From NCBI RefSeq assembly GCF_905475395.1, contig NC_058339.1, forward strand, positions 10,982,001-11,046,000: 64,000 nucleotides of DNA. Reading direction: 5' to 3'. The notes below the pieces were generated by a model. It was not told where the DNA came from. It did not search any database and worked only from the letters and a program-made list of their open reading frames with translations. Positions within the stretch are counted from its first letter, which is position 1, and each line of letters starts with the position of its first letter. A program made the position numbers and the translations under genes. Shown piece after piece: positions 1 to 64,000 of the stretch. This DNA comes from Chrysoperla carnea (Eukaryota > Arthropoda > Insecta > Neuroptera > Chrysopidae).

Positions 1-26
1 ATAATAAATTCATAATTATTATTTAC

Positions 27-425
27 CTTGGACGGATGTAAAAAGCGTTTTGGAATTCTAGCAGTTTCATCTTCTTCATACGATGGTCCAAAACCTAATC
101 CAATAAGAACTTCTTCAGGATCCGGCCGTCGAAATTCTAATACGGATTCGACACTAGAACAATGGCTACAAGCATCATCCGATTGAAATGATGCATCACG
201 GCTGAGTATTCCACGAATATTAATATTAGCACTACTAGAGCTACCAGTTTGATTATTGGTGGTATTCGATGTTGTAGAATTATTTTTTGATATGGTATCG
301 TCACTATCTTTTTCAGTCGTTGACATCGTTGTATCACTAGATAATGGTTTATTATTTTGTTGTGCTGGCGGTATGGGCAATGAATCTACCCATTGTTGAA
401 TGGTTATTGGTGATTTTCGACGCAT
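27..425 (-). CDS. ITPRID/SSFA2/TESPA1-like protein, first coding exon (partial)
   Basis: An ATG at 425-423 opens a 133-codon reading frame that runs leftward to a consensus donor (AAG|gtaaat, exon end at 27), in phase 0; the rest of the gene lies left of the window. Visible motifs are an N-terminal IQQWVDSLP, a Ser/Thr/Asn-rich low-complexity stretch at about residues 40-75, and, near the exon end, RPDPEEVLIGLGFG followed by an acidic run and RIPKRFLHPSK. The pair 'DPEE.L..LGFG' plus 'IP.RF...S' is characteristic, from memory, of the KRAP/TESPA1/ITPRID family, whose vertebrate members bind IP3 receptors and anchor them near the ER and actin. The function is inferred from these motifs alone. 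A Ser-rich protein of another family cannot be excluded. Confidence 0.6.
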
Positions 426-1043
426 TGTTTAATTCAATTATAAATTTTCTATATTGATTTTTTTCTTATTGAATGATTATTTATTTTTAACTTACTTCGT
501 TCATTTTATTATTTATTTTTCATAAAATAGCTCCTTTTATTTTACACATTTTGATACCACCTGTTGAACTTTTTTTTTTGGGACTTTGACCTACAATAAA
601 AACCAAATTCGAAAATTATTCCCTTTTTTAGATTTTACATTTGTTAATCAAATAAATTTGTCAAAACATTTTGTTAACATTCATGTATTTAATAAAATAA
701 TTAAAAAATATGTAAAAGAATTCAATTAATTAATTACCTGGTTAGTTTTTTGTCAATAAATTACATGACATTTTACTTTGATTTATACTTTGTCCAATAA
801 AATATGTCTTTTACGGCCAACAACCAATTAAATTCTGATTAAATTATTTTTCAAAGAAGAAATACATGTTTGTAATATTTAAATTATGACATATTTTGGG
901 TTTTTCTAGAATTATTATTGGGGATTTTGTTTTCATTTTCAAATGACCTTGCCATGTTAATTTAAATTATATGTGATAATTTTTGATAATAAGTTATAGA
1001 CACAGTCTTAAAATAAATGTAATTTGTATAAACAACCGTGTTG

Positions 1044-1506
1044 TTAATACTCCAATAAACGAGGAAAAAAAACACGAAATATCTAAATTTTGATCTATAA
1101 GACTGATTTCGATGAAAATTTGGGATTAAGTATTGTTCACCTTCTAGATGAAAAGTTATATGATGTCTAGTGGTGCTTTTGTCTAGGGGTGGTAACCTCT
1201 TCTTCTAGGGAGTAAAACTCCATTAATTTTCGTGCAAATTAACGCAAAGCTTTTTATATTACTTTAAAAAGTGTACAAAACACATCTTTCAAATAAAACG
1301 TTATATTTTTCAGTTATATTTAACGTTAAAATTTTCAACATATATCTTTCCACTTCCTAGAAGAAGTGGTTACCACCCCATGGGCAAAAGCCCATGATAA
1401 CTTTTGATCTAGAGGATGAACAAAGCTTTATCCCAAATTTTCAGGTCAATCGGAGCTATAGGAAAAAAATTTAGAGGTTTTAGCCTCGTTTACTGGAGTA
1501 TAATAA
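1044..1506. repeat. Long foldback (inverted-repeat) element
   Basis: The left end reads TTAATACTCCAATAAACGAG and the right end is its near reverse complement. The similarity continues inward for roughly 160 bases on each side through degenerate blocks, including GGGGTGGTAACC at the left and its complement at about 1370-1380. About 140 bases of unrelated AT-rich DNA separate the arms. This is the layout of a non-autonomous foldback or MITE element; no coding capacity is seen. Confidence 0.7.
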
Positions 1507-1904
1507 CTAATACGTAATTCATAAAAAATGTTTTACATATAAAATCAACACAATAATTCAAAACATTTGTATTATTGTGATTTGTTGTTAAGGTTGTTGT
1601 CTCGCTTTGGGCCTTGTGTCAGAAATATGTACAAATATATATAATAAAACATCGTTTTTATCAATTTTTGTGATTTTTATCCAATATTATACCTACCTTT
1701 ATCCTTTTATCCTTTACATCGATTTCAGTAATATCAAACAGAACCTACATTTTTAACAAAATATTACTACAATTATTCATTTATAAGAATAAAAGGTATT
1801 AGGTAAGTAAAAGAAAATTAAATACTGATATTGAGAAAACAAATTTTTTGAAAAAGGTGAGTAAAAGGTAAATATATTACATTATTGATAACGATAACAT
1901 GTCA

Positions 1905-1970
1905 AAGGTGTAGTAGTGGGTAACTCAGTCGCCTCCGATTAGAGAGTACCTTGGTTCGTATCTAGCATTG
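1905..1970 (+). repeat. tRNA-like SINE head (degenerate)
   Basis: An A-box-like stretch (GTGGGTAACTCAGTCG) is followed about 30 bases later by a B-box-like TTGGTTCGTATCTAG, the spacing of an internal RNA polymerase III promoter. An AT-rich tail follows, then a block (CCACCCCCTGACAGAA) that recurs at about 2507 and 6181. I read it as the head of a decayed tRNA-derived SINE, not a functional tRNA. Confidence 0.45.
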
Positions 1971-2109
1971 TCCAGAATAAATTTTTAATTAAATTTATTT
2001 TTTATTATTTATATGTTATTTTAATTTCCACCCCCTGACAGAAGAGTGATTTATGACATGAGTAGGAAAGTGGGACTGCCTTAATTATTATTTTTTTTAT
2101 TGCGAAATG

Positions 2110-2463
2110 ACATATTCTCCTATTACAAAATCTTATAAAATTTCATTTAACAAGAATAAATAGCATTTACAACAAAAAAGCAAGCAAAATAAGTATTTTT
2201 TTAATATTTTGTAATAGGCGAATATGTTATAAAAAAAAAGTGAGATCAAATATATAACATATTCTCCTGTTACAAAATTTCAAATTTTAGTTTTATCGAG
2301 CGATTTTTTAATTTATAAAGACTAATTTTAATACTTTGTAAATAGGAGAATATGAATGAGATAAATAAACTATATGACATGTTCTCCTATTAAAAAGTTT
2401 CAAATTTTAGCATAACAAGCCATTTTTGTACATATTTTTTATATTTTGTAATAGGGGAACATG
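2110..2463. repeat. Three successive hairpin units with shared arms
   Basis: Three inverted repeats lie head to tail at about 2110-2227, 2257-2353 and 2378-2463. Each begins with ACATATTCTCCTATTACAAA or a close variant and ends with its reverse complement. The arms are about 22 bases and nearly perfect in the first unit. The interiors differ in length and sequence, so the arms are better conserved than the loops. Confidence 0.75.
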
Positions 2464-2499
2464 ATTTTAAAGAGTGACATAGATATATTTATGATTTTT

Positions 2500-2840
2500 A
2501 AATTCCCACCCCCTGACAGAATAGTGATTTATGACATATGTATAACAGGCGTTATTTATACCAAATGGGCGGGTTCTATAGATAATTTAAACTATAAAAA
2601 GAGTGAAAAATTTTAACATCGGAAAAAATTCATTTAATTTTAAAGTAAAAATGTTAGCCACACCAGGATACGAACCGCCTTACCTTGGTTTCTTAGGAAA
2701 GTGCTATACCCACACAGCCAACCGACTTATTAATAAGTAGATAATTAATTAGCTTAATATTTACCTTAATATTTATACTAATTTTGTTCTGAAAGAAAAA
2801 ATAAGATAGAAAATTTAAAAAATAAAACAAAATTTAAAAT
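2500..2840 (-). repeat. tRNA-derived SINE, copy 1
   Basis: Read on the minus strand, the part at about 2735-2645 looks like a tRNA: an A-box-like GGCTGTGTGGGTATAGCA and a B-box-like GGTTCGTATCCTGG. A shared body extends toward 2500 and ends near CCACCCCCTGACAGAA. Beyond the head is an AT-rich block containing TTTTGTTCTGAAAGAAA that recurs beside the other copies. The same unit recurs at 2866-3150 (shortened) and 6173-6490. Confidence 0.65.
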
Positions 2841-2865
2841 AAATAATGATTTATATTTATTTATA

Positions 2866-3150
2866 GAGGGCGGTTTAAATAAATAATTTAAACTATAAAA
2901 AGAGTGGAAAATTTTTAACATCAGAAAAAATTCATTTAATTTAAAAGTAAAAATGTTATCTTCAACAGGATACGAACCAGCGTAGCTTGGTTTCATAGCC
3001 AAGTGCTATACCCATACAGCTACTTGGCTTATTGAGAGGTGTATAATTAACTGAATACTTACCTTTACTAAATAATTAATTAATTGATAATTTTGTTCTG
3101 AAAGAAAAATAGAATAGAAAATTTAAAAAATAAAACAAAATTTAAAATAT
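2866..3150 (-). repeat. tRNA-derived SINE, copy 2 (shortened)
   Basis: This repeats copy 1 from the AACTATAAAAAGAGTGGAAA block through the tRNA-like head (about 3030-2945 on the minus strand) and the flanking TTTTGTTCTGAAAGAAA block. The part equivalent to about 2500-2580 is missing or rearranged. Its position directly after copy 1 suggests tandem duplication or repeated insertion. Confidence 0.6.
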
Positions 3151-3896
3151 ATAAAATGTAATAAGAGATTCTTCTTTTGTTATTAAAGTTTTTATACATA
3201 ATATGTAAAATTCCATCACTTTTATATAATAATAATAATAATAATAAAGGGTGTCCCAAGATTAACGTCTGATTCGAACTTCTTGCGTTAATTTTGGAAT
3301 ACTTCTTTATATAACACAATATACCTCAATAAACCCGCGCTCATCATTTAAACATTGGCGATGAAAATTAATGAAAAAATAAATAATTAATTAATGTGAA
3401 ATATTTATAATCCAACAATTTCTAATAATAAACGAACAATAAATAATTCATTGACTATGGAAGTAAAAAGTGGAAATCAATAGCATGGGAGGCTAACTTA
3501 ATGAAAAATAATTGTTTAGTAAATAATAAATAAACAACGATCGAACAAATAATTTTAATGATCAAACAATGAAGAACAAACGACGAACAATAGATTAAAA
3601 AATATTTATAATTAATTAACTCGAAAAAAAATTTTGTGGGGGGCCAAATTTCGTTAGCATACACAAAATTTTTTTCGAATTATTACCAACATTAAATTTA
3701 ACCCTAGTTCTTTTTGTTTGGTGTTTTAGTTTTTAACCGTGTATACAATCCAAAAACAAATATATACAAAGGAAGTGTTAATCGAATCTTCTGTCTCTTG
3801 CTTGATAGTTATCTTAATTATAACTCTATCTTTATGTTTGTAACAACGTAAGTTGTTGATAGTACTAGCTGAATACATACGTGTCCCCAATGCTGC

Positions 3897-6800
3897 ATGT
3901 CTATTGATGACTACGAGGCACTAGGTGAACAAATATAAACCGGCTCTTTGAAATTTTTTAATTTTGTTAGATAAATGTATATAAATTGAAAAATGTTAAA
4001 AAGTATGTAAAATCTTTTACTCTATTATAAAAGTATTTTATATTAAACAAAATTATTTTACTCATATTTATGATTAATTAAAATTTCTAGGTTTTCTCCT
4101 ATTCTTCACATTAGTTGTCATCACAATTTCTGTGGAATCAAGTGTAACCGGATACATAAGACCATTAGATATCCAAAGATTTGAAAAAGTCCTAATCGAT
4201 GGCATATCAAGTGGTAATTTAGTCAACATACATTATGGAGTACGAGGTTTATCGTTAATAAAAAAACCAGTTCCTGATAGTTTAATAAATGGTTTGTGTG
4301 ATGTAATTCGAAAAACGTTGTTAGATTCAAAAATCAAAATTGAACAAATATATTATGCATCGTCTGTTCTTGCACAAACTCCAAGATGTAAACATATATT
4401 AAAAGATGAAAAAGATAAGGTACAAGTTTGAATACCAGATTTATAAATTGCAATTATTATAAAAAAATTGTTTTCTAGGTTTTTACTGACGTATTAACCA
4501 ATGAAGCTTCGACCATACCTGAATTATACTATGCCACCGAAAGTTTAAGTAATTTAGGGAGAGCAGTTCCAGGATCTACAAAAATTGCACAAAGTATTCA
4601 GACAAAATTAAAAACAGAAGATACTTTATTAAAGTAAGATTTTTTTATTCTTCAAATACATTTAAACTTGGTTAAGTGATATATTTATTACGGTTAATAT
4701 TTAAAAGTATTTTCAGTAAATTTACATTCTAGCGAATTTTCCGAAAAACTCCGATCCCCAGGTTCCGGGCGAGCAGACTCGGTAGGCCCATTATGGCATT
4801 ACAACAACAATAGGCGCCTCCAGACGTTGTGATCCTGGGTCTTGGTTCCCCATCCAGTGACTCGCATTGTCCTCAAATCATCCAGCACCTGGTCCATCCA
4901 TCTGAGCCTTGGTCTTTCTCTCTTCCTGGTAGCATAGATTTTGGCGTTAAGTATCTTCTTCGGCATCCTGGCATCTTCCATTCTCTGGACGTGCCCAAAC
5001 TAACGGAGTCTTTGGTATTTGATGAACTTAACAATATCTTCACCGTCCAGGATTTCTAATATCTCGCTGTTGTTCCGGATACGCTATTCTGTCTCATTGA
5101 TTTGTACCGCTCCATAGATTCTTCTGATTATTTTCCGTTCGAACCTTCGCATCTTCTCTTAATAAAAAAGTAAAAAATATAAATACTGCTTAAAAATGCT
5201 GTATTTAAGTGTAAACAAATATTTAAAATACATTATAATTTTGAGATATTTAAACGCAGTTTTTTGGCACTCTCTGTTGATGACGTATAAGTATGTGATC
5301 TGTCAATTTTTGACAGTTCAATGTATAATTTGCACTTTAAAAAAAATGAATTTACAACACAGAATTTACACTCGTTATTATTAAGTTTTCTAATAAAAAG
5401 TCGTAGAATTGTATAATTTAATGAAATACCATATAAAATGTAAGTAATTAATATCATACAGTATGTCAACAAATTTGACAAGCCCGTACTTTGATGTCAC
5501 GTCCGTATAAAAATTTAAATTTCCGTTTTAGAAATTTTTAAATGCCCTCACTGAATTTGTTTGATTCCCTCCTTACAATTTCACTTAACCAAGTTTATTC
5601 GTACTTGTTTTTAATAATTTTTCACCAATTTTTAATTGTAAATTATTTTTAGCCTTGGTTATACTTTCCACATTGCTTCACGATTAGGTGCAGCTGGAAA
5701 GTTTGCATTAGATCGTGTGGAGGAAGCATTAGTTCAAGCCGATGAAGTTGATGGAAAGTTTTTACAATTTGAAGGGGGTTTAAGTGTTACTTCAATTGTT
5801 CTAGTTGGTATAAATAAATTACATGCAGCTCAAAAAGTACCTTCAATTATAACCAAAGAACAAGTAGAAAAGTTTTCAAATTATCTTGTTTCGAGACGAA
5901 CTGTTCAGACACCAAAAGGAGTGAGTCTTTTAATTGAAGCTATACGTACATTTACCGACAATCCACAAGTTTCACCCGCAAGTATTGGTTTAGCTGGTTC
6001 TGGACAAGTTACAGCTGCTGTAGCCGTAAGAGTATGTGATATTCTTGGAAATAATTTAGGTAAATATAATTTCGGACAATTTGAATTTGATTGCTTTGAA
6101 TCGAAAATTATTCAAACTTCGAACTAATTCGAAAGTGGATGATTTTAAAGAGTGAGATATATTTATGATTATTTAAATTCCCACCCCCTGACAGAATAGT
6201 GATTTATGACATATGTACAACAGACGTTATTTATACCAAATGGGCGGGTTCTATAGATAATTTAAACTATAAAAAGAGTGGAAAATTTTAACATCGGAAA
6301 AAATTCATTTAATTTAAAAGTAAAAATGCTAGCCACACCAGGATATGAACCGCCTTACCTTGGTTTCATAGGCAAGTACTATACCCACACAGCCAACCGG
6401 CTTATTAATAACTATATAATTAATTAGCTTAATACTTTCCTTTATGATAATTTTGTTCTGAAAGAAAAAATAAGATAGCAATTTTTTTTTAATTCTATAG
6501 TGGTTGGTTCGAAGTATTAAACAACTGTATAGTAAAAGAATTAGTGTAATTTTATTTTTAACAGGATGATGATGAACTCGGAGTTCAAAATTTATTAAAA
6601 GTTAGTGATTGTAGTGGAGATTCGTAAGATTTATACCTCACAATCTAGGGCCAGTCAATGAATCTTTATAAAAGCCTATTCAAGATGGCTATCGAATTAC
6701 TTGTTAAATCGAAAACTCATTAACTCTTAATTTTTTGTATTTCCCTTGAGGTTCGAATTATCGAGGTTCCACTGTAACATTGGCGTAGATGTTTATGATC

Positions 6801-7919
6801 ATTTCAATTGCCAAGACAGTTCCATTTATAGGTTATTGAAATCGCGAATAAAACCGCTTAATTAGTAGTATTAGTTCGAAGAAATTAGCAAGTAGTAAAT
6901 GATTGATTAATAATTGTTAACGTTTAATACTTTTAGCACTGCCAGCAGATTCTGTGATAGCGCAATCAGCAACCAGATTAGGTGATGATGTTGTCGTCCT
7001 AGCTAAACAAAAACTAGTAGCTACATCAAATCCAATCATTTACAATTTGGAATTACCAAGAGATCGTATGGCGGCTGGTTTATATAAAGTGGTGATTTCA
7101 GCTGGTGCACATACTGCTTCTCTTACTGTAACAGCATTGGCTAAAGGAACCGTCTCATCATTGGAAATTGGTGTTGCTGATACCGATCAGCTATCTGCAG
7201 CTCGTTTAACAAAACTTGCGTATCCAAATAAATTATCTACAGCATTAGAAGGAGATTCACAACAAGTTTTACTTATTAAATTTGCATTTGTTGATGTATC
7301 AACAAAAAAACCATTAAAAATTCAACAAGCTTTCTTAAAATTAACATGTTTAACAACCAAGAGAGAAATTCTATTTGTGGCTGAAAGTGAACCTGGTACT
7401 AATTTATACGTAATCACTTTAGACATTGGAAATAAAGCCGCATTACTTGGAGGAGCATCATCTTCGTTCAGTTTAAGTCTTATCTTGGGTGACACCGTAC
7501 TTAGTAATCCAATAATTTGGAATTTAGGAGAATTGAACGTAAAACTCACTGGAGTTTCTACAGAAGTTATATCATCACCACCTAGAGGACCAAAACCAGA
7601 AATTCATCATTTATTCCGCGAACCAGAGCGACGACCACCACAAACTGTATCAATGTTCTTTACAGGACTCGCAATTGCACCAATCCTATTATTGTTTGCT
7701 TTGTGGATCAAATTGGGTATAAATGTATCTCATTTTAGATTATCACTTGGAGCGATTGGTTTCTATTCAGGCTTAGCTGGTATATTTATTCTTTATAGCA
7801 TATTTTGGTTGAATTTAAATATGTTCCAAACTAGTCGATGGTTACTATTATTAGGTGCAATTGCATTCCTCTCTGGTCACAGGTTATTAAAATCCATAGC
7901 GGAGAAACGTAAACATTAG
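3897..7919 (+). CDS. RPN2: Ribophorin II, oligosaccharyltransferase subunit 2
   Basis: RPN2 is an ER-membrane subunit of the oligosaccharyltransferase complex that N-glycosylates nascent secretory proteins. Exons by splice sites and phase: candidate 3897-3924, then 4091-4419, 4479-4633, 5653-6059 and 6937-7919 (TAG). All joins keep frame and give 633 residues, close to the roughly 630 of animal RPN2. Exon 2 starts with a hydrophobic signal segment ([13 protein letters not shown]). The last exon carries [12 protein letters not shown], three hydrophobic TM stretches (about the last 95 residues) and a basic C-terminal tail, all matching RPN2 as remembered. Exons 2-5 are secure. Exon 1 (M-S-I-D-D-Y-E-A-L then split Gly) is tentative: its phase fits, but the acidic N-terminus is unusual for a signal peptide. 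Intron 3 (4634-5652) holds a retrotransposon relic and intron 4 (6060-6936) a SINE. Confidence 0.92.
4735..5165 (-). mobile_element. Decayed non-LTR retrotransposon 3' end, RTE-like
   Basis: On the minus strand the broken frame reads [13 protein letters not shown], then [17 protein letters not shown], then [17 protein letters not shown] and [16 protein letters not shown]. This is the usual C-terminal end of the reverse-transcriptase protein in RTE-type elements of many animals. In-frame stops occur (after the INETE and YQRLR segments), so it is dead. It sits antisense in an RPN2 intron. No intact 3' tail or target duplication was found. Confidence 0.8.
6173..6490 (-). repeat. tRNA-derived SINE, copy 3, in RPN2 intron
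   Basis: A nearly full copy of the unit at 2500-2840, running from CCACCCCCTGACAGAATAGT to the tRNA-like head on the minus strand (about 6410-6320) and the TTTTGTTCTGAAAGAAA block. It lies in the last RPN2 intron, antisense to the gene. Confidence 0.65.
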
Positions 7920-8010
7920 TGTTTAATTTTACACAAATTTATTTGTTATACGATTTATAAAAAACGAATGTAAAAAATAACGTCACATTTTTATGTTTTT
8001 TTTTTTTCGA

Positions 8011-8016
8011 AATAAA
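8011..8016 (+). promoter_or_regulatory. Poly(A) signal of RPN2
   Basis: A canonical AATAAA lies about 90 bases after the RPN2 stop codon, following a T-rich run. It is the best candidate for 3' end formation of this gene. Confidence 0.6.
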
Positions 8017-8756
8017 ATATTTGAAAAAATAATTATTTGTTTTAATATCATACTATTCTATCCTGGGGAGGGGGGGGAGTATATATATAAAATAATTGAA
8101 TACTTGGCGTCTAACTGATATGGTGTCAATCCATTTGCGTTTTTTAAGGTGTAAGTGGATACAATTTAGTCTAGGAAGTAGTAGAGAATTAGTTACTCCT
8201 GTTTTAGTAAAGACAAAATGAGGTCTTCATATTGTGCAAACTTAAGTACGTTAAGCTTCTGCTCTATATTAAAATTTTATAACATTTAATGCTGAACCAA
8301 TTCAAGTTCAAGTCAACTTCAAAATTAGTTTATTACTTCGGGAATTTACACGAAGTGAATTACAAAATATCTTAGAATACAGTACCTGAATTAAACTTTA
8401 CTCACAATCTATCGTCTTATAAATAAAATACATCGAAATAATAAAAACTTTATTCGTTAAAACGTTATTTATTGGAAAAATTAGAAAAACCATTGAAATT
8501 CAACTAAAACACCTTCAGCGACTGTACTAATAGAGAATGTTTTACGATTTTATAATCTGTTTAAATATTATATTCCCAAATCTTCCCAAACGATTCTGTA
8601 TTTAATAAAAAATGTTTTAATGTACAATCTAATAATGAAAATTAATCCCTATATCTTATAAATGTGCTAGTAAGGCTTTCACGCAAAAACTACTCAATTT
8701 AAATTTAGCCTGATTTTACTACACCATCTATGAGCATAACATTGAACCACACAAAT

Positions 8757-9310
8757 AGGGTATTCCACTATTTTTGAAAAAATATTTCAAAATGTTGATT
8801 TTGCTAATAAAAAGCCACCAAAAATTTATTTCGGAAAAATACACACGATTTCTTGCCAAAAACTTAAATTAAATTTTAAACCTTTTTTAAACTGTCAAAA
8901 ATGCGGGCATTCAATTTGATGACGTAATATGGAATCACTATACGAAATAACAAAAATATTTTTGACAGATATATTCATAGACATCTGATTATAATATAAA
9001 TATAAAAACTTATTATCTATGTATATATTATACCCAGCTGTCTACACTGAACTAGCCATGAAGGTTATAGAGCCTATATGCTTCATGGAACTAACTGATG
9101 ATCTATGATTCATATCGCTATGACATCACAGCAGGGCTTACCCGCGTTTTAGGTCACGTGATATACAGTTTAAAAATTACGATTTTTAATTTTAATATTT
9201 TAAAAGAAAAATGTGCTTTTATGACTCGAAATCAGAATATTTAAGTATATTTTTACATAAATTTTAACTATTTTCAAATTTCATGATTTATTTTTGACTA
9301 ACGATAATAC
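8757..9310 (+). mobile_element. MITE, copy 1 (GGGTATTCCACT family)
   Basis: From AGGGTATTCCACTATTTTTG to about 9310 this stretch is similar to the reverse complement of 48227-48707. Shared blocks include GCTAATAAAAAGCCACCAAA and CGCGTTTTAGGTCACGTGAT. The left end keeps the terminal repeat; the right end (about 9303) is degraded. No coding frame is seen. It lies between RPN2 and HBS1. Confidence 0.65.
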
Positions 9311-9522
9311 CATATTGAATGAAAATAATTTGTGAGACATGTACTCCGTTATGTACATGTCTCACAAGAACGGTACCAAAATGAAGTATCAAATTATAAT
9401 AGAGAACAAGTAAAATAAAAACAGCACTGACAACAATATACAATTAAAGTAAATATGTAGAATTTATTTTTGAACCAAAACATATTTTAAGAGTATTTAT
9501 TTAAAAAAAATAATTTTTAAAA

Positions 9523-12036
9523 ATGTCTCGACATCGTAATATACGTTCAATGAACTATTCTGAAGGTAATTTTAATTTCTTCAGCAATGTCAATGATAAG
9601 TTGACCAAAAATGTGTTGTGCACTTATCTAATCTAATTTTTTTTTTTAGAATGTGATGGATATGATGATGTTTATGGACATTCGGTTGAAGATGATTATT
9701 GTATTTCACCAAGTGATGCAGCTCAATTTATGTATAACAGAGAAGGCAGAAATCGTAGTATGGGCGCATTTTTTAATACAGAAGGGACTATAGCTGAAGG
9801 TGATGAAAATGAAACACCACGACCAAAAGAGAATGCTGAGGGTGATATTGATAAAGCTAAATTGGAATCATGTGTGGAAAGTATTAAAAAAGTGGTTGGT
9901 GATTCTGTATCCCATAAAACTCTGGTTGACACGATAATTAATTATAATTTTAATACGGAAAAAGCTTTGGACAGTCTTCTAACACATATGACTGATAAGA
10001 ATCTTTCAACGAAAACATCTAAAGGTGACTATTCAAATATATTTGTGCTAAGCCCGTACTAATTTTCTACACTGACGGATCTAAGTTATAGAGAAGAAGG
10101 TGGGTTGTGGGATCTTTTCTGAAGATCTTGATCTGCGTCTATCATTTCGGTTGCCGGATCACTGTACTGTGTATCAAGCGGAGGTGATGGCTATTCACGA
10201 GGTTTGTGAATGTCTAAGACTGAACACCCTTAGGTGCAGGGACATTACAATCTTCACCGACAGCCAAGTGGCTTTAAAATCCTTCAGCTCAGTCTATCTA
10301 ACGTCAAAGGTAGCACAGGACTGCCGTACGTCTTTAAATGAGCTGTGCGGAACAAATGAATGTAAACCTGATTTGGGTACCGGGACACAGGGACATTCCA
10401 GGAAATTGTGAAGCCGGCGAGCTTACCAGAAATGGCACAATGCTACCATGGACACAAGCATCAATAAATAACCGGGAGTTCTAATTGCGAACTGCAAGTT
10501 ACTCCTGAAAGAGGATATTCTGAAAAAGGCCAATCTTAGATGGAGGAAAGAACGTACTTGTGGTACTACAAGACAGATATGGTCTGAGTACAATCGCAGG
10601 CGTTCCAAAGTTCTCATATCACTTCCAAGGGCCTCTGTTCGCAAAGTTGTTGCGGCTATCACAGGACACTGGCTGGGTGGCAAGCATGCTGAACGCTTAG
10701 GCCTGGCAGTGTATCACGACTACTGTAGGAGCTGTCACAGTGGTGACGAGGAGGAGACAATGTCTCATCTTCTCTGTCACTGCCCAACTCTTGTCATGGG
10801 GAGATGGACTTACTTGAGCCAGCCTCTCTTTGACGACCTCTCCGACCTAAAGTCAGTCGACGTCAAAGCCCTTTTGCTGTTCTTAAACAGCTCCAAATGG
10901 TTCATGGAGTAGTGGCCGGGAATGGGCCAACCCCTTTACGGTATCACAACGGACCCTATGGTCTAAGTGTGTCCCACCCCAGGACAGCCACCCTAACCTA
11001 ACCTAATCGTACTAATTTGTAATATTGAGCTAATATGTCTCACTAGTTTATTTGTATTCATTAAATTTTTCTTTCTTTCATGTATCCATTTTCTTGATTG
11101 GTGTCCGCATTTAAAAATGAAAATAAATTAAATTCGGGAAGGTAAGACTTAAATATAGTAATTGATAAAAATTCTTCATCTTCATTAACTTCACTAATTA
11201 AACAACATAAAGAACTAAAAATGAAAACACCATCAAAATTTGGTTTAGGCAAAAAAATTAATTTTAAAAAGAAAGTCATTGATGATTCTGATAGTATCGA
11301 TACCGAAATAAATCCATTAAATAATTCAAATACAGCATCTAATATATGCGTTGATAATTTTAAAAGTAATTCGAAACTTCATACGGATTCACATGATTCA
11401 CTATCCGATTTAGTACGAAGTCATCTACAAAAAAATGTAGCTGAATCAAGTAGTTTAATAAATTTACCTACAAAAAACACTCGCAATTTTACACAAAAAT
11501 TATCCAATTTAAGTTTATATTCATCTTCACCGGAATCATCGGGTACAAAATTAAATGAAAAATTAGAATCGTTACAAAAATTAGTCGAACAACATTCATC
11601 GAAACCAAGTAGTTTTCCGCGTGTTACATCCGATCCGATTGACAATGAAAAATGGACTATAGATTTAACACAAGCCTTAAAACAAAGTGATAGTTCCCTA
11701 CCAAATATAGTTGTGGCTAAAGAGGATGTAAAAATTGTTGAACATTTTATACCACAATTTGTTGATTGTGAAACAACACCCACCTTTGATATAAACAAAG
11801 CTATTGAACCATTAAAAGATTGTTATTTAGATGTTAAACAATTATATGATAATGTTGAATTAGATGTTAAACAATGTTCACATTTTGGTAAAATTATTTG
11901 TAAGAGTTATATACGAGCAAGTCCTTATACTCTACCATCGAAAAAAAATTATGATGATAAGGTTCAATGGTTTCAATTTAACGTACCCTCGCCGGATGAT
12001 AAAATCAAAACTGTTTTTCAAAATATTCGAAAATAG
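9523..12036 (+). CDS. SKI7-like short isoform of HBS1 (alternative terminal exon)
   Basis: Exons 9523-9565 and 9650-10024 are shared with HBS1. They join an alternative last exon 11159-12036: acceptor AATATAG|TA, where the split codon G+TA gives Val, ending in TAG. The product is 431 residues, of which about 291 are isoform-specific. The specific part has no GTPase. It is Ser/Asn/Lys-rich and contains PSKFGLGKK, a helix-prone middle section ([14 protein letters not shown]) and, at the very C-terminus, [11 protein letters not shown] (residues 410-420). In vertebrates a short HBS1L splice form with an F.F..PSPDD-type motif acts like yeast Ski7, bridging the cytoplasmic exosome and the SKI complex. 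I infer the same role here. An AATAAA follows 10 bases after the stop. This isoform rests on sequence alone; no transcript was seen. Confidence 0.85.
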
Positions 12037-14769
12037 TTTGTTCTTCAATAAATTGTAAATAATTGATTTTTTATACTTTTAATATTAATGACGTATTATT
12101 GTTATGTAATATAATTATATTTTATTAAAATATTTTTTTAATATCGAGAATTTTATTCAATTAATCAATAATGTAAAAATTTATTTGGAATTCAATATTT
12201 CACTTGAATGGAAAAGGATGTATATCTCTGCGTCACAAAATATGCACAAAGCAAATTAGAAAAGGTGTCATACTATTTCTCTAAAATATGTTTGGTGATA
12301 TACATGTGATATACAGGGCCGTTCTGTAATTGACTGCAGATCGTCATCCTGCAGAATAAGCTCATAACGACGAAGGAAAAAGTTATTTTCCACTATTGGA
12401 TCTGAAGCCTACTTTGCGAGATAATTAACAAAATAAATTAATATATCTTTATCGAATCACAGTTCAATAAAATTTTGAATGAAACCAATAAAACACTACT
12501 TTAAGAGAGGATGTGTTTTATCATAGTGGAAAACGTCTCTAAATGCAAAATTATTACAAAAAAACTCTATTTGGCTACTTATGTTATTATAAAAACTAAC
12601 CCATTAAAACCTACACTGTTTTTGTTTGTAAATTAAGTGTTGTACGCAACCTATCGTGCGATATCACATACTGTGAGCATTAATTTAGCAAAACGGACCA
12701 GTCCGTTTTTATTTACAACGTGAAAATAACGTTCTTTCATTTTGTCTATTAGTGAAACATTTTTTCTATATAATTAATTTTTCTTTTCTAATAATATTTA
12801 CAAAAAGATATTGTCACAGTAGAAGTACCAGTCAGAAGTGTGAAGATTGTACCGCAAACATTAAATGTAACAAAAGGATTTGAACTTCCTCGACCTGATA
12901 AAGATGTTTCCCGGCCAAATGCATTAACACCAAGATCTCAATCGCCAGCATCTGGTACCGCAACACCTTTAGAAGGTCGTGCAACACCAGATATTCAAAA
13001 AACAAAGGACTCCAAAATCGATCCCTTAGCTTTGTATCAAAAAGAAAGGGAAGGTGAAAAAAGTCATTTATATATGATTATAATTGGACATGTCGATGCT
13101 GGAAAATCAACGCTTATGGGTCATTTATTATACGATCTTGGACAAATCAATCAACGCACAATGCATAAGTATGAAACAGAAAGTCGTAAGTTGGGAAAAC
13201 AAAGTTTTTTATACGCTTGGGTATTGGATGAAACTGGTGAAGAACGTGAACGAGGAATTACGATGGATATTGGACGATCGCAATTCGAAACGAAAACAAA
13301 GAAAATAACGTTATTAGATGCTCCTGGGCATAAAGATTTTATTCCTAACATGATATCCGGTGCTGGTCAAGCGGATGTTGCATTGTTAGTTGTCGATGCA
13401 ACAAAGGGAGAATTTGAGACTGGTTTTGATTTAGGTGGACAAACAAGAGAACATGCTCTATTAGTTCGATCTTTGGGAGTTGGTCAATTAGCTGTGGCTA
13501 TTAATAAATTTGATAATGTTGATTGGGACAAAAAGAGATTTGATGAAATTAAAAATAGTTTAGGATCATTTTTACGTCAAGCTGGATTTCGAGATAAAGA
13601 TGTTACCTATGTGCCAGTTAGTGGTTTAACTGGACAAAATTTAGTTGGACCTCCAACCGAAAATGCTCTTTTACAATGGTACAATGGACCTTGTTTACTT
13701 GATGTCATAGGTGAGATACGAATTTTTGATCTAACATTTAGTAATAGTAGTAGTAGTGCGAAGGAAGCCAAAACCTGGCTTATAATGCAGTCGAGGTCTT
13801 TTTTAATTTTCTAAAGACAAGGCCGTTTGCACAATCTTTTCTACTTTCTATCAAGCCTAGATGTTTTTTCTAACCCTGTCATCCTAACGAACCTCTTGTC
13901 TTTAAGAACTCATTTTAGTTTTTTAAGGATACCACTTTATAATTTTAGATTTTACTGATTGTTAGAATAATTTAAAACTAATAAATTTTTACAGACAAAT
14001 TCAGTGTACCTGAACGAGCAGTTTCGAAGCCATTTCGATTTTCTATCCACGATATTTATAAGGTATTATAATCGTCTAAAATTTATTTGTTTCATAGAAG
14101 CCTCAGAAAAATTCACAATAATATTATGTAAACTTAGGGAACTGGTGCTGGATTATGCGTTTCCGGACGAATTGAGACTGGCGTATTAAATGTTGGTGAT
14201 CGAGTATTGTTATGCCCTGTAAAAGAAGGTGCTACTGTACGTAATATTACTCTTGATGAAGTTCCCATGCAGACAGCGTTTGCTGGTGATCAAGTGTCCA
14301 TCACTTTAACTGGAATCGACATACAAAACATTACAATTGGATGTATTCTTTCAACGCCAATTTCACCAGTACCTGTCGTTCAGAAATTCGAAGCTCGTAT
14401 TGTTGTTTTCAATGTTAAAACTCCACTGACACGAGGATATCCGGTAAAAAATTTCAATTTATTCAAACATTTCCAAGTTATTTTAAGTTCTTTTTGTTTT
14501 TGTTAATACAGGTGCTCCTACATCATCAATCTTTAATTGAAGCTGCCAATATTACAAAAATCAAAGCACAATTACACAAAAGTACGGGTGAAGTTATTAA
14601 GAAAAAACCACGTTGTTTGGGAAGCTATTCGAATGCCATTGTTGAGATCGTTGTAAATAAACCCATTTGTATTGAATTGTTTCGTGATGTGAAAGAATTG
14701 GGACGGTTTATGCTACGTGTTGCTGGTACTACAGTAGCAGCTGGACTTGTTACTGAACTACTTGAATAA
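9523..14769 (+). CDS. HBS1: HBS1, ribosome-rescue translational GTPase (long isoform)
   Basis: HBS1 with its partner Pelota/Dom34 recognises stalled ribosomes and delivers the splitting factor in no-go and non-stop mRNA decay. Exons: 9523-9565, 9650-10024, 12808-13710, 13995-14062, 14138-14443, 14512-14769; all joins keep frame, giving 650 residues. Residues 1-139 contain [19 protein letters not shown] and a UBA-like HBS1 N-domain. The GTPase shows GHVDAGKST (233-241), ERERGIT, DAPGHKD (310-316) and NKFD (372-375; usually NKMD). Domains II and III follow, ending [15 protein letters not shown], as in eRF3/EF1A relatives. The start is the ATG giving MSRHRNIR, as in animal HBS1. A Pro/Ser-rich linker separates N-domain and GTPase. 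The alternative SKI7-like exon at 11159 is skipped in this form. Confidence 0.95.
10050..11008 (+). mobile_element. Non-LTR retrotransposon 3' fragment with RNase H
   Basis: The translation, with stops and frame changes, reads FYTDGSK, then a stretch with [13 protein letters not shown] and [13 protein letters not shown] (RNase H core), then [21 protein letters not shown] and a [20 protein letters not shown] zinc-knuckle-like end, ending ...[12 protein letters not shown]. This is the C-terminus of an I/LOA/R1-type retrotransposon ORF2. The copy ends in CACCCTAACCTAACCTAA. It sits in the intron just upstream of the SKI7-like exon of HBS1. Related fragments lie at 43766-44336 (minus) and 58300-58825 (plus). 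Confidence 0.85.
12047..12052 (+). promoter_or_regulatory. Intronic poly(A) signal of the SKI7-like isoform
   Basis: AATAAA begins 11 bases after the stop of the alternative exon. It lies inside what is an intron for the long HBS1 mRNA, so its use would compete with splicing to the GTPase exon at 12808. Confidence 0.65.
12314..12710 (+). mobile_element. Truncated MITE (CAGGGTGTTCTG family) in HBS1 intron
   Basis: The stretch starts CAGGGCCGTTCTGTAATTGA and matches the first half of the full element at 16727-17582 for almost 400 bases. It ends at the shared palindrome AAAACGGACCAGTCCGTTTT. The right half and right terminal repeat are missing. It lies between the SKI7-like exon and the GTPase exon. 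Confidence 0.8.
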
Positions 14770-14786
14770 AATTGATTATATTTTAA

Positions 14787-14792
14787 AATAAA
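14787..14792 (+). promoter_or_regulatory. Poly(A) signal of HBS1 long isoform
   Basis: AATAAA lies 18 bases after the HBS1 stop. A second AATAAA at 14765-14770 overlaps the stop codon itself. Confidence 0.6.
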
Positions 14793-14881
14793 ATTACTCA
14801 AATTATATCTATTTTTATTTCATTATTATTTAATATAATTATATTAAATAAAATATATTAATTCTAAAATGTTTTTATTAC

Positions 14882-15778
14882 ACAGGTCTGCGATTAAAAA
14901 ACTGCATAGGATTTTTTTTACATTTTCTTATAGATTTTGACCTCCTAAAAACAGGAAAACTATTTAAAACATTCTATCACATAGGTTTTCATAGATATTA
15001 GTAACAACATAAACTAGTCTTAAAGTAGTATTATTGCACAATAAAAATAAATTAGCTTCGCTTACAATGGGGTATTCTGTGCATATGGAAGAAAACTAAC
15101 TATAACAATTTGGCCATTACCCTGGAAAGAATCAAATATCAGGACCATAATTGGATGATTTGTGGGGACTTCAAAATACTCACGATGCTTTTGGGTCAGC
15201 AGGCAGGCTATACTAAATACCCATGCTTCTTATGCTTATGGGATAGTAGAGCCAGAAAACAGCACTGGGCTAAAAGTGATTGGCCACCTCAAGGGCTTTA
15301 AAATCTGGGGAGAAAATGTTATCAATACTACTTTGGAGCCGCCAGAAAAAGTTTTGTTGCCACTTCTCCATATCAAATTGGGGTTGATGAAACAATTTGT
15401 AAAATCATTGCAAAAGGATGGAGACTGTATTAAATATCTATGTACAAAATTCCCGAAGCTGTCAGAAACAAAGTTGAAAGAAGGAGTTTTCACTGGCCCC
15501 GATATAAGAAGGATTTTAACTGACATCTTCTTTGTGGAAAGTATGAATGAGAAGGAAAAAGAAGCTTGGGTATCGTTCAAGGATGTAGTGCGAAAGTTTT
15601 TGGGAAATACTAAGGATCCTGACTACAAAATCATTGTTCAACTAGCAGCATACGTAGCTCAAGGCGGCAAGATAAGCCTGAAGGTCCATTTTTTACACTC
15701 CCACATAGAAAATTTTTCTGAAAACCTGGGAGCTAAATATCTCATGTAGCTGACAAAAAATTTTTTTTGCAGACCTGT
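14882..15778 (+). mobile_element. DNA transposon relic with ACAGGTCTGC ends
   Basis: The left end ACAGGTCTGC and the right end GCAGACCTGT are perfect 10-base inverted repeats enclosing 897 bases, most of them a broken protein frame (15110-15749). It lies just downstream of HBS1. It is much shorter than an autonomous element would be, so it is an internally deleted or defective copy. Confidence 0.75.
15110..15749 (+). pseudogene. Frameshifted transposon-encoded protein fragment, family unnamed
   Basis: Frame one (15110-15301) contains WMICGDFKILTMLLGQQAGY and YPCFLCLWDSRA. Near 15295 the homology continues in the +1 frame (to 15749) with LPLLHIKLGLMKQFVKSL, EKEAWVSFKDVV and LKVHFLHSHIENFSENLGA before a stop. 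I recall this combination (CFLCLWDSR, LPPLHIKLGLMKQF, HFLHSHLDYFPENLGA) as a protein found in many copies in arthropod and other invertebrate genomes and thought to be transposon-derived. I cannot name the superfamily. The frameshift and loss of the C-terminal part make this copy non-functional. Confidence 0.7.
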
Positions 15779-15840
15779 ATTATTATTTAATAGGTATAAT
15801 TATATTAAATAAAATATATTATTCTAAAATGTTTTTATTA

Positions 15841-16726
15841 TTTACAAAAATTGAAATAAGTACATGACTGTATCGTTGAATAATGCATTTAAAATTCCGC
15901 TCTTTTTTGAAAAATATAACTAGATAGTGAAGAAAAAAAATCCCCATAATTTATTTAGAAAAATTATATTTTCCATTTCATTTGTTAATGAGAGGCGCTC
16001 TAAAAAATATCGAAGTGTTTATTTATTGAATAAATTAAAATTATGTTAAAAATTGTAAACCAAATGGGAAATACCTCAAAGAATATGTGTTTATTATTAC
16101 AAATTGTGAAACAATAATTATTAGAAATATAATTTTAATAAAAAATTGAATCATCAAAAACATCAGCGGCCATTTGCTTTTGTCTGGTTGGACATTGTCT
16201 TTTAGGCGTTTATTTTCATATTTCTGTTTTTTAATTTGTATTTGAAAAAGTTTACAAATATTGGTCATAAAAATTATTACATTTTAATTTCACCTTCGTG
16301 TTAACATTCATCTTAAATAATATTATTGGAGGTAAGTTAAAAAGGATATTAAAAATTTTTTATAGAATATTCTCGTTTTTAAAACATCGATAGTATTTTT
16401 AACAAACAAAAATTGTTCATTTTTAATGCATTTTACTGTCAAATTAGATTACAGTTATCTGAAATTATTCATTTTGGATAAAATTTTATATGAAATATTA
16501 GTAAATTAAGGGTATTTGGGGCACAAAAATCAATGAAGAATTATTTTAATTACGTAAGTAAAAAATGGCGTCTAACAAAGCCATTTAAATAAAAGTGTAA
16601 CTACGTAATTTTGTTTGACCATTGAACCCAAGAGGTAAGTTGAGAAGATTATGTTCAAAAGTTTTGTGTCTGTTCATAGTTTTAATCGTATAATTTTATG
16701 AAGTGTTAGATACAGAAGTGGATATA
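15841..16726. other. Intergenic, no gene seen
   Basis: AT-rich sequence with short open frames lacking recognisable motifs. The minus-strand frame at 16041-16268 is hydrophobic and low in complexity and looks like chance. Confidence 0.5.
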
Positions 16727-17582
16727 CAGGGTGTTCTGTTATTGACTGCAGATCGTTATCCCTGTAGAATAAGCTCATAAAGACGAAGGAAAAAGTTATT
16801 TTCCACTTTTGGATCTGAAGCCTACTTTGCGAGATAATTAACAAAATAAATTAATATATCTTTATCGAATCACAGTTCAATCAAATTTTGAATGAAACCA
16901 ATAAAACATTACTTGAAGAGAGGATGTGTTTTATCATATTGGAAGGCGTCTCTAAATGCAAAATTATTACAAAAAAACTCTATTTGGCTACTTATATTAT
17001 TATTAAAAAAAAACCCATTAAAACCTACACTACGTTTCTTGGTAAATTAAGTGTTGTACGCAATTTATCGTGCGAATATCACATACCGTAAGCATTAATT
17101 TATCAAAACGGACCAGTCCGTTTTGCTAAATATATGCTTAGATACATATACTTCGAGACAAACCAAACTATGTATGTTGTGTGTTGACGTTGTAAAGTGA
17201 GACAATGTTTAAGATTTTATGTTCTGTATTACACAATTTATTCCCCCTATCCCGGATCTATTATAATATATAATTTGATACCTCCCACATCTAATTGTAT
17301 TTATTGGTGAATCATATTTTTGTTTTCTTTATAAATAATAACAACAAAATATTTTTTTTTTAGTATTCACTACCCAATGTAATCAATTTACAATCAATTA
17401 TTGTGTTATGATAGTCCCCTTTATATTCTAAATTGACACCAATTCATAAATCTTTCTATTTTCCCATAGTCACATCTTCCGCATCAGGCCTCAAATAGAA
17501 ATTTGGTATTTAGCTTTTCCATTTGTCTTGACAAGCTTAATTTAGTGGTACAATTTTCTGCTATCAATAACAGAACACCCTG
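16727..17582 (+). mobile_element. Full-length MITE, CAGGGTGTTCTG family, TA target site
   Basis: Left end CAGGGTGTTCTGTTATTGA and right end TCAATAACAGAACACCCTG are a perfect 19-base terminal inverted repeat enclosing 856 bases. Both flanks show TA next to the element, consistent with a TA target duplication (mariner/Tc1-type mobilisation, inferred). The interior has no credible frame. It contains the palindrome AAAACGGACCAGTCCGTTTT (17105-17124). A truncated sister copy is in the HBS1 intron. Confidence 0.85.
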
Positions 17583-20500
17583 TATGTAAATTTTACAAAT
17601 ACCATATTCAGTTTTTCTGTTTTTAAGGACATAGGTGATTTCATCTGTTTTCGTCCACAACATCGTCTTTTGTTTTGGAGAAGAGGGCGTCTTGATATTA
17701 TTTAAAAAGGAAATGTATGGAATTTGTATATTATCACGATATGCAGCTGATTATTGAATACAATTATTTTTCATTTCTGTATCTTATCTGTGCAGAGGTT
17801 ATACTATAAAACCTTGATCTGACCCAAAATTTAAATCAACTAAAATGTTTATGATAAAATTTTTAACTATTTTAATTTCGGAATACTGAATTTATTATCG
17901 TAACTGATAACTTTATATCAATTTAAATTTTAATAACTATACTTGTAATGTGAACACAATTATTTAATCAACAATTAAGGAGACATTAAAAAATGAATTG
18001 AAAATACTTGTGATCCAGTTTGTTGATTGACTTGAAACGAGTCCAGTAGTTTATATAGCGACTTTAACAGTCGGGACGTATTAAAATCTTGACCGGCTTA
18101 AATCTTTCCAATAAAGTAGCTTAATCAATGATACTTCCACTTAAAACAGTTCGTCGACTTTCAATTTCAGCCTGTGTATGTATGATTGGTTCTTTGTGGC
18201 GCCCGGGAGACCAAATGTGTGAGCCGATTTTAATGATTCTTACGTCAATGGGTTTATGTATTTAATGATACTATTCAATGACACTCCACTTGAATTTTCA
18301 TTCCATACCTTCAAAGACTCTCAAATGAATCATCAAAATCGATTCACGCGTTTGGTTTCTAGTGGGCCTCATAAGAACACACACATTCATATATAGACTG
18401 ATAAACACATTACCACCCCTTTGCGTCCCGCAGTCGGGTAAAAATAGTCCAGAAAACTTTTTAGATCAATCAACATTATTAAGATAAATTATTATTTCTG
18501 GATAAACATTTTAGACGCATTTAGCGATGAATCTTTTCTAAATAAAGTTATCTTGGAGGGAGGGACTTAGGATTTTTATAATTTATCCTGTATTTAGTTT
18601 TGCCTAGTAAAATATACAAAGTCATAAATTTTTACATCATTGATATTTTTTTAGACAAAACTAGTTAGCACAGGAAAAAATATAAATCTACAAATAATAA
18701 GTTCACTAAAATTGTATTTTATTTGGAAAATATGCATCGCTAACTGCGATCTGTTTTATTCAATATTATTTGGACAATATCGTATGCTTAGCGTGAAGAG
18801 AATATTATTTAAGTTTTTTGATCTTTTCTCAGATTTTCTGAGGATCAGTGAATGAATGAAATTACAGGGTAAAGCAATTTTAATTGCTTCAATTTCTAAG
18901 ATTTTTATCGAATTGTATTTTAATTGAGTTTAAGAATTTTATTTTATTTTAAATTTATGAATATATTGTGGTGTTTTCTACAACTATATAGTCCAAAAAT
19001 TAACAGTATTGGACTCGCATATAAGAAATAATCTACCTAATGATTAAGAGATAATCTACCCTTGTGATAAAATAATCTCTCTCTATCTCAAATAAAATAA
19101 CACTTGCTTGATAAGAAGCACGTCGTTATGCAATATAATTTGACAACAATAACAGGAATTTGATTAACAATACTGGTTAAATATTTGCCTGATAAGTGGG
19201 AGTTGCAACCTCGCAACTGGTGATAAATACTCGTACTAATTAAAACAGAATACTGAACCGTTTTGAGTAGTTCCAATTTACATTACCAGATGTTAATACT
19301 TGTATTTACTATTTATCAGATAACTGGGAGCTGTGACCCGCCTATTGGCGATAGTAATTCGTACTATTGGAGTAGTTCTAATATAGACTGTCATGTTACT
19401 TATCATTTTTCAATTGCACTGAGATTTTAACTATAGAACCCAATAATAATTGGACTTGTTAAGTTGATAAGAGTTGTTAAGCCTGATTTTCCTGGAAAAT
19501 TGATGGAATTAAGTTTTTACTCATCTTTGGCACTACTTTAAAAAAGGGTATAAAATATTTATTAGTTATCTTATTTTAAGAATTTCATTTAAAATAACAG
19601 AATCATAATTGTTTACGAAAGCTAACATGCCTAAATGCTACCAGGGCTTTTTTCAGAAATATCCCCTTTCCTCTGAGTAATACATGAAAATATATCATTT
19701 TACATGACAATTTTACATACATTGATTGAACGTATAATCATTCAGTTTTTTAAAAATGGTTTAGATGAAAAATGTTAGTCTTTTTATGAGGATCAACCTT
19801 CTAATTTTAAATGTTATTCTTGTATCTATTACCGTTTAGTATCTAAATTGGAAAGTAAAGAATCTCCAAGAAATAGGTCCAACCTGATGTCAGAACATCA
19901 AACTTTGCAACTTTTGATAGTTATTTTTTGATTGGTTAAACGAGCCATTATAGATTAAAATGACCCACCCTGTATAAAAAAATATATTGTTATACATTGA
20001 GTATGAAATAAAAGGCAGTAATAAGTAGCCAATTCCAAATATAAAAATTATACAAGTTTATGCATCCATTTAGTCACAAACTGTGAGAATGAAAAAAAAG
20101 CAACCATATTTGAACAAAAGATTTATAAGCAGTCGAAGTTAAAATAAATGTGTAAACTTAATGTATTCATAAATTGAAAAGAAAAGATTTAAGTCTTCAG
20201 CTTACGCTGTTATCACTCACTTCAAATTTTACGCAGTCGGGCCTTTTGATCTTATTTATTTACTTAAGTTTATTTTAAAAATTTTCTTTTATCGTGTTTA
20301 ACCAAAATGTTTGTGTTGCTAACTGTAAAGTAAAAGAAGCGTAAATTTTTCCGCCAATTCTTTTTATATACATGATGCTTATTTGATGTTTCATAAAATT
20401 TGTTTCAAACGATAATCCTTCAAAATTGATACCGTTTTTACTCATTTATATTGTAAGAAAATAACTCATAACTTGAGTGATCTTTGTTGCATATGAAATA

Positions 20501-22384
20501 CTCCTCGCTTGTATTAAATTTGTCACGCATACAAAAATAGGTAAGTATTATTGTAGACAATTTAATTACAATTTTTGCTTAAAATATATTTTTTGTTAGT
20601 TTCAAAATTCTTCTTAATGTATCTAAGGTATGGAAAATTAGTTTGCATTGTTCTTCGAAAATTCATTAACGAAAGAGTATGATAATATAGAGATATATGC
20701 TAATTGGTTGTATACTGATGGAAGTTCCTTCTATTCATAGATTTTCGAATGTTTTTCAATTTGTTTGAGGTTTCCTGTAGCAAAATTTTGTGTTATTGTA
20801 GCAAAATAACTCTTGAAATTTCACATCGTACATCTCTTCGGTTTCCTCTTGCGTACATCATAGGTGTGAGATTAAAAATTTTTGTTCTCAATAATGATTT
20901 CTTTTTTTTTGATTAAAGTTTTTTTTGTGATCTGCAACGCAAAATGTATTTTTGAGAGTGATCTGGCGGTAGAAAATTGATCAAATTATACCTTTTTATT
21001 AGTTCTAGCGTAGTAAGTATCTTCCTAGGGGTCTCTAGGAGTTATAACACCCTTGTGTATTCAAATTTCATCCGAAAAATTCCGAAAAAATAAAAAAAAA
21101 ATTTATGAAAAGAGAAATTTAAAAAAAAATTATGTGGTAAAAAATAATTTGGATATATTTTGAAGTAAGCAGAAAAAAGCAAACCTTGAATTTGATATAA
21201 TTGGTTTCAGCTTCGAAAAGTATCTTCATGGAATAATGAAAGGAATATTGCGTTAATCAGCGTTGTTATTTAGCTCTTATTTGAAGTTGTTTGATATTTA
21301 TTGTTGGAAAAGTGAAGTGTAAGCTACGGTTATTGATGCCAGAAAGGAACATAATACGGGATACTGAAGTCTTGCCGAATTGACTGCAATTACAGTATAT
21401 TGTATTAATTGACTTCCTGAACTTTTGCGTCTCAATGGACGCCAAGTTCTATTATTAATAGTCTTCGAAAATGTGGAGGGGTGGGTCCAAGCTCAAACAT
21501 AGGTAATAAATGTAAATGCCTCAGGAAGCCTACATTTGGCGTCGTATGCGCCTACAATTTTTTATTCTTAAATGCGTATCTACCAAGACCCCACACACGG
21601 GATAACGAAGAACTTCATTCAGAAAGCTGAAGATTACTTACTTTTTACAAAGAGCTCCTGTATTTCACAAATTGAGTGCCTCATCTTTAAATTTTTTAAA
21701 TCTTAACATCTTAAATATAACGTTTCCATGTTCTTCTTGGCTTTGCTGTTTTTGATAATCAATTGGACTTGGATTTATTTTTTGAATGTCAGGAAAATTG
21801 CTTAAAGTGTAAAAATGATTTTTTCACAATTTTCTAGGATCATATTTTTTGTAATTCGGATTTGTGTTCTTTACTGTTTAAGTAACTAATTGGTTTGATA
21901 CGTTAGTACTTTTCTCTGTAAATAAAATAATTGTATATTATTAGTAATAATACTCAATAGGCCTTTTTATCATGTCATAAGCGCAAGTTTGAAACAATTT
22001 TTCGTAAATCTCATTGTTTTCTCGTGAGGGGACAAATTAGGGCAAAACTTTGGTGTCCATTTTTTTCTAAAATATAAAAAATAAAGAGATGAAAATTTGT
22101 AAGTAGCTTCAACTAGTGAGCCTTATGAATTAAACACTCGCTTTACTCGCCTTACTGTAATTTTCATCATTGGAAGCTTTCAACACAAAATTTGCACTAT
22201 AAAAAAATTATGTTCGATTTCTCTAAAAATTCTTTAGATGTAAAAATGTTAATAGAGTAATTAGAGATCATACTATGTCGCTGTCCATTTAACAGTTAAA
22301 TCCAGGTTTCTTGACAAATCAACAAAGATTTAAGGGAATTTCAGGATCATGAGGTAAGAGATCTTGAACTGCTGAGTGTTTGAT

Positions 22385-22645
22385 GTATGATGTTTGAATT
22401 TCAACTTCAGTCAAACCCACAAACGGAGTAACTTTGTAATGAAGTATTTAGCTAAATCGGCTTATTTTGAGCAGAACTTGGATATCCATCCTACGTTTTA
22501 TGGGCATTTTGTATTTAGAAGTTTTATTACCCTTTGATACTCCTTTATACAGGGCTCAAAATAAGTCGATTTAGCTAAACTTGCCTTAGTATCAAGTTGC
22601 TTTGTTTGATAGCTACACGGTCCTCAAGTTGAAGTTTTGAAATCG
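22385..22645. repeat. Imperfect long inverted repeat
   Basis: The core arms TTAGCTAAATCGGCTTATTT (from about 22449) and its complement AAATAAGTCGATTTAGCTAA (ending about 22580) are nearly perfect. Looser complementarity continues outward for about 60 more bases on each side (for example TTTCAACTTCAG against TTGAAGTTTTGAAA). The spacer is about 80 bases. This is consistent with an old foldback element. Confidence 0.6.
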
Positions 22646-23089
22646 TTTTTTTTTTTTTTTAACTCTAAAGGCGAAGTGCTATTTTACTAAAACTGTATGT
22701 TGACATTGTTTTGTAGGACAAAAAGCATACATAAGAATCATCATCAATCCATTGCAATACATTGAAGTTTATCATCAATTCATTGCCATAGAACGTAGGG
22801 CCCATTTTTAGATTCCAAACTTCCCGTATTTATACGGCCACAGAAGTGAAGAATTAAATTCGAAATTTGCAATTTTAATCATTGCAATCGATTTCAATAT
22901 AAACGATTAAACAATTCTTATAATCGAATAAATAAAACCGAAAAAATAGTCTAAGGAATTGATTCCTAGTCAGTAGATTTATATGGGACCTGGTGAAAAA
23001 TGTTTTCCTGAGTGTACTTAACCAAGTCATATACATGTGAACTTGTGCTTTTTCGATTCACCCCCATAGGGTGGAACAGAATTACCCGA

Positions 23090-23440
23090 CTTCCGCATTT
23101 TTTGATTTTTGACATTTTAATCTACCTTCACCGTTTTCAAAATATAAGCATTTGAAAAAATAAAATGTGGATTTTCGCCGAAAACTCGTTAATGTAGAAA
23201 ATAAAGATTATTTTGTAGTTCCGGTCAAAAATTTAATTTGAAAGCAATTAGATATTATATTTTGGGCGATTCTAACCATTTTTTGATCCGTGATAATTTT
23301 CATCAAACCTCACCATTTTCGATTATTCGAAGTTGACGAAATTTGTTGAAAATTCGTTAGTGACGAAAATGAAGATTATTTTGAGATTATGATCAAAAAT
23401 TTGATGTAAAAACTATGATTTTTTATTTTGAAACGATTTT
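23090..23440 (+). repeat. Degenerate two-copy tandem repeat, about 168 bases
   Basis: Blocks such as AAAATAAAGATTATTTTG (about 23198) and AAAATGAAGATTATTTTG (about 23366) recur in the same order along with TTTTTGATC-type and TCACCATTTTCGA-type blocks. They are offset by about 168 bases with many differences. Confidence 0.5.
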
Positions 23441-26213
23441 TCGTCAACATTTTTGTTTTCTCGTGAATGGGCAAATTAGGACAAAACTTTGGCGTCTATT
23501 TAAATGATAGAGATATAAAAATTTGTAGGTAACTTCAAATAGTGAGCCTTAAGGAAAAACGACAAAAAGTTTTCTAGAAAATACTTCGAAAAATTTTCGA
23601 AAATTAGTAAAATTGGCAGCCGGAATGTGAAACTACATTTTGCAAGCAAAAAGTTGTGCTACCTGCGTAATAGGTTAATAACTAAATTAGAAGGGTTAAA
23701 ACCCTTATATCTGAGTTGAGTAAGTGTCAGGGATAGGTCTTTTGGAGATATTATTTCTCCAGATCCCCTTTCCCGTTCTTGGTACCACAAAATCACTTTT
23801 TTCACGGTTTTTAAAGCTTTCTAAATCTCCGCAGCTCCTCCAAAGTAAGCTAGAGGGCAGTCAAGGATTTGTCATTGAGTGCTTAAAGCTTTACTCACCT
23901 CCAAAGCCATCCCTTCTTCAATCTAAGCTTAAGGTTTGAAAATTGATATATAAGTTAATGTAAACAATCTGCGTTTTGGGAATGTGAACTTAAACTCTCA
24001 AAGGGTCAAAATATTAAGAAAACTGTTCTACATACCATGTAAATGGCCTGTGTTCTGGAATTCAATTCAGCATGCTAAACTAACAGCATTCCAAGTTAAC
24101 CCAGTTGTTGGATTTATTTTCAGAACACATGTATGATGCTGGTGTAAGTTAACAATATGTAGTATTGAATGAAATGTGTATATGAAATATATATCAAGGT
24201 ATACTAATTTTAGTTCCAAGTTTGTAACGCTTCAAATTGATGATATGAAAATAAAAAAAAAATTTAGAAAATACTTTTGAAAATTTTCATCCATAATTGT
24301 TTTTGTGTTTTAAACTTTTCTAATTTATTATAAATAATGTAAGCACAGATTTCAATAAGATTCGATATGAGCTTGTTGTACTAGGATATTCGCTTTCCGA
24401 GCAAAATTGACATTTAAAATTCTGTATCATCTGAAATAATCATCGCACTGAAATTTTACTGATATCATTCGAAAACTGAACTGCCTTCTTGTAAATCCTT
24501 GCATATTGTTTTATAAAAAAAATTTTGCCACTCTCCCAATTTTCTTTTTTAAAACATACCAAAAAACACATTTTTCCATATTTTAGACGTTTTGTAAAAA
24601 AAGCCTAAAATCTAAAATCTGGGTGATTGTCAAGACCTTGTCTAAAACTGTATAAGTGAGAAACATGAACCCTTATAAGAGAAAGTCATTCTTCAATTAC
24701 GTGAGACTAACTAAACCTCTATAAGTAAGAAAAACCATTCCTGTACATGTGCAAACCAGAAATTTGGTTTAGTAATAACCTTCATAAGCGAAATAGAAAT
24801 TTTGGTCCCTTGAACTTTATTCTTATACGACTAATAAGCATTACTTTAAATTTAAAGTATTTAAAAAAACAATATTGGCATTGAGTGTGGTTTTTTGCAC
24901 TCTTCTTAACGTTGAGTTATTTTCTTATTTTATAAAATTTCTCAAATACCTTTAAAACAAACAATTAGACAAAAGTAGGAAATGGCGACTTAAAAAAAAG
25001 TCATTGTATTTAATCGAAAGAAAATACACTTAAAGTTTATCGATAATTGTAGGTAAAAGTCATGAACACAGGCGAATCTCCTACATGCTCTTGACAATTT
25101 TCCGTGGTTAGCGTGTTTTCTTTCGATTAAATGCAATAATGATATATTTTGAAGTCGCATTTACTCCGAAAGCTGATGATTTTCGAAAAAATGGTTTAGT
25201 TGAAAAATGTTAGTTTTTTATGAAGATATAAAGTTTAGGATATAAATTGGTTGTTAAAGAAACCCGAAGAACTAGGTCCAATCTGATGTCCAAACGTGAT
25301 ACCCACCGTCAAACTGAAACTCTTGTTTAAGTTATTTTTTCATTGGTTAACTACAAAACGAGCTATTAGATGGTATTCTCTGGAATTAAATAAATAGTAT
25401 ATTAAAGAGAGATGAGAGGATGTTTACATTTTCTTAATGATACAAGTGAAATTTACAAAATTTAAAAAACCCTCGACAAATTTTTCGGGTACGTAATCCT
25501 AAACTCGCACTTGAAATACATCTAAGAACACTCAATTAAATTACCTTTTTCCTTAAAGCTTTTTCCAAATTGAATCGATTTTGAAGATCATTGTCAATTT
25601 TTTAGTTTTTTCGGGTACGGAACCGTAAACTCGCACTTGAAACGTAGCTAAGAACACTCTCCATTAAATTACCTTTTAAACTAAATCAAAAAAATCAAAA
25701 TTGGTTCATCAGTTTAGGTGCAACGATGCCACACACACGCATACACATAGCGGTCAAACTTAAAACACCCCTTTTTTTTATTTTGGGGGTTAAAAAATTC
25801 TTAAGCTCAAGATAAAAACCAGAGTGAAATTGTATTGAGATTTATAGAAGTTGGCAGGCATATTATAAGCAAAGTTGTGAAGGTATTTATGCAGAGCAAG
25901 ATTTTCTTACACCTTATGATGCATATACAATAATTCAATTGGCAGGGTGATCGGTTTATCGACATACGATGTAGGCGCATTCTTTACATTAGGAAATATT
26001 TTTTTTAAATAGTATTGAAAGCACTTTATAATACGAAAAAAGAGAGTATCCTGAATTTTTAATTTGAACGATAAAATGCATTGACAACGAGTTTATTAAT
26101 TTTTGAGAATAACGATTTCTTATAAAAACTTCATTTAAGTTTACCCATTTTTTTCTTCTAGATTCTCCAAAACATATATATTCTAAACAGTCTAAACAGA
26201 CATAAAGATCACA

Positions 26214-29200
26214 ATGAGTGTGATCATTCGGTTACAAAATTTACCTTGGTCAGCAAATGCACTTGACATTCGTCAATATTTTCGTGGACTCAGCATTCCT
26301 GAAGGAGGTGTTCATATTGTCGGTGGCGAATTAGGAGATGCTTTCATTGCTTTCAGGTATATATTTTATTATCAATAATATGGTTAAAATTAAATAAGCG
26401 AAAAAAAAAATTAAGTTTAAAGTAAAGTACTCGATCAACAATATTAGGAAATATTTATTTTAATAAAATTTTGTAAAAAATCAGCCTGACAATCAATCTG
26501 ACAATTTACCGAAATGTACAGTTATGGAATCTTCAGTAAGAATGCTCCCTGAATGTTTCATTTGCAGATTTTTCCCTAAGAAAAAAACTTCCAATTTCCC
26601 AAGTTTAGATGAAAAAATGAATCCTCCCCCCTTAACTAACTTATGAGGTTGGTATGATATACCTACTATTCGAAGCACCCTAAAAATTTGCAACCTTCTA
26701 TCTTTTATAGTTTCATAATAAACCTCCGGAAATTAAACTTGGAAAAAAGAACAATCCCTTTCACCTAATATTCGAAGCTGCATACTGATTTTCAAATTTC
26801 TATCTCTTATGGAATCGGAGAAGAGTCAAGATTAGTGCTAATCACAAATCATAAAATGTTCCCAATTTTTAATTAATATTTTTTTATTTAACAGTACCGA
26901 TGAAGATGCTCGGCAAGCATTTAATATGAATGGCGGCAAAATTAAAGAAGTGCAGATAAAACTTTTGCTAAGCTCTCGTACTGAAATGCAAAAAGTAATT
27001 GAGGCTGCACGCAATCCAACACCGTTCATGCAAGTAGTAGCTCCTCAACCATTAACCTTACCAGCTCAAGTTGCATCAGTTCTTACAAATTTAGTAGAAT
27101 CAAAAACTGACTCAAAGAATTCATTGACTCGTGACGATAAAAGCACTGAAAAGAAAAGCAGACGAAGTCGGTCACGTTCACGTGAACGTCGTGATCGCCG
27201 AGATCGATCAAGAGATCGTTCACGTGATCGCAAAGATCGTAGACGACGTGATAGAAGCCGATCGCGTGATCGCCGTGATCGTCATAGACGGGATCGTAGT
27301 CGATCACGTAATCGTAGCCGCACAAATGATAGAAGTCGTTCCAGAGATCGTGATCCATGGCGTGGCCGTGACAAAAAGAAGGAACCAAGTGAAGATAAAC
27401 TAAATGGCGGTGATGTATCATCCACTAGTACTACAAATACTGATATTATTGAATGTACTGGTCCAATTCCAGCACCTGCCACAAGTCAAAGTGTTTGGGA
27501 TGTGCCGCAATTGATGAGTGGGAAAAGTAATTTAAATAATCCAGCGCGTAATAATTTACCAAGTCTTATGAATTCTTTTGATCAAAATCGACGATCTGCT
27601 TCAATTCTTCCAATGGCTGGACCTATAGATGTTGACAAACATGTACCGGGTGATTTTAGAAATAGAGATAGTTGGCCTCCAACTAATCAATCGTTTAACG
27701 ATATACGATTCCAAAATCAAGGAATGAATCAACAAGGCATGAACTTTAGAGATTCTGATAGATCGTCATTTAATAATCGTGGTAAAAATTTCGATTCCTT
27801 TGGAAGTGACAATCGTTTTGGCAATATGTCAGGAAATAATAGTATGTCTAGACCTTTATTAAATAGACCGATTAACTTAACCGGTGCACCTTTTAGCCCG
27901 TATGATAGTTGTTCTATGGATTCGAATAGTAGCATGGGTCAAAACGAACGTAGTAACGATAGTTATCATCGTGATTCAAAGCCAAAAATACCTCGATCTG
28001 GTTGCTGTGTTAAGATGCATCTTGGTCGTGGTGGTTATGGTGATGTAAGAAGATTCTTCCAAGGCCTATTTATTGCAAATGATGGTGTAAAATTAGTAAA
28101 CGATGAAGATGGACGTCGAACTGGTATCGCTTACGTGCGATTTGTACAACCAGAAGGTAAACGAGAAGCTTTACAACGTTCCGGCACCTCATATCGAGGT
28201 AATTCTGTTGAAATAACACATTGTGATGATTCAGAATTTGATAATGCAATAGATTCGTATGTTCCACCACAAAATCGAGAAATTATTAAAGATGATAGAC
28301 CTTTGGATAGAGCTAGTATTTATGGTGAAAATATAATACGAAATGTTGACGATAAATTATCGTGTATTGCTGTTTTAAATTTACCGCCATATACTAAAGA
28401 ACATGATATTATAACAATGGTAGGTGATTTCCAAGTAGTTTCCGTTTTAATGGTAATGAACAAAGATTCACAACAATTAGCATATTTACAATTTACAAAG
28501 TCAGATGATGCATTAAGATTTTATAATATGAAAGATAAACATTACATCAATGGTAAAAGTATAACAATACAATTAGTCTCAGAAAATATATTCTTCGAGG
28601 TTAAACGACAACATAATAGTGGAAGTGGCATTGTTGATATTCCAGATGAAGCATCATTAGCTAGCAAAGGAACTTCATCAAATGATAGTCCTGTTTCGGA
28701 TTGTGTTGTATTGAAAGGACTACCCCAAAAAACGTGTGATCGTGATATCATAGACTTTTTCTCTGACATTGGTTTAATACCTAGTCGTATACATGTTCCA
28801 TTTGGTAAAAGTAGTAAGCAGAGTTTTTGTTATTGTGAATTTTCTGAACCCAGTCAAGCTTTACAAGCACTTACTAAAAATGGCACACAACTTGGCATGT
28901 CTGAAGTTATTGTTGAACTAATACCTAGAAGAGAAATGGAACAATTAATTGGGATTACACCATCACCAGAGAATCGGTTCAATAATTCTTCCAACGGACA
29001 TAATAATCAAATAAGTAATAGAAACATAAATGGTCCACGTCGTCCTCTATTAAGTGGACCACCATCACAACGGCAACAACAGACAGCCTCACCTCAATAC
29101 GTACCTGAAGCATTTAGAAATCCTGGATGTGTGTTATCACTTGAAAATGTACCATTTAGAGCGGGCGTTAGTGAAATCTTAGATTTCTTCCGTGATTTTC

Positions 29201-29361
29201 ATATACCTGAAGAAAATGTTATGCGACGATTTAATGATCGTGGTCATCCAACAGGTGATGCACGTGTTGCATTCAGTAGTCCATTAGAAGCACAACGAGC
29301 ATTCTCTGAATTACGACATTGTAAGATTCGAGATAGAACTATTTTTATGCATTTACAATAG
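26214..29361 (+). CDS. RBM12-like RNA-binding protein with RS-rich region
   Basis: Two coding exons, 26214-26356 and 26895-29361 (TAG), join in phase 2 to give 869 residues. The N-terminus (MSVIIRLQNLPWSA, GGVHIVGGELGDAFIAF, then LLLSSRTEMQKVIE) is the first RRM of the RBM12/SWAN family. Further RRM-like domains lie at about 415-490 (weak), 537-615 (weak), 649-730 and 792-869; the last (ENVPFRAGVSEILDFF, GDARVAF) resembles the RBM12 C-terminal RRM. Residues about 130-210 are an RS/RD/RRDR-rich tract like that of SR splicing factors, followed by an Asn/Ser-rich linker with MG and RP runs. A nuclear role in pre-mRNA processing is inferred. The RS tract is not a feature I recall in vertebrate RBM12. 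The start ATG is the first in frame and begins the RRM directly. Confidence 0.88.
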
Positions 29362-29430
29362 GAAGCACTACCGGCCATTATGATGGCCTATATACAGGAA
29401 AAATTGAATAATGATTTAACGTCGAAACAA

Positions 29431-29436
29431 AATAAA
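29431..29436 (+). promoter_or_regulatory. Poly(A) signal of RBM12-like gene
   Basis: AATAAA lies 70 bases after the stop codon. It is the nearest canonical signal. Confidence 0.55.
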
Positions 29437-32400
29437 CGAAGACGTTAAAAAAACTTATTTTCTGAGGTAATTGAATATAAAAAATGTGTAATATTTTTAA
29501 TTTCGGTGCTCATATGATCTTTGATTAATAGATCTCTAGAAATTCTTGTGTGTCTTCATTTTATTTAAACCAGCAATTATTTTTTCCTAAAAAATTATTT
29601 AAGAAATTTTTAGCCTATCAATAAATTGATTTATCGCAGAGAAAAAATTGTTCGACTATGCGTAATTAAGCAACACCAGAATTTCTTCCAGATGCATTTA
29701 TTAAAGACAGCATATACCGACGAACATCCAGATTATTAGTAGAGAAGCCGGTGACAGTTTTTAAATCATCATTTGACCATGGTTAAGAACACATTTTATC
29801 GATGGTATTGACTCAATACATGAGTAAGCTATTGGTCTTCCAAGTCGTATACATTGCAGGGCCCGAAACGTCCCAAAAAAAATTTTAGTTATACAATTTG
29901 ATCAAAGACGTAACTGTTTATAGAATATTGTATTTACCAATAAAACATTTTTAATGTTCAAATTGTCTGTATGTCTTCTTTTATTGTTTGAAAACAATAC
30001 AAAATCCTGACTAAGAAAACATTTCAAATAGTTCAATCGTTTTTCGAATCATTTCTAATAATTCTAAATCGGCAGCTATGCTAAAAATTTGTAAAACGAT
30101 TCGCAGAAAATTCATGAATATAGAATAATTTAAATTCGGTTCATCCGTTTAGGCGCTACGTTGCCACAGACAGGCAGACACACACACACATATCGTCAAA
30201 ATTATAACACTCCTTTTTTTAGTTCGGGGGTTAAAAATAGGTTTCGTCTTTAGTCAAACTGTATATTTAAAATTCTTTTTTGCTCATGTATTGTCAGCAC
30301 AATCAATTAAAAGGGTTCTCATCCTTGGTCCAATTGTGCGAAAACTTAAGTCACTAGCTCCCCTACTATATTGAATTTTATTTAAAATATACATAAACTT
30401 TTCAGTTACCCGCTTTTATTGAGCAGATAAAATTGAATGTTGTTTCGTTTGTATGTATGTTAATATTATTATTGTATAAGTAGACCAAAAAATAATTTGT
30501 GAATATTGAACGTTTTGTGAATGTGTGCTTACTTACTTTATAGGCTCCACTACTAATCAAAGTCACGAATAATAATAAATTATTATTCAATTGTGTAAAA
30601 AATCATTTACGGAGTATAAAAGTATTATTTAAATTATTTAACATTATTTTGAAAAAACTTATGTACATAAGTAATTTCATATTTCTATACATAAGTTAAA
30701 TATCTTTAGAGATATTAAATATTTGTCATATTATTTCAACGCATCAAGATTGATTTCACATTGGCTTACGATTTATTAGCTTGATTATTTTTATTTTAAT
30801 CGTGTGCATTAGTTATTGTATTAATATCGCAGTCAACTATTAATCAGCCGTTCAGTTAACAGCCTACCGTTTTTACTGAATAGCGCCGTACAACTGTCGG
30901 CCTGAATGACGACGCCATAATCACAATGTATAGATTTCAGGAGGTTGTAGAAAGTGGAATTAAGTTTAAATGACTAGGCTAGACAAGTAATTAAATGTTA
31001 TCCAAGTCATTTGTCTAGCTGTTTGATTGAATGACTGAATATTGAATATATTCAGGGCGCTAGGCTGTTAATTGAACGGCTAATTAAGGTAGTAGGTTGC
31101 GACATTAATATGAATTGAGTGTAGTGCCAATACACCGTCTATCATTGATATATCTAAATCCTAAAAAAGAATAAACTTTAATTAGTTTGGGTCTACGTAG
31201 GTGTAATTGTATGTTATGAACAATTTTTATATGAATCTATATCAGTCATGATTCGAACATTTTTAAGTACCCACTTGTTTAATTATCTGTCAATAATTAA
31301 ATATTTCGCGATTCTAATAACATCACATAAACTCCATTCATTAATGTAAAATCAATCTTAAATTCATAGTAAATTGGAATGCGCATATAAAAGAAAATTT
31401 AAAGATTCTGCAATCTATTGTTGATATTTTGCATTATCATAAATGGATGGTTGAATTTTCCACTCGATTAAAATATACAGGGTGTGGAAACTCGAAAAAT
31501 AAGTTGTATCGATAAAAATGCTTCAAGCAAAAAATGTTGGATGTATAGGCGCACATCTTACAGGCATTAAACTTGTCCTAGATTTTCAGGCTCAATGAAA
31601 AGCTCAGTCTACTCCATAACTGGTAATCGATAGATGATGACTTGAAATTAGAAAATTGTTATTGATATAAGAGGTGACATTTTTCCTTTGAAACATTTTC
31701 CCGCAAACCGTACAGTTTAGGTAAAAACGGATTGAAAAGTTTTAACCAAAATTATTTTTCGTATCATTATATATTTCGTTTTTATAAAGAACAACTTTCT
31801 AATTTAAAGAGTTCGTCTAACGTTTGCCAGTTATGAATCAGAGTGAGATTTTAATTGAACTTGAAAACTTGGATTGAAATCAATACCCGAATAAGATTTG
31901 TGCCTTTGAAACTTACATTTTTCGTTTGAAGCATTTTCCTCGATTAAACTTATTTTTCAAGTTTCAAGAATATGTCAAACTAAAAAATACACTCTATATA
32001 TTTATGTAAATGTTGTAAATCTAATATTATTACTCTGTAAATCCATAGTTCATTTTAGTTTTATGTAGAAATATAATAAATTATTGATCTCTTACAGTTT
32101 AAAAAAAAAACAGTTTATAACCGAGTGGAATTGTTTTCAAAAAAATGTATAATCATTTTTTTGAAATAAATTGTGAAATATATGGAAAATGAAAAATGTG
32201 ATGAATTTTTTTAAAACATTTTACGATTTTACATTTTATTAAATTTATCGTAGTAATGTAAAAACATTTATTTTTTCGAAATAAATTTCTTTTCTATAAT
32301 AAAATAATTCTTTAATTTTATTATTTATTTTAATATATCCTTTGAATATGGAAGTATAGAGGCAGTATAGAGTGGCAACGGGAAGTAAAATTTTTCTGTT

Positions 32401-33193
32401 TTTTAAGACATACAGGCTTGAAATTTAATTAAGTAATGATAAAATCAATAACAATAATGAATAAGGTTTTTTGAAGTCAAGGTATCTTTTTATGTAATAT
32501 ATTAATTCTCTAGCCTGGTTTTTCCTGTCCACGCGAGATCTTCCTTATTCCTTTATCAAATTCTACGATCAACAGACGAAAAACAGACTCACGATCAATG
32601 ACGAAAAACAGACTCACGATCAAAAACTGTACCGCTTCTCTTAAATTTGAGATTTATTAAAATCTTTAATCCGTCATAATAAATCCAAGACTAACAAAAT
32701 TATGTGAAATTTTGAATAGGTGAGCATGTTTCGAATGAAACGATTTTTATAGCCTGTTTTTCCTGAATACGCGAAATCGTTATTTCTTTATAAAATTCAA
32801 TGATTTACCCCTCATTGCAAAGCATATCGTTGATGTATACTGCGGAATTCCGCACGGGTCGACTATTGTGCTTTAATCATGATTTTATAAATTTATATAA
32901 GTATACTTATAAATATAACAATAGACCCTCATAAAATAATAATTAATAACATTTTTTAAGTACCTACACGATTTTCAAAAAACCGCAACCACAGTGATTA
33001 TGATAAATTTTAATATTGGATATGGATATTATCACTATTAATTAGATATCGTTCTGAAAAAAATTTATCTTGATGAATTTTATTTATTATTTATAAATAA
33101 GTTTTCAAATTAAATGATTGGTAGTAATTTCTATGTTTTTTCGGACAGAAAAAAAAATATTCTACATTCGAATCGATCAATATTTCTTATAAA
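29437..33193. other. Intergenic, repeats, no gene seen
   Basis: Besides the MITE at 30840-31087 this holds a dispersed-repeat end at about 30080-30235 (TTCGGTTCATCCGTTTAGGC, a CA-rich run, then GGGGGTTAAAAA). There is also a short tandem duplication at about 32574-32625 (unit GACGAAAAACAGACTCACGA plus five bases, twice) and a 14-base palindrome TGCGGAATTCCGCA near 32840. Related CACGCGAGATCTT-type sequence recurs near 50450. No frame has a recognisable domain. Confidence 0.5.
30840..31087. mobile_element. Small MITE with about 30-base terminal repeats
   Basis: The left end TTAATCAGCCGTTCAGTTAA and the right end (complement of TTAATTAGCCGTTCAATTAA) match over about 30 bases with few differences. 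The element is 248 bases, without coding capacity. The TTAA-like outermost bases could be target site or element. Confidence 0.8.
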
Positions 33194-35616
33194 ATGTTAG
33201 ATACCACTAGTGAAAAGATCTTTAATAAAAATTACTTACATCAATATATTTCTGTTTGTGCAGGTAAATAACTTGATTTAAATAAGTATTTATTAAAATA
33301 AAAACATCACCTTTTCGGGTGTTAGCATACTTTTTATAAACTTTTATTTACTATTATGAATTTTTGGGTAACGTTATAAATGCGAACAAATTAAATTACA
33401 TTGTCTGTTTTGAGGGATACTTGTTTGAATGTATCACGCTAAAAATCTGAATTTTCGATCCTGATTGAATCTTGGCGCCCGTAGGCAGTTTCAAAGGTTA
33501 GCGTCCCCTAACTAAATAAAAAACTATCAATAAAGGCCCTTTTTTTTAATTCTTTAGTTTTAAGTTGCGTTGGTTGTTTGGGCAGTTCTCCGGCTCGAGC
33601 TATCGTTGTTAAATAGAAAAGTAGATACTCGCTCTATTTTGAACTTCTGCAGTGTTCAATTTGATCAAAATGACTGTCGTAAATTTGAATAATTGTACTC
33701 AATATCAACGGATTATAATTTTTTGCATACTTACACAATTAATTTTGTTTGTTGAATAACTTCCACGCGCGTGCTCTTTGTAACCTCACATCTGTAGGCA
33801 CGTGCCTACCTTGCCTTATGGATAATCCGTCTCTGCTCTAGCCAACTCGAACTTCGTTAAATCGCAATGCTCAATAAGTCGAAAAAATTGCCATTCCCTT
33901 CCGTTGAAGCCCTAAATTCTAAGCCCTATTTCTAATTATTTAGACTTTGTAACTCGAACAAAATGTTATTTCTCTGCTAGGAATTGATAGTACATATTTA
34001 TACCCTGTAACTCGATTCAAAAAGCAAACTCCGCAAGTCGTAAAATATAACTGTGGCTTTCTAAGGACAAATTTTAGCAATTAAATCATCGTGTAACTTG
34101 AACTACTTGTTAAGACGAAAACTCATTATCTCGAAAATTTTTTAATTTCCCTTGAGGTTCGAGTTATTGAGATTCCCCTGTATTAAACTTGTTCAAACCA
34201 CTCTTCTGGAATTGTATGCCTCTTACTTTATAATTTATTATTTCATTTTTAGTATCATTAACGTTTTTCATCACTGGAACACAATTAGGATATCTGAGTC
34301 CATGTTTGGTAATATTGGAAATCGATGGATATAATCAGATGCTTCCCATAAAGGATACAGACAAATCAACAATAATTATGTGCCTGTCATTTGGAATAAT
34401 ACCTGGCGCAATATGGGCCTCATATATAAATGATTTAATTGGTAGAAAATATTCAATAATGTTAATATTTGTACCACAAATTTTATGCCAAATTTTTGTT
34501 TACTTTGCAACGCATGTATACATGTTTTGTATATCTGAATTTTTACGAGGTTTTTGTGTTGCATGGGCATTTTCAGCGGTACCAATTTACATCAGTGAAA
34601 TATCATCACCACATTTACGTGGTCCATTCACAGTGTGTTGCATTGTTTTACAACAAGTTGGAAATCTTGTAGGCAGTATGATTCAATCAACATTATCCAT
34701 TGATCAAACAGCCATTGTCTGCAGTACAATGTCAACAATTGTTTTGCCAATGTTGTATATTTGTACAGAATCTCCATATTTTTATATAATGAAAAATAAA
34801 GAAATAGAAACAAAAAATTCTTTAAGAAAATTACAACGAATTGAAAATGTAGATAAACAATACGAAGAAATGAAATTAGCATGGATTGAAAGCCAGACCA
34901 TAAAAAAAGCCAGCTGGCTGAAACTTTTTACGGTACCCTTGAACCTCAAACTATTTTTAATATGTGCCGGTGTACAAACAGCTCAACAAATGACTGGTCA
35001 ATTATATATGGTGTCAAATGTTCACTCAATAATTCATAATTCAGCGTTAGAATTATCTTTAGCAACTATTTCTATTGTAATAAATACTGTAGGAATTGTA
35101 GCTGCTCTTCTAGGTATTTATCTTATAGAACAGTGGGGTCGCAAGCCTTTGTTTATGATAATATGTTCTGGATCATTTATCGGCCATTCAATGACCGCGA
35201 TTGCGTTTCTTGTTGAAGATATTCAATCTGAGAAATCCGTATTATGTGGTTCTATAGAATTTGCGGGAATTATAATTTATAAAGCAATGATTGGGGTAGG
35301 ATTTCAACATTTGCCAAATATATTAGCTTCAGAATTATTCGCAACAGAAGTGAAGTCAAAAGGTACTTCAATGTTGATGCTTATTTCGTCGTTGTTAGGT
35401 GCAGGTTCAACCCAGATTTTTACTCGTCTGTATGGGATAAGTGGTTACGTGGCTTTTTTCAGTATGGCAAGTGTTGCTTTTTGTGCTTTAATATTTGGAT
35501 ATTTCTTAGTACCAGAAACAAAAAATAGATCACTGCTCGAAATACAAAACGAATTTAAGAAGAAAAAAAATTCTGGCCATAATTCATCTGTAAAAAATGA
35601 TGGGAACGAAATTTAG
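33194..35616 (+). CDS. MFS sugar transporter, facilitated trehalose/glucose transporter-like
   Basis: Exon 1 at 33194-33263 (MLDTTSEKIF... ending GCA G|gtaaat) joins exon 2 at 34253-35616 (TAG). The split codon G+TA gives Val, reconstructing TM1 as LHQYISVCAV SLTFFITGTQLG. The product is 477 residues, the usual length of insect Tret1-like members of the SLC2/GLUT superfamily, with about 12 hydrophobic segments. Diagnostic motifs are NDLIGRK in the TM2-3 loop, EFLRGFC, PIYISEISSPHLRG, TESPYFYI, EQWGRKPLF and a C-terminal VPETKNRSL. It should move a hexose or disaccharide across the plasma membrane; the substrate cannot be told from sequence. The N-terminus is short, without a long cytosolic extension. 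Confidence 0.9.
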
Positions 35617-35893
35617 TTTAATTTAAAAAAACAATATTAACTAGTTCTAGTGTGTCGAACCGCAAGAAAGTCATTCTAACCTAACCTAGTTCTAAATATA
35701 ACATTAGTTTTACCGGGTTCGAATGTCGAATTGCATGTTAGAAAAGTTGTGAATCTATGTCATAGCTCAAAAGCCAAGCTTATATAATACTGTTTTAAAT
35801 AATGTGATATAATGAGGAAGTCGTTTAGACTCCCATATTGACAGCTTGCTAAAAATGGAGAGTTTCTAAAAATGTTCCTTAAAATACGGTTGG

Positions 35894-35979
35894 TCTTTGA
35901 CCACTTTAGTTATAGTTCAATTATTTTAAGAAATTGTCTTTGACCACTTTAGTTATAGTTCAATTATTTTAAGAAATTG
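35894..35979 (+). repeat. Perfect 43-base tandem duplication
   Basis: The unit beginning TCTTTGACCACTTTAGTTAT and ending TTTTAAGAAATTG occurs twice back to back without a single difference (35894-35936 and 35937-35979). This suggests a recent duplication or an assembly artefact. Confidence 0.9.
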
Positions 35980-36292
35980 TACAATTTTATTTTTGATATT
36001 ATAATTTATTTTATTAAAAAATTTATTTATATTAAACCTGTTTTCTTTGAATTTTAAATCGCACAATCACCTTCAATTTCAGGATAAATACGGGTCAAAA
36101 ATTGTCAAAAGTAATTAAGTGTGTTTTTAGATTATCTGCACAACCCTAAAATTCCTAACTAACGTAAAATTTAAAAAAAAAAGCACCCAAAGAGTCAATT
36201 TTGAAAATTTATTATGTGTATGTTTGAAAATAGTACAAAAGTAAAAATTAGCTCTTCATAAGAAGTAATATTTCGAAGTAATAAGTAATATT

Positions 36293-36375
36293 ATATAAGG
36301 TCGAAAATTAGACCTTATATGGTCTACTAGCTAAAGCATTTTTCTGTAGCTAAGCTAGTTACAGAAAAATGCTTT
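36293..36375. repeat. Two adjacent perfect hairpins
   Basis: ATATAAGGTC and GACCTTATAT form a 10-base stem with an 8-base loop (36293-36320). AAAGCATTTTTCTGTA and TACAGAAAAATGCTTT form a 16-base perfect stem with an 11-base loop (36333-36375). The second arm (TAGTTACAGAAAAATG) also appears near 41297 within the dispersed family there, so it is probably part of a mobile element and not a microRNA. Confidence 0.75.
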
Positions 36376-36664
36376 ATGACTTTAACCTGAAATTCTAGTT
36401 TCAAAGTCATTTTACCTTGATCTTCACATGATCTTGAAAATTTGCTTGGACTTGAAAGTTATTAACACAGGCGAATGACCTTTGTTGTCCTTGATAACTT
36501 CCATCTAAAAAAATTTCCTAAATCTTAAATGCAATAATGATAAATTTTTACTCCACAATTTTTGTTGAGGTTATTCTTTAATAGGTGTCGCCTCTGGAGA
36601 GATATTCAGATGCATAGATTAAAATGGCCCACTCTGGATATAAAAAATTTGTAATCCTGTTATT

Positions 36665-39600
36665 TCAGTTAATTCCATTAGACAGCACATTTTCTTGATT
36701 AATTTCTACCGAATTTTGTTGTAACGTTGGTATAACTTGAGATGGTTCATTTTCTACTTGTTCCTGCTGTGTTTGGGTCAGTGGTTGTGGTTGGCTTTGT
36801 TGCGATTGTACAATAGCTTGTGATAATTGTTGATTGGTGGGTATTGTAATTTGTAATTGATTCAAAGAATTTAGAAGTATTTCATGTAGTCCAGCTGGAT
36901 TCACTGAAACAGACTTAGTACAATTATATGTTTTGTAGATGCCAACCAAACGATCAGCTAGTTCGAACATATTCGAACGTAAAGAGATAATTATAAACTG
37001 TGCATTTTTAGTACGATCTTTTATATAATTTCCAACAATTGAGACATTTTTAAAATCCAACGCAGCATCAATTTCATCCATAACGTAAAGCGGTGATGGT
37101 TTATAATAATGTAATGCAAACACTAAAGCCAATGAACTTAATGTTTTTTCACCACCCGATAAATTACAGATATTTTTCCAACTTTTCTTCGGTGGTCGTA
37201 CACTAAATGATATACCATCGTTAAATGGATCTAATGAATCAACCAATTCTAATTCGGCATCACCACCTAACGTAATCATTTGATACATTTCTTTTAATTT
37301 TAAATTAATTATTTGATAGCCAGTTAAAAATTCATTTTCTCGTGTTTTCTTTGCTTTGTCTAACGCGTCACGAAATAATTTACGACGATTTGTTACTTCT
37401 TCTACTTCTCGTACACGTTTACAATATTCAAGTTGAATTTTTTTATACTCTTCAATTATATTTAGATTTGGTTTTTTTGATAATTTATCTTGTTGGAATG
37501 TAATTGTGTATTGTATGTCAGCAACATTACAATTCTCCAATTCTTCATCCGTTAATTTTCTTAATTCTTTCTTTTGTGTTGTTCTTGATGTGTTGTCGAT
37601 TGAATCTGTTGTCCTTATCGATGCACCTAACACATAAAAAAGTTACCTAATTAAAACGAGACAAGCAAAAAGGAAAGAGAGAAAATAATAAATAAAATCT
37701 ACGAAGGGTAGATGAGTCCCTAGCACCTAGACTAAGAAGTCCTCTGTGCCCCGCTTGCGGGGGTTACCGGAATGCTTAAATCGTCACATAAGCATGTGAG
37801 CTATGATGTATGCGTGTGATACCCAGCAGACTAAAAACTTAAGCAGTATTTATATTTTTTACTTTGTTATAACGGTGTAAACAATGAATTAAACATAAAA
37901 AAAATACATGAATATTCCCTATTCTTTTGTGATTCGAGTTATCGAGGTTCTACTGTATATAATATCTGGGAAAATAAGAAAATATCCGAAATAGTATTAT
38001 TTACCTGTAACATTGACTTTTGATGTATTTGTATTAGTATTATTGACTGTTGTATTTGCTTTTGATGAATTTACACTGTGCTCCAATCGTTCAATTTCTA
38101 CTTCATTATCTGGTATAGTATGTAACGTTAATTTCGATAATGCTTTTCGCCAATGTGATAAATTATTGATGAACTCTTTGATTGTTTTCTCAACAGTACT
38201 TAATTCATGTTCTAAATTAATTTTATCTTCTTTACATTTATGTTCGTTCTTTGTCAGTTCATTAATTTCATTTTTAATTTCTGTATCTGATTCGTCCGTT
38301 TTAATTTCATTTAAATCTTCCTCCATCTTTTGAATTTTTTCATTTAGACTTCTTGCATCAGCTTCAATTTCAACCCTTTCTTGTTGTAATTGTAATATTT
38401 TTTCACTATCACTTTGAATACTTTCTTCAATTCTTTCAATCGTATTCTTACATTTTACAGCATTCCTTTCTGCATTTTTAATGCCAACAGTTAATCGTGT
38501 CGATTCTGATTTTAATTTATCAATATTTTGTGAAATTTCTTTTAATCTATTTTGTACTCTTTTTAATCTACCACCATCTTGTTGCGAAATTTCTTCGGAT
38601 AATGCATCAACTTCTTCTTGTAATTTTCCAGCAATTTTATTTTCTTTTTCAAATTGTTTTCTTTTTGCTTCGATCGTTGCTTCTAACTCTTTTACACGAT
38701 TTTTATCACTAACTGTAGTTTGAACAACTTTTTCTTGTTGTTTTATTTGTCTTTCTAAGTTTGGCAAATTTATTTTAACAGCCTAAAACGGAAAAATTAT
38801 TATTATTAACATTTAAATTTTCGCAATTTATTCGTATATTTCTACACGGTCCTGTGAGGAACATAGCCATAGAGCTGTATAGACATAGGAAACGATGAAT
38901 TGTGATTTCTCTGTGGTCAAGTGAATTCTTGACCGCAGTGAGAGAGTTAGAAAGAGCGCAGAAGATTACCGAACGGTTGGCGCGAGTGCTGACGAGTTAA
39001 AATATTTAGATATGTACTTACTTCACATTCAGCTACATATTTCCGTAGATCAGATCTCATTCTTTCAACTTCTCTACTAAGTTGATCGACTTTTCTTTCT
39101 AAATCATACTTAGTATTATCCATATCTCGTAATCTTTCCGATAATTCTCTTACATTCTGTTCATATCGTTCAATTCTTTCCGGTGACTCCGTTGTATTTG
39201 CTGTTGTATCTACTAATATTTTTGAACCCATTCGTCCACTAATTTTCGTTCTACCACCACCGCTCATTGTTCCAACGAGCTCAATCATATCACCGTTTAA
39301 TGTAACAACACGATATCGTTGTTTCCCATATGCTATACGAGTTGCTTGTTCTAAATCATTCGCAACCAAGGTCTCACGAACTCCAAAATAAAATGCAGTC
39401 ATTAAACGCTGATCTTTAAATTGAATTAAATCATAAAGTCTTGGTATATTTTCTGGGCTGTAATAGAAAAATTTTAAAAATCATTGAAATCTCTTTTCAC
39501 AGCCATTTTTTCTCAAAAAAAGGAATCAAAATAAAATTTTTTTTCTGCTGAACTATTAATAGAATTCACTGAGTAAGGGGCTGAAAGTAAAATTTTCATG

Positions 39601-42600
39601 TTAGCTCTTTGCAACAACCCAAGCCCCAATCCTTTGGAGTGGAAATAAATATCTTATTTCTATCAACTTACCAACCATCGAATGGTGAATGCACAGATTA
39701 TAGTTTTTAATTTAAAACAGATCTGCAACTCCCTGTAAAATTTTTACTATTTTGGTTCTCTGAAGGTGCCTTACTCCAGGGGGCTTTTTGGACAACATTT
39801 CATGTACAGTAGAGTTGCCTATCTATTTATGTAATAAATTATAATCTATGGGTGAATGTACGTCAACATAAGATTGTAATTTCCGTCAGATTGTAAACTA
39901 ACTAGTAAAATTGTAAATTTATCTTCCAAAAAAAGGGCAAAAAACCACTCCAACTCGTCTCCATAACTCGATTCCAACCAACTAAACATAACGAACGCAA
40001 TGAGTTGATTTTTATTAATAGGTATTGAGTTAGCGATAGTTTGAGTGGTATTTTTTTAAGCCGTTTACAATCTTACGTTGACATAATAAACACGACGTCA
40101 ATAATGTTATTTAATGTTTAAAAAAAAGTATACATTACGTTTTAACTCGTTGTTGTATATAATCTCGTAAATATTCCATTTTTTCTAAAGCCATAAAATT
40201 ACCACGACCAATATTTTGTTGTTTTAACGCATTCACGCATTTGTTTGCTGTGTCAACGGTATCTACCACAATATAATCTAATGGACCACAAGCTGTGGAT
40301 ACCGCAACATCATATTTAGGATCAATAGCTCCAAGATCACCCTGAAAGGATAAATCATATTAGTTATCAATTAAAATGATTTAATTAGGTTACAAACTGT
40401 TTGTATTTTTTTCCAAACAAATTTTGAAACGAATTACACAGACCTAATGAATAACCAGGCCATCTTTGGGGCTTATTGTAAAAATATTTATTTTCGAAAA
40501 TCTTTAGGTACTATTTCCAACAGGTTCAACAATATAATCCACAAATATAAAAACGTAATCATAATAACTTACCAGACGTCCTAAGATGCCGGGTAATACA
40601 CCTTGCTCTTTAAGTTTCATTAAGAAGTTAAGAACACGATTGCGGAATTGTGCTCGTTGCATAGATGAGCGTGATTCTTCAATTTTTGCAGTTAATGTGT
40701 ATACTTGTTCTTGAATACGTTTACTTTCATTTCGTAATTCTAACAATTCAACGTTGGATTGTTGTAACTCTTGTTCTTTAGCTGGAAATATTCGATTATG
40801 CTCTTCAACAAGTCTAAAATTAAAAAAAAAATTAATTAATTATTTTAATAATAAGTAAAATTTATTATTTATTTACTTTTGTTTTTCTTCTAATTTTTTC
40901 TTGGAATTTTCATAGGTTGTACGAATTTTTTCCAAGGTTTGAGTTGCGTCTTTTTCATTCTGCACAAATACTTTAAGTTGTGTCTCGGCTAGATTTAACT
41001 AAAATAAAAAAACAAAATATTACAGATGAAATCAATTCATTCAATTAGTTCACCAATAAAAAAATAACTTGGATTAAAGTTGCAGAATTTGATGGGGAAC
41101 TTCATGTTCTGACATCAGATTTGACCTCGTTCTCTGGGTTGCTTTAACAGTCAATTTGAATCCTAAAAGGTTAGACATAGAATAACACTTTAAATTAGAA
41201 AGTTGTTCCTCATAAAAAAAATACATTTTTTCGAAAATCGTTAGCTTTCGGAGGAAATTGAAACTTAAATACATGCCATTCATCGAAAAAAAACACGCTA
41301 GTTACAGAAAAATGATTTAGCCAAAAGTTGTCATTGACAAGAGAGGACTTTTACCTATGTCCACGAGTTTGACCTGAAATTTTAGTTTCAAGGTCATTTG
41401 ATGTTGGAACTATTCAACTTTGTAATTTAAAGTGCTATTCTCTGTCACCTTTTAGAATCGAAATTGACTATTAAAGCAACCCGGTGAACTAGGTACAATC
41501 TGATGTCGGAACATGATGTTCCCCCATCAAACTCTGCAAGTTTTTTTAAAGATATTTTTATCTCCATCCATGAGAACGAGCTAGAACCAATCATTTACAG
41601 TCGAAATCGAGCCGTGAAACGATTTCTTACCTCTGTTTTTGCTTTATTCTCATTTTCTCTTAATTTAATTAATTCACTTTCTTTCCTATAACGTTCATCT
41701 TGTAATGGTCTCGTCAATTCTGCAATCTCTGCTATAATCTGTTGTTTTTGCGTTTCTAATTTTTCTCTTTCCTCTGCTAACTTTGGTAATTTTTTTTCAA
41801 TTTCCTTAATATCAGCTGTATTTTTTTCAGGTACTTTTTCTAATTCAAGTAATTTCTTTTTCTCCTCTTCTAATTTATTTTTTGATTTTTTACGTCGATC
41901 GTTTGTTTGTACCATATCAGCTCGTGCTGAGTTATCTTTTGTATCAATTTGCTTAAAAATATCTCTTAAATTTTGTAATTTTTCTTCTAATTTTGTTTTT
42001 TCTCTGTAAAATAATTTTCGTATTTGAAAAATAAACATTTTTATAAATAAATAATTTCCAATCAATACAGTATTCGTTGGGTGCGTAGTCATGGTAGGGA
42101 CAATCAGATCGACGCCAGCGCATCCAGTGGATAATTTTGGCGTTAAAGAGTGCTGTTATGAATAATAAATGCTATAATTTTTGAGGAGAAACTAGTCTTT
42201 GCAGATCAAAATCGGCAAAAACTGAAATAAGGTGAAAATTTATATTAATAAAGTAGTGTATCGTTACCATGAAAACGACTCTAATAAAATACTCATGCAC
42301 GGTGCGAATAGAAAAAATTAAGTACAATAAATCTAATAAATAAAGAAACTTACTCGTATTTTGAGCTTAATTCGTCCTCTAACTTTTTTCGTTTTTTAAT
42401 AAATTCCTTGATGTTTTCTGCTATTGTTTCCAATTCAGTTTTAATTTCATTTTTCTTTTCTTCTTTTTGTTTCTTATTGATTTCGGTATCGTAAATGTAT
42501 TTCTGATATTCTGTATTTCGTAATTCAGTGATGTAATTTTCAGTTTTCAAAAAGGCAATTGCTTCTTCATACGCTCCCTGCATATTTTGTCTTTCTGTTC

Positions 42601-45095
42601 CAACTAAGTTTACTTTATGGACTTTTGCCGCACGATCATCATTTAATTCACTTACAACTACACCTAGTTTTTCAATTGGTTCCTGAATGGAAGTCATATT
42701 ATATTGAAATTTAATCGATAACTTAAAATTCAAATTAAACTATATAAAATTGTTCAAGCTAATTGAATTTACACTCGTGTGCAAGAGTCGTCCAAGGGGG
42801 GGGGGACTTTGCAGCTCTATGATATTATTTCCATATATTTTTCTGATCAAAATGAAGAATCGTTCATATTCAATATTTACCTTAAATCTTGACGTGCCAA
42901 TAATATCTTCTAAATATTCTAGCATTCCTGAATCATGTTCAGTTAAGCCTTTTGGTTTCATCATTGCAATTTGTTCAACTTCACCCTATTAACAAATTTA
43001 AAAAATAAAAATAAAACATTGAAAGTAACAGATTAGATCAACTTAAATTTTTCACCGACTAGTCGGAACATTCCTAACATTTAGCAACATAATTGGAAAG
43101 ATAACTTAATTTTTTTTACCACTTCATAAAAAATGAATTTGTTTAGTTAAAATGATTAAAATGGTATTTACTTGTAAAATTAAAAATCGATTATGATCTA
43201 AATCAATTCCAAATTTCTTTAATTTTATAGAAACTTCTTTAAATGGAACACGACGTCCATCAATTTCATATGTTGAAGAATTATCTTTGAAACCGGTACG
43301 GGATACATAAAATTGTGAGTTTGGAACTTCTTCGTAATCTTCGTCCTAAAAATAAAATAAAATTGATAATGATAAAATATAACAGGGATTTCGCAAATGG
43401 ATCTCTAGCACCTACACCTAGATCAAAGGGTCCTTTGTGTCTTTCTTATCTTCGGGTAAGAGATGATAGTTTAAGCAGATGAAGCTATAGGATTCTTTCG
43501 ATGGCAGATGCCACGCAGAAAGCCCACAGCTTTTCCGAGGGAAACTCTCCTAGGATTGATGGATACAAGACTCAAACATTTGTTTCGGATTCAAAAATTC
43601 TGTATAGAACGCTTTACAGTTTAACATGTATGGAGGATTCATTCCTACAAGGAATCATCAAAGATCTCCATGTTATGAAGATGGTAGTTCAATCGATAGT
43701 GTCCTATAAAGAGTTCCATCACCCTTCTTAATTGTGCTCTAGTAAGTTTCAGGCAAGCACAGTTGGATGGTCTTAGGTTAGGTTGGAGTGTCTGTCCTGG
43801 GGTGGGACACACTTAGACCATAGGGTTCGTTGTGAAACCGTTACTCCATGAACCATTTGGAGCTGTTTAAGAACAGCAGGAGGGCTTTGACGTCGACTGA
43901 CTTTAGGTCGATGAAACATTGTCTCCTCCTCGTCATCACTGTGACAGCTCCTGCAGTAGTCGTGATACACTGCCAGGCCTAAGCATTCAGCATTCTTGCC
44001 GCCCATCCAGTGTCCTGTGATAGCCGCAACAACTTTGCGAACAGAGGCCCTTGGAAGAGAACTTCGGAACGCCTGAGATTGTACTCAGACCATATCTGTC
44101 TTGTAGTACCACAAGTACGTTCTTCCCTCCATCTAAGATTGGCCTTTTTCAGAATATCCTTTTTCAGGAGTAACTTGCAGTTCGCAAATGGAACTCCCGG
44201 GTATTTATTGATGCTTGTGTCCGGCAGCATCGTGCCATTTCTGGCAAGCTCGTCGGCTTCACAATTTCCTGGAATTCGTTCCGCCAGCTCATTTAAGGAC
44301 GTACGGCAATCCTGTGCTACCTTTGATATCGGATGATCTTAGTATACTCCCATTTTTTTGTTTTTCAAACAAAAACAGCATTTTTTCCTTTAAGTAATAT
44401 TTTGGTTGTGGATAATCTAAATGGTGATTCAAAACTTGTAGCAAAATAGCAAAAAAACAAGTTTCTAGTACCTTATCAATAATTAGTTTAAAATATACGG
44501 ATACACTACACGATTGAATAGTTTTGTGATTTTCTGAGCTATGTATCAGAGATGATATTTTCTTCGAACGAATTTTACTTCCACGATAACCAAACACAAA
44601 CAACATGGAATCAATTACATTACTTTTTCCACTTCCATTTGGGCCGATAATCGATGTAAAACACTAAAACAGACAATCAATATAAATATAATTAGTCAAA
44701 GATCGAACACTGAATACTCAAGAAATATCAAATCAAAGTTTAATTAGCTAAAATAAGATAAATTAATTAAATAGCCCGCCGTTGTTACTTTCTATATAGC
44801 AAAAAGTCGAACTAAAAATTCTTGTAACTACTTGAATTAATTTAAAAAAAATTACCTTATGAAAAGGTCCAAGTTCTTGAACTCCAGCATAAGATTTGAA
44901 ATTCTTATTTACAATTCGCGTTATAATTAATCGAGGTGCACCTGTATCCAAACTACAAACTGGTGGTGGAGGTGGCGGTATGTAAATATCACCAATTTTA
45001 ATTCCACCTTCTTCAACAATACGTTCTGGTTCTCCGTCGGAATCATCACTGCTTGCACTTAACTGTGCAGTATCACTTTTACGTTTTCCAGGCAT
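36665..45095 (-). CDS. SMC4: SMC4, condensin ATPase subunit
   Basis: SMC4 pairs with SMC2 in condensin to compact mitotic chromosomes. Twelve exons from the ATG at 45095 down to TGA at 36665: 45095-44856, 44663-44472, 43345-43172, 42985-42881, 42682-42354, 42003-41631, 40998-40877, 40813-40573, 40341-40139, 39457-39022, 38782-38005, 37626-36665. All junctions are GT-AG and in phase, giving 1384 residues. Walker A GPNGSGKSN is at 87-95. Then follow EQIAMMKPKG, the first coiled coil, the hinge (exons 8-10, GILGRLGDLGAID and DYIVVDT), the second coiled coil, the signature NLSGGEKTLSS (about 1220) and Walker B PLYVMDEIDAALD (about 1246). The last 60 or so residues are a Gln/Ser/Thr-rich tail beyond the usual end. 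Introns 2, 5 and 6 hold mobile elements. Confidence 0.97.
41065..41560. repeat. Dispersed repeat in SMC4 intron 6
   Basis: The sequence contains blocks (CAATCTGATGTCGGAACATG, its complement CATGTTCTGACATCAGATTT, and TTTCGAAAATCGTTAGCTTT) that recur at about 19745-19975, 24965-25375, 36425-36640 and 59400-59760. Here the two complementary blocks at about 41100 and 41495 make an inverted pair around the interior. No coding frame is seen. Confidence 0.6.
42073..42308 (+). mobile_element. MITE (TTCGTTG...CGAA family) in SMC4 intron 5
   Basis: It starts TTCGTTGGGTGCGTAGTCAT, ends CATGCACGGTGCGAA, and carries GTAGTCATGGTAGG and GTGTATCGTTACCATG near the ends. The ends are imperfect inverted repeats. 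A longer sister copy is at 57082-57469. Confidence 0.7.
43766..44336 (-). mobile_element. Non-LTR retrotransposon 3' fragment, antisense in SMC4 intron 2
   Basis: On the strand shown it repeats the end of the element at 10050-11008: [12 protein letters not shown], a GAP with [13 protein letters not shown] frames, [17 protein letters not shown], and a 3' tail of CCTAACCTAA (read as TTAGGTTAGG at about 43773 on the plus strand). A short internal deletion removes part of the C-terminal coding region after DEEET. SMC4 is also on the minus strand, so the element lies in sense orientation to the gene. Confidence 0.8.
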
Positions 45096-46156
45096 CTAAA
45101 TTATTATTCGAATATAATAATAAATAATGAAATTATTGTTTTACCGGGTCTGAGAGAGCATAAAACTTTAATAATTTAAAAACATACCTTTTGTACTTAT
45201 AAACTGATAATTAGCATAACAGAAAAGAACTTGTAAAACATAAAATGTGGTCACATCAAATCACGAACGAATAAACAAATTTTTTTACAAAATAAAATGC
45301 AAAAAAATGTTTGAAGTATATAAAATTTAAAATTAACAAACAATTTGTCAGTTTTATTTCCGTTTACGAATAACATCTATAACGTTTTTATTTGTGAATA
45401 ACATCTACATATAAGAGTTATCAAAATTATAATTCCGTTCAAGTAAAATAGATGTCACTGTAGATATCGCATTATGTAGTCATAGAGAATATTTTATGTA
45501 GTTTAGTGTGAACTTTTTTAATTTTTTCAATTGTTGCTGTAATTTCATTGTTTACTGATTATCGTTAATTTATTAATAATTAAAAATTTTATTCTATTAT
45601 ATTTTAATTTTATACCCTACAAATATGTGATATAATATATTAGGAGAATAAAGTATGTATAGCCAAAAGTTTTTACGCTTAGTTATTAAAATATTCGAAA
45701 GTTTTGAATATTTATAGAATATTACAATTTCGGACCAGCGAGGCGAATTACACCAAGAGGGGGGAGTATATCGAAATTCTGGCTTCGGAACAGTGATCAG
45801 CGACCCCAAAAACGTCTGAGTATACGCTTCTGGCCCCTTTTGTTGAATATTTTCAAGGTTTTAAAATTTTCAAAAATCACCTCAGAAATGGATTCTAATG
45901 ATTGGCCTATTTGGCCCATGGCAATGACCAAACTATCTAGCGACAAAAAGTTAGATGTAGATTTTTATATGTGGACCTTCTTGAACATTTTTCAAAAAAA
46001 AAAATTGGCCTGATAGGTTGAGGTACAAAAAACATTCTCTTTGAAATGCTAAAATGTTACAACTACTTACCTAAAACATCTGCCCTTTGTGTCATGGCTA
46101 TATGTAAATGTAATTATATTAAAACAATTATTGTAAGTATTCATAAGCTACTTATT

Positions 46157-46650
46157 ATACCATGTATATGAAATATACCAAGGTATACTAAGTTTAGTCC
46201 CAAGTTTGTAACGCTTAAAAATATTGATGCTATGAACAAAATTTTGGTATAGGTGTTTATAAAATCACCTAATTAGTCCATTTCCGGTTGTCTGTCCGTC
46301 TGTCATCATGATTACTCAAAAACGAAGAGATACCAAGCTGAAATATTTATATCGGACTGAGGACGTAAAAAGTGAGGTCGAATTCGTAAATGAGCAACAT
46401 AGGTCAATTGAGTCTTGGGTCAATTGAATCTTGTAAACCGTTAGAGATAGAACAAAAGTTTAAATGTAAAAAATGTTCCTTATCAAAAAATAAATAACTT
46501 TTGTTCGAAACATTTTTTCGTAAACATCACTGTTTACCCGTGAGAGCGCAAATTGTATAGTATGTATTATATGGGTATATCAGTTATATGTGTGTGACAT
46601 GTATGTATCTGTAATGTGATAGAGTAATCAACACTGTCTATACATGGTAT
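46157..46650. mobile_element. MITE-like repeat, ATACCATG family, copy 1
   Basis: Ends ATACCATGTATA and TATACATGGTAT are perfect 12-base inverted repeats. Interior blocks (AGTCCCAAGTTTGTAACGCT, TAGTCCATTTCCGGTTGTCT, AAACATCACTGTTTACCCGT) recur in the copies at 47243 and 55274. Similarity continues about 30 bases past the right terminal repeat in all three copies, so the true element may be longer. Confidence 0.8.
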
Positions 46651-47242
46651 TTCAACAATTAACTCAATCAATTGTTTGATATCCATCAATAATTTGAAGA
46701 AGAATAACAAAATACACAATTTGTTGTTATGAATTAAAGTTACAACAATGACCGTAAAATAAAAAAAAATATGTAATATACTTCGCAAACAAAATTTGCG
46801 AACTTTTAGTCACATATATAATAATAATTTTCATATCATAAATATAGGTGTTTCGTTCACTTCTAGTTATTAGTAGTGATCTGCCAAATTCTAAAAATAA
46901 TATACGAAATCATTGTGGGGTACTTATCGTCCGACGTTAACTATATATCGTGTATTTGTAATATTGTAGCATTAACGAACGTTTCAAACACATTTTTAGT
47001 TTCTTTAGTTATAGTGTATTTTAATAAATTAAATGTTCGGTTTTGTGTCTATCGACTTTTTGTGAGACTAAGATAGATTCAAAGTTAATAAGGTTAGTGT
47101 TACAAGCACGTTTTAAAAACTTTTAAGTTTTATTTCCCCAAAAAAAGTTTTAATAAGAATAATTTTTATTCGATTTCATTTATTTAAATTATGTTGAATT
47201 GTGATTTATTTTTTTGTGCGTGCGTTTCAATTATATATTTTT

Positions 47243-47752
47243 ATACCATGCATATATGTAATATGCAAGGTATATTAAGTTTAGTCCCAAGTTTGTAACG
47301 CTTAAAACTATTAAAATTTTGGTATAGGTGTTCATAAAATCACCTAATTAGTCCATTTCCGGTTGTCTGTCCGTCTGTCTGTCAACACGATAACTCAAAA
47401 ACGAAAAGAGATATCAAGATTAAATTTTTACAGCGTACTCAAAAAGTAAGACCGAGTTCGTAAATGAACAACATAGGTCAATTGAGTCTTGGATCGTCCA
47501 TAGGACCCATCTTGTAAACCGTTAGAGATAGAACAAAATTTTAAATGTAAAAAATGTTCCTTATAAAAAAATAAACAACTTTTGTTTGAAACATTTTTTT
47601 CGTAAACATCACTGTTTACCCGTGAGAGCGCAAATTATGCACAAATTGTGTAGTATGTATTATATGGGAATATCAGTTATATTAGTTATGTATGTGTGAC
47701 ATGTATGTATATGTAATGTTACACTGTAATCAACACTGTCTATGCATGGTAT
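47243..47752. mobile_element. MITE-like repeat, ATACCATG family, copy 2
   Basis: Same organisation as copy 1 with ends ATACCATGCATA and TATGCATGGTAT (perfect 12-base inverted repeat), 510 bases. The right flank again continues with an AACAATT...AATTGTT hairpin. Confidence 0.8.
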
Positions 47753-48226
47753 TTTAACAATTAATTCAGTCAATTGTTTGTTTTCACATGTTTTTAAATA
47801 ATTTTTTTTTTCGCTAAATAAATTTTAGTTAAAAATATAATAATTTTAGAAAAATTGAACCATTACCTACTTATTTAAATGAATTAGTGTGATCTATAAA
47901 TGAACATCGATTCATCATCGATAAAAGCTCCTTGAACGTACATACATTACACACTTGCGTTATATATGTGTGTGTCTGTCTTAACGTCGTTATATGTTGA
48001 CGTCATTTATAGTTGTCGTCAATGATTCCATTGCAAAGATATGCAAAAAGACTTTTACAGCTATAATTATAACTAAATGTCGGTGAAATTCTTTAGATTT
48101 CTATATCGAACAAAACAACTTTAGTTTATTTTTCGAATAATATGTAGGTAATATTTAAATTCAGGTATTTCGATACCGTAAAATTGAAAATAATACCAAA
48201 AAACTTTGAAATTTTATTTATTAATA

Positions 48227-48707
48227 GGGTATTTTCGTTAGTGAAAAATAAATTATGAAATTTGAAAAAACTTAAAATTTATGTAAAAATATACTTAAAT
48301 ATTCTGATTTCGAGTCATAAAAGCACATTTTTCTTTTAAAATATTAAAATTAAAAATCGTAATTTTTAAACTGTATATCACGTGACCTAAAACGCGGGCA
48401 AGCCCTGCTGTGATGTCATATCGGTATGAGCCATAGACCTTAGTTAGTTCAGTGTAGATAGTTGGGTATAATATATCCATAGATAATAAGTACTTATATT
48501 TATTATAATCAGATGTCTATGAATATATCTGTCAAACTTATTTGTGTTATTTCGTATATTCAAATTGAATGCCCGCGTTTTTGACAGTTAATTTAATTTA
48601 AGTTTTTGGCAAGAAAACGTGTGTATTTTTCCGAAATAAATTTTTGGTGGCTTTTTATTAGCAAAATCAACATTTTGAGGTTCTTTTTCAAAAATAGTGG
48701 AATACCC
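48227..48707 (-). mobile_element. MITE, copy 2 (GGGTATT family)
   Basis: It is bounded by GGGTATT on the left and AATACCC on the right, with ATTAAT-like sequence just outside both ends (…ATTAATA and TATTAAT…), consistent with a short target duplication. It is the reverse complement of the element at 8757-9310. No coding frame is seen. Confidence 0.75.
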
Positions 48708-49426
48708 TATTAATCATCCTTTTATACGTCTTTTGTGAAAAATTCATATCGATTCTTTGTACGTTTTATGGGAAATTAACTATCAAAGTCAGTGTTTTTA
48801 CCAAAAAAGAGAATATTTCTCATAAACCGTAAAGAGAATCGATATGACTTTTAAACGTATAAAAGAATGATTAATTGATTTTTAGATATAGTTTCATTTA
48901 CACTCTTTATAAAAAAAACTCACGTGTTTTACTATTCTAAGTGTTATAACTATAACATTATATGTGAATCACATGTACACAATGGTTCAGGGACGTCGCC
49001 AGCCAATAGGCAAGGACCATTTTGCTAAAATTACTAAAAAGGGCAAACCGAATTTTTGCGTAAAACAAGAGTTTTTCAGAAGTATACTAAAACTTTTTAA
49101 GTCTTTTGTCTGAAATATTTCCACAAGGGTAGCAATTTGTTGGGATATTCGCTACATTGGAATTAAGTTCTGAATCTGAAGCCTTGTATAGTTAGTTGTA
49201 TGTGTATTTAAGTTTAAGTTGTATGTTCATTATTTATTTTTGATATAAAAATAGAAAAAATATTAATTTAATATAAATATATAATTGAAAGTATTAAGAA
49301 AACATTAAATATTAAATTTAGATGTGTGTAGTGTGTGCATGTGTATGTGTAAAGTTGTGTATGTATGTATTATGGCTTATTACTTGTTATTCTAAGTACG
49401 ATGCCCGACTCAAAATATATATGATG

Positions 49427-50087
49427 GGTACAGGAAAAGAACATGCTAAGCCACACTTTTGTATTTGTATAACAGAAAATGTCATTTTTTATCCGGTAAA
49501 ATTAAACCAAAAAATGGGAGCGAATTTACCAAAATTCGCACTTTATGAATACATTTTTTGATCAAGAAAGTTTCCAAAAATGTCAAAAGATTCCTAGGTC
49601 ATCGGGCTTTTTATTATTATTTTATCGTTCAAAGTTGGCTTAAAGAAATGATGAATCATATATATATCAAAAAATCTAGAGAGTGTGATAAAAAACTATC
49701 TAAAATATTTAGACAATCTTGTAGTTTATAATAATATAAGGTTGTCGATGATATAAAAACAAAATTTTAATTTAATTAAGAGTTCATCGAAGATCCATCA
49801 TTTGATGAACAGAGACGACTACAGTTAGAGTATTGATGATTGAAGAGCGATATCTATATTATCAAATTTATAAACAGCACTTGCACACAATATATTATGT
49901 ATTTTTGTAGTTTGGTGGTATTGTAAAGCTAAAAATATCACATTACTTGACTACAAAGCATTGTATATGGTTTATATGTATGTGCCGTGCAATAAACTTT
50001 TTTACAATACTGTAGGGAAACAAACACCTTAATTGCAAATATCTCAATTCGATGTCTGTACGACTTAGCATGTTTTTTTCCTGTACC
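49427..50087 (-). mobile_element. MITE with 24-base terminal repeats (GGTACAGG family)
   Basis: The left terminus GGTACAGGAAAAGAACATGC and its reverse complement at 50064-50087 match at 23 of 24 positions. The interior (about 49590-50032) is the reverse complement of sequence at 52286-52750 and 56669-57530, which lack these termini. This is the most complete copy. Confidence 0.8.
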
Positions 50088-50854
50088 TTTCATATGGATG
50101 GATGTATGTAGCATGTATGTACAATAAACTAAGTTATTTTCGAACTCTTGACACAATCTCGATTGAATGATATGCATTAATCTGAGTAATCAATCTTGTT
50201 TATATTAAGAAATGTTTCCTTTATTATTGTGTTTAAAATTGTTGTAGACGTTTAAAAGAAATCAACCTGAATCATTAATTGATTAAAATTTAAGTTTTTA
50301 TATGCGTTATTACACTGATAATATACGGGGTGTACCATTTTAATGCATACGTTGAAAAATTCATTTTTCAAATAAAAATGTTGTACTTAAATGGAGACTC
50401 TTTTAAGATACCTTGAATTGATGATTTTGAGCTTAAAAGCTGTGAAAGCATGCGAGATCTTTCTTATTCTTATTTCTTTAACAAATTTCATGAATTATTC
50501 CTCATTTCAAAATTTATCGTTCTGGTTAATGACGAAATAGACTCACGATCTAAAAATTTACCACTTAAGAAAAAACAGGCTAAAGAAATAATAAAAAGAT
50601 TTAATTTTGTTCATTATGTCATTTGTATATCATATCTGTAATAAAATTGCCTATAAATAAAAAGAAAGTAAATAACTATTGATGTTTGGTATCACTTTCT
50701 AGACTGTTTTAAGCCACGTATACCGCTCTGCATAATTCCGAATGGGCTTGTTATTAATATATGATTTTTTTTGTTTCAGTGTATTACAACGAAATGACAT
50801 TTTAAAAATCCGTTAATAATTACGTGACACCGAGTTGTAAAAGCAACTGTCAGG

Positions 50855-53800
50855 ATGTCTGGCCATCATCCACCCCACCAACCACCCGGTGGTGGGGGAG
50901 GAGGTCGCGGTTGGTCACCATTACCACCACATATGGTTGGTGCACCAACTCCACCTCCGTTAATGTATCGACCGCCGTCCCCTTACACTTCCTCGCCACC
51001 ACCGCGATTAATGGGCTCCCCGATGAGTCCGATGTTTGGTGCGCGATTGCCATTTATGCCATGCCCACGTCCGCGATGGGCTGTACCACCGCCACCTGGT
51101 GTATCACGATCACCAACACCATCTGGACCTCGACCGTTTATACCTATGCCACCGGTAAGTTGCTTTTATTTTTAAATTTTCTATATAAATAGTAATAATT
51201 ATTTAGTTTTTAAAAGTTGAAACTTTTGTATTTGACGCTTTTTACAGCATTTTTTCATTTACGTTATACAAATTGCCTAGTTTACGATATTTTTAAACTA
51301 TTTACTTACATTTATGTCATACAAATTGCCTAGTGCACTAGTCACGTGACAACCGAACCACTTTAAGGGAGGTTTTTATAGCTTCCATCTCAAGAAGGGT
51401 TTTATATGTTCATTATTATTGAATGCATTTGTAAATTAATAAATATGATATCACATGGTATTTGAAAAATAAAAAGAATTTCGAAATTTTAATAACTTTG
51501 TAATTTTAGAAAAAAATAATATATTAAAAATTCAATGAACCGATTTTTTTTATGATTCATAACTATCGAAATAGAAGCAGGAAATGTTCGGAAGTATAAA
51601 GTTTATATATATAAAAATATCGACAATATAAATAAATAAAAAATTTATTTATATAAAAATAATATAAACGAACGAATTATTATTATGATGCATTTCACTT
51701 ACTTACAGTACACAACTGAAACGTGCATTCCTCATCAAAAGAAACCAATTTTAAACAAATAAAAGCTGATCACAGGCTTTTGGGAGCCACTTTAATAAAT
51801 TTGTAATTCAGTTAATTATTGTACCTCTATTCACCCCTATTACCGAGGAATCTTAACAAAAGTTAAGGTACTAGTGGTCTTGTGAATCATTCTCGAAAAA
51901 GGGAAAAAAACTCCAGGAAATACTTTTTAAATTTTCGAAAATCAACCTAAATGGCGTGTTGGTTTTTTAAAATGTTCTAATTTATTAAAAATAATGCAAG
52001 CACTGATATTCAATACTTTCTATACAGGATATTTCAACAATTAACTCAGTCAGTTTGTTTGTTTACACTTGTTTTCAAATATCTTTAATTAAGATTAACA
52101 GTCATAAACATTTATAATAATCGAAAATCGTTTAGGTCAGCCGGTTTTACGCTGTGAGTAAAAAATTAGCTAGGTTCCGTTTGTGAGCTGTGACAATACC
52201 ATGGTAGCTTAATATATATATATGATCTGAAGACTGGACTCTATAATTTTGTTTTTACCTGATAGTAAACTGAATACACGAAGTCTTAAGGTGTTTGTTT
52301 CCCTACAGTATTGTAAAAAAGTTTTGGTTTATTGCACGGTATATACATACATATAAACCAAATACATGCTTTGTATGTTATTTTTAGTTTTACAATACCA
52401 CGAAACTCCAAAAATGTATAATATATTGTATGCCAGTGCTGCTTATAAATTTGATAATATAGATATCGCTCTTCAATTATCAATACCCTAACTATAGTCG
52501 TCTCTATTCATCAAATGATGGATCTTCGATGAACTCATAATTAAATTAAAATTTTGTAGTTATATCATCGACAACCTTATATTTTTATGGTGTTATTATA
52601 AACCACAAGATTGTCTAAATATTTTAGATAGTTTTCTATCACACTCTCTATTTTTTTTGATATAAAAATATCCAATTGAAAAGGATAACCTATATGATTC
52701 ATCGAACGATAAAATAATAATAAAAAGCCCGATGACCTAGGAATTTTTTGTGATTTTTAGAAATTTTGTTAATCAAAGAATGTATTTATAAAATTTTATT
52801 GACATTCCTAGTATTATTCAATCCTTGCATATCTTCGGGTTCATTGAGACACAACATCAGTTGGATAACTGCATTAGGTAAATATTACAGAAACAAGAAA
52901 TTGAATGAAAAAAAGATTGACATTAAGATTTTATGGGTATTTTCGTCAAAAAATTTAATATATGCTCTATATATTTTGTATTATGAAATTGATTTATTTA
53001 TAAATTAATTAATTAGGACATTTTTAACTTTAATAATTGATGCCATTCATCAAATAATGATAATTAATTTTAACACGTTTAGTAATACGTGCAAAGGAGT
53101 AAAAGATGCGATACACTTACTTACACACCTGCCAATATAATAAATTATTAATTATAATATATTCTTTCAAAAATATTATCCATAAAAACAATTTATGATG
53201 AACGATTATTTTTAGATTAATTTTTTTTTGCTTCATCAATACATACATATTTATAAAAAAAAAATATATATCGATGAATGCCAAAAATTTACGATAATAT
53301 ATAACGCACATATTTAAAACATTATCGCTGAAGTATTTTTACGTTAAATATATTTTATATTTGACATATATTATTAACAGAGACCACCCACACGTAATTA
53401 CCATTATAATTCTATTTTTAATATATGTAACATAAAAATATTTAAAATTACTAGGCTAGTTCTCACAGAGGGTTAATTGGGTGGATTAAATTGAAAAACT
53501 TCTTGCTTCGAGAAAGAAGTAGGTACTAAGCTTGTAATAAGTTGTAAAGTCAAATGCAGTGGCTTTAATAACGCCTAAAAGCAAAGAACGACTAGTCAAG
53601 AGTGCAAAAAACGTTTAGGTCATTGACTTCTGTATAGGGAGAGTTGCCTACTTTGCCACTGAAATTTTTTTCCAAACACCTACCCAAAAATGTCCCCAAC
53701 CTCTCCTACTATTTCTGCTAAACCTAAACCACCATTTTACAAAAAATAAAATTCGAGGTGGCGCAAAGGTCATCTGTCAAAGATACTTTACTAATGCATA

Positions 53801-54983
53801 AATCCAAATACAATATTTTAATTTGTGTACAGTTTACGAACACAATACTTTTAAACTTGAATATTTTTTTATTGATTTAATAATTTTATTGTTTTTGCCG
53901 TTTTTTTTTTTAAAATTCGTTTATTTAATTAAAGTGATCTTTCTAACTTTCGTGTGTGGTAAATACTTTATCAATTTATGAAATGATATTTTATTTGACA
54001 TATAAGAATGACATAATATCTGTCAAAAAATACCCTATGTCCTATGAACTATAGATAGCAGCCCTACGCCCTATGAACTATGAAGTACGAATAATACTTA
54101 TTTAATTCGCATGAAGGACTTATTGATAGTGGTGAAAGTACATTTTAAAAAATCCAACTTCATAAAAATAAGTATCGAAAATAAAAAGGTAAATAAAGTT
54201 AAAAATAAGCTAGGGAACGAAAGAGAAAAATTGGCTACTGTCGACGGACTGCACAATATGCACTTACGATTTAGCAATGCGAAATTTGGCTGAGATGAAA
54301 ACCGACTGCAGACAGTCGAAACGATAGAACGTTGAGATTAGTTTGAGCGTAGCTTCATTGTTGGTTGAAATCGGGACTGCACATTTGCAGTCCGTCTGAT
54401 AGAAGATGCAAAGAGTTTTCTGAGTTAAATTAGTCTATTTGTCCAAGTGGCCTTTTTACTACAAATTTTCAATCAATTTGGCTGAAAGATATTTTCCATA
54501 AGGATTCTGCAGGGCCATATAAGGAACCTTATCTTAAATGGTTGTTGGTACCCGGTTTTTTTTATATATCATCCACTTGGAAAAATAAAGATTTAACCAC
54601 GGATAAAATTTTCGCAATAATTAATGCAAAAATTAATTCCTGCTCTCTGAACATTAAAAAAACCCATTTAAATAAAAATTTTAATGGTTATGTTTCTTGT
54701 TTATTACAGCATTCACCTGCGGGATCTCCAATACTATGCCCGTCACCTGAATTTTATTATTCGGGTATATCCCCATATAGTGATGTAGGACCCCCATGTC
54801 ACGACTACGAATACGTCGGTGTACCGTTGGAACCTCCAGGTCCACCACGACCACCTCCATTACATATCGATGGAGATGAACCACAAGATGGAATGTCCAC
54901 TGCTGATATTATTGCTAATCAATCACAAGACTATATTGATGAAAAATTGGCAGAATATCAAGCAACCATACAACAATTACAAG
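50855..54983 (+). CDS. Proline-rich protein of unknown family, N-terminal two coding exons
   Basis: Exon 50855-51154 begins with ATG (MSGHHPPHQPPGGGGGGRGW) and ends in CCA CCG|gtaagt. It joins, in phase 0, 54710-54983, which ends CAA G|gtaagt in phase 1, so the gene continues beyond what I can find, probably past the window. An acceptor at 50779 (TTTGTTTCAG) suggests a 5'-UTR exon. The 191 visible residues are mostly Pro/Gly/Ser/Met with repeated PPP, SPxS and GPP motifs. Then comes an acidic patch (DGDEPQDGMSTADIIANQSQ) and the start of a likely coiled coil (DYIDEKLAEYQATIQQLQ). I do not recognise the family. The composition suggests a scaffold or RNA-associated protein, but that is not supported further. 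The 3.5-kb intron holds repeats. Confidence 0.75.
51155..54709. other. Intron of the proline-rich gene, repeats
   Basis: Two copies of a TCATACAAATTGCCTAGT-type block (51270-51335) relate to the small MITE at 63746-63899. At about 52030-52070 is an end fragment of the ATACCATG family, and at 52286-52750 a truncated GGTACAGG-family copy. The rest is AT-rich with no recognisable coding exon, though a short missed exon cannot be excluded. Confidence 0.5.
52286..52750 (+). mobile_element. Truncated GGTACAGG-family MITE, copy 2
   Basis: It runs from TTAAGGTGTTTGTTTCCCTA to AAAAAGCCCGATGACCTAGG and matches the interior of the element at 49427-50087 in reverse orientation. At 52689-52700 it preserves an uninterrupted AACCTATATGATTC, the site where the third copy carries a nested insertion. 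Confidence 0.8.
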
Positions 54984-56668
54984 GTAAGTGAGTTAATTTT
55001 GATTTTTTTAATTTATATTTTTTGTTTTTAAAAGGCAGTTTTCATTATTTTTCCTTGACCATCACTTTGATATTGATTTAAGAAGGAGTGTTTTAAGTTT
55101 AAAGTGTTTATCTCTGTGCGTCTGTGTGTTTCTCAGTGGCATCGTAACCCCTAAACGGTCTAACCGACTTGATTGAGAACATTTTTCATCTAAGTTTCCA
55201 AAAATCAGTTTACAATTAATAAGTCGCATTTGTCGGGGGTTTTTTAACTTTTGTAAATTTCACTTGTATTATTATACCATGTATATTTGAAATATACATA
55301 GTATATTAAGTTTACTTTGTAACGCTTAAAAATAATGATGCTAGGGAAAAAATTTTGTCATAGGTGTTCATAAAATCACCTAATTAGTCCATTTCCGGTT
55401 GTCCGTCCGTCCGTCCGTCTGTGGACACGATAACTCAAAAGCGAAAAAAGATATCGAGCTGAAATTTTTACAGCGTCCTCAGGACGTAAAAAGTGAGGTC
55501 AAGTTCGTAAATGGGCATCATAGGTCAATTGGGTCTTGGGTCCGTAGGACCCATCTTGTAAACCGTTAGAGATAGAACAAAAGTTTAAATGTAAAAAATG
55601 TTCCTTATTAAACAACTTTTGTTTGAAACATTTTTTCGTAAACATCACTGTTTACCCGTGAGGGTGCCAATTAGGCGGAAATTTTATAATATGTATTATA
55701 TGAGAATATCAGTTATGTATGTGTCACATATACAAACGTATGTGTTATGTGATAAAGAAATCAACACTGACTATGCATGGTATTTCAACAATTAACTCAG
55801 CCAATTGTTTGTTTTCACTTGTTTTTCGTTTAGAATAAAGTTAAGTTTCATTACAAATAGTTATTTTTAAAAATGATTTAATTAAATAGGACATACGGTT
55901 TTTTGTTCTATATTTTTTTTTTTAAATGGGACATTTTCGCTTTGTACATCACTTTATCCGTCAAGTATATACAGCGTGTCTACTTAAACTGGCTCCATAT
56001 GGAAAACTTTTTCATAATAAGGTTTATGATAAAAGTTATTCTTTATAAAAATCTCTGCTTTTGATAATATTAACATTCAGCTATTCTATTTTGACATTGA
56101 ATGTACAGGATGTCCCACAAATTGAAAAAGATCGTTAGGAATGTTTATGATCGTTTAGAATTGTAGACCATTTAGTACAGATAATATCTCCTTTTTCTTT
56201 TAAATTTGAAATTATATAATTTTCTGTCTTTTTTATATAATTAATTATACAAAACAAATATATTTTTGGAGATAAAATTAAAATGGACTCTTCACTGTTG
56301 ATGTGATGTTGTCTCCTGACAGACATACACATTAAATTATTTTTAAACGAGTATTATTTTTAAAACGCATACGTTAAAATACGCAAAACAAAACATTATT
56401 GTTTGCACAAATGTGTACTAAATTTATTATTGCAAATTTTGTGATGGAGTCAGATTTTTTTTTTAAATAAAATGTTTTTTATATCGTGGGCGTTTTAGTT
56501 ACAAACTGTACACCTACACATTTCTCTGTATACAAAATAAATATAAAAAATATAATATAATGGATTTGTTGTCTTCATTATTTAATTTTTAACTGAACCT
56601 GTATAAAGGAATAGGAATTCCAGAAATAAACTATACATTATTAATATAACTAAATAAATGTTAACTAG
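54984..56668. other. Non-coding stretch downstream of exon 2 of the proline-rich gene
   Basis: At about 55080-55250 lies the reverse complement of the GGGGGTTAAA-type dispersed repeat also seen near 25430 and 30080. An ATACCATG-family element follows at 55274-55783. The remainder is AT-rich with no exon I can support. Confidence 0.45.
55274..55783. mobile_element. MITE-like repeat, ATACCATG family, copy 3
   Basis: The same internal blocks as copies 1 and 2, with ends ATACCATGTATA and TATGCATGGTAT. It includes a short GTCC microsatellite (GTCCGTCCGTCCGTCTG) at about 55400, where copies 1 and 2 have fewer units. Confidence 0.8.
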
Positions 56669-57530
56669 TTAAGGTGTTTGTTTCCCTACAATATTGTAAA
56701 AAAAGTTTTGGTTTATTGCACGGTACATACATATAAAGCAAATACATGCTTTGTAGTCAAATAATGTGTTGTTTTTAGTTTTATAATACCACGCAACCAC
56801 AAAAATATATAATATATTGTGTGCAAGTGCTGCTTATAAATTTGATAATATAGATATCGCTCTTCAATCATCAATACTCTAACTATAGTCGTCTCTGTTC
56901 ATCAAATGATGGATCTTCGATGAACTCATAATTAAATTAAAATTTTGTTTTTATCATCGACAACCTTATATTTTTATGATATTATTATAAACTACAAGAT
57001 TGTCTTAATATTTTAGATAGTTTTTTATCACACTCTCTAGATTTTTTGATATAGAAATATCCAACTGAAAAGGATAACCTATTCGTTGTGTCCGTAGTCA
57101 TGGTAGGTACAATAAAATAAAATGCCAGCGCTTCTAGTGAAAAATTTTGGCGTTAAAGGGGGCTGTTATTACTAATTTGCAGTTCTTTACATGTTAATGT
57201 TATAGAAATGTCAAATTAAAATTATTGTAAAACACGAATTAATTAAACTTAATGCATTAAAAATTGTGAAAATAAGAAATCAAATTGCACAAATATTATT
57301 TTTCAAATGTAAATTATCATAATTATTTATTTAAATTTGTGAGACAATAATATTAAATTTTCAATGTAAGTCTTAAATGCAATCCATACAATTATATATG
57401 CATCCATACAATTCTATAATTAAAGTAGTGTATCGTTACCATGGAAACGAAACTCACGCACGGAGCGAATATGATTCATCATTTTTTCAGCCAACTTTGA
57501 ACGATAAAATAATAATAAAAAGCCCGATGA
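56669..57530 (+). mobile_element. GGTACAGG-family MITE, copy 3, split by a nested element
   Basis: It runs from TTAAGGTGTTTGTTTCCCTA to AAAAAGCCCGATGACGTAGA and matches copy 2 closely. It is interrupted at 57082-57469 by another MITE; the two halves rejoin at ATGATTCATC. Confidence 0.8.
57082..57469 (+). mobile_element. Nested MITE (TTCGTTG...CGAA family)
   Basis: It starts TTCGTTGTGTCCGTAGTCAT and ends CTCACGCACGGAGCGAA, with imperfect inverted ends, 388 bases. It is the longer sister of the copy in SMC4 intron 5. TA-type duplications flank it (CCTA|TTCG and CGAA|TATG). Confidence 0.75.
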
Positions 57531-58299
57531 CGTAGAGACTCTGTCAAGTATGAAATTTTTAACCAATTATTATATCTACGAAACTAGATGTCTATAATTT
57601 GTTTTATTGTTAGTCTTTGACATTTGTTGCTTTTTCGTTTGCTATAACATTTTTATATTCAACTCCTACTGTTTTTTTTTAAATGTAATTACAAAATTTC
57701 TCTGCTTTTGTAAAAAATACAACCAATTTTGTAAAGATTGAAAAGAATTTAATTGGAGCACGTTGCAGCTACATAGTCCTAAATTATGTAATTATTATTT
57801 TACAGACTAATTCAATAACTGTTTACTGAACATTATTTTATGTTTTGTTAAAAAATATCTGGTTTTTTAATATTTGTTTACTACCTTTGAACTTTTCTTT
57901 GAAAATTAGCCAAAAATCATAAAATATGTGCATTTTTTTATACCCACGCACTAAAAGTATACCTACATAAGGATACATTCCATCGTTTTAATCGCATGTT
58001 TGTAATGGTCTGGCTAATAATCTGCTGTTTGTTCAGCAATGCGACAATTCAAAAATAGATCTGTTTTATTAAATTCTCATTATTGGCGTGGGTTATTTAA
58101 TATATTATTATAATTCCAATATTGTTTTAGGAGTAAGCTTTAAAACAAGAATAATTTTAATAAAAAATTTGAAGAAACCTCCGATACAAAATCGGGTCTG
58201 ATCTATCCGTTTGAGGTATCGTTGCATCCAAACGGATGAACAGATTTTGATTTTTGTTTGTTATCTTGAAACGTAATTTCATGAGAGTGTTCTTACGTT

Positions 58300-58825
58300 C
58301 TTATCTTTGTTAAAAGAAAATCCGCTATGACCAAGACAGATATGATCTGAATATAATCGTAGGTGTTCCGAAGGTCTTATATCGCTTAGCAAAGTTATTG
58401 CGCCTCTATTATAAGTGCCTCTATTAGCAAAGTTATTGCGGCTATTACAGGACACTGGCTGGGCGGCAGACATGCTGAACGCCTGGGCTTGACAGTGTAT
58501 CATGACTATTGCAGGAGCTGTCGCAGTGTTGGCACGACTATTGAGGAGACGATGTCTTATCTTCTCTGTCCCTGCCCAGCACTTGCCATGAGGAGGTGAA
58601 CTTATTTGAGCCAACATCTCTGTGACGACCTCTCATCTCAGACCTAGTCCGTTGACGTCAAAGCACTCCTGCTGTTCTTAAAAAGCTCAAAATGGTTCAT
58701 GGAGTAGTGGTCCGAGATGGGCTAACCCTTTTTCGGTATCACAACGGACCCAATGGTCTAAGTGTGTCCAGGACCGCCACTCCATAACAGCCACTCTAAT
58801 CTAACCTAACCTATCGATATGACCT
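58300..58825 (+). mobile_element. Non-LTR retrotransposon 3' fragment, rearranged
   Basis: This repeats the end of the element at 10050-11008 ([29 protein letters not shown]-like), with a small internal duplication near 58388-58440 and frameshifts. It ends CTCTAATCTAACCTAACCTA, again a CCTAA-type tail. It is dead. Confidence 0.8.
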
Positions 58826-61800
58826 CTAAAGGTCAAATCCACCATCCTATTATTACGTTGTCAAATTTTTAAATAGTTCAAGTATAATAACGTTTATGAA
58901 TAATAATTATGATATCTAATTATAATTTGAAAGGATTGTTGAGTTATAAATGGTTTTATGATTATATATTATGAATATTGAAATATAAAATATAAATACA
59001 TAAATTATTTTAGCTGATACAGTTCTAACCGACATATTTGTATATATTCTATCTATAATTCTATATAATATAAAAGAGAATTGTGGTACGAATTCTATTT
59101 TTAGAATATTAGTGGATATTTTTAAACTATCTATTATTGAAAAGTCTGCCATTTGGTCTACAAAGTTTTAGTTCAAATTGTTTTTACAATATAATTGTAT
59201 TATTAGAATAAAACAAAAGTTAAAAAAAAAATTAAATATCGAATAGTCAAAAGATGAAAATAAAATATATAAGTTAAAAACTAAAACTTCATCACGCAAA
59301 AGATGAAAACAACCAAATATAGCGAAAAATCGAGATCCTAATTGGATTTAAAAGGTTTCGGATTAAAAAATAATCGAAGGACCCCCAATTTAGTTTGAGT
59401 CCCGTAGGTAAATTTTTAAGATCATTTGAAGATCAAGGTCAAGTGACCTTGAAACTATAATTTCAGGTCAAAGTCATGGATATAGGCGAATATTTTTTAT
59501 TGCCCTTCACAACTTTTCTGTAGCTATTTTTCCGAAAGCTTACGAATGAGATATTTTTCCGAAAAAAATGTTTTAAATAAAAAATGTTGGTTTTTGTATG
59601 TGGATCAACTTTCTAATTTAAAGTGTTATTCTACCTCTTACCTTTTATTAAAGTAACCCCAAGAATTCATTCCAATCTGATGTCCGAACATGATTTCTCC
59701 CATCAATTGGTTAACTACAAAACGCTCCATTAACCACAGAAGAGTCCACTCTGTATACCGTATAGAGAATGTCGTCCTAAATACTTAATATCCATTAAGC
59801 ATTCCCGAATAAAACTATAATATTTGGAATTTGGAAAGCAAAAAATACTTAGGTATATGTCAAGTAAAATCGATGCAGCTCTGTATGTTATTCTATAGCC
59901 ATAAATAATTCAATGAAAATGACATAATCGATTTTGTTTATGTATTAAATGTGGATGACATTGACGATGGTAAACAACAATTTTATCATCAATTACTTTT
60001 ATTAATATTTACAGAGAGATTTAAAAAAGTTGATTATAAGTAATCTTTCTTATACGTATAATAAAAAATAGACGTTCTATTTTTCCATTAATTTTCTCTG
60101 AGTGTATTTGATCTGCATATATTATACCAGTATGTCGTCTTTGAAGAGATTTTACAGTCTATTTCCTCCCTTTTCATATTAGAATCGGAAATAGAAAAGT
60201 TTCGAACTATTTGTTTCAGTATGGCGATCCGTTTGTAGGTCGAATTAGGTAATTATTGAAAGAAAAATGATTTCCTCCATCCCAAATTTTAACAAAAACA
60301 TGGGCTTTGGTTTTGGATATTCAAAAGAAAACTTTACTAAAATTTGTACTTTAATACTGCTGATGAGCTCCCAAATGGAACAACTTTATTCTAGTTTAGA
60401 TAAATTTGAGGTGAATTATATTTTTCTTTAGTTAAAATTTACCTACTGTTGCAATTTCATTTGGTTTTGCTGTGTATCGAACATTTTAAATCAGTCGGTG
60501 TAATTTTACAAATTATTACTGCTTAAGTGCTAACATACAAGCATGTTATGTTACATGGCTATTTTATTAAATTTAATTGAAATGGGGTAATTAATATAAT
60601 GCTTTATACAGGTGAATAAAAAATTTTTGAGCATAACTAAAACACGAATAAAAAAAAACAGACAGCTGGATCCGATAAGAATGTATGATCTTTTTAACTC
60701 GTCAACACTCGAAATATAGATTGGGGAACACTTTTATTAGAAAATTGCTTATTATCTCAGAAAGGTCCAGGCCTTCTTCCAAGTATCGGGCCATCCTACG
60801 AAACTTTACTCAATTGTATTAAATTCCTGCTAAAAAATTAATTACCAAATAAAAAACAGAAACTTACCTTTTATTATTTTAGCTTTTTTTAAAATTATTT
60901 AATGAAGTTTAGTATGATGGAGGTTTAAAGTGGTTTGTGCGGGTTATTTAAGATACTCGATGTAAGAAAGCAACTTTGTAATCTATTTGTTGATTGAATC
61001 CAAATAAAAAACAGCTATGCATCATAAAAAAGAATTAAAGAAATACTTTAAACGTGTAATTATTGAGAATGATATAATTACCATTCTTAGTATGCCGTAA
61101 ATAGACAGTTGTTTCATCTGATTCGGTATTTATTTCATGTGATTGATTATATCAATTTTTGGTATGTTCTCGAAGCTAACTTTCATGATCAATATTTATT
61201 ATATAAATTAAGTAGTGTGAAGGACAGAGTCTATTTATAGTATATTTATAGACTGTCTTTATATATTAATTAGAACTTGCAATTAAAGCTTAAGAAGCTT
61301 AAACAGTTATTAAAAATTATAGTTCAGAATTGAGGCTACTCCTAATATTTAATTTTTAATCCATTCAGTAGTTTCTGCGTGGAAGCGTTAGAAACAAATA
61401 ATCACACAAACAAAAAAAAAAAACAACATTACTTTCACATTTATACTATATTAGGATGGGGATAAGATATTTTGTCCGACCAAAATACTGCACCGATGAG
61501 TTTGTCTACCAAGTGGTAGGACATGCCACCAAGTGGTCATAGTGTCCGACAAATTCCCTGCTACGTTTTTTTTCAAATTTCCTGCTAAGTTTGGCAGACT
61601 CGCTAATAGGAAGTTATTCACAAAGTTTCAAGTATGTATTAATTTCAAGTATGTATTAACAAAAAGGATGCTGTCCCGAGGACTATTACGGTGTTTTACT
61701 TATAAATTGTATTATTAAATGAGATGATAATATGGTAAAAATAAAAATTTTTTTCTGATATTAAAATGAGTGTGCTGTGTTCATATTTATTTTTAAAATA

Positions 61801-62174
61801 ATATGTTGTTGTTGCATTTTGAAATAACATTACAATTTCAATAAAATATATGTTGTATTTTTAAAGTGGTTTATTTAAAATGAATCATGGAAAATTCTTT
61901 TTTTATATTATTTTGATAGATATTCATATTTATATATTTAGAGTTGGATACCGTAGAAAATTTTGTCCTACATACTTAAAAATATTTATTTTTAAGATGA
62001 GCACTTATAAACAGGGCCGTAACGAGAGTAAATAGCGACGGTGGCAAGTATTAAGGTTGCACCTTATATATATCGGGCTCGGCTCTCACGATTTTGATGA
62101 AAATTCGTATCCTGATAGTATTTAACATAAGAGTAAAGGCAAAATGGGGAAATGGCAAACGGAGATTAACCTAA
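58826..62174. other. Non-coding AT-rich stretch, no gene seen
   Basis: 59400-59760 carries a copy of the CAATCTGATGTC dispersed family. Elsewhere I see only short AT-driven frames, including 61533-61718, which has no recognisable motif. It could be intron of the proline-rich gene or intergenic. Confidence 0.45.
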
Positions 62175-62865
62175 CTCTAATAGGTTTCAAGAATTTGTAG
62201 TCCTGATCCTGGAATTAGGCACATGAGTGATAGCTAGGAAAAAACTGACATGGCAGCTGAAAAGAATGACTCAAAATTAGTGGGTTCCAAAAAAAATTCC
62301 AATAAAATCGGTTCAAATTTGCCTGTGTTATCAAAAAAATAGAATTTTTTAACTTTATGACGTCATCAGAATCCAAAAAATTTAATTTTGTTCTATCACA
62401 TACAAATTTTATCCAATTTTGATAAACCAAGTATGTAATCCTACTAAATTTGGGTCATACTTTCAAATTTGTAATTAAAATTTACCTAGCTCTAATAGGT
62501 TTCAAGAATTTGGAGTCCTGATCCCGGAATCAGGCACATAAGTGATAGCTAGCAAAAAATTGACATCGCAGCTGAAAAGAATGACCCAAAATTAATGGGT
62601 TTCAAAAAAAATTCCTATAAAATCGGATCAAATTTGCCTGTGTTATCAAAAAAATCGAATTTTTTAACTTTATGAACGTCATCAGAATCCAAAATTTTAA
62701 TTTTGCTCTATCACACCCATATTTTATCCAATTTTGATAAGCCAAGTATGTAATCCTACTAAATTTGGGTCATATTTTTCAAATTTGTGATCAAAATTAA
62801 CCTATCTGTAATAGGTTTCAAGAATGTGGAGTCGTGATTTCGGAATTAAGCACATAAGTGATTTT
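62175..62865 (+). repeat. Satellite-like tandem repeat, about 315-base period
   Basis: Blocks CTCTAATAGGTTTCAAGAAT start at 62175, 62490 and (as CTGTAATAGG) 62806, giving offsets of 315 and 316. Two full units and part of a third are present, diverged by roughly a tenth by eye. The unit includes ACTTTATGACGTCATCAGAA and CCAAGTATGTAATCCTACTA. No coding frame is conserved. Confidence 0.85.
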
Positions 62866-63478
62866 TGTTTGCAATTTAAAAAATAATATGATTCATCATT
62901 CATTGAACATAGACTTGAATTGCATATTAAAAATACGAATGTCTCATCTCATTTTCATCAATAAATAGCATTTAATTACATTTAAGTAATGTTAAAAATG
63001 AAATAAATGTAACAATTTTAATGTAATTGCCAAAAATTAGAATACTTTCAATACAGTATCAATTATTTAAAAATAATAATGATCGTAAAATAATTATTAT
63101 TTGTATACATAATTATTTATTTTTATTTATTATATCATTTATATTGTTTGTTTTAAATAATATTTGACATTCAGACTAAGGTAAGTAGGTGTATGTAAAT
63201 ATTAATTACAAAAACTTTAATAATTTACGACCACATCACATGTATTTTTAGTCAGATTTCCTCTAAAAATATAGACTTATATGTATAGTAACGAATGTCA
63301 ACGGGGAGATGTGGGCTTTAGGGCATATACTAGTGAAAGATGTTACAAAAAAGGGAAAATAAAATAAATCGCTCGCATTTTGCTAAAATCTTATGGAATA
63401 TGTTTCTTAGGTGTCAAATATTATTAGTAAGACATGAGCTAGTGGTGCAAATGTTTCGATTTGTTAATAAATAATAAA

Positions 63479-63552
63479 TTATTACTTATTTTTGTTGTTT
63501 ACATTTAATCATGCACACGATATCTAATGTAAACAACAACAATAAGTAATAA
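63479..63552. repeat. Hairpin with 27-base arms
   Basis: The left arm TTATTACTTATTTTTGTTGT (and 7 more bases, 63479-63505) pairs with 63526-63552 at 26 of 27 positions around a 20-base loop. It lies just upstream of the tRNA-like sequence. Confidence 0.8.
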
Positions 63553-63617
63553 TAATAAATAAGTGGATAAACAAATTAAAAATTCATTGAGTTGAAAAAA
63601 TTGCATTCGTGTCTAGA

Positions 63618-63689
63618 ACTCGAATAGCCTAATTGGTAGGGCGCTTGACATGAATCCAAGAAGTCCGGGTTCGAGTCCTGGTTCGAGTG
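63618..63689 (+). tRNA. tRNA-like gene or SINE head, anticodon arm defective
   Basis: The 7-base acceptor stem (ACTCGAA / TTCGAGT) is perfect. The D-arm shows A box TAGCCTAATTGG. The T-arm shows B box GGTTCGAGTCC with a 5-pair stem (one G-T pair). A T7 run follows at about 63693, as for RNA polymerase III termination. The anticodon stem has one mismatch (A-C at its last pair), and the loop CATGAAT lacks the usual T at position 33. The nominal anticodon TGA (Ser) conflicts with the short variable loop. It is therefore more likely a tRNA pseudogene or the head of a tRNA-derived SINE than a working tRNA. Confidence 0.5.
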
Positions 63690-63745
63690 TATTTTTTTCA
63701 ATTCTCTTTAATTAAATAATAAATTGTTAATTCAATGGAACGGGT

Positions 63746-63899
63746 AATGTTAAAGTTGACTTACAAAATTAATAAATAGGCAACTTGAATTTCGTATACG
63801 CTATACATGTATAATAGTTTTCGATAATTTGACAAACACTTAACATTTACGTCATACAAGTTGCCTATTTACTAATTTTTTAAGTGAACTTTAACATTG
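63746..63899. mobile_element. Small MITE with about 42-base terminal repeats
   Basis: The left arm AATGTTAAAGTTGACTTACA continuing to AGGCAACTTG (about 63747-63787) is matched by the reverse complement at about 63857-63898 with few differences. Only about 70 bases separate the arms. A related CAAATTGCCTAG block occurs twice near 51280-51335. Confidence 0.8.
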
Positions 63900-64000
63900 T
63901 ACTTCATGCCTTATTAATATTCAATAAAACGTCACCAAAGAAAACTAAATTGCCCCAAAACCACGTGAGAGGTCGTGCGGGACATTCTGGAATCAGAAAA

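Follow-up and report, generated by a model that had tools for sequence, protein, structure and literature searches.

We found that the segment 11159-12036 in a 64,000-nucleotide stretch of the Chrysoperla carnea genome (the whole stretch analysed, hereafter the window) is very probably the exon of a SKI7 (HBS1L3) isoform within an HBS1 gene, so that a single HBS1/SKI7 gene would encode two proteins. The gene anatomy and reading frames, on which this assignment draws, were observed directly and include the following features.

9523..9565, plus strand: exon 1, coding part from the ATG; common to both isoforms; matches the HBS1L N-terminus
9650..10024, plus strand: exon 2, HBS1_N domain (Pfam E=4.5e-10), ending in phase 1; common to both isoforms
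11159..12036, plus strand: predicted SKI7-type alternative last exon; two bases, 291 codons, and a stop, after a phase-1 splice
12047..12052, plus strand: AATAAA hexamer read from the sequence, candidate poly(A) signal for the short isoform
12808..13710, plus strand: first HBS1-specific exon, linker and GTPase domain (Pfam GTP_EFTU E=3e-51)
13995..14062, plus strand: HBS1 exon, placed by in-frame joined translation
14138..14443, plus strand: HBS1 exon, EF-Tu domain 2 (Pfam GTP_EFTU_D2 E=9.1e-12)
14512..14769, plus strand: final HBS1 exon, with the stop codon; EF1A-type C-terminal domain (Pfam GTP-eEF1A_C E=1.6e-25)

Exons 1 and 2 joined comprise 418 nt, i.e., 139 codons plus one base, and the donor at 10024 (AAG|GTGACT) is thus in phase 1. 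As an earlier sequence-only reading had proposed, this donor could be joined to either of two frame-restoring acceptors. At 11158/11159 (...ATATAG|TA), G+TA forms Val and opens 291 codons that end with TAG at 12034-12036; at 12807/12808 (...AAAAAG|AT), G+AT forms Asp and the frame continues into the GTPase exons. The open exon with its own stop and AATAAA, described in the same reading, is likewise present (292 codons counting the stop, 291 residues without it), and the AATAAA starts at 12047, 11 nt past the last base of the short-form stop. Free of internal stops, the spliced long and short forms comprise 650 and 431 aa, respectively. At the sequence level, the SKI7-type exon is located between the common N-terminal exons and the GTPase exons, in frame with the common donor.

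The identification of the gene as HBS1, made in the sequence-only reading, held up in comparisons with known proteins. The long product aligns over residues 1-649 with the HBS1L chain of 5lzw, which we take to be mammalian (E=5.3e-199), compared to E=1.3e-108 for the best EF1A and to weaker matches, 1.1e-99 and worse, for HBS1 chains that are presumably fungal. Pfam domains HBS1_N, GTP_EFTU, GTP_EFTU_D2, and GTP-eEF1A_C are all present across the long product, giving GTPase, domain 2, and domain 3. Judged by this similarity, the gene is a complete HBS1, matched end to end by HBS1L. Residues 1-142 of the short isoform also match the HBS1L chain of 5lzw (E=2.2e-21).

The coding character of the extra exon was assessed against simulated sequences and against other parts of the window. 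An open run of 296 codons, as observed here, was reached in 0 of 1000 second-order Markov simulations (2783 nt, any of the six frames), the longest simulated run being 179 codons. Codon log-odds were derived from coding sequence elsewhere in the window, with the GTPase exons in the training set and both the SKI7-type exon and exon 2 left out. The claimed frame of 11159-12036 scores +0.27 bits/codon, compared to +0.28 for exon 2 and +0.39 for the GTPase exon (a member of the training set) in their true frames. The two remaining forward frames and two of the reverse frames score below zero; one reverse frame scores +0.17, and the same is seen for exon 2 (+0.15) and for the GTPase exon (+0.18). 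The intron 12060-12780 has negative scores in all six frames. Because the open frame is far beyond chance length and the codon usage is of the coding type, we conclude that 11159-12036 is a coding exon.

The motifs of SKI7 proteins served as the second line of evidence. In the available text of PMC6143672, metazoan SKI7 is characterized by a SKI7-like motif, A+PShFAahL, in which R and L are not universal, and by a patch 4-like motif, IaPF[D/R]F[K/D][S/T]aSPDDIV+A, whose necessity is put in doubt by human co-immunoprecipitation; the Drosophila SKI7-like motif is called weak in the available part of PMC7924785. According to the excerpted structural work on human SKI7 (PMC11540850), residues 555-572 lie at RRP43-MTR3 and residues 602-616 on CSL4, the helix 451-464 (L454, I458) lies on SKI3, and a predicted helix H1 preceding 451-464 contributes little to binding. 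We read the human SKI7 letters from positions 53-267 of PDB chain 9g8m_E in an alignment; this stretch corresponds to approximately human residues 417-631, with the numbering set by placing L454 and I458 in SLSELI. The following segments of the exon resemble these motifs.

11182..11208, plus strand: SLTSLIKQH, first SKI3-docking-like motif, upstream of the only in-frame ATG (11221)
11398..11424, plus strand: SLSDLVRSH, second SKI3-docking-like motif, found as a pattern match
11494..11532, plus strand: segment like the human SKI7 H1 region, GSLSSLAFHKASP, ungapped score 26
11569..11595, plus strand: SLQKLVEQH, third SKI3-docking-like motif, located after the H1-like segment as SLSELIAET is after human H1
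11863..11916, plus strand: weak SKI7-like (RRP43-binding) motif, compared by sequence with human LAARPSAFASTLCLRYPL
11959..12030, plus strand: patch 4-like (CSL4-binding) motif, FxFxxxSPDD

The patch 4-like motif forms the extreme C-terminus of the exon (human counterpart FDFKSASPDDIVK), and the C-terminal end of the exon was compared with human AITPFDFKSASPDDIVKANQKKAFTR. No match to FxFxxxSPDD turned up in 20000 shuffles of the exon or among 149 control ORFs from the window (60 codons or longer, 14549 aa in total), and the ungapped score against human is equalled by 180 of 5000 shuffles. Its core at 11968-12009 corresponds to the metazoan patch 4-like motif without being identical to it: W replaces P, and Q, N, V, P, and K differ. 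The SKI7-like motif of the exon, CSHFGKIIC, appears in the right order; the strict R and L of RxxxFxxxL are absent (QxxxFxxxI). Compared with human AARPSAFASTLCLRY, this stretch shares S, F, C, and Y at matching positions and differs by G for A and I for L, and its score is equalled by 1966 of 5000 shuffles, i.e., it is not significant alone. The distance from the F of this motif to the serine of SPDD is 35 residues here and 53 in human.

The SLxxL[IV] pattern without H, which derives from human SLSELI but was picked after viewing both sequences, occurs three times in the exon; shuffles average 0.04 copies, none of 20000 contains three, and the 14549 control residues of the window include a single match. 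The longer form, SLxxL[IV]xxH, was drawn up after viewing the exon sequence. A BLOSUM62 comparison with the human SKI3-docking helix (H2) gives a different picture: the best exon segment is not an SLxxL[IV] motif (equalled by 2039 of 5000 shuffles), the first two copies are one point lower (2554 of 5000), and the third copy is outside the five best segments. For the H1-like segment, the score is equalled by 18 of 5000 shuffles, and a second exon segment also picked by the H1 query is equalled by 195 of 5000. The H1-like segment is followed by SLQKLV, the same order as that of human H1 and H2 (SLSELI). Thus, a SKI3-docking role of the SLxxL[IV] motifs is suggested by the pattern, its repetition, and its place. 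An AlphaFold2 single-sequence model of the exon alone (mean pLDDT 34.8) has seven helices, three of which (10-18, 80-94, and 129-145) coincide with SLxxL[IV] motifs, and this coincidence is only suggestive at such a pLDDT.

The position of the first motif bears on another explanation, in which 11159-12036 is an independent gene that is nested in the HBS1 intron and starts from ATG 11221. Such an in-frame ATG does exist, the acceptor at 11158 is weak, and the 20 codons ahead of the ATG have a low codon score (-0.21, which is the top of the three forward frames, with one reverse frame higher at +0.02), all of which would fit an internal start. However, upstream of the ATG the frame stays open across the acceptor, in the phase required by exon 2, and vertebrates are known to have a SKI7-type tail inside an HBS1 intron. 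Splicing is favored over an independent start because the first SLxxL[IV] motif, SLTSLIKQH, is upstream of the only in-frame ATG, and we consider a nested gene very unlikely.

Similarity searches with the exon as a whole were uninformative by comparison with the motifs. Pfam yielded no family above the cut-off (DUF58, with E=0.021, falls below its own). A phmmer search of the PDB set with the exon alone, run to E=10, failed to recover human SKI7; its three matches had E of 0.45 and worse, and none of them was SKI7. The sequence-only reading had proposed a comparison of the segment with the human short isoform. Over the whole length the resemblance did not emerge, either with phmmer or in gapped alignment of the exon with the human SKI7 stretch, whose score did not stand out from that of shuffles (reached by 725 of 2000 in local and by 423 of 2000 in end-free mode); the C-terminal FxFxxxSPDD motif was recovered. 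The last 75 residues align modestly better with human SKI7 (local, 87 of 2000; end-free, 25 of 2000 shuffles), in an alignment that leaves the SKI7-like motifs unpaired. Pattern searches for relatives of the exon gave 7 matches in viral contigs and 51 in genome contigs, 0 of them confirmed; these collections are not meant for animals, and the result says little. Such weak overall alignment would not be surprising in a protein that binds through short motifs, and the SKI7 identification therefore rests on gene anatomy and motifs.

The point at which the isoforms part is a component of this anatomy. The last whole common residue is 139 here, compared to residues 1-144 common to HBS1L and SKI7 in human, as given in the available part of PMC11540850. 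In the HBS1L alignment, with the chain numbered from its first aligned Met, the junction is within about four residues of the human split, in a poorly conserved stretch. The proposal that the terminal exon is SKI7-like is thus borne out by the patch 4-like motif at its C-terminus, the same end of the protein as in human, and by an isoform junction near the published human split.

Splice sites of the gene were compared with each other. The tract upstream of acceptor 11158 contains 32% pyrimidines; five further acceptors in the gene have 50-77%, with the score for the 13995 exon offset by one base, and the donor at 10024 ranks third among the gene's five. This suggests that HBS1 is the default splice and SKI7 a weaker, possibly regulated choice. 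Given the gene anatomy, the acceptors at 11159 and 12808 appear to be mutually exclusive. With a donor matrix entered by hand, no donor scoring above 3 was detected within 11159-12069, and the 11159-12036 exon looks terminal for this reason. The absence of such a donor also argues against the exon being a cassette that is spliced on to 12808 and yields a SKI7 with a GTPase. Most fungal and plant SKI7 forms do retain the GTPase, in the available text of PMC6143672 and PMC3597508, and the human form ends in the corresponding exon; we regard a cassette as extremely improbable here.

The intron between exon 2 and the SKI7-type exon contains an additional element.

10066..11007, plus strand: retroelement-like insertion with an RNase H-like frame and three CCTAA units at the 3' end, delimited by flanking repeats

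This insertion is bordered by exact 11-bp direct repeats, CGTACTAATTT, at 10055-10065 and 11008-11018, which we read as its target-site duplication. It is approximately 940 nt long and has 48% GC, compared to 30% for the window. Its frame matches Pfam RNase_H with E=3.2e-4, below the curated cut-off, and has no match in the PDB up to E=1. Fragments of the same family are found at 43773-44326 (minus strand) and 58332-58769 (plus strand), 84-97% identical over pieces. The insertion resembles the 3' portion of a retroelement truncated at its 5' end, presumably of the non-LTR type. The switch intron is 1134 nt long with the insertion and about 180 nt without it (base 10066 may belong to the insertion). 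The insertion probably postdates the SKI7-type exon.

Its presence between donor and acceptor, together with the weak acceptor at 11158, would be expected if the exon were a relic, i.e., if the short form had been shut off by the insertion or by an earlier loss and the frame had stayed open by chance. Conversely, 291 codons are open, and coding usage is maintained in three stretches of the exon from 11221 on (+0.20, +0.39, and +0.22 bits/codon), which makes a relic exceedingly unlikely.

Under the preferred explanation, a functional SKI7 exon, one gene would give two proteins through a choice of the 3' splice site coupled to the choice of the poly(A) site. Joining 10024 to 12808 would produce HBS1, the ribosome-rescue GTPase that partners Pelota; joining 10024 to 11159 would produce a transcript that ends just past 12047 and encodes a SKI7 of 431 residues, with the HBS1 N-terminal domain followed by a probably disordered tail. 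By analogy with the human SKI7 structures (PMC11540850, available in part), the tail would bind SKI3 of the SKI helicase via short helices and the exosome via the RRP43-binding and CSL4-binding motifs, and may thus couple the SKI helicase to the exosome. Both the use of the two splices and these binding activities are predictions, the latter drawn from this analogy.

The proposed gene is most similar to that of vertebrate SKI7 (HBS1L isoform 3, HBS1LV3; human and zebrafish): a single gene, common N-terminal exons, an alternative terminal exon in approximately the same place, a short form without the GTPase, and a putative SLSELI-type helix followed by a weak SKI7-like motif and then by the C-terminal patch 4-like motif. 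The differences are the length (431 aa here, human constructs to residue 632 in the available part of PMC11540850), the SKI7-like motif without R and with I for L, and three SLxxL[IV] motifs versus one in human approximately 417-631, a region that also has DLSVLI. The fungal and plant HBS1/SKI7 genes (Lachancea, Arabidopsis) are also single and alternatively spliced and have a patch 4-like motif (PMC6143672, available in part); in contrast, their SKI7 form usually retains the GTPase domain, whereas the form described here would end before it. Ski7 of S. cerevisiae likewise bridges the Ski complex and the exosome; however, it comes from a paralogous gene of its own that has a GTPase-like domain.

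One-gene HBS1/SKI7 by alternative splicing is described for fungi, plants, and vertebrates in the available portions of PMC3597508, PMC6143672, PMC7924785, and PMC11540850. SKI7-like proteins are reported in several invertebrate phyla, from cnidarians to priapulids, with arthropods not listed in the accessible text of PMC6143672, and the excerpt of PMC7924785 reports insect and Drosophila SKI7 orthologues (D. melanogaster and relatives). An older view restricted Ski7 to some Saccharomyces species (PMC2613156, in part), SKI7 divergence outside vertebrates is stressed in the accessible part of PMC13232801, and the portion of PMC13271354 available holds nothing further on insects. No title in the literature listings concerned an insect SKI7 exon; insect orthologues are nonetheless in print (PMC7924785, in part). 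Accordingly, SKI7 by alternative splicing in metazoans is already published, the arrangement here is the vertebrate one, and this locus is a good but ordinary example. The suggestion that the splice switch is deeply conserved is a fair one; it adds little beyond the invertebrate and insect orthologues in the available text of PMC6143672 and PMC7924785.

The locus would add to the animal-type genes that supply both HBS1 for ribosome rescue and SKI7 for exosome coupling by switching splice and poly(A) sites. As most of the signal resides in short linear motifs, similarity searches would easily overlook exons of this kind, and gene anatomy together with the SPDD motif would allow them to be recognized. 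None of the available portions of the papers cited above describes the triple SLxxL[IV]xxH arrangement. A more speculative idea, which we consider doubtful, is that the three copies, spread over 140 residues, form a multivalent SKI3 dock and that the insertion may have shifted the HBS1:SKI7 ratio in this lineage. If the triple motif is real, multivalency of the bridge becomes testable: one SKI7 might grip the SKI complex tighter, or might hold two SKI complexes, e.g., on collided ribosomes.

Several other features were noted in the window. A ribophorin II (RPN2) gene at 5642-7919, on the same strand, is directly upstream of HBS1. Just downstream of HBS1, the interval 15056-15749 contains two open frames (81 and 196 aa) for which Pfam gave no match at E 0.01; we guess that they are part of a mobile-element protein. 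An SMC-family gene (SMC_N and hinge matches) is located on the minus strand at 36665-39480, and a tRNA-Ser with the TGA anticodon was detected at 63618-63689 by both Rfam and ARAGORN.
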